From a virus, in the IMG/VR virus record IMGVR_UViG_3300043411_000267, positions 1-23,238 of that record: a stretch of DNA of 23,238 nucleotides; one strand, 5' to 3'. This document shows, piece after piece, positions 1-23,238 of the stretch. The notes below the pieces were generated by a model. It did not search any database and was not told the DNA's origin. It worked only from the letters and a program-made list of their open reading frames with translations. The translations under genes and the position numbers were made by a program. Every line of letters begins with the position of its first letter. Position 1 is the first letter of the stretch.

Positions 1-2
1 AC

Positions 3-137
3 ACATTTTATTGCAAAGAAGGATGGGTTGAGCTTATCGACAATTGGGACGACTTTTCATCAGTCTATTTTGATTCGCGTAACGTTCCGACACATTGGAT
101 GCCGCCACCACCAGCACCAGAGGGAGAGAAGAAATGA
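3..137 (+). CDS. C-terminal part of a DUF551-type phage protein (5' end outside window)
   Basis: An open frame enters from the left edge and ends at TGA 135-137. The last residues include THWMP followed by a proline run and PAPEGEKK. A terminal HWMP-proline segment is the usual ending of DUF551 proteins, small phage and prophage proteins of unknown function found in accessory regions of Gram-negative phages. Only about 44 residues are visible, so the family call rests on this ending. The final PAPEGE codons also form a purine-rich ribosome binding site for the next gene, whose ATG overlaps the stop (ATGA). The same ending recurs on several unrelated neighbours. Function unknown. Confidence 0.6.
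   Translation, partial: TFYCKEGWVELIDNWDDFSSVYFDSRNVPTHWMPPPPAPEGEKK
105..134 (+). repeat. Gene-end/RBS cassette, copy 1 (encodes PPAPEGEKK)
   Basis: The core CAGCACCAGAGGGAGAGAAG encodes the last residues of the upstream protein and supplies a strong GGGAG Shine-Dalgarno just before the next ATG. It is nearly identical to the stretch at 1366-1393 and related to those at 1672-1696, 2067-2086 and 2443-2467, and at 22581-22600 on the other strand. Confidence 0.85.
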
Positions 138-247
138 AATGCCCATTTAAAGAAAAATGCTCATGCGGTTCTGATGCTCAGTTGTGCTACTACGTTTTAC
201 CAAAGTATTCATTTTTTTGCTGGTCTTGCTTTAATAAGAGAAGCTAA
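134..247 (+). CDS. Cysteine-rich 37-aa protein, zinc-ribbon-like
   Basis: A 37-residue frame begins MKCPFKEKCSCG and ends in CFNKRS. Its ATG overlaps the upstream TGA, and the cassette at 105-134 provides a strong ribosome binding site, so this start is well supported despite the small size. Cysteines lie at 3, 9, 11, 18, 29 and 32, with a CxC pair and a CWSC pair, suggesting one small zinc-binding knuckle. It overlaps the next start by one base (TAATG), which implies translational coupling. I recognise no family. A role in binding nucleic acid or protein would be a guess from the cysteine spacing alone. Confidence 0.55.
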   Translation: MKCPFKEKCSCGSDAQLCYYVLPKYSFFCWSCFNKRS

Positions 248-432
248 TGATTCATTACCACGGATTACCGATAACTCCAGCAACAGCAGCAGTCCGAGCT
301 GTGTCAGGTGGTCATGCTTTTGTATCGTTTCGCCATGCCGACCAATTGTCAGCCGCTAAGGTTGTGAGTTTTGGCTTCCTAACTAACAGGAGAATAAATG
401 AGCAGACGATTACTGCACCACACAAAGCTTGA
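247..432 (+). pseudogene. Truncated N-terminus of a phage TGT/DpdA-like protein (remnant)
   Basis: The first 36 or so residues (MIHYHGLPITPATAAVRA then GGHAFVSFRHADQL) resemble the N-terminus of phage proteins of the tRNA-guanine transglycosylase / DpdA-like fold. These are normally about 250 residues or more and continue into a conserved LDNGAFSAW-type segment. Here that continuation is absent. The frame runs through CTTCCTAACTAA (375-386), a sequence also found at a true gene end at 645-656, and then out of frame into the next gene, stopping at 432. The catalytic part is therefore missing. I infer a deletion remnant that may still be translated as a 61-residue peptide. The family assignment is from memory of the N-terminal pattern. 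Confidence 0.5.
375..386 (+). repeat. 12-bp gene-end repeat CTTCCTAACTAA, copy 1
   Basis: The identical 12 bases occur at 645-656, where they hold the TAA stop of the 398-652 gene. Each copy is followed within 25 bases by a purine-rich ribosome binding site and an ATGAG start. Copy 1 lies at the point where the TGT-like similarity is lost, so it is a plausible deletion or recombination joint. Confidence 0.6.
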
Positions 433-652
433 AGATTTTAAAGCGTGGCTAACAACTAAAGGCATCGCGCACCGCGAAGGCCGTGACGAGAATCAAGTAT
501 TGCAGGTAAATAAGGGCAATCACTGGCTTGCTATCTATGAGCGTTACGAGATCAAGAGTGATTACACGGTAAAGCTAAAAGTTCACCTAACCAATGACAA
601 GAGACTTGACAGCCTTGTTGGTGAATTTTGCAGAGATCGTAAGCCTTCCTAA
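398..652 (+). CDS. Small conserved phage protein of unknown function (84 aa)
   Basis: An 84-residue protein starting MSRRLLHHTKLEDFKAWL, with AGGAG seven bases before the ATG. The pattern LLHHTK, then a short helix, then VLQVNKGNHWLAIYERY is a type I have seen in small hypothetical phage and prophage proteins, but no function is attached to it. It is basic at both ends and shows no membrane segment or cysteine cluster. It starts inside the tail of the TGT-like remnant in another frame. Its stop lies in a CTTCCTAACTAA repeat. Probably a genuine gene; function unknown. Confidence 0.65.
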   Translation: MSRRLLHHTKLEDFKAWLTTKGIAHREGRDENQVLQVNKGNHWLAIYERYEIKSDYTVKLKVHLTNDKRLDSLVGEFCRDRKPS

Positions 653-656
653 CTAA
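645..656 (+). repeat. 12-bp gene-end repeat CTTCCTAACTAA, copy 2
   Basis: It holds the TAA stop of the 398-652 gene and is followed by GAGAGAGAAGA, the ribosome binding site of the 670 gene. It is identical to 375-386. Confidence 0.6.
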
Positions 657-669
657 TTGAGAGAGAAGA

Positions 670-1080
670 ATGAGTGCTGAAGACAGCGAAAGATGCAAAT
701 GCACATTGCGCGAATCATTATTAGGTGATGGGTGCAAGATGTGTAAGCCGTACTTACATATTGAAAAATTAGAATCGACACTTGAAAATGCTGAAGGCGA
801 AATCACGAATTTAGAGATTCGCATTACACAGCTAGAGGATGATCTAGCAGCAGCAAAGCTTTCAGATCGTGATAAAGAGGATTTGGAGATAGGAAAGCAA
901 ATTCGACGCGCAGCAGCATGTTTACCAGATTATTTCGACATAAAAATTCATGTTGAAAATGGCTTTGCAGGAGTGACTTTAATTGATAAAAAAGGCAACT
1001 GCCGCGATTTTGATTTTGAAGAACATCTTAGTTCTGCCATTTCAGAAGCCATTGACGCAGCAATTAAGGAGCAGCAATGA
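670..1080 (+). CDS. Zinc-knuckle and coiled-coil phage protein (136 aa)
   Basis: The N-terminus holds two cysteine pairs (C9/C11 and C22/C25, CKC and CKMC), a likely zinc knuckle. Residues about 31-64 form a clear heptad-type coiled coil (IEKLESTLEN, then ITNLEIRITQLEDDL). The C-terminal part is a mixed alpha/beta segment rich in charged residues. GAGAGAGAAG precedes the ATG. The stop overlaps the next ATG (ATGA), indicating coupling. Short coiled-coil proteins of this type are frequent in lambdoid accessory regions (Ea22-like), but I cannot name a function. No membrane segment or signal peptide is present. Confidence 0.65.
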   Translation: MSAEDSERCKCTLRESLLGDGCKMCKPYLHIEKLESTLENAEGEITNLEIRITQLEDDLAAAKLSDRDKEDLEIGKQIRRAAACLPDYFDIKIHVENGFAGVTLIDKKGNCRDFDFEEHLSSAISEAIDAAIKEQQ

Positions 1081-1397
1081 ATAACATAGAAGATATGCAA
1101 AAATCGTTTGAAGGTCAAAAATTCAAAGTTTTCAGCCCATTCAAGTGTGACATATCAAAAAATGAAGACGGTAATTATGTGGATGACACAACGATTTTTG
1201 CCTTTGCGTGGTTTTGCCGTGGGATAGCATCACAGGCACAGCGAGAGCCTATGAAATTATTTGCTTACATGGAAGACGTAGAAGATTTGCGAGACGGCAA
1301 AGATGTTATTCGCCTTTACAAGCACAAGGCCGCAGTGCTTGACCCTGTAGAAGTCAGAATTTTACTACCACCAGCACCAGAGGGAGAGAAGGAATGA
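1077..1397 (+). CDS. Mosaic phage accessory protein with ASQAQ-EP linker and PAPEGE tail (106 aa)
   Basis: Three parts can be read. Residues 1-50 are an N-terminal module ending in AFAWFCRGI. Residues 51-58 are the linker ASQAQREP. The rest is a variable segment ending LLPPAPEGEKE. The linker DNA (AGCATCACAGGCACA, 1226-1240) is identical to 2218-2232 in the otherwise different 2090-2473 gene. The tail is the cassette at 1366-1393, almost identical to that at 105-134. The protein therefore looks assembled from exchangeable pieces. Such proteins are common in accessory arms of Gram-negative phages and are of unknown function. Both ends overlap their neighbours by ATGA. Confidence 0.65.
   Translation: MNNIEDMQKSFEGQKFKVFSPFKCDISKNEDGNYVDDTTIFAFAWFCRGIASQAQREPMKLFAYMEDVEDLRDGKDVIRLYKHKAAVLDPVEVRILLPPAPEGEKE
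1226..1240 (+). repeat. Internal joint repeat AGCATCACAGGCACA, copy 1
   Basis: Fifteen bases identical to 2218-2232. Both copies are in frame within genes and encode ASQAQ followed by R/K-E-P, between different N-terminal and C-terminal modules. Confidence 0.7.
1366..1393 (+). repeat. Gene-end/RBS cassette, copy 2 (encodes PPAPEGEKE)
   Basis: The stretch from ACCACCAGCACCAG through GAGAGAAG matches copy 1 over about 25 bases, whereas the genes carrying the two copies are otherwise unlike. It ends at the ATGA overlap with the 1394 gene. Confidence 0.85.
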
Positions 1398-1669
1398 ATG
1401 ACGACCAAATAGCCGTATGCCCTGAGTGCAGAAGCGACCAAGTGACTTCCGAGCATCATCAAGCGTTTCTGATTAACACTGGTGAGCATTATTGCCACAC
1501 GATGAAAACTCAAGATGCCGATTCACCTTCGAAGTGCCTTAAATGTAAATGGAAAGGCGAGCGTAGAAACCTTCTAGTGATGGACGACCCAAAAGCCAAG
1601 AAGAAAGAGGCTAAAGAGCGTGCGCAATACGAAAAGTTAAAAGCTAAATTTGAGGTCAATCATGACTAA
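1394..1669 (+). CDS. Zinc-ribbon protein with basic C-terminal helix (91 aa)
   Basis: Cysteines at 9, 12, 48 and 51 form CPEC and CLKC pairs, the classic arrangement of a four-cysteine zinc ribbon, with a histidine-bearing stretch between them. The C-terminal third (about 64-88) is a highly charged helix rich in Lys, Glu and Ala. This suggests a small nucleic-acid- or protein-binding factor, though the partner cannot be read from sequence. The start uses the cassette ribosome binding site and overlaps the previous stop. The protein ends FEVNHD, and the last bases form a 17-base repeat that also occurs at the end of the unrelated 2470-2745 gene. Confidence 0.65.
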   Translation: MNDDQIAVCPECRSDQVTSEHHQAFLINTGEHYCHTMKTQDADSPSKCLKCKWKGERRNLLVMDDPKAKKKEAKERAQYEKLKAKFEVNHD

Positions 1670-1671
1670 CA
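1655..1671 (+). repeat. 17-bp stop/start joint GTCAATCATGACTAACA, copy 1
   Basis: It encodes the terminal VNHD of the upstream zinc-ribbon protein and, in another frame, the start MTN of the next reading frame. It is identical to 2731-2747. Confidence 0.8.
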
Positions 1672-1694
1672 CACCAGAACCAGAGGGAGAGTAA
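1662..1694 (+). other. Ten-codon mini-ORF MTNTPEPEGE: fused start and end cassettes
   Basis: The ATG comes from the GTCAATCATGACTAACA joint. After three codons (MTN) the frame runs into CCAGAACCAGAGGGAGAGTAA, the gene-end cassette, and stops. The result is a reading frame with the start of one module and the end of another and nothing in between. Its last codons still supply the ribosome binding site for the 1697 gene. I read it as an emptied gene position; it may act only as a translational coupler. Confidence 0.55.
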
Positions 1695-1696
1695 AG
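1672..1696 (+). repeat. Gene-end/RBS cassette, copy 3 (encodes PEPEGE)
   Basis: CACCAGAACCAGAGGGAGAG matches the other copies apart from one substitution in the proline segment (GAA for GCA), and ends in TAA instead of continuing with AAG. It is followed by ATG at 1697. Confidence 0.75.
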
Positions 1697-2089
1697 ATGA
1701 TTCCAGTTGACCAAACTAAACTGTATTCAAAAGATGGGATACATAACGGAAACTGTCTTGCGGCATGTCTTGCATCACTACTCGAAATACCTCTTTGGAT
1801 GGTTCCGCCGTTTGAGGAAATGTTTGGGCGTGGAGACCATACGCCGCGAATGTTTGATTGGCTTGAGAAATTCTTTGGTCTTGATCTTGAATGGGTTGAA
1901 GGCCATCCAGTTGATAATCTGCCTGAATATTACATCGCATCAGGATTGTCACCTAGAGGCGTTCTACATGCAGTCATCTACAGCAAAGGGAAGCTTGTGC
2001 ATGACCCGCATTTCTCAAGAGCGGGAATTGCAGAGGTAGATTCTTGTAAGTATTTAGTTAAAGTTTCAGCACCAGAGGGAGAGAAGTAA
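1697..2089 (+). CDS. C39-like / papain-fold cysteine peptidase-like phage protein (130 aa)
   Basis: The N-terminal pattern MIPVDQTKLY, then NGNCLAACLASLLEIPLWMVP, is characteristic of small phage proteins with a C39-like papain-type fold. C20, at the start of the NCLAACLASLL helix, is in the nucleophile position. H91 (in VLHAVIY) and D103 (in VHDPH) are well placed for the His and Asp of the triad. Substrate and role in infection are unknown; possible roles include processing a phage or host protein or modifying a host enzyme. The tail VSAPEGEK is cassette copy 4. The start is supported by GGGAG eight bases upstream. The fold assignment is fairly good, the catalytic activity inferred. Confidence 0.65.
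   Translation: MIPVDQTKLYSKDGIHNGNCLAACLASLLEIPLWMVPPFEEMFGRGDHTPRMFDWLEKFFGLDLEWVEGHPVDNLPEYYIASGLSPRGVLHAVIYSKGKLVHDPHFSRAGIAEVDSCKYLVKVSAPEGEK
2067..2086 (+). repeat. Gene-end/RBS cassette, copy 4 (encodes APEGEK)
   Basis: CAGCACCAGAGGGAGAGAAG is identical to the core of copies 1 and 2. It is followed by TAA and directly by the ATG of the 2090 gene. Confidence 0.85.
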
Positions 2090-2473
2090 ATGAACGAGAG
2101 AGAAGCGTTTGAAGCGTGGGCAGAACCAGAACTTTACGCATTGGATAAGCGAGAAGGTGGCGACATATATAGAAACGTCATTACCCGTAATGCTTGGATT
2201 GGTTGGCAAGCAGCCCTAGCATCACAGGCACAAAAGGAGCCAACAAACCTTCATTGTGGTCATTTCATTGGCACTGGAAAAGGTTTGTGCGATATGTGTG
2301 CAAACGGAAACTATCAAGAATGCCGATTTACTACAGCACAAGCACAGCCGCCCGAATACACCTTCGACCAACTGACTAAGATGCTTATGCAAGCCGCCAC
2401 GAAAGAAGGTTACAAAGTAACAATGAAAATCAAGTGGGCGCAACCACCATCACCAGAGGGAGAAAAGCTATGA
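2090..2473 (+). CDS. Mosaic phage accessory protein, AFEAW N-terminus and ASQAQ-EP linker (127 aa)
   Basis: The N-terminal module (MNEREAFEAWAEPE, then ITRNAWIGWQAAL) is a pattern common in accessory proteins of Gram-negative phages. It is followed by ASQAQKEP (44-51) from the 15-base joint shared with the 1077-1397 gene. The middle holds C56, C67, C70 and C78 (HCGHF, CDMC), a possible zinc site. The end is PPSPEGEKL, cassette copy 5. It is thus built like the 1077-1397 protein but with different modules. The start follows the previous TAA directly and uses the cassette ribosome binding site. It overlaps the next ATG by ATGA. Function unknown. Confidence 0.65.
   Translation: MNEREAFEAWAEPELYALDKREGGDIYRNVITRNAWIGWQAALASQAQKEPTNLHCGHFIGTGKGLCDMCANGNYQECRFTTAQAQPPEYTFDQLTKMLMQAATKEGYKVTMKIKWAQPPSPEGEKL
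2218..2232 (+). repeat. Internal joint repeat AGCATCACAGGCACA, copy 2
   Basis: Identical to 1226-1240 and in the same codon register (ASQAQ), linking unrelated flanking modules. Confidence 0.7.
2443..2467 (+). repeat. Gene-end/RBS cassette, copy 5 (encodes PPSPEGEK)
   Basis: ACCACCATCACCAGAGGGAG is close to copies 1 and 2, with an ATC-for-AGC change and AAAAG in place of GAGAAG. It supplies the ribosome binding site for the 2470 gene. Confidence 0.8.
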
Positions 2474-2745
2474 AGATCGGTAAAAAAGTATTCGTCTGCC
2501 ATGACGGTAAATGGGGTCGTCGCGTAGTTGGAACTGTGACAGCCACAAGAAACGGTCATCACATCAAGGTTAAGTTTCCGCACCCTAATCAAGAAGGTGA
2601 ACCAGATGTTGAATTTTGGGCTAGGGTCATTCCAAAAAACAGATGGAACGTAAAGCATTTTGGGGGATGGGCTGATTGTGATTGGTGGTGTCCTTGGTTC
2701 GCAGTTTATAGCTACAGCAAAAGGCAAGATGTCAATCATGACTAA
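2470..2745 (+). CDS. Small Trp-rich phage protein, SH3-like beta fold suspected (91 aa)
   Basis: I start at MKIGKKVFVCHDGKWG rather than at the earlier in-frame ATG (2434), because ATG 2470 sits just after the cassette ribosome binding site and overlaps the upstream stop (ATGA). The beginning resembles small SH3-type barrels: a GKKVFV strand, a turn with GKW, then RVVGTVTATRNGHHIKVKF. The rest is rich in Trp, Cys and Gly. No catalytic motif is evident. It ends QDVNHD, encoded by the 17-base joint shared with the zinc-ribbon gene at 1394-1669. Function unknown. Confidence 0.6.
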   Translation: MKIGKKVFVCHDGKWGRRVVGTVTATRNGHHIKVKFPHPNQEGEPDVEFWARVIPKNRWNVKHFGGWADCDWWCPWFAVYSYSKRQDVNHD

Positions 2746-2747
2746 CA
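2731..2747 (+). repeat. 17-bp stop/start joint GTCAATCATGACTAACA, copy 2
   Basis: Identical to 1655-1671. It encodes VNHD-stop for the upstream gene and MTN for the downstream gene in a shifted frame. Confidence 0.8.
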
Positions 2748-2926
2748 AAATGAGCAGAGCGAATAACACACGCACACTAACCTTTCCTGTTTTAACTAAG
2801 GTAAAGCGCATGTTTCGCAAGTGTCTTGGCAAGCAGCTTACAGATGATGATCGCGCAAGCGCAGCACAGTTTGATGTTGCAAAGGAAATTGAAAAAGCGG
2901 AAGAAATTAGAAAGGATCGGTTATGA
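2738..2926 (+). CDS. Small basic helical phage protein (62 aa)
   Basis: Chosen start MTNKMSRANNT lies in the 17-base joint and overlaps the upstream gene by eight bases. ATG 2750 (MSRANN) is an alternative. The frame extends upstream to 2660, but that part is antisense-like filler inside the 2470 gene. The protein is basic and mainly helical (KVKRMFRKCLGKQLTDDDRAS, then a charged EIEKAEEIRKDRL end), with no cysteine cluster or membrane segment. Its stop overlaps the next ATG. No family recognised. Confidence 0.55.
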   Translation: MTNKMSRANNTRTLTFPVLTKVKRMFRKCLGKQLTDDDRASAAQFDVAKEIEKAEEIRKDRL

Positions 2927-3387
2927 TTGAGATTAAACCAGTGACAGTAGAGCGATTTGATATGGGCGATTCATTCTACGGTCAGCCAGAAATGCAATCA
3001 TCTGAAACTGGCGATTATGTTGAGTTTGCAGCTTATGAAGCACTACAGAAAGAGAATGCCGCGCTGAAAGCAACAATCTCAAATCTGACAAAGGCTTACG
3101 AGCGAGAATCAAATGATTGTTTAAAGGCACTAGAAGAACGCGACTATTGGTATGAGAAAACCGATTCTCTAGCAGACAAGATAAGTGAGGTTTTTGACGT
3201 GCCAATCGGCGAGCATTCGAACATAAATTGTCCAATTGTTGAAGCGATGAAGATTCTTTGTGGCGAGTATGTTACTAAATTTGATAAAGAGAACGAAGCA
3301 CAGGCAAAGTGTATTGCAGAGCTTGAAGAACAATATTGGAATCAGTTAGTAAAAGTTGCAGTATCAAAGAATGGAGATAGCAAATGA
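2923..3387 (+). CDS. Coiled-coil accessory protein, Ea22-like organisation (154 aa)
   Basis: A short N-terminal segment leads to YVEFAAYEALQKENAALK, the entry into a coiled coil running to about residue 85. This arrangement is typical of Ea22-type and related accessory proteins of lambdoid phages, which are non-essential and of unknown function. A second, more globular part (FDVPIGEHSNINCPIVEAM, then KILCG) is followed by another coiled segment with KENEAQAKCIAELEEQY. No signal peptide is present. It overlaps both neighbours by ATGA, so it belongs to the same translationally coupled string. Confidence 0.6.
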   Translation: MIEIKPVTVERFDMGDSFYGQPEMQSSETGDYVEFAAYEALQKENAALKATISNLTKAYERESNDCLKALEERDYWYEKTDSLADKISEVFDVPIGEHSNINCPIVEAMKILCGEYVTKFDKENEAQAKCIAELEEQYWNQLVKVAVSKNGDSK

Positions 3388-3596
3388 ATGAACCAACACT
3401 ATTTTTACTCTACTCAGGAACAAGTGAGGATGGGCGAGGAAGCGCGAATTATGCTGGACGAACAACAGATAAAGCCAAGGCAAAGAAGCACTATGAAAAG
3501 TGCATCAAAAACCCCTACTCTACTGGTTATGTAGTTATCTTACAGGGTGATAAAAAATCACGCGCAGATTGGCTTACTGAATGGGATAAATTATGA
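3384..3596 (+). CDS. Small conserved phage protein, LYSGTSEDGRG type (70 aa)
   Basis: The sequence FLLYSGTSEDGRGSANYAGRTTDKAKAKKHYEKC, then NPYSTGYV, is a pattern I recognise from small hypothetical phage proteins, without any assigned role. It is basic and compact, with predicted strands alternating with one helix. The start follows a GGAGAT site nine bases upstream and overlaps the previous stop. Its own stop overlaps the next ATG (ATGA). A small soluble cytoplasmic protein; function unknown. Confidence 0.6.
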   Translation: MNEPTLFLLYSGTSEDGRGSANYAGRTTDKAKAKKHYEKCIKNPYSTGYVVILQGDKKSRADWLTEWDKL

Positions 3597-3859
3597 CACT
3601 ACGAACAATCACATTTGATGACAGCATTTATAAACTTGTGCCTAAAAAATCTACTGAGGAAATGGGACGCGCTCTCAATGCTGTTTTACACAAGCCGACA
3701 CATTCAAATGCGGCACGGCTTGAGTCTGACTGCTACCTTATCGATCTAGCTATCGCAGCAGCGCCAGAGTATCAAGACACCTGCAAATTCGATAGAGGCA
3801 TGTGTGGCATTAGAGGCTATTGCAAAGACTGTATTCAAGACACCAAGAAGGATGAATGA
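3593..3859 (+). CDS. Phage accessory protein with YKLVPxxxTEEM N-terminus and Cys-rich C-terminus (88 aa)
   Basis: The N-terminal YKLVPKKSTEEMGRAL and the later DLAIAAAPEYQD match a recurring pattern in small proteins of phage accessory regions, where a helix ends in an AAAP segment. Here this is followed by a cysteine-rich C-terminus (C64, C71, C77, C80) that could bind one zinc ion. This is another N-terminal-module plus variable-end arrangement like its neighbours. GGGATAAATT precedes the start, which overlaps the upstream stop. Its stop overlaps the 3856 ATG. Function unknown. Confidence 0.6.
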   Translation: MTLRTITFDDSIYKLVPKKSTEEMGRALNAVLHKPTHSNAARLESDCYLIDLAIAAAPEYQDTCKFDRGMCGIRGYCKDCIQDTKKDE

Positions 3860-4104
3860 TGAAGCTACTATTTCTAATTTTTTCTGTAGTTGCATTGGCC
3901 TCATGCTCGGATAATCGTGAACAATCTGCTTATGACAAGATGAAAAAGCCCACAGAAATTGTTACGTGCTACTTAAGCGACGGAAAACAAGTGTATAAAA
4001 AAGAGGCGATTTATACGACTTCATCTAGCGGGACAATTCATGTAAAGCTTCCAAATGGAAAAATAGATTATGTGCAAGGCAATTGCTTTGCTGAGCAGAT
4101 GTAG
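3856..4104 (+). CDS. Predicted phage-encoded lipoprotein (82 aa)
   Basis: A short hydrophobic N-terminus (MMKLLFLIFSVVALASC) ends in LASC, a good lipobox with the modified cysteine at residue 17, so the mature protein should be a 66-residue membrane-anchored lipoprotein. The mature part has two more cysteines (in VTCYL and GNCFAE) and beta-strand character. AAGAAGGATG supplies the ribosome binding site; ATG 3856 and 3859 are both possible starts. Phage lipoproteins made outside the lysis cassette often act in superinfection exclusion or other cell-surface change, but nothing here proves that. Confidence 0.65.
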   Translation: MMKLLFLIFSVVALASCSDNREQSAYDKMKKPTEIVTCYLSDGKQVYKKEAIYTTSSSGTIHVKLPNGKIDYVQGNCFAEQM

Positions 4105-4133
4105 TTACAAACTTTATAGAAACAGGATAGCCA

Positions 4134-4241
4134 ATGACCTACCTTAACCACATCATGTACATTGCAGCCGCTTTATGTGTGCTGATAGGCTTAAACGGAT
4201 TGGCGCTACTTGTTGAGCTTTGGAGAAAGGGGAAACTATGA
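4134..4241 (+). CDS. 35-aa single-span membrane peptide
   Basis: The frame MTYLNHIMYIAAALCV, then LIGLNGLALLVELWRKGKL, is hydrophobic throughout its middle (about residues 7-29) and ends in a positively charged tail, as expected for one membrane span with the C-terminus inside. AGGATA lies eight bases before the ATG. It follows the lipoprotein gene by 29 bases in the same direction. No family can be named at this length. Alternatively the frame could be fortuitous, but the ribosome binding site and clear hydrophobic pattern support it. Confidence 0.5.
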   Translation: MTYLNHIMYIAAALCVLIGLNGLALLVELWRKGKL

Positions 4242-4302
4242 AATAACTTTGTGTGTTATAGTTTTTTTGCTGTACTTTTGTTTTTAACTTTAAGGATTTA
4301 TC

Positions 4303-4707
4303 ATGAAAAAAATCATTTTTGCTGTATCTATGTTTTTGGCTTCTTTCTCTGCAATGGCTGCTTTGAATGAGTCTTTTGTATCATCTGACAACAAAGTATT
4401 CTCTTTGCATAACGTTCGCGAAGTCACGTTTCCAACTGGTCAAGTTGTATTGACGTTTGCCCAAGGCGATACAAGTGGCGCTTATTTGCAAGACGTTGGT
4501 GGTGGTACTCAGACTAAGATCAAGGGTTCCGCAGCGTTCACGCAATTCGTACAACTTGGCACTACAGGCCGCTATTTCAACGTGAAATATGCGCGTTATG
4601 TGACTTGCGATAGCTCAGGCACTAACATTGGCTGGACTAATGCAGGATCTCAGTCATTGAATGATGGCTGTCAGTTGTTTAACTCCATTAAGAACGTCAG
4701 CCAGTAA
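4303..4707 (+). CDS. Secreted/periplasmic orphan protein, candidate moron (134 aa)
   Basis: The N-terminus MKKIIFAVSMFLASFSAMA followed by A-L-N is a textbook Sec signal peptide with an AxA cleavage site after residue 19. The mature 115 residues look beta-rich, with Gly, Thr, Ser and aromatic residues and two cysteines (C102, C123) that could form a disulphide in the periplasm. AAGGA precedes the start. It is separated from the packed + arm by a 61-base AT-rich gap and ends exactly where the convergent late operon ends (4707/4708). I recognise no family. Its position and export signal suggest a moron acting on the cell envelope of a lysogen, but this is inference. Confidence 0.65.
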   Translation: MKKIIFAVSMFLASFSAMAALNESFVSSDNKVFSLHNVREVTFPTGQVVLTFAQGDTSGAYLQDVGGGTQTKIKGSAAFTQFVQLGTTGRYFNVKYARYVTCDSSGTNIGWTNAGSQSLNDGCQLFNSIKNVSQ

Positions 4708-5178
4708 TCAGTAAAAGCCGTTCTTTTTGATCCACGCTTGACAGGCAGATAGTTGAAGGTTCACTTCGTCTGCTTGTCTTGCGAGGTAGAAAAGACCGTT
4801 TTCAATTGAAGCAGGAAGTCGTATTGATTCGGCTTCATCACTTCCACTGGTGCTTGCGGTTTCGGTAGTGGTGGAAGATCGCTCACATGCAGTTTTTGGC
4901 AAGCGCAGCCCGACAGACTGAGCAGTACGATACTTAACATCGAGAGCAGATAACCGCGCTTCATAATCAGCGATAACGATTTTGTTTGTGGCTTCATGTT
5001 GTACCTTTAAAGATTCGATTTCAAGTTCACGCTGTTTTAAGGCTAGCTTTGAGGCTTCTTCGTATTTTTGAATAACTTCTTGCCGCCCTTGCTCGCGGTA
5101 GTGGTGTGGAATAAACCAGACAAGGAAGCCGCCAAGAGCTAAGAGTGCAGCCGCGATAATTAGACGAGTCTGTATCAT
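4708..5178 (-). CDS. Rz-like inner-membrane spanin (i-spanin)
   Basis: The N-terminal membrane anchor (about residues 4-26, LIIAAALLALGGFLVWFI) is followed by a long charged helix (about 30-85) with the periplasmic coiled-coil character of Rz proteins. The length (156 aa) is usual for the family. Decisive support is the lipoprotein gene nested in another frame, the usual Rz/Rz1 arrangement. With the outer-membrane partner it is expected to bridge the periplasm and fuse the two membranes in the last step of lysis. The start overlaps the end of the 5175-5396 holin-like gene by four bases. Last gene of the late operon; no terminator is visible after it. Confidence 0.85.
   Translation of the reverse strand: MIQTRLIIAAALLALGGFLVWFIPHHYREQGRQEVIQKYEEASKLALKQRELEIESLKVQHEATNKIVIADYEARLSALDVKYRTAQSVGLRLPKTACERSSTTTETASTSGSDEAESIRLPASIENGLFYLARQADEVNLQLSACQAWIKKNGFY
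4761..4964 (-). CDS. Rz1-like outer-membrane lipoprotein spanin, nested in Rz
   Basis: Read in a different frame entirely within the Rz gene. From ATG 4964 the protein begins MKRGYLLSMLSIVLLSLSGC, a signal sequence with lipobox LSGC and lipidated cysteine at residue 20. The mature part is short (48 aa) and proline-rich (DLPPLPKPQAPVEV), as in Rz1. An upstream in-frame ATG at 4997 would add twelve polar residues before the signal and is less likely. It is expected to pair with the Rz C-terminus across the periplasm. A fully embedded o-spanin of this kind is well known in lambda-like phages. Confidence 0.85.
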   Translation of the reverse strand: MKRGYLLSMLSIVLLSLSGCACQKLHVSDLPPLPKPQAPVEVMKPNQYDFLLQLKTVFSTSQDKQTK

Positions 5179-5396
5179 TTTTCAGCCAATGGTTTAGTTG
5201 TGCGGAATCTGAGAGCCATATTGATGACAACAACAAACAAGCCAACATATTTATATGTGCTATCTGCTCTATCTGGCAAATATTGTTTTATCTCGTCTAA
5301 ATTATCATGTGCATATTCAAAAACTGGAAGCGCAGCAATGCAAATAGTGTTAAACCAGATAGTCAATGATTTGTGCATACCTTTGAGCTTTTTCAT
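5175..5396 (-). CDS. Holin-like small membrane protein of the lysis cassette (73 aa)
   Basis: Two hydrophobic segments are visible: about residues 12-27 (IWFNTICIAALPVFEY) and 50-62 (VGLFVVVINMALR). The ending NMALRFRTTKPLAEK fits a recurrent type of small phage holin-like proteins whose last segment runs N-x-x-LR-x-x-T-x-x-P. It lies between the DUF5675 gene and Rz and overlaps both by four bases, an order typical of lysis genes. It would form the inner-membrane lesion or assist it. The first ATG at 5396 is preferred because it overlaps the upstream stop; MHKSL at residue 7 is an alternative. Confidence 0.6.
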   Translation of the reverse strand: MKKLKGMHKSLTIWFNTICIAALPVFEYAHDNLDEIKQYLPDRADSTYKYVGLFVVVINMALRFRTTKPLAEK

Positions 5397-5785
5397 GCGT
5401 CACCTATTTTTATCTTAATTGAGTCAGCTTTCTGCATCTGTGCAAATAGCTTGTCAAATGCCGAACGACTGCCAGATATGCTGTACTGGCCTGCCGATTC
5501 ACCGACCAAAATACACCCTTCTGTGTCTGCGTCCGTGTTTCCAGCATGAATACGAACACCGTCAAAATTTGGAACATTACGCAATAGAGGAAGGAGCTTT
5601 TTAAAACGATTCGACATAGTTATCACTACGTCATACTCACCTGGTGGTATAGCTGTTTGTGCTTTGATCTTTTCAGTCCGCACAACATCTTCGAGCGTGT
5701 AACATTGGAAAACCCCATTTACATAGAGCCTTCCAATGGTGCATTTATCATTAGACTTTTGGCGTTTGACTTCAATTAGCATCAT
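5393..5785 (-). CDS. DUF5675 family protein, candidate lytic or peptidoglycan-active enzyme (130 aa)
   Basis: The sequence matches the DUF5675 pattern: CTIGRLYVNGVFQCYTLEDVV near the start, AIPPGEYDVVI in the middle, and GVRIHAGNTDADTEGCILVG (76-95) with conserved H80, G90 and C91. The His...Gly-Cys arrangement recalls L,D-transpeptidase (YkuD-like) active sites, but catalytic activity for this family is inferred, not known to me. It sits in the lysis region between two small membrane proteins, where an endolysin is normally found, and no classical lysozyme or amidase is present in the window. There is no signal peptide, so it would need a holin for release. The start may be M1 or M2. Confidence 0.7.
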   Translation of the reverse strand: MMLIEVKRQKSNDKCTIGRLYVNGVFQCYTLEDVVRTEKIKAQTAIPPGEYDVVITMSNRFKKLLPLLRNVPNFDGVRIHAGNTDADTEGCILVGESAGQYSISGSRSAFDKLFAQMQKADSIKIKIGDA

Positions 5786-6032
5786 CTTCTGCCTGCGCTT
5801 TCTTGTATGATCTGTAAATGTCGTAAGCGTGTTTTATGAACAAAGTCACAGAAAGAACGCCAGCCGCAAAAGTTGCAAAGAGTTGAGCATAGCTTTGTAT
5901 ATCTGAAACACTTAGCGCAGCAGTACCGCCAGCCACCGCAGCTGCCACCGCTTTACTATCAATCGCCTTGCTTGCTGCTTCCTGTATTAGCTCTTTTGTC
6001 TCTGAGCTTGCTTTTATGGCGTGCCTTAACAT
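5772..6032 (-). CDS. Small membrane protein, second holin candidate (86 aa)
   Basis: The N-terminal half is an Ala/Ser-rich, weakly hydrophobic helix region (about 28-43), followed by a clear membrane segment (about 47-68, SYAQLFATFAAGVLSVTLFI) and a basic cytoplasmic-type tail (YRSYKKAQAEDDAN). Size, topology and position immediately upstream of the DUF5675 gene suit a holin. Which of this and the 5175-5396 protein is the holin and which an antiholin or other helper cannot be decided. The start overlaps the upstream stop in an ATGTTAA arrangement identical to the one upstream of it. Confidence 0.5.
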   Translation of the reverse strand: MLRHAIKASSETKELIQEAASKAIDSKAVAAAVAGGTAALSVSDIQSYAQLFATFAAGVLSVTLFIKHAYDIYRSYKKAQAEDDAN

Positions 6033-6469
6033 AAATTTCGATTCCCTTGAGGATTAAAGCGGCAAAATAAATGAATGAAATTGTTATATTGATCCAATCC
6101 ATCTTTGCCCCTGATTATTAAAAGCCTCAAAAATTGTGCGCAAACTAGGCCATGAACAGTCCATTGATAAAACTCAGCAGGAAGATCAAAATGATAGACA
6201 ATCAGCCCGACAAACTGAAAAACAAGCATGATTAGTGCCATACTCAGCAAGTCGATTACAAGTTGATCTTTGCCAACAGCAGCAATTACAGGAAGGATTG
6301 CAAACGAGAAGGCCGCAGCTATATAGAAATAGATAATTGGACTAATCGAGAATTGCGCACCTAGAATAGTGAATCGTAAATATTCACCATTTGGCAATCG
6401 AGACAGGACGAAGGAACTAGCGGCCTCAAAAAATACCAAGACCGCTAACAGCTTAAAACGACTTAACAT
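6026..6469 (-). CDS. Phage polytopic membrane protein of unknown function (147 aa)
   Basis: Four hydrophobic stretches are visible: about residues 5-22, 38-67, 69-92 and a weaker one at 104-118. This indicates a protein with three or four membrane spans. The last part (KDGLDQYNNFIHLF) is polar. It is preceded by a 35-residue Lys-rich gene whose stop overlaps its ATG (ATGTTAA), and it overlaps the next gene in the same way. It lies at the boundary between virion and lysis genes. I recognise no family; a role in lysis control or superinfection exclusion is possible but unsupported. Confidence 0.6.
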   Translation of the reverse strand: MLSRFKLLAVLVFFEAASSFVLSRLPNGEYLRFTILGAQFSISPIIYFYIAAAFSFAILPVIAAVGKDQLVIDLLSMALIMLVFQFVGLIVYHFDLPAEFYQWTVHGLVCAQFLRLLIIRGKDGLDQYNNFIHLFCRFNPQGNRNLC

Positions 6470-6570
6470 TTCTTCTTAGCTGGTGTTTTAGACTTAGAAG
6501 GAGCTTGCTTTGCTGGTGGTTTCTTTGGCATATCGCCACCGATGAAGTTTTTCATGGTCTTACCTTTCAT
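6463..6570 (-). CDS. Tiny Lys/Ala/Pro-rich basic protein (35 aa)
   Basis: The frame reads MKGKTMKNFIGGDMP, then KKPPAKQAPSKSKTPAKKKC. The second half is almost entirely Lys, Pro, Ala, Ser and Gln and strongly basic, like a histone-type or nucleic-acid-binding tail. AGGGC lies about eight bases upstream of ATG 6570; M6 is a possible alternative start. Its TAA overlaps the ATG of the next membrane protein. It follows the 712-aa ejection protein after a roughly 100-base gap. Function is unknown; the composition would suit a DNA-associated virion peptide, but that is inference. Confidence 0.5.
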   Translation of the reverse strand: MKGKTMKNFIGGDMPKKPPAKQAPSKSKTPAKKKC

Positions 6571-6676
6571 TTTTTGCCCTAGGGCGTTGGAGAAAACTTT
6601 GAACATTGATCCTATTGTTGCAGGTGCTTTAGTTGCCGCAATCCTTAATCATTGGCTTAATTCGCGCAAAAAATAA
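6571..6676. other. 106-bp gap in the late operon with no assigned - strand gene
   Basis: No convincing - strand gene or terminator is visible here. On the + strand a TTG-initiated frame (6599-6676) with GGAG eight bases upstream would encode a 25-residue hydrophobic peptide, N-I-D-P-I-V-A-G-A-L-V-A-A-I-L and onward. It ends exactly next to the convergent stop at 6677. I do not call it as a gene. Confidence 0.4.
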
Positions 6677-8815
6677 TCATTGCTGATATTGCGAGAGAAG
6701 GCCGAGCATTGCAGCAGGAGGCAAGCCATAACGTGCTGTATTTTGTACTGCTTGCGGCTGTGTTAATACGCTAGGAACGTTGAGCGCTTTACCTGAGTTA
6801 ATGCCGATTGATATGTTTTGCAATGGCTCTGCTAACATTTTCCCAAGCGGAATTTTGCTCAATAGTGGGCTGCTTCCGATGCGCTCCATCAAGCCGCCAA
6901 TACCTGCCGCTGTGTTTGAGTTGTTGACCGCTGCACCTGCTGGTTGGAACTGTTCATAGCTTGCAACACGTCCAACCGCTTTGAGTTGTGCGATTTCCTC
7001 TGGTGAAAACAGCATTTCTAGCTTATTACTTCCAAGCATTTTGAGTGCTGCGTTGTAACGTGATTGGCTAAACTTTCCGACCTCATCAGCCGCACCGCTT
7101 ACCGCCTTCTCTTTCAAATGAGCGATAACGTTGTCACGAATAGATTGCACAGCGTTTTGATTATCACCTAAGACCTTAAGCGTGCTTTGCAACTGCTTAG
7201 AATCACCGCGCAAAATGAACTTTTCAAAGAATCCCTTGTCGCTTACTCCATCCATTGCTGCTTTGAGTGCTGGTGTCTGTTCAACTTGTCCCATAAATGA
7301 ACGATTAGCCGCACGAGCTTTGTTGAATGCGTCTATAGCCTCTTGGCCTAGCTGTGGTTGAACTTGCCCCTGCAATGCAACTTGATTGCCGCCAGCGCGA
7401 GGAACTTGACCAAGCAAAGGGGTTTCATCTAAAGTCTGACGAACTAAACCTAATGCTGTGCGAATGTTTCCGTTTTCAGCAGATCTTTGAGAATTTCCTA
7501 CAATGGTCTTAAACTGTTCAGCCGTGTTAATGTTTAGCGGTGTTTTACCTGTGGCAAAGTTATTAACCATGCTGCGAATCTCAGCAGGCAGGAAGGCTTC
7601 TAGATTGGCTTGGTTTAATGTGTCGCCTAGCTTTTGCGTGAAATGGCTTGGATCAAGAGGCGCAGAGCGTCCACTGGAATCCCTTGCCGCGCTATACAGT
7701 TGACCAATTTTTGCCTTATTTGCCTCAGCCACATTTGCAAGATTAGTTGCAAGCATGTTGCCTGCCGCTTCATTTTCCAGCCCTTTAACAGCGCCAAGGT
7801 TATTAAGGTTATCAATCAGCTTTGCATTGTTCTGATTCTCTAGCATAGCAAGCTGTTGCGCTGCTTTGTCGTTACTATTTGCGCCTAACTTTGCAAGGTT
7901 TTTCTGCTGCGTGACAATAGCAGGGTCAAGCGTAATGCCAGCACGTGATGGTGTCGCACCAACTAAACGATAGTCGGCAAGTCTGCGAATAGCATCCGAT
8001 GACAAATCACCGTTTGTTTTCATCGCTTCCGCTACATCATTGCGGATTGAATTTCTAACATTGCTTGGAAGATCGCCAAACTTCATTCCTGAATCATTAA
8101 ATACTTGCTGCAACTTAATGTCGATATTCTGATGTTGGATTGCTTGAGGCCGTAAATTCATTGCACGATTGAGCAGGCTTTCACCTGAGCGCATTGCAGC
8201 AGGAGCTAACATACCACCAGCAAGACTCGCCAAGAATTGAGCAGAAGCATCACCGCCTGTTTCGCGTGTGTAGCCGCCAGCACCGCCAGCACCAGCCGCA
8301 GAGACTAATTGAGAAGCAGGATTAGCCGCCATTTGAGTAGCAACAGCTTTAGTCAATCCCGTTGAGTTTTTAGCCAAGCCACTAGCTGCGCCAATTGGAA
8401 CAGCAGATCCAGCCACCAAACGAGAAGCATCACCAACAATGCGCTCTGTTGCATTCTTAGGCTCAGGCAATCCCATAGAATCAGCCCATCCTTTAGGATT
8501 CATTTCTGGAATATTCATTCCTACTGCGTTCATTGCTGCACGAGCAGGTGACGCAATGAAGTTAGCTGTACCGCCTACGCCCTCAAGACCATATCGAGCA
8601 GTCAAACCTAATTGTCGCGGAATGTCCTTGATGCCTTCGGTCAGTGCTTCACCAAATGGCTTTGAAGGCGCTTCTACTTTTTGCTCAGTCTTTGGCAGTG
8701 CTGCCATTTTAAAATTCTTTTGGGCATAGGCCATGATCTCGTCTTGAGTCGCACCATCAGGAGCGTTGATCTCGTAAGTCTGACCGTCTGGTGACGTGAT
8801 GCGATATTTACCCAT
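6677..8815 (-). CDS. Large DNA-ejection / internal virion protein (712 aa)
   Basis: The N-terminus (YRITSPDGQTYEINAPDGAT, then QDEIMAYAQKNF) is a short beta-hairpin and helix domain that opens many large virion proteins of podoviruses. It is followed by KDIPRQLGLTARYGLEGVGG, also recurrent in these proteins. Much of the rest is Ala/Gly-rich and helical (about 120-230 membrane-like, 300-560 helical). Third of three consecutive large genes between tail and lysis genes, it fits the role of an ejected internal protein that helps carry DNA across the cell envelope, by analogy with P22 gp16 or T7 gp16. AAAGGTGGATT precedes the ATG, immediately after the upstream stop. No lytic transglycosylase motif is evident. 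Confidence 0.7.
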   Translation of the reverse strand: MGKYRITSPDGQTYEINAPDGATQDEIMAYAQKNFKMAALPKTEQKVEAPSKPFGEALTEGIKDIPRQLGLTARYGLEGVGGTANFIASPARAAMNAVGMNIPEMNPKGWADSMGLPEPKNATERIVGDASRLVAGSAVPIGAASGLAKNSTGLTKAVATQMAANPASQLVSAAGAGGAGGYTRETGGDASAQFLASLAGGMLAPAAMRSGESLLNRAMNLRPQAIQHQNIDIKLQQVFNDSGMKFGDLPSNVRNSIRNDVAEAMKTNGDLSSDAIRRLADYRLVGATPSRAGITLDPAIVTQQKNLAKLGANSNDKAAQQLAMLENQNNAKLIDNLNNLGAVKGLENEAAGNMLATNLANVAEANKAKIGQLYSAARDSSGRSAPLDPSHFTQKLGDTLNQANLEAFLPAEIRSMVNNFATGKTPLNINTAEQFKTIVGNSQRSAENGNIRTALGLVRQTLDETPLLGQVPRAGGNQVALQGQVQPQLGQEAIDAFNKARAANRSFMGQVEQTPALKAAMDGVSDKGFFEKFILRGDSKQLQSTLKVLGDNQNAVQSIRDNVIAHLKEKAVSGAADEVGKFSQSRYNAALKMLGSNKLEMLFSPEEIAQLKAVGRVASYEQFQPAGAAVNNSNTAAGIGGLMERIGSSPLLSKIPLGKMLAEPLQNISIGINSGKALNVPSVLTQPQAVQNTARYGLPPAAMLGLLSQYQQ

Positions 8816-10030
8816 TTAATCCACCTTTTGAATTGACCAGCCGCCAGTGCTAGGAAGTTTTACGCCTCCTACAATTGAGTCAATTTTCATTGATCCACGA
8901 CCAGCTTGTGAGCGCATGCCATCTTCTGCCAATTTGCGGTTAATAGCTTTCTGCTTGATAACTTCTGCCTTGTCGCCAATTTGCGGGAAGTATTGTTGAT
9001 CCGCACTATAGAACTCATCCTTACCAATAGCCGCGCCTGATTCATTGCGGAGATTCGCGTTAATCCAATCGCGTTTTGCTTGGTCTAGTTTCTGAATGTT
9101 TTCTGGCAATGTTGTGTTGTAAATGCTGCCAAGCCCACCACCGATAAACGGCACAGCCTCAACAAACTTTTTACCAGCCGATGATTTATCAACACCAATT
9201 CCAGAAAGTTCATTAACAATGTCGTTTGCATTTTTCATGCGAGAAGCAAACGTTACCGCTTTTGCTTGCACCTCTGTAAGTGGTTTTTCTTCTTTCGTAT
9301 ATCCTGCTAACTCGATTTTCTGGCCTTGTGGATTCATCTTGCTAGGTGGAGCGATAAACGCGCCAACATCGTTATTCCATTGAGGCTTGAATAACTGGTC
9401 TTTTTGTAGCTGAACACCTGCCCATCCACGAGCAGAAGCATCTTTTTCTGCTGCGCTCATGCCTTTTTTAAATGCCGCGCCTACTGTTGGCATACTAAAT
9501 ACAACTTTGTCACCTAAGTCGATTTTTTCTGGTGCAACATAACCATCAAGAGCGCTGCCAATAGCATTGCCGTATTCGTCAAACTGCTGCTTGATTTTCT
9601 TACCACCTTCGCCCGAAAGTTCTTCTACTCGCGCAACTTTTAAGCGTCCAAAGTTTTTCGATTCTGCGATACTCTTAACTAATGCAGGATCAATGCCAGC
9701 CTTTATCATTCCTTGGTAGTCATCACCGAACTGAGAAATAATCTGAGGCATCATTGCTGCTTGTTTCTTTGCTGCTTCTTGGTCTTTAATCTGCTGCTGC
9801 ATTTGACCGAACTGCATTTGTCGCATTTGCATTTGCAAATCTTCTTGCGCCTTCTGACGTTTAAGCATTTCAGCTTGCAATTGAGTCTGCTGCATCGTGC
9901 CTAAACCACTCGCCAATGCTTGACCTAGGCCAAACTGTCGTGAGGTATCGCCAGCTTGAGCCATGATGCCCAAACCAGCGTTTAATAGTCCCATCGTGCG
10001 TGGGTCTTCAAAGTCTAATAATCCAGCCAT
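8816..10030 (-). CDS. DNA-ejection / internal virion protein with Gln/Met-rich coiled coil (404 aa)
   Basis: Starts MAGLLDFEDPRTMGLLNAGL with AAGGTGA upstream. Residues about 45-90 are a Gln/Met/Lys-rich helix (MLKRQKAQEDLQMQMRQMQF) of coiled-coil type. The C-terminal third holds KRDWINANLRNESGAAIGKDE and then YFPQIGD, a segment conserved in internal or ejection proteins of BPP-1-like podoviruses. It lies between two other large virion genes and abuts the next gene without spacer. It is expected to be packaged in the head or on the portal and released with the DNA. The exact order of assembly cannot be read from sequence. Confidence 0.65.
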   Translation of the reverse strand: MAGLLDFEDPRTMGLLNAGLGIMAQAGDTSRQFGLGQALASGLGTMQQTQLQAEMLKRQKAQEDLQMQMRQMQFGQMQQQIKDQEAAKKQAAMMPQIISQFGDDYQGMIKAGIDPALVKSIAESKNFGRLKVARVEELSGEGGKKIKQQFDEYGNAIGSALDGYVAPEKIDLGDKVVFSMPTVGAAFKKGMSAAEKDASARGWAGVQLQKDQLFKPQWNNDVGAFIAPPSKMNPQGQKIELAGYTKEEKPLTEVQAKAVTFASRMKNANDIVNELSGIGVDKSSAGKKFVEAVPFIGGGLGSIYNTTLPENIQKLDQAKRDWINANLRNESGAAIGKDEFYSADQQYFPQIGDKAEVIKQKAINRKLAEDGMRSQAGRGSMKIDSIVGGVKLPSTGGWSIQKVD

Positions 10031-10039
10031 AATTTCACC

Positions 10040-11548
10040 TTAAATTGTGCCAAATGGAGAAATGCTTGGAGCAGTCGCATAATTCATTGTCGGGTTAGTG
10101 CCACCGTAATTTTGATAGCCATTTGCCGCAGTAAAATTAGTGGTTGAACTAGGCGTATTGAAAGCATTGTATAGTCCCAATCCAGCAGTTGCACCACCTA
10201 TTGCAGAGCCGACAGCGTTGTTGTAAACAGGCGCTTGATTTGGTACGCTAATTGGCGAACCTTTACCCGCATAAGGCTGCAACAAACCAGAAACAGTGCC
10301 GACTCTGTTTAACTCTTGATTGTTTGCGTTTTGATTGTATCCGTATGCCTGACCGAGTAAGCCAGAAGATAGGCCAATACCAGTCACTTGGTTCTGTGAG
10401 TTCAACTGATTTGTCTGTTGTTGTGCGTTCATGTTTGCTGCGTTGGCTTGTTGTTGATTGCCAGCATTGAACATAGAATTTTGATTTGCAGCAGAAGCAT
10501 TGAACTGATTTGTATTTTGCAGGTTTGCATTATTCTGCAAAGCAAATTGATTTTGTGCATTTGCATTTGCGGAATTTGTAGATTGCTGGTTTGCGTTGTT
10601 CTGCATTGCAAAAGCATTGTTAGCGCCCATGTTTGCCGCTGCTGCTTGTTGTGCCAACTGTGCATTTTGTTGAGCTACACCGTACTGTTGCGCACCGAGT
10701 CCAGACATTGCCGACAAAGCGCGGTTTCTGTCTGCATCATAAGCGCCAGCTTGAGCCGCAATTGCTGAGTCAGTATTGTTCTGCCCATATTGAGAAGCAG
10801 CGCGTGAGAGGTTTTTGCCAAACTCACTAATCGAGCGAGACTCAGCCAAGCCTTGACGAGAGCCACCATACTGACCAGATGACACAGCACCGCCACGGAT
10901 AGACGCAAGAGCATCCTGCACCGCTTGAGTACCGTCTTGCACCATGTTCCCGAAAGCGTTTTGGCTTTGGTTAATGCCCTTTTGAATCGCGACTGTGAGA
11001 TAAGGGTTATTCCCTGCCTCGCCATAGATCATGTCTTTATAAGCAGGGCTTAAATCAAGCGAGTTCTGCGAAGGTGCGCTAACGGTAGAGCCTGTCATAT
11101 TTGCAGCGTTGCCAAGCATTGCCGCATCAATCTTTGATGGATCGCGCAACAGTGCTGTGTTCATCGTTGAACTGCCAGCCGTTGCCGCTTGCATCTGTGG
11201 AGCCGCTAGGCTTGATCCTTGTAATTTCTGTGCGGCTTGTTGGCTACCCATGAAAGCGCCTTCTGCACCAGCCGCACCAGCGCCCATGTAGTTATTCATT
11301 CCTTGATTGAATGAATTAGTGTTTGCATTTTGAGGAACGTCTAAAAGACCGTTAATTCTATTAACAATACCACTATCGCCATAGATTAAAGGATCAATGC
11401 GCGAGTCGAGCTTTGTCGCATCCTTTTGAGCGTCAATGCTCATTTGTGTTGATTGCTTCTGTGCTTCTGCTGACTTCTTTGCAGCGCTATTTGAAGCAAC
11501 CCCGCCAATTATCGCACCACCGACTACCGCTGTAGCTACCCAAGACAT
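10040..11548 (-). CDS. Virion protein with N-terminal membrane-like segment and Asn/Gln-rich region (502 aa)
   Basis: I start at MSWVATAVVGGAIIGGV (11548), which has AGGAG seven bases upstream, rather than at the earlier in-frame ATG 11563 inside the previous gene's end. A glycine-rich hydrophobic segment occupies residues 3-18, followed by an Ala/Lys/Gln helix. Such an N-terminus is typical of the first ejection protein in podoviral operons. Residues about 300-385 are dominated by Asn, Gln and Ala in repeats such as NNANQQ and NANAQNQF. The role is probably in the ejection apparatus or internal core. The low-complexity part may allow self-association, which is inference. Confidence 0.65.
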   Translation of the reverse strand: MSWVATAVVGGAIIGGVASNSAAKKSAEAQKQSTQMSIDAQKDATKLDSRIDPLIYGDSGIVNRINGLLDVPQNANTNSFNQGMNNYMGAGAAGAEGAFMGSQQAAQKLQGSSLAAPQMQAATAGSSTMNTALLRDPSKIDAAMLGNAANMTGSTVSAPSQNSLDLSPAYKDMIYGEAGNNPYLTVAIQKGINQSQNAFGNMVQDGTQAVQDALASIRGGAVSSGQYGGSRQGLAESRSISEFGKNLSRAASQYGQNNTDSAIAAQAGAYDADRNRALSAMSGLGAQQYGVAQQNAQLAQQAAAANMGANNAFAMQNNANQQSTNSANANAQNQFALQNNANLQNTNQFNASAANQNSMFNAGNQQQANAANMNAQQQTNQLNSQNQVTGIGLSSGLLGQAYGYNQNANNQELNRVGTVSGLLQPYAGKGSPISVPNQAPVYNNAVGSAIGGATAGLGLYNAFNTPSSTTNFTAANGYQNYGGTNPTMNYATAPSISPFGTI

Positions 11549-11549
11549 A

Positions 11550-11987
11550 TTAGTCTCCTTCAATCATTAAATTTTTGCAAAATTCCAAATATTCGTTGTG
11601 GTCTTTTGCGATGAAATGGTTTTCAATCTTTTCTATATCTGTCTCGCGTGTTCCGTGAATAGTCGTCCAGATGCAGTCCTCGTGAGCGTATGCAACTCGC
11701 TTAGTGCCAGCGGGTGAAACGATAGTAAAAGGCGCAGAAATACGCTTTATTCCTTCTTCTGTTGATACAGAGATTTCACCCTTAGAAAGTATGTTCAACT
11801 GGCTATATTTATGAATATGGCCTGTTAAAACAGTCCCCTTCTTGATGAAAATTTCTCTTGCATATACGCCTTCCGAGAAGTAATGCTTTACAGGTATTTC
11901 TTCCTGTGGCATTTCGCGCATCGCTGTCTCTAGCGCTTGTATTTTCTCGATTGAGGTTGCCTCAGCAATAACCAGAGAATCATCCAT
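11550..11987 (-). CDS. Cupin-fold phage protein (145 aa)
   Basis: The sequence HYFSEGVYAREIFIKKGTVL, then TGHIHKYSQLNILSKGEISV, and later APFTIVSPAGTKRVAYAHED is a typical single cupin domain (about 34-115). H57, H59 and H102 are in positions suited to bind a metal ion, with Q63 in place of the usual glutamate. Proteins of this exact type are repeatedly found among podoviral structural genes, but their reaction or role is not established to my knowledge. It sits between a small tail-associated protein and the first ejection protein. The ribosome binding site is weak, which suggests low translation or coupling to the upstream gene. Confidence 0.7.
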   Translation of the reverse strand: MDDSLVIAEATSIEKIQALETAMREMPQEEIPVKHYFSEGVYAREIFIKKGTVLTGHIHKYSQLNILSKGEISVSTEEGIKRISAPFTIVSPAGTKRVAYAHEDCIWTTIHGTRETDIEKIENHFIAKDHNEYLEFCKNLMIEGD

Positions 11988-11988
11988 A

Positions 11989-12240
11989 TTATTTAACCGC
12001 TGCTAAAAATTGCTGAATAGCTTGCTGTTTTTCTTGTGGAGGCTTTTGCATTTGCTGGATTCTTTCAATCATTTGCTGAGTCGCCATGCTTTTTTGCTCG
12101 GGAGGCATAGAATTGATTTGATCTACAATCTTCATCATTTCAGGAGGCATTTGCATACCAACTTGAGGCGCAGCACCGAGCAAACCGCCCATCATTGGCT
12201 GCTGTGGTTGAGCGCTTTGCATGTCTAATAGTCCGTTCAT
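11989..12240 (-). CDS. Small Met/Gln/Pro-rich virion-region protein (83 aa)
   Basis: I start at MNGLLDMQSAQPQQP (12240) because GGTGAT lies four bases before it. The longer frame reaching 12285 reads into the previous gene. The protein is rich in Met, Gln and Pro (MMGGLLGAAPQ, MQMPPEMM, IERIQQMQKPPQEK) and is probably helical in its second half. The opening with GLLD resembles the start of the 8816-10030 protein (MAGLLDFED), suggesting a shared short docking peptide. The function is unknown, but the position implies a minor structural or assembly role. Confidence 0.55.
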   Translation of the reverse strand: MNGLLDMQSAQPQQPMMGGLLGAAPQVGMQMPPEMMKIVDQINSMPPEQKSMATQQMIERIQQMQKPPQEKQQAIQQFLAAVK

Positions 12241-12245
12241 ATTTA

Positions 12246-12521
12246 TCACCCTAGTTGAATCCAAGTTGTACCGTTGTAATACCAAATTCCTACACCGCCA
12301 GTCCCGTTTGGCTTCCAGCTTGTACCGTCTGCATATCTCACATCACCGTCACGTGGCTTTGTTGGTGCTACATAGGATTTATCATAATGTCCCGCCGTTA
12401 AAGCCGTAAGTGCTGCTTGAACTTTTAGGAGTTCGCTGTAGATGTATCGCGGTAGTTCTGCCGCTTCTGTTGGTGCTTGATCGGGCGAATATTGAACAGC
12501 GTTTAGGTTTTTAGCTCTCAT
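12246..12521 (-). CDS. Small tail-associated protein with Trp/Gly-rich C-terminal motif (91 aa)
   Basis: ATG 12521 overlaps the stop of the tail hub gene (TAATG), so I prefer it to the TTG two codons upstream. The C-terminal half (DGDVRYADGTSW, then GTGGVGIWYYNGTTWIQLG) follows a pattern seen in many phage tail-region proteins: a short beta unit with paired Trp and Tyr residues that begins VRYADG-x-x-W and ends in YNG-x-W. The N-terminal half is helical. It is probably a minor tail or receptor-interaction component; the exact role is unknown. Confidence 0.6.
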   Translation of the reverse strand: MRAKNLNAVQYSPDQAPTEAAELPRYIYSELLKVQAALTALTAGHYDKSYVAPTKPRDGDVRYADGTSWKPNGTGGVGIWYYNGTTWIQLG

Positions 12522-14074
12522 TACCAAGCCCCGCTAATTTCAACGTCAGCGTCATAAGAATCTAGCCTCCATTGATAACCCGTTCCTGTGATGATCCTGA
12601 TTGCTATATAGCGACCAGACACGAAACAATCATTAGCTACCGTTGAGCCTATTGTGTGCGTCATCGTTGCGCCCCAAGTAGGATCGGCATAGGGATCATT
12701 TGACCAGCCCACTTGTATCTGTACTGTGTAGCCTGTACTGCCAACAATGCGAGGTCTAATGCCACGGACTAGCTTAATCTTATCGGGAGCGCCAAACGAT
12801 AATCCTCTACGCTCTAAGTACGCATCAGGCAAAGCGCCATCCCACGAAGCCGAGGAATCAAGCATGAATAGTTTATTGTCGCTTGATGCCAGCATGACGC
12901 GAGCCGTTGACGGTACGAAGTCAGAACTGTTAAACAATGACAAGTCAGAGTCAAACGGCAATGAATCAGAATCGAATGTAGAGTTTAGCGAATTATCCAC
13001 CGCGCCAAAGTTCGCATGGTTAAGGTTAGGAATATCGCGGAATGAGACTGTTTTGTCTTTGTAATTCCAGACCATTGCTTTATCGCAGACTGTCTGACCT
13101 ACTGATGGATAGCAAATGAAAACCTCGTTGAAGAATGGGTTTTTAAATACAAAGCACTTGTCTGATGCTGTCGAGTCAATGTTGGCAAATAGATCGCGCC
13201 TAGTCTGTTTATCTAGTACGCTGGTTGCGGTTTGTCCGTCATGAACTACAACGTCTTGATTCGTGAGAACTACGTGAAAACCGTCAATTTCAGCAATGCA
13301 GTTCTTATTCAGCGAGCCAGATATGCCAAGAACTTTTGAGAACTTAAAGACATACTGCCCGCCCGTGTAATCCATGCGCCAAACGCTAGACTCTTTGTAG
13401 ATCATGAACGAGTCACGAAGCTGCAACCCGTCAATGATCGGGTCTTGACCTTCTGCTAGATCAAACTCGCCAGCGTCTTTAGTTGCGTCTGTTTGATCCC
13501 ATGAGGAAGGAACAGAGCCGGGGTCAGCAGGATGACTCCACTTCACCATGAATGGGTAGTTAGTCGTTGTCTTTGTGATGTTAAGCGCTACCAAAAAGTT
13601 TTTGTAAGCGCGTAATGATTTGCAGTAAGTGTTTGCAGGCCACGCAGGAAGATCGACAAAGTTATTTGCTAGATTCAAGTCCCAAGTCATCGGCACTTTG
13701 GAAGTATCACCAACGTTCACGATCGGGATGCCTGAGAGCATCGTGCTAGTCCACTGATTCACAACACCAGTGCGCGGAGTCGCGTGTGTAATGTCCGTGG
13801 TTACAGTAGAGCCGCCAGAGTTCGTCACCGCATAAGCGTTGGCTGCTGTCAGGTATATCCAATACCGAGCGCCTGAGATTTGAGCAGCCAATACGTGTTG
13901 AGGCGTGTTCGTTGGTGTGCCGTACACTTGACCATGCCCAAAGAACTGCACAGCGTTACCATCGAGGAAGCGAACGTTTTTAGCGTCAGACCATGCATTA
14001 TTTGGCAACTCATGCGTCGAGAGGTCACGAATAACCCCGATTGCACCAACCTGATTTACGTTGATTAGCGGCAT
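12521..14074 (-). CDS. Tail hub / DNA-stabilisation-type protein, beta-propeller-like (517 aa)
   Basis: The N-terminus MPLINVNQVGAIGVIRDLST, then ELPNNAWSDAKNVRFLDGNA, is characteristic of large beta-rich tail proteins of BPP-1-like and P22-like podoviruses that occupy the position of P22 gp10 or the T7 nozzle. Repeating beta segments with WSHPADPG, LQLRDSFMIYKESSVWRM and a short acidic FDSD repeat (about residues 370-390) support a propeller-type fold. It would extend the head-tail channel and seal packaged DNA. A GGTGAAATAA sequence in the end of the previous gene is its ribosome binding site. The family name is less certain than the structural role. Confidence 0.7.
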   Translation of the reverse strand: MPLINVNQVGAIGVIRDLSTHELPNNAWSDAKNVRFLDGNAVQFFGHGQVYGTPTNTPQHVLAAQISGARYWIYLTAANAYAVTNSGGSTVTTDITHATPRTGVVNQWTSTMLSGIPIVNVGDTSKVPMTWDLNLANNFVDLPAWPANTYCKSLRAYKNFLVALNITKTTTNYPFMVKWSHPADPGSVPSSWDQTDATKDAGEFDLAEGQDPIIDGLQLRDSFMIYKESSVWRMDYTGGQYVFKFSKVLGISGSLNKNCIAEIDGFHVVLTNQDVVVHDGQTATSVLDKQTRRDLFANIDSTASDKCFVFKNPFFNEVFICYPSVGQTVCDKAMVWNYKDKTVSFRDIPNLNHANFGAVDNSLNSTFDSDSLPFDSDLSLFNSSDFVPSTARVMLASSDNKLFMLDSSASWDGALPDAYLERRGLSFGAPDKIKLVRGIRPRIVGSTGYTVQIQVGWSNDPYADPTWGATMTHTIGSTVANDCFVSGRYIAIRIITGTGYQWRLDSYDADVEISGAW

Positions 14075-14329
14075 TTATTTCACCAGTTTTGCGCGAAGTG
14101 CTGAGATTTGAGCGTTGAGCGTTGCCAAGTAAGCAGAATCGCCCTCTACCAGTGGTCTAATGCGCTTGAGATCGAGTTGCGCGATTTCGGCAATGATCGG
14201 AGCGTTAATTGACTCTTTAGAAGGTGGAGCGTTCTTGCGTTCTTCGATCTCTGCGACTTCTTCTGGTGTGCAGTCGCGCTCTTTTTGCTTACCTGCTTTG
14301 GCATCCCAATAAGCTGTTTTATATGTCAT
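14075..14329 (-). CDS. Small tail-fibre-associated or assembly-type protein (84 aa)
   Basis: A helical protein with an acidic middle (CTPEEVAEIEERKNA). Its C-terminus reads RIRPLVEGDSAYLATLNAQI, then SALRAKL. This PL-x-EGD-x-x-x-L helix pattern, ending in LRAKL, is common in small proteins encoded directly after tail fibre genes, some of which act as fibre assembly factors. GGTGAC precedes the ATG. It lies nine bases after the tail fibre gene and directly before the hub gene. Assembly chaperone activity is inferred from position and composition. Confidence 0.5.
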   Translation of the reverse strand: MTYKTAYWDAKAGKQKERDCTPEEVAEIEERKNAPPSKESINAPIIAEIAQLDLKRIRPLVEGDSAYLATLNAQISALRAKLVK

Positions 14330-14338
14330 GTTGTCACC

Positions 14339-15277
14339 TTAGTTTTGGATACCAAAGATTTTGATACTGCCTTGTGCAATAAAGTTTGATCCACCAGACC
14401 ATAAAAATCTGATTCCTGATGCTGTATTTGCGGCAAAATAGACCGCGCCAGCATATAAAGATATCCATGCTGGCGTAGCATTTGTTTGATGCTCTGACTG
14501 AATAGTTACTGTTTTCAGACCACTAGATGAATTTACGTTTTTTACAATCAAAACAAAATTTACGCCTTTTCCCGCTGCCAAAATATTTGTTGAAATATTC
14601 ACTTGAGCCGCAGTAGTAGAAAATGATAAACTATATGCCGTAGATGTTGCGTAATTTGATCCAGAATCAACAGTGCCTCCATTGGCAAGCCTAACCTGCA
14701 ATACATCAGTTGTTCCGCTGTTTGAATTAAGGTTAGTGCCAATAATTAAATAAGAATCGTAAGAGCTTGAAAACGTGCTTAAGAAATCCACATTTGCCGC
14801 TGCTGTCGGAGTCAATACAGCCAAAGGCACTAAGCCAGTGGAAATATCACCAGAGCCGACAACAGAATTACCATTTACCGTTTTCGTTGTCGTCCAGCTT
14901 GCATCTGTGCCGTTAGTCGTCAGCAGTTTTCCGCTGTTGCCTAGCTGTGCAGGTAGAGCAGAAGAAAAAGCTGTGTTAGCGACAAACTCAGTCGTCGCAT
15001 ACTTGAGCGAACTATCGCCAAGCGTTGCCGTTACACCGTAAGTAGTCGCGGGGAATGTGTGCGTACCAGTCCAAGTTTGCCCAGAAATGAGGCCGCGATC
15101 AGTCACAGTATTGAGTTCTGTGTGCGTCTTTGTTACCGCGCCTGTAACGCTTGGGAAAGTCGTTTTCAGGCATGATTTAATCAAGCGTAAATGATCGTCT
15201 GCCGTGCTCTTTGCATCAGAGCCTAGCGGGTTAGTTATCACCAAATCGCTGATATAAGTACCAGTTTCTAAGCCCAT
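14339..15277 (-). CDS. Tail fibre / receptor-binding protein (312 aa)
   Basis: The N-terminus (MGLETGTYISDLVITNPLGS, then DAKSTADDHLRLIKSCLKTTFP and VTKTHTELN) is the well-known virion-attachment domain of many podoviral and prophage tail fibres. A middle stretch with GLISGQTWTGTHTF and TEFVANTA is typical of fibre shaft linkers. The C-terminal half (from about 150) is Ser/Thr/Asn-rich and beta-structured, as expected for a trimeric receptor-binding tip. The start overlaps the adaptor stop (TAATG). It is relatively short, so host recognition probably lies in residues 150-312. No diversity-generating repeat is seen. Confidence 0.75.
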   Translation of the reverse strand: MGLETGTYISDLVITNPLGSDAKSTADDHLRLIKSCLKTTFPSVTGAVTKTHTELNTVTDRGLISGQTWTGTHTFPATTYGVTATLGDSSLKYATTEFVANTAFSSALPAQLGNSGKLLTTNGTDASWTTTKTVNGNSVVGSGDISTGLVPLAVLTPTAAANVDFLSTFSSSYDSYLIIGTNLNSNSGTTDVLQVRLANGGTVDSGSNYATSTAYSLSFSTTAAQVNISTNILAAGKGVNFVLIVKNVNSSSGLKTVTIQSEHQTNATPAWISLYAGAVYFAANTASGIRFLWSGGSNFIAQGSIKIFGIQN

Positions 15278-15918
15278 TAGTAGCCTCTGTTTATGTTGTA
15301 TGTGTTACTTCCAACAGGTATATCTGTGGATAATTTTGAGTTGCTATAAACTCGCGCTTCTGCGTCGTTTGCTTCTTGCAATGCCTGATTGAAAAATTGC
15401 TGACTTGTACTTAATAGCTCCATGTTACGCGTGTACTTTGCGACCTCCACAAGAGAGCCGAACAGATAAACATCTGGGTACTCATCAAGAATTGCGTTTG
15501 TCGTCGCCGTGTCTGAAAGGTTTAATTTTTTGATGTATCGAAACGTCAGCGGGTGCGCTATGTCTGCGGGATAATCAAAGGCCAAATTTGCGCCATCAAT
15601 CGTGTAGTAATTAGGGACGGCAGTAACGTTTGATGTGACAGGCAATTCTGTAGGGGTTTTGTAGATAATCTCCCATCGAGGAAGATACGTTTCAAGCCAC
15701 AGCGCAACAGGCTGCCCCATATCACTAGGATAGGCGACATACCTAGAGCTAGGAGTCATCGTCAAAGATGCGTCAACCTCCATTTTTGCCATAGACAAAA
15801 GGCGGTTTATCCTTGACTCAGCAAGGGCGATAAAGTCAGGAATCTTTGCAGACAAATCCGATCTGTGCGACCAATCTGCAATTGTTGTTTGTAACTCGCT
15901 GTAATTTGTAATCGTCAT
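15277..15918 (-). CDS. Head-tail adaptor (gp4/gp11-like) protein (213 aa)
   Basis: I start at MTITNYSELQTTIADWSHRS (15918), preceded by GGGGAT. The frame continues to 15960 but that part lies in a terminator. The sequence IPDFIALAESRINRLL, followed by an Asp/Ser region and PSDMGQPVALWLE, is typical of the adaptor that docks under the portal in P22-, T7- and BPP-1-like podoviruses. YLFGSLVEVAKYTRN, then QQFFNQALQEANDAEAR, forms the second helical part. It completes the head gene block and precedes the tail fibre. The assignment is by pattern and gene order. Confidence 0.75.
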   Translation of the reverse strand: MTITNYSELQTTIADWSHRSDLSAKIPDFIALAESRINRLLSMAKMEVDASLTMTPSSRYVAYPSDMGQPVALWLETYLPRWEIIYKTPTELPVTSNVTAVPNYYTIDGANLAFDYPADIAHPLTFRYIKKLNLSDTATTNAILDEYPDVYLFGSLVEVAKYTRNMELLSTSQQFFNQALQEANDAEARVYSNSKLSTDIPVGSNTYNINRGY

Positions 15919-15933
15919 ATCATCCCCACAAAC

Positions 15934-15956
15934 AAAAAGCCTCCCCGAAGGGAGGC
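15934..15956 (-). terminator. Intrinsic terminator between coat and adaptor genes
   Basis: Read on the - strand: a perfect 7-bp stem GCCTCCC/GGGAGGC closed by a TTCG tetraloop and followed by TTTTT. It lies 16 bases after the coat stop and ahead of the adaptor start. This is the strongest hairpin of the late operon. Confidence 0.9.
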
Positions 15957-15971
15957 GCATCTAATCAATGA

Positions 15972-17144
15972 TTAGTTGTTGTGGTAACGGCAGGCCAATT
16001 GTGGACGCAGCGTTTTATAACCATACAAAACATCCAAACGGCATGGGAATTTGTCGTTAGTGATGTCGTATTGACGAACGATACGCATAGAGATGCCATC
16101 CATTACTTCGCGACGAGCAAAGTCAACACCTTCTGGCAATACCAAGTCAGCAGTTGCAAAAGCAAACGCGCCTTTTTGGAACAACAAAGAAGTGCCGACC
16201 GCTGTTGATGCTGTACCGGCAAAAGTAACAGCAGCATTATCAGCAGGCGAACCGCTAACGTTCTGAGTCGCGCCACTTGTAACGATAGCTGGCGAGATTG
16301 GGAAGCTAGTTGTAGTAGCACCAGAGCCAACGACGAATTGCTGCAACACACCTGTGCTTACCTTTGTTTCAGGATGGACAGAATAAACACCTGCAATTGT
16401 AATAATATCGCCTTGTGATGGAGCAGTAGCACCAGTATCAACTGTCAGCGTTGCACCAGTTTGTGAAGCACCGTTAACCAAATAAGCGCCATTAGAGCCA
16501 CCGCGAGTGTGAGAAGGCATTAGCGTGTTTTCGTTGAAGTCGAAGCCAGCAGCACGCCCCATGTAGCCCTCTTTGAACTGTTTAGCCAGAGATGCAGAGT
16601 CTTGGAACAATGTTTTCGTATCTTTGACCAAATCAGCCATAGAAGTAGAGTCCATCAATGCGGTACGATCACTAAAAGGTGCTAATGCACGATTCAGCAA
16701 CACGCGACCGTCCAATGTTTTGTTGAAAGTAGCAGCAGAGCCGCCATTCCAAATAGATTGATAAACGTCTTTGTACATATTCAAAGCATCAGCTTCGATA
16801 TTTGCAGCTAAGACAGACATTGCAGGCTCGATGATTCGTTTGCTGAAATCATCTAAGCTCATTGTCAAATCAACAGAAGTGAAATTCAAGTCAACACCTT
16901 TTTGTGTGCCGACCTGGAGTGTTACACTTGATTCTGTTGTGTCTTGCGCAGATAAAGTAGCGCCAGAACGAACAGTGTATTGATTTGGCAAGCGGATTTT
17001 CAGAGAGTCACCGATCTTAGCGCCTGTTTTAGCGTATGAGTCGTCGTAGTCTCGCGTGATGTTGCCGATAAAGTTTAATTTTTGATGCAATACGCGCAAA
17101 GATTCGCGTGTAATCATCGCTACGGTTAAGAGTGTATTTGCCAT
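15972..17144 (-). CDS. Major capsid protein, P22 coat-like (390 aa)
   Basis: The N-terminus MANTLLTVAMITRESLRVLH, then NRDYDDSY-like ITRDYDDSYAKTGAKIGDSL and KIRLPNQY, is diagnostic of the P22 gene 5 coat family, an HK97-type fold. Residues about 75-130 (VDLNFTSVDLTMSLDDFSKR) continue the match. The middle (about 225-310) is Thr/Gly-rich and may be the inserted domain of the family. The protein forms the icosahedral shell around the scaffold encoded upstream. GGAGC precedes the ATG. It is bounded on both sides by intrinsic terminators, consistent with a separately controlled, abundant message. Confidence 0.9.
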   Translation of the reverse strand: MANTLLTVAMITRESLRVLHQKLNFIGNITRDYDDSYAKTGAKIGDSLKIRLPNQYTVRSGATLSAQDTTESSVTLQVGTQKGVDLNFTSVDLTMSLDDFSKRIIEPAMSVLAANIEADALNMYKDVYQSIWNGGSAATFNKTLDGRVLLNRALAPFSDRTALMDSTSMADLVKDTKTLFQDSASLAKQFKEGYMGRAAGFDFNENTLMPSHTRGGSNGAYLVNGASQTGATLTVDTGATAPSQGDIITIAGVYSVHPETKVSTGVLQQFVVGSGATTTSFPISPAIVTSGATQNVSGSPADNAAVTFAGTASTAVGTSLLFQKGAFAFATADLVLPEGVDFARREVMDGISMRIVRQYDITNDKFPCRLDVLYGYKTLRPQLACRYHNN

Positions 17145-17163
17145 TTTTAAAGCTCCATAAATG

Positions 17164-17184
17164 AAAAAACCCGCATTTGCGGGT
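17164..17184 (-). terminator. Intrinsic terminator between scaffold and coat genes
   Basis: On the - strand: ACCCGCAAATGCGGGT followed by a run of T. The stem is six to seven base pairs with a very small loop. It begins six bases after the scaffold stop, ahead of the coat start. Confidence 0.85.
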
Positions 17185-17189
17185 ATTGG

Positions 17190-18047
17190 TTATCGATTAC
17201 GTTTGATTTGGGATTCTCGCCACTTAACCCACTCGTCAGTGCTCATCTTGTCGGGGTCTTTTGCCGCGCCTCCACTCTTCGCAGTAATGCGAGTTGGTGG
17301 TGGTGTAGATGTGTCCTGCTTAGGTTTTGTGGTTCGGTCTTTAACTAGCTTGTCGAACTGATTGGCTTTATCAAATGCCTTAGCAATCGCTGGAATTTGC
17401 AATACCAAGTTTGGAATTGCTTGTTCTGGGATTCCTAATCCAATTGCATAGTCTTTCAATTCATTACTACGCTGCGGAGACCATCCTGATATTTCACGCG
17501 CCAGATAATCATTTGCTTGTTGGAGCTGCTTGGCAGTTGTCTGCTGCTGTTCCATAGCCTGCATCTGTTGCCTCTGATTCAGGTTATTTACTACTTCCGC
17601 TCTTTGCATTTGCAATTTGCGGATTTCTTCTTGTGCTTTCATCACAGCAACAGGATCACTGTCGATGTATTCGCTCAAGTCGATTTTTGCGTATTCATTC
17701 AAGCGCTCATCAATAGCTGTGACTTTCGCCACCTCTGCGATGTAAGCTTGTTGAAACTGTGCTTGCTGCTGTACTTGCTGCGCTTGCTGTTCTATGGCGC
17801 GTCGTTGCTCAGCTACTTCCTGAGTCTTGCGCGTGTAGTCAGCTTGCATCAGCCGCTCAGCCCTCAGCTTTTCTGCTGCCGATTTTGGAAGCGTGAACTT
17901 CTTACCGTCCACATCAATTTCATCTTCCTCCTCCTCAGCTTCCTGCTCTACATCATCTGAAGGAATATCAAGATCTTCATCTTGGCTTACTTGTTCATCC
18001 GAAGCAGGAATTTCTACGACTTCGGAATCCATTTCTGGTTGTTCCAT
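17190..18047 (-). CDS. Capsid scaffolding protein (285 aa)
   Basis: I start at MEQPEMDSEVVEIP (18047) because GAGGT lies four bases upstream; the frame's extension to 18080 overlaps a terminator. The first 50 residues are extremely acidic (QEAEEEEDEIDVDG). The middle (about 75-185) is a Gln/Ala/Glu-rich coiled coil. The last 20 residues (MSTDEWVKWRESQIKRNR) form a basic helical hairpin like the coat-binding end of P22-type scaffolds. The gene lies between portal and coat, the usual place. It should nucleate the procapsid and leave before DNA packaging. Confidence 0.85.
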   Translation of the reverse strand: MEQPEMDSEVVEIPASDEQVSQDEDLDIPSDDVEQEAEEEEDEIDVDGKKFTLPKSAAEKLRAERLMQADYTRKTQEVAEQRRAIEQQAQQVQQQAQFQQAYIAEVAKVTAIDERLNEYAKIDLSEYIDSDPVAVMKAQEEIRKLQMQRAEVVNNLNQRQQMQAMEQQQTTAKQLQQANDYLAREISGWSPQRSNELKDYAIGLGIPEQAIPNLVLQIPAIAKAFDKANQFDKLVKDRTTKPKQDTSTPPPTRITAKSGGAAKDPDKMSTDEWVKWRESQIKRNR

Positions 18048-18065
18048 ATTTACCTCTATAAATGC

Positions 18066-18089
18066 AAAAACCCCGCACAAGGCGAGGTT
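18066..18089 (-). terminator. Intrinsic terminator between portal and scaffold genes
   Basis: On the - strand: AACCTCGC-CTTGT-GCGGGGTT with one T-G pair, followed by TTTTT. A second inverted repeat without a T run lies just before it (GATAGGC/GTCTATC, 18098-18116), giving tandem hairpins after the portal stop. Confidence 0.85.
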
Positions 18090-18133
18090 CTTTGGTCGAT
18101 AGACAATCGGCCTATCAGCGAACTACGTAATAC

Positions 18134-20224
18134 TTATTGAGGCATGCCTTCTTGTGGCTGCCCTTGAATTGGTTGTTGAATAGGTTGCGGCTGTGCAGGC
18201 TGCTGCATTGGTTGCGGTATTGTCGGAGGCTGCTGTGGTGTCACATCAGGAGAAGATAGAACCTGCTGCAATGTCTGCATCACTAATGCTTGTACCTGTT
18301 CGGGCTGCATACCTGTACCAACCGCTTTCAATCGGTTGGTTTCTGCGTTGTATGCATCAATCTTTAGCTTGTCCGCTTCAATTGACTTGTCAGTTTTGAG
18401 CTTCTCTAACTCGCCTTGTAATTGACCTACGGCTTGTTGCGCTTGTTGCTGTGATTGCTGCAACTGCTGTTGCAACTGCTGAACTTGTGGGTTTTGCCCT
18501 TGCAACTGCGGAGGAAGCATTGCTTTTAAACGGTCGGCAATGTCATCAGCTTCAGGCCAATCCAGATTACGCGCCAACTTATCACCAATAAGCGTTGCAG
18601 CCTGTGGGAACGATTGAATAAATGAAAGCATTTGGCTTGCGGCTTCTTCGCGTTTAGTTGTGAAACTAGGCCCCGCCTCACATGTAACGTCATACTTTCC
18701 AGCCGTTAAATCGTAGAGCTTCGGAATCGTCTGCATCATTTCTTGCATTTCGTTTTCGTCAGGCTCAGGCATGTGCTCTTGATTGATCTTCACATTCTTA
18801 TTTGTTCCGTTTTCATGCAATACACGGATAATGCGTGGCGTATCGTAAACCTTCGGAATTAAATCGCATAAGATGCGACCAGCATGACGAATGGCGCGTG
18901 ACAAGTTGTCGATGTAGTTAAACGTTGAAATGTCGCCTTCGCGCTGACGAGCAAGAATTGCACGCCCGCTCGTCTCGTTACTTCTAGCGCCTAGAGAAGC
19001 GTCATAGATACCCATGATTGACTTCATGTCATCCGAGCTATTCGCAGCCTCTTGCAATGCACCAGCAGGAACACCCGCAAATGGTTGCCGCTGTGGAGGC
19101 ATAGCACCGTTCACAGGGTCATATTCAATGTATGAGTGCGTTTGCGTGTTAGCTGATGCCCATTTAGCCGCATCTGTGTTGAACTGGCCTTTAGCGCCAA
19201 TAAACGGAGCCTTGGGAGCAAGCGCAACCAATTCAGTTGCAGCCGTGCGCCAGTAGTTAAACATGCGCTGCGGGTCTTTAGCAAAGCGAATCAAGCTATT
19301 AAAATGGCGCTTGCCTTCCAAGATAATCTCGTCACCATATACAGGAACGATAGGAATGTACTTACCTTTCCACGGATTCGTTTCTAGAATCTCCACGCCA
19401 TTCATGATGTATTGAGTGACCTTGTGCGTTCTTGTTTGGCGCTGATCGACAATTGATACACCTTGCACATCTAAAATGTCTTTGATAGCGTTGTATTGTT
19501 CCTCGAACATTACCTCACCAGTTGACAGCTTAAACAGCGTCGCAGGCACTTCATCACGCACCCAATACTCAGCCACGCGCACCATTTCATCTTCAAACCA
19601 TGAAGGCAACTTATCTGTCGTATCAGCTTCAAACTGCACTACCTCAGCTTTAGGCCATTTCTTTTTGAAGTCTGCTTCGCGGTATAAGTCTGTAATAAAA
19701 CAGTAATTCCAGTTGGCAGAATCAGCGCCAAAGTCAAAAGCATCAGAAACAACAGAGCACGGGTTCTCAATGCGCTCTATTCGCAAATCTTGGTCAAAAG
19801 CGTCGTCCGATGCGTAATCAGTAACGATGCGGAAATAACCGAAACCACCAGTAACCGAGTGATCTAAGGCCGTATCGTATGCAATGTCAGCGTTAGAAGT
19901 GTATTCAATATTGCGCGTCAAGCCATCAAGGATTTCCGCTACTTCCTTATCTGCGCCATCGCCTACAGGATGAAACTTAATAGACGGAGAGTTTTGACGC
20001 GCATCATTAGTCACCTGACGAATAAATGCAGGAAGCTTATTCAACGTCAAGCATGGGCGACCTTCTAACTCACGCTGTCTTTTCACGTTCTCAGGCCATT
20101 GCTGCCCCATACGTGCAAAGCGCATGTCATCAAGCCAGTTCTCTACGTTGTCAGCATTTGCTTCAATCGACAAATCGTAGAGCTTTAAAGCTCGTTCATG
20201 TATATCTTTAAGTTTCTTATCCAT
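18134..20224 (-). CDS. Portal protein, P22-like (696 aa)
   Basis: Length and sequence suit the P22 gp1 portal family. The pattern WLDDMRFARMGQQWPENVKR, then RPCLTLNKLPAFIRQVTNDA and RQNSPSIKFHPVGDGAD, opens the family. VTGGFGYFRIVTDYAS, NSSDDMKSIMGIYDASLG and SNETSGRAILARQREGD are further hallmarks. The C-terminal 130 residues are a long Gln/Pro-rich helix and tail (QQLQQQLQQSQQQAQQAVGQ), comparable with the P22 barrel. It forms the dodecameric channel for DNA entry and exit and docks the terminase. The ATG overlaps the large-terminase stop (TAATG). Confidence 0.92.
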   Translation of the reverse strand: MDKKLKDIHERALKLYDLSIEANADNVENWLDDMRFARMGQQWPENVKRQRELEGRPCLTLNKLPAFIRQVTNDARQNSPSIKFHPVGDGADKEVAEILDGLTRNIEYTSNADIAYDTALDHSVTGGFGYFRIVTDYASDDAFDQDLRIERIENPCSVVSDAFDFGADSANWNYCFITDLYREADFKKKWPKAEVVQFEADTTDKLPSWFEDEMVRVAEYWVRDEVPATLFKLSTGEVMFEEQYNAIKDILDVQGVSIVDQRQTRTHKVTQYIMNGVEILETNPWKGKYIPIVPVYGDEIILEGKRHFNSLIRFAKDPQRMFNYWRTAATELVALAPKAPFIGAKGQFNTDAAKWASANTQTHSYIEYDPVNGAMPPQRQPFAGVPAGALQEAANSSDDMKSIMGIYDASLGARSNETSGRAILARQREGDISTFNYIDNLSRAIRHAGRILCDLIPKVYDTPRIIRVLHENGTNKNVKINQEHMPEPDENEMQEMMQTIPKLYDLTAGKYDVTCEAGPSFTTKREEAASQMLSFIQSFPQAATLIGDKLARNLDWPEADDIADRLKAMLPPQLQGQNPQVQQLQQQLQQSQQQAQQAVGQLQGELEKLKTDKSIEADKLKIDAYNAETNRLKAVGTGMQPEQVQALVMQTLQQVLSSPDVTPQQPPTIPQPMQQPAQPQPIQQPIQGQPQEGMPQ

Positions 20225-21474
20225 TAGCTCATCCAGCTACTTGTATATGCTTGAGGCTGCTTTTTCCTAGCTACCTGAATAGTCATAGATACTGCTGCAT
20301 ACCTAAATGCATCAGCGCCATGTGATGCCCAATCGTGCAAAGGCTTTGTGCTGTATTGCTGGGTATCTGGATCGACTTCATACCTGTAGTTTCTGAGGCA
20401 TTGCAATCCATCCGAGCACTTATCAGAATCAAACCAGCAACTAGCAAAGAACGTCCTTGCAGCCTCAATACCGTCAGCAAGAGAGGTCTTTTGCGTTATC
20501 TGAACCCTAAACCCTGCCGCTTCCACCTGCTGCGCTATAGTTCTTTCACTTGCTAATAGTTCGTTCTGCGCGTCATGAGGAAGCCAGCACTCACCATATA
20601 CATAAGGCTTTGACTGCAAATGCTTTAAATAATGGCTTAATGCGTGGCCTTGGTTCTCGTAGTAGTCAATCATCCGATACTCAAAGCCAATCTGTTGAGC
20701 AAACCAAATGGCCGTTTTATCTGCCCTGCCCAAATCCCAGAACGTTAGAACTGGCTTGCTTGCGTCATAAGGTATTCGAGTAAATCTATTTTCTTCTGTC
20801 GCAACCCGTATTTGATTGGCGTATATCGCACCATCAAGAGTCTGCTTACAGTTACCCTCCCACACCGTCAGATATGCATCAAAGTCTTTTGCCTTTAACG
20901 AGTCTTTTTCATCCCTTAGCACTGAAGGAAACCAAGGGTTATCAGACCAATTTATCTTTTTAACTGCACTATTTTGCGGAGGCGCTTTAACAAACCGCTG
21001 GTAAGTTTCGTCAGCTTCCAAGCTAGGGTTAAAGCTAATCCAAATCTCAGAGCCTTCTTTGCGTATTGTTGGGATCAATGTGTCCCATGATGACTTGCTT
21101 ACTGTCTGAGCTTCTTCTACCCAGCAAATATCAGTACCTTCTACTGACTTGATGTTTGCAATGTTGTGCTTTAGGCCGTGAAACGTGAACTCTGTCCCGT
21201 TAATGCCCTTAATAACGTTTTGCTGCACTTCGTAGAACTCATCAAGCGCCAATGACTTTATCTGGTCACTTAACAGCTTATGCACAGATTGAGCAATTGA
21301 AGTTTGCATTTCACGCGCACATAGAACGCGAATAGGCTTACTTGCTCCAATAACTAACAGAGCCCTTGCAATACCCCAAGACTTAGCCCCACCGCGACCA
21401 CCGTATAAAACCTTGTAGCGCTTAGACTCAAACAAGAATTGCAGAACTATTGGGAATTTCGCATCAATCAGCAT
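20224..21474 (-). CDS. Terminase large subunit, PBSX-like (416 aa)
   Basis: The ATPase domain has Walker A GGRGGAKS (25-32) and a Walker B region ICWVEEAQ (116-123) with the catalytic Glu pair. Then comes SFNPS (148-152), the usual coupling motif. The nuclease domain shows FWDLGRADKTAIWF (245-258) with D247 and a final HDWASHGADAFRYA (380-393) with D388, two of the expected acidic metal ligands. The length is normal for the PBSX/terminase_3 group. It packages DNA into the procapsid with the small subunit encoded just upstream (overlap of 11 bases). No strong ribosome binding site is seen, so translational coupling is likely. Confidence 0.92.
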   Translation of the reverse strand: MLIDAKFPIVLQFLFESKRYKVLYGGRGGAKSWGIARALLVIGASKPIRVLCAREMQTSIAQSVHKLLSDQIKSLALDEFYEVQQNVIKGINGTEFTFHGLKHNIANIKSVEGTDICWVEEAQTVSKSSWDTLIPTIRKEGSEIWISFNPSLEADETYQRFVKAPPQNSAVKKINWSDNPWFPSVLRDEKDSLKAKDFDAYLTVWEGNCKQTLDGAIYANQIRVATEENRFTRIPYDASKPVLTFWDLGRADKTAIWFAQQIGFEYRMIDYYENQGHALSHYLKHLQSKPYVYGECWLPHDAQNELLASERTIAQQVEAAGFRVQITQKTSLADGIEAARTFFASCWFDSDKCSDGLQCLRNYRYEVDPDTQQYSTKPLHDWASHGADAFRYAAVSMTIQVARKKQPQAYTSSWMS

Positions 21475-21718
21475 TTGAAGGCGCTACAAAAGACACCGCA
21501 ATGTTTGTCTCTACTAAGTGCTGCCCGTCATCACCTGCGCCATCTACTTGCACCAAATCAGGCAATGATTTCTTTAGCAGAATTTCTATTGCTTTGATCT
21601 GACTTGTTGATAACTCAAGGTCCCCAAGTGCATGATCTGTAAGGCGATTTATGAGCTGACTAGCTTGAATCTTTGACCTTACTTCGTCTTGATGATTTCT
21701 ACGCAATCTTGTTGCCAT
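21464..21718 (-). CDS. Terminase small subunit-type DNA recognition protein (84 aa)
   Basis: The pattern RNHQDEVRSKIQASQLINRL, then TDHALGDLELSTSQIKAIEI and LLKKSLPDL, matches a group of short phage proteins located just before the large terminase and generally taken as small subunits. The N-terminus is basic; the helices at 10-30 and 38-53 could form the DNA-binding core. At 84 residues it is shorter than most TerS proteins, so the oligomerisation part may be reduced. It is the first gene after the late promoter leader and terminators. The ribosome binding site is weak (CTGAAAACGT). Confidence 0.65.
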   Translation of the reverse strand: MATRLRRNHQDEVRSKIQASQLINRLTDHALGDLELSTSQIKAIEILLKKSLPDLVQVDGAGDDGQHLVETNIAVSFVAPSNAD

Positions 21719-21759
21719 ACGTTTTCAGGGTTCGTTTCCGATTGTCCTGCCTACAGAAT

Positions 21760-21786
21760 AAAAAAAGCCCCGAAGTATCGAGGCTA
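21760..21786 (-). terminator. Intrinsic terminator in the late leader (proximal to terminase)
   Basis: On the - strand: AGCCTCG-ATACTT-CGGGGCT, a 7-bp stem with one T-G pair, followed by seven T. It lies about 190-205 bases after the predicted late promoter start and before the first late gene. Confidence 0.88.
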
Positions 21787-21788
21787 AA

Positions 21789-21809
21789 CCCGCGAAGGAG
21801 AAACGCGGG
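21789..21809. other. Stem-loop CCCGCG/CGCGGG in the late leader
   Basis: A perfect 6-bp GC stem with a 9-base loop, directly next to the terminator at 21760-21786 and without a T run of its own. In the late leader RNA it would form just before the terminator hairpin. Confidence 0.7.
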
Positions 21810-21873
21810 GAGGGAGAAAGTTTTGGCTAATTGATCCGTTAAGAGCTTGCCACACTCAACTATAGTCGGCTAA

Positions 21874-21907
21874 TAAAAAAGCCCCGCATCAGTTAAGATA
21901 CGAGGCT
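21874..21907 (-). terminator. Intrinsic terminator in the late leader (promoter-proximal)
   Basis: On the - strand: AGCCTCGTATC then TTAACT then GATGCGGGGCT, an 11-bp stem with two wobble pairs, followed by six T. It ends about 95 bases downstream of the predicted promoter start, close to where lambdoid tR'-type terminators lie. The stem base resembles that of the terminator at 21760-21786 (both AGCCTCG ... CGGGGCT). Confidence 0.88.
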
Positions 21908-21974
21908 TCTAAACAGTCGACTGAACTTTTGAGTGGAATCTTCAGTGCGAACGAATCAACACTATATATTTATC

Positions 21975-22003
21975 ATCATAATAGTTCTAACACATCGCAT
22001 CAA
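21975..22003 (-). promoter_or_regulatory. Predicted late promoter (PR'-like), TTGATG-17-TATGAT
   Basis: On the - strand the -35 element TTGATG (21998-22003) and the -10 element TATGAT (21975-21980) are separated by exactly 17 bases, a good sigma70 promoter. Initiation is expected near 21968. The early transcribed region is AT-rich with further -10-like sequence (TAAATA, TATAGT), which could cause promoter-proximal pausing as used by Q-type antiterminators. It starts just after the Q-like gene and drives toward the terminators and terminase. Confidence 0.7.
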
Positions 22004-22017
22004 ACACTATTTAGTCT

Positions 22018-22377
22018 TTACACTTGTCCGAACATGCGCCAGCTAAGTGTCCTGTATATGTCGCCTAACTTGGTGCAGAAAACACTCCTACTCATTCCTA
22101 TTGATTGCGCCTTTGTCTTTTGTGGCTTTCGGTCAATGTACTCTAAAGATAATATGCGCTTGAAGTCTGGGTGCAATGTGTCTTCTATGATCTCGTTCAG
22201 CCGCTTAATATCCTCTGGTATCGTGTCAACCATCGTCTCAGTGCTTCTGCTTGTCTGTACTCGCTCTACTACAAATGAACACGTCCGAGGAAAGCCACGG
22301 TCAGGCAAAGGCTTATAGTAGTGCGCCCATACATTGAGCAAGTCTTTGATTCGGTCTAAGTTGCTTGTCTCTGTCAT
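22018..22377 (-). CDS. Q-like late regulator / antiterminator candidate with HTH (119 aa)
   Basis: I start at MTETSNLDRIKDLLNVWAHY (22377), preceded by AGGGGGC. The C-terminal part (ILSLEYIDRKPQKTKAQSIG, then MSRSVFCTKLGDIYRTLSWRM, about 75-115) has the form of a sigma region 4-like helix-turn-helix, as in several Q-type antitermination proteins and related late regulators. It is immediately followed by a sigma70 promoter and two terminators ahead of the late operon, the position of Q in lambdoid phages. I infer that it lets RNA polymerase read through those and the later terminators. An activator of late transcription is the alternative. Confidence 0.65.
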   Translation of the reverse strand: MTETSNLDRIKDLLNVWAHYYKPLPDRGFPRTCSFVVERVQTSRSTETMVDTIPEDIKRLNEIIEDTLHPDFKRILSLEYIDRKPQKTKAQSIGMSRSVFCTKLGDIYRTLSWRMFGQV

Positions 22378-22385
22378 GCCGCCCC

Positions 22386-22583
22386 CTATATTTTTACAAT
22401 AACGTTTATGCCTAACCAATCGCCAAGCTCACTTGCCATAAATGCTAATCTCCTAGAGCTAAGGTCTATTTCAGAAACACGAAATCCTGTTTTGTTTTCG
22501 TAGTCGATAACCAACTGGCTTATTTTGCTTTCAAGCTCTTTGCGCTCATCTTTTATTATTTTGTAGTTAGCTTCTTCGCTCAT
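22386..22583 (-). CDS. Small helical phage protein (65 aa)
   Basis: A charged helix (YKIIKDERKELESKISQLVI) is followed by DYENKTGFRVSEIDLSS and a hydrophobic end (LGDWLGINVIVKI). It looks like a small soluble protein of the region before Q in lambdoid maps. Its start follows the PAPEGE-like end of the previous gene (AGAGGGGGAAGC), with an ATGA overlap. The next gene begins nine bases after its stop. No family is recognised with confidence. Confidence 0.6.
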   Translation of the reverse strand: MSEEANYKIIKDERKELESKISQLVIDYENKTGFRVSEIDLSSRRLAFMASELGDWLGINVIVKI

Positions 22584-22927
22584 GCTTCCCCCTCTGGTAG
22601 TTCGTATTCGATTCGATCTGTTAGCCAGCGAACGAAATCTTCACTCCATTCATCAAGGTATGTTTGCTCCGGGTCTTCATAAGGATCGGTAGAATCGGCT
22701 GTTGTAGTAAAAAATTCTCCCTCGTCTGTCTTCAATAATCCAACTCGATACCAGCCCTTCTTTGGCTCTGGCTTGATGCGGTATGCTTCAACTTCACAAT
22801 CAAAATTTAGTCTCGCAACATCTTTCCAATTTGGCTTATCATCGGTTCCGTAATTTCCTTGAATCGTCTTTCCATCTGCTACCGCTTGAATCAGTGGGAG
22901 CCATTCTTTTGCTTGCTCTTGGTTCAT
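22580..22927 (-). CDS. Conserved phage protein, WLPLIQAVADGKTIQ type (115 aa)
   Basis: I start at MNQEQAKEWLPLIQAVADGK (22927), with GGTGAG just upstream. The features YRIKPEPKKGWYRVGLL, then a beta region and LDEWSEDFVRWLTDRIEYEL are a pattern I recognise in hypothetical phage proteins: a small domain that lists a target or condition, then a tryptophan-rich C-terminus. No enzymatic motif is visible. It ends LPEGEA, where the codons also provide the ribosome binding site of the next gene, a more distant relative of the cassettes in the left arm. Overlaps the next ATG by ATGA. Confidence 0.65.
   Translation of the reverse strand: MNQEQAKEWLPLIQAVADGKTIQGNYGTDDKPNWKDVARLNFDCEVEAYRIKPEPKKGWYRVGLLKTDEGEFFTTTADSTDPYEDPEQTYLDEWSEDFVRWLTDRIEYELPEGEA
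22581..22600 (-). repeat. Gene-end/RBS cassette, copy 6 on the other strand (encodes LPEGEA)
   Basis: On the - strand CTACCAGAGGGGGAAGCATG repeats the ACCAGAGGG core, the PEGE codons and the direct lead into the next ATG seen in copies 1-5. The match is shorter than between left-arm copies, so independent origin is possible. Confidence 0.55.
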
Positions 22928-23142
22928 ACGCTCACCATCTTTCCAGCAATAAAACACACCACTCCAACACCGCCAAAAATTATCACGACAGATAAAACAG
23001 GCGCAGCCATACCTTGAAGTTGAAATGTTTCTTGAAAAAAATCTGCCAGCCAGTTCAATGCTATTGAAGCCAGAAAAGCCATTCCAAAAAACATTGCAAT
23101 TGAAAATGCCAAAATTCCGATAAGATTTAATGCTTCACTCAT
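22924..23142 (-). CDS. Small two-span membrane protein (72 aa)
   Basis: Two hydrophobic segments are evident: about residues 6-30 (NLIGILAFSIAMFFGMAFLA) and 46-67 (APVLSVVIIFGGVGVVCFIA), joined by a short amphipathic stretch (WLADFFQETFQ). AAGGAGTGG lies 11 bases upstream of the ATG. Both ends overlap neighbouring genes by four bases. It resembles small membrane proteins of early or middle regions of phages and shares size and topology with holins, but it lies outside the lysis cassette. Function unknown. Confidence 0.6.
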   Translation of the reverse strand: MSEALNLIGILAFSIAMFFGMAFLASIALNWLADFFQETFQLQGMAAPVLSVVIIFGGVGVVCFIAGKMVSV

Positions 23143-23237
23143 ACACTCACCACTCCTTTCACATCAATCCGCTTCTTGTATAGCTCTGGTGTCATTGGCG
23201 TGAATGGCTTTACCCATCTTGGCTTATGCTCTGGATG
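23139..23237 (-). CDS. C-terminal fragment of an unidentified phage protein (5' end outside window)
   Basis: An open - strand frame enters from the right edge and ends at TGA 23139-23141, overlapping the next ATG (ATGA). The visible residues HPEHKPRWVKPFTP, then MTPELYKKRIDVKGVVSV are basic and polar. AAAGGAGTGG inside its end provides the ribosome binding site of the membrane protein gene. Too little is seen to name a family. Confidence 0.5.
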   Translation of the reverse strand, partial: HPEHKPRWVKPFTPMTPELYKKRIDVKGVVSV

Positions 23238-23238
23238 T

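Follow-up and report, generated by a model that had tools for sequence, protein, structure and literature searches.

Genes and repeated junctions of the left arm

The window, by which we mean the whole stretch of viral DNA analysed (23,238 nucleotides), begins with an array of small genes whose junctions carry recurring short sequences (Table 1). The first gene, g0, of which only the last 44 codons lie in the window, resembles the DUF551 family (Pfam PF04448; E=0.0064, 17.8 bits against a gathering score of 22). A relative of g0 is present in E. coli phage MZ234010, and its DNA is 72.5% identical to positions 55033-55174 of a related contig, B; a second related contig, A, carries a DUF551 gene (83401-83904) that scores 31.4 bits, above the gathering score. 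A nucleotide search of window positions 1-4300 against named phages gave no match. Relatives of the terminase were found in many contigs, in which the left-arm genes were absent save for a fragment of g2 in L037, and a search for relatives of g8 returned one weak match. For g5, 195 genomes from the order around a Pseudomonas genome gave no match, an empty result that carries no weight.

A 13-base core, ACCAGAGGGAGAG, is matched exactly at 116, 1376, 1679 and 2071 and with one mismatch at 2452, giving five copies of a cassette, C, each located directly 5' of an ATG. C1 and C2 have 25 exact base pairs in common, or 31 of 32 when ATGAA is included, and C4 has 20 exact bases in common with C1 and likewise with C2. 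The genes on both sides differ from copy to copy within the window. The sequence-only reading of this DNA had described five near-identical copies preceding the next ATG, with about 25 bases of identity between the first two, and both observations are borne out by the aligned copies. It had further taken the cassette to be always a gene end; this is so for C1, C2, C4 and C5, which form the last codons of a gene, but not for C3, which follows the stop codon of g6 and belongs to a mini-ORF only. A weak sixth match, with two mismatches, is located on the minus strand at the end of g37 (22586-22598) and is not counted as a copy.

Table 1. Features of the left arm (window coordinates; terminal residues are those before the stop codon)
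Feature	Position	Strand	Remarks
g0, DUF551-like protein, 3' end	3..137	+	ends ..THWMPPPPAPEGEKK; carries C1
C1	107..138	+	g0 tail, RBS and ATG of g1 (134)
Linker repeat in g5 (..SQAQREP)	1225..1249	+	pairs with 2217-2241, 84% over 25 nt
C2	1367..1398	+	g5 end (..PPAPEGEKE), RBS and ATG of g6; 29 bp identical to L006
g6, small CxxC protein	1394..1669	+	ends ..EVNHD; fills slot from C2 to J2a
J2a	1652..1674	+	RBS GAGG and start ATGACTAACACAC; 23 bp identical to A 84289-84311
Mini-ORF MTNTPEPEGE, 10 codons	1662..1694	+	start of downstream MTNT gene joined to C3
C3	1670..1701	+	cassette 5' of g7
g7, phrog_5845 member	1697..2089	+	candidate C39-like peptidase (label of the sequence-only reading)
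C4	2062..2093	+	g7 end (..SAPEGEK), RBS and ATG of g8
Linker repeat in g8 (..SQAQKEP)	2217..2241	+	pairs with 1225-1249
C5	2443..2474	+	g8 end (..PPSPEGEKL), RBS and ATG of g9
g9	2470..2745	+	ends ..DVNHD; fills slot from C5 to J2b
J2b	2728..2747	+	RBS spacer and start ATGACTAACA
g10 (MTNKMSRANNTRTL..)	2738..2926	+	behind J2; TAACACACGCACACTAA common to g10, A and B
g11, part	3028..3326	+	89.6% identical to B 219-517; breakpoints within gene

Statistical tests place this identity far above chance. The longest repeat in the window is 25 bp, compared with 13-17 bp in third-order Markov shuffles of the window, and there are five repeats of at least 16 bp as opposed to 0-2 per shuffle. When up to three mismatches to ACCAGAGGGAGAG are allowed, 13 matches are found where 3.0 are expected. 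Taking the copies as independent, five identical encodings of PEGE would arise from codon choice alone with P ~ 2e-10, and with the Shine-Dalgarno core forced in every tail the codon agreement still has P ~ 7e-6.

Two additional repeats are absent from the sequence-only reading. J2, a second junction repeat of 17 bases (GTCAATCATGACTAACA), occurs at 1655 and 2731, and each time supplies the spacer and the start of an MTN.. frame behind a gene that ends ..VNHD. The window therefore contains the slot C-gene-J2 twice, occupied by g6 in one case and g9 in the other. The J2 17-mer by itself is also found 5' of unrelated MTN.. genes in other contigs, and so part of J2 may be a common initiation sequence. 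The other repeat, TAGCATCACAGGCACA, is a linker within genes, at 1225 and 2217. The mini-ORF that holds C3 joins MTNT to PEPEGE, and A and B have a counterpart in which MTDN is joined to SKEG(G/V)DK. Both begin like the full MTNT or MTDN gene of other phages, with 22-23 bp identical, and then pass into a tail cassette, as would be expected if the mini-ORFs were scars of past insertions.

Shared joints in five related contigs

Five related contigs (L006, A, B, L160 and L162) have little long similarity to the window and yet have junctions in common. L006 was found via cassette C, is the only relative to carry the cassette exactly, and ends there. Its order is C, a 50-codon gene (MTNDLDSII..), J2, the start MTNTRQLKSRNQREG, then a start like that of g11 and a gene resembling g15. 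The first joint is identical to C2 over 29 bp and is followed by a different gene; hence, for C itself, the core is the exact point at which the genes change, in line with the sequence-only reading. The second joint is identical to J2a over 21 bases. A slot that holds g6 and g9 in the window thus holds a third gene in L006, and the three proteins resemble one another in a tail of five residues only. The L006 gene reaches its C-terminus at J2 in another frame (..RGQS in place of ..VNHD), indicating that the DNA is common and not the peptide. Together with the location of C3 in a mini-ORF, the reading of J2 in two frames identifies the recurring element as a DNA joint rather than a peptide.

A (84 kb) and B (56 kb) come from one sample and were found via J2 and the MTN start. 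Compared as whole contigs, they match over 320 bp (94.7% identity), 105 bp (99%) and, at the contig starts, 208 bp (83.7%), and otherwise show two weak matches only. Between the 320-bp and 105-bp blocks each carries a different small gene, bordered on the left by the mini-ORF/RBS joint and on the right by J2, from which the sequences are identical again; exact identity begins at the ATCATG of J2. Both contigs end in the array, and 99 identical bases at both contig starts and ends suggest that an assembly branch point (a shared node) may lie there. At the joint where L160 parts from L162, B also has 26 bp in common with L160 (ACCAGTTAAAGAGGTGACGGAATGAA), with different genes on either side.

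L160 and L162 were found via an in-gene linker and not via a junction. They are 98.7% identical over 232 bp and split inside the Shine-Dalgarno sequence AGAGG, beyond which L160 goes on with TGACGGAATGA, as in B, and L162 with GAGAGTAAAAATGA, which is close to C3; the differing continuations are TGACGGAATGAAGCG in L160 and GAGAGTAAAAATGACTG in L162. Gene content therefore changes at sister junctions of like build in A/B and in L160/L162, and more joints of this build end in ENQQ and SAQKGT. An ERF gene is present in B (E=4.6e-19) and another in L162 (E=1.5e-11), the latter approximately 0.6 kb from the array, and both fit an annealing-type exchange. In the window, which is an incomplete contig, no recombinase was recognised, short of a gene-by-gene scan for one.

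Cassette plus ATG was matched 14 times in bacterial and archaeal genomes, close to the chance estimate and in scattered taxa, with no convincing copy. In viral contigs, a first cassette scan led to L006 and, for the rest, mostly to a single PAPEGE read in frame within an unrelated protein. A search with the DUF551 tail pattern gave 14 loci, none with a useful match to the focal sequences.

Placement of breakpoints and explanations of the joints

The ends of blocks of similarity gather at start codons. Of 132 distinct block ends, which are not fully independent within related pairs, 40 are located between positions -13 and +8 relative to a start codon compared with 9.4 expected, and none of 5000 shifts gave a count as high; 72 are not near starts. 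Because L006, A and B had been found through junctions, we repeated the test on the pairs found by an in-gene linker (those with L160 or L162), with the linker blocks dropped, and 28 of 81 ends lay at starts against 5.6 expected, a result in which some bias stays since A and B are also part of this set. In order to control for RBS and codon constraint, we drew 2-kb pieces at random from the remainder of these contigs and compared 1200 pairs. These gave 4 matches over 4800 Mb2, which came from a single pair whose genes are truly homologous, whereas the array gave 52 in 146 Mb2, a search area 33-fold smaller.

Identical joints between unrelated genes, changes of gene exactly at the joints, chimeras inside the Shine-Dalgarno sequence and mini-ORFs all occur in these arrays. 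Exchange of single genes at the tail/RBS joints is well supported. We consider it probable, at roughly two chances in three, that the cassettes act as boundary sequences in an array of small genes that is shuffled fast, and in which the joint serves as the homology for an annealing-type exchange of single genes. In each joint, the closing codons of one gene would be combined with the Shine-Dalgarno sequence and start codon that serve the following gene. The presence of the same 20-30 bp joint in different phages, or at different places in one phage, means that the DNA can anneal and cross over there; replacement or addition of a gene would then leave the stop of its upstream neighbour, and the RBS and start of its downstream neighbour, in place, and some insertions would leave start-plus-tail mini-ORFs behind. 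The exchange may be carried out by a phage annealing recombinase of the ERF/Rad52-like type. Red-beta, RecT and Erf outperform RecA at recombining regions of short homology during lambda growth (PMC3945230), and a minimum homology of about 30 bp has been given for RecA and Red (as cited in PMC2327257). At 17-29 bp the joints are at or below this minimum, suggesting that such events are rare or that selection helps. Of the proposal in the sequence-only reading that the core is a site of gene swapping by homologous recombination, the exchange at joints stands; the joint as source of the homology, and homologous recombination at the core, are what we infer.

The main rival remains illegitimate recombination at any position combined with selection for intact genes and signals, in which the joint is merely carried along with one neighbour. 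It is a standing account of phage mosaicism (as summarised in PMC3029335), it likewise places breakpoints at gene ends, and it accommodates the 72 block ends away from starts, even if some of the ends within genes sit at repeated linkers such as QPAQEPV. On its own, however, it gives no reason to expect one joint of 25-26 bp to recur between different upstream and downstream genes, as in B/L160 and C1/C2, or chimeric joints to switch partner inside AGAGG, and we judge it unlikely. A functional constraint, whereby each junction keeps or re-evolves an optimised signal for translation initiation or coupling, or else a C-terminal peptide that is conserved, would explain the Shine-Dalgarno-like core and start codon of every joint, and start-associated repeats are described for Cluster K mycobacteriophages (PMC3203893). 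Nevertheless, the identity reaches upstream of the Shine-Dalgarno sequence and into codon choice, the gene-full control regions of the same contigs are almost free of such matches, the genes upstream of J2 end in two frames, and C3 is not on a real protein. The control regions and the codon test thereby reject the option, raised in the sequence-only reading, that codon and RBS constraint alone produced the identity, and constraint in any form is improbable as the source.

A tandem duplication that copied one gene and its flanks, followed by divergence of the gene bodies, is in keeping with the fact that g5 and g8 have both linker and tail in common. Against this, the gene bodies show no repeats past these short blocks, the proteins adjoining the joints (g1, g6 and g9) have no mutual similarity, the joints recur in other phages, and g7 has relatives of its own without the tail: that in Acinetobacter phage vB_AbaM_3098 ends three residues past the last aligned residue, just after LVKIS, a place occupied in g7 by the cassette tail APEGEK. 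Duplication within the window is thus very improbable. A site-specific or mobile cassette system using the joints as its sites appears more far-fetched still. A Resolvase-domain gene (Pfam E=3.8e-23) is located in A less than 1 kb upstream of the DUF551 gene, but the joint types (C, tail', J2, ENQQ and SAQKGT) differ, and a single enzyme is not expected to use them alike; moreover, the ORFs next to the L160 and L162 arrays include no such gene save the lambda-type integrase of L162.

Relation to known systems and origin of the cassette

The joints are a variation on the lambdoid boundary sequence, an idea already known (Susskind and Botstein 1978; Clark et al. 2001 on HK620; both as cited in PMC3029335 and PMC2327257). 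As described there, boundary sequences are short conserved stretches between exchangeable modules and proposed sites of homologous recombination. Every copy of C and J2 is likewise short and located at a gene junction, the flanking genes differ between phages in window/L006, A/B, B/L160 and L160/L162, and the identity exceeds codon and RBS constraint. Relative to those accounts, the joints here are protein tail, Shine-Dalgarno sequence and start in one, the cassette occurs five times in one genome, joints are common to phages with almost no similarity elsewhere, and there are chimeras inside the Shine-Dalgarno sequence and mini-ORFs that read as scars. The Start-Associated Sequences of Cluster K mycobacteriophages (SAS/ESAS, PMC3203893) are also short repeats directly upstream of the starts of unrelated genes. 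However, the SAS consensus GGGATAGGAGCCC differs, compared by reading, from the cassette cores ACCAGAGGGAGAG and GAGGTCAATCATG, and in the consulted portion of that paper SAS is discussed as translation-associated or as a binding site and is not given as the end codons of the upstream gene. Mosaics attributed to Rad52-like recombinases (PMC3945230, PMC2327257) resemble our case in that Red-beta, RecT and Erf exchange DNA at short or diverged homology, and ERF occurs in two relatives here, but the homology there is mostly longer and diverged, as opposed to joints of 17-29 bp at gene starts. Integron-like gene cassettes, compared by description only, use folded attC-like sites and a dedicated integrase, whereas the joints here are partly coding and differ in sequence.

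Whether mosaicism arises through homologous recombination at short boundaries or through random joining and selection is the subject of ongoing debate (PMC3945230). These arrays provide pairs whose change of partner falls at the Shine-Dalgarno sequence and can be pinned down to a few bases, and mini-ORF scars and chimeric joints are predictions that can be counted in metagenomes. If the reading as boundary sequences is true, it offers one reason for the many small genes of unknown function in such operons, namely that any gene fitting the joints would be accepted.

The window encodes a Terminase_3 protein whose nearest named relatives lie beside P22-like portal genes, and A also carries DNA polymerase A, ligase and a ribonucleotide reductase domain. 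Judged by the marker genes of the window, L162 and A, the joints appear to be common to phages of different types. A wider proposal, that unrelated phages of different types have Shine-Dalgarno-centred joints in common and move single genes in and out of one conserved slot, with annealing at the RBS and mini-ORFs as the record, is tentative, and we place it somewhat short of even odds.

With regard to where the cassette came from, the E. coli phage relative of g0 ends HWMPLPEPPSLV, indicating that the proline-rich end is native there, whereas g7 carries the tail at a place where its relative in Acinetobacter phage vB_AbaM_3098 lacks it. Both observations suit an origin in the end of a DUF551 gene with spread to other genes; such an origin, as the sequence-only reading suggested, is plausible from the sequences compared.

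Linkers within genes and the J2 repeat

Repeated linkers of the QPAQEPV type connect the modules of long mosaic proteins in contig B (56 kb), which shares joints with the window, and in two related viral contigs, L160 and L162, and are found again as DNA repeats in several phages. These linker repeats are the in-gene equivalent of the gene-end joints. The second junction repeat, the 17-bp J2, lies in front of several unrelated genes with products beginning MTN in viral contigs L136, L138 and L140-L149, in most cases with a Shine-Dalgarno-like sequence before it. Given this placement, J2 may in addition serve widely as a sequence for initiation.

Features near or related to the joints
Feature	Contig	Position	Remark
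Resolvase-domain gene	A (84 kb, shares joints with the window)	82084-82731 (L156 12084-12731)	Short distance upstream of array
Long mosaic protein	B (L150)	54126-55166
Long mosaic protein	L160	318-1394
Long mosaic protein	L162	9952-10671	Reverse complement

Small genes of the array

Among the small genes that are exchanged, several are rich in CxxC motifs (window 134-247 and 1394-1669, A 84193-84306, B 55455-55661) and, judged by eye, zinc-ribbon-like. They have no sequence relation to one another, and the CxxC richness they nevertheless have in common hints at a similar function for genes of this type in the slot. The gene g2 (window 247-432) appears to encode a shortened version of a phage protein; its product (MIHYHGLPITP..) matches L037 910-1041 at 61% over 44 aa. 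Overlapping g2 is a 40-bp block (window 340-379) with 95% identity to L162.

Contig ends and a weak sixth match

Contigs tend to end at or near arrays (the ends of L006, A and B, and the window start), as expected if many phages of one sample have joints in common. A weak sixth cassette match, with 2 mismatches, lies at window 22586-22598 (minus strand), at the end of g37 (..ELPEGEA*) and immediately ahead of the following gene.
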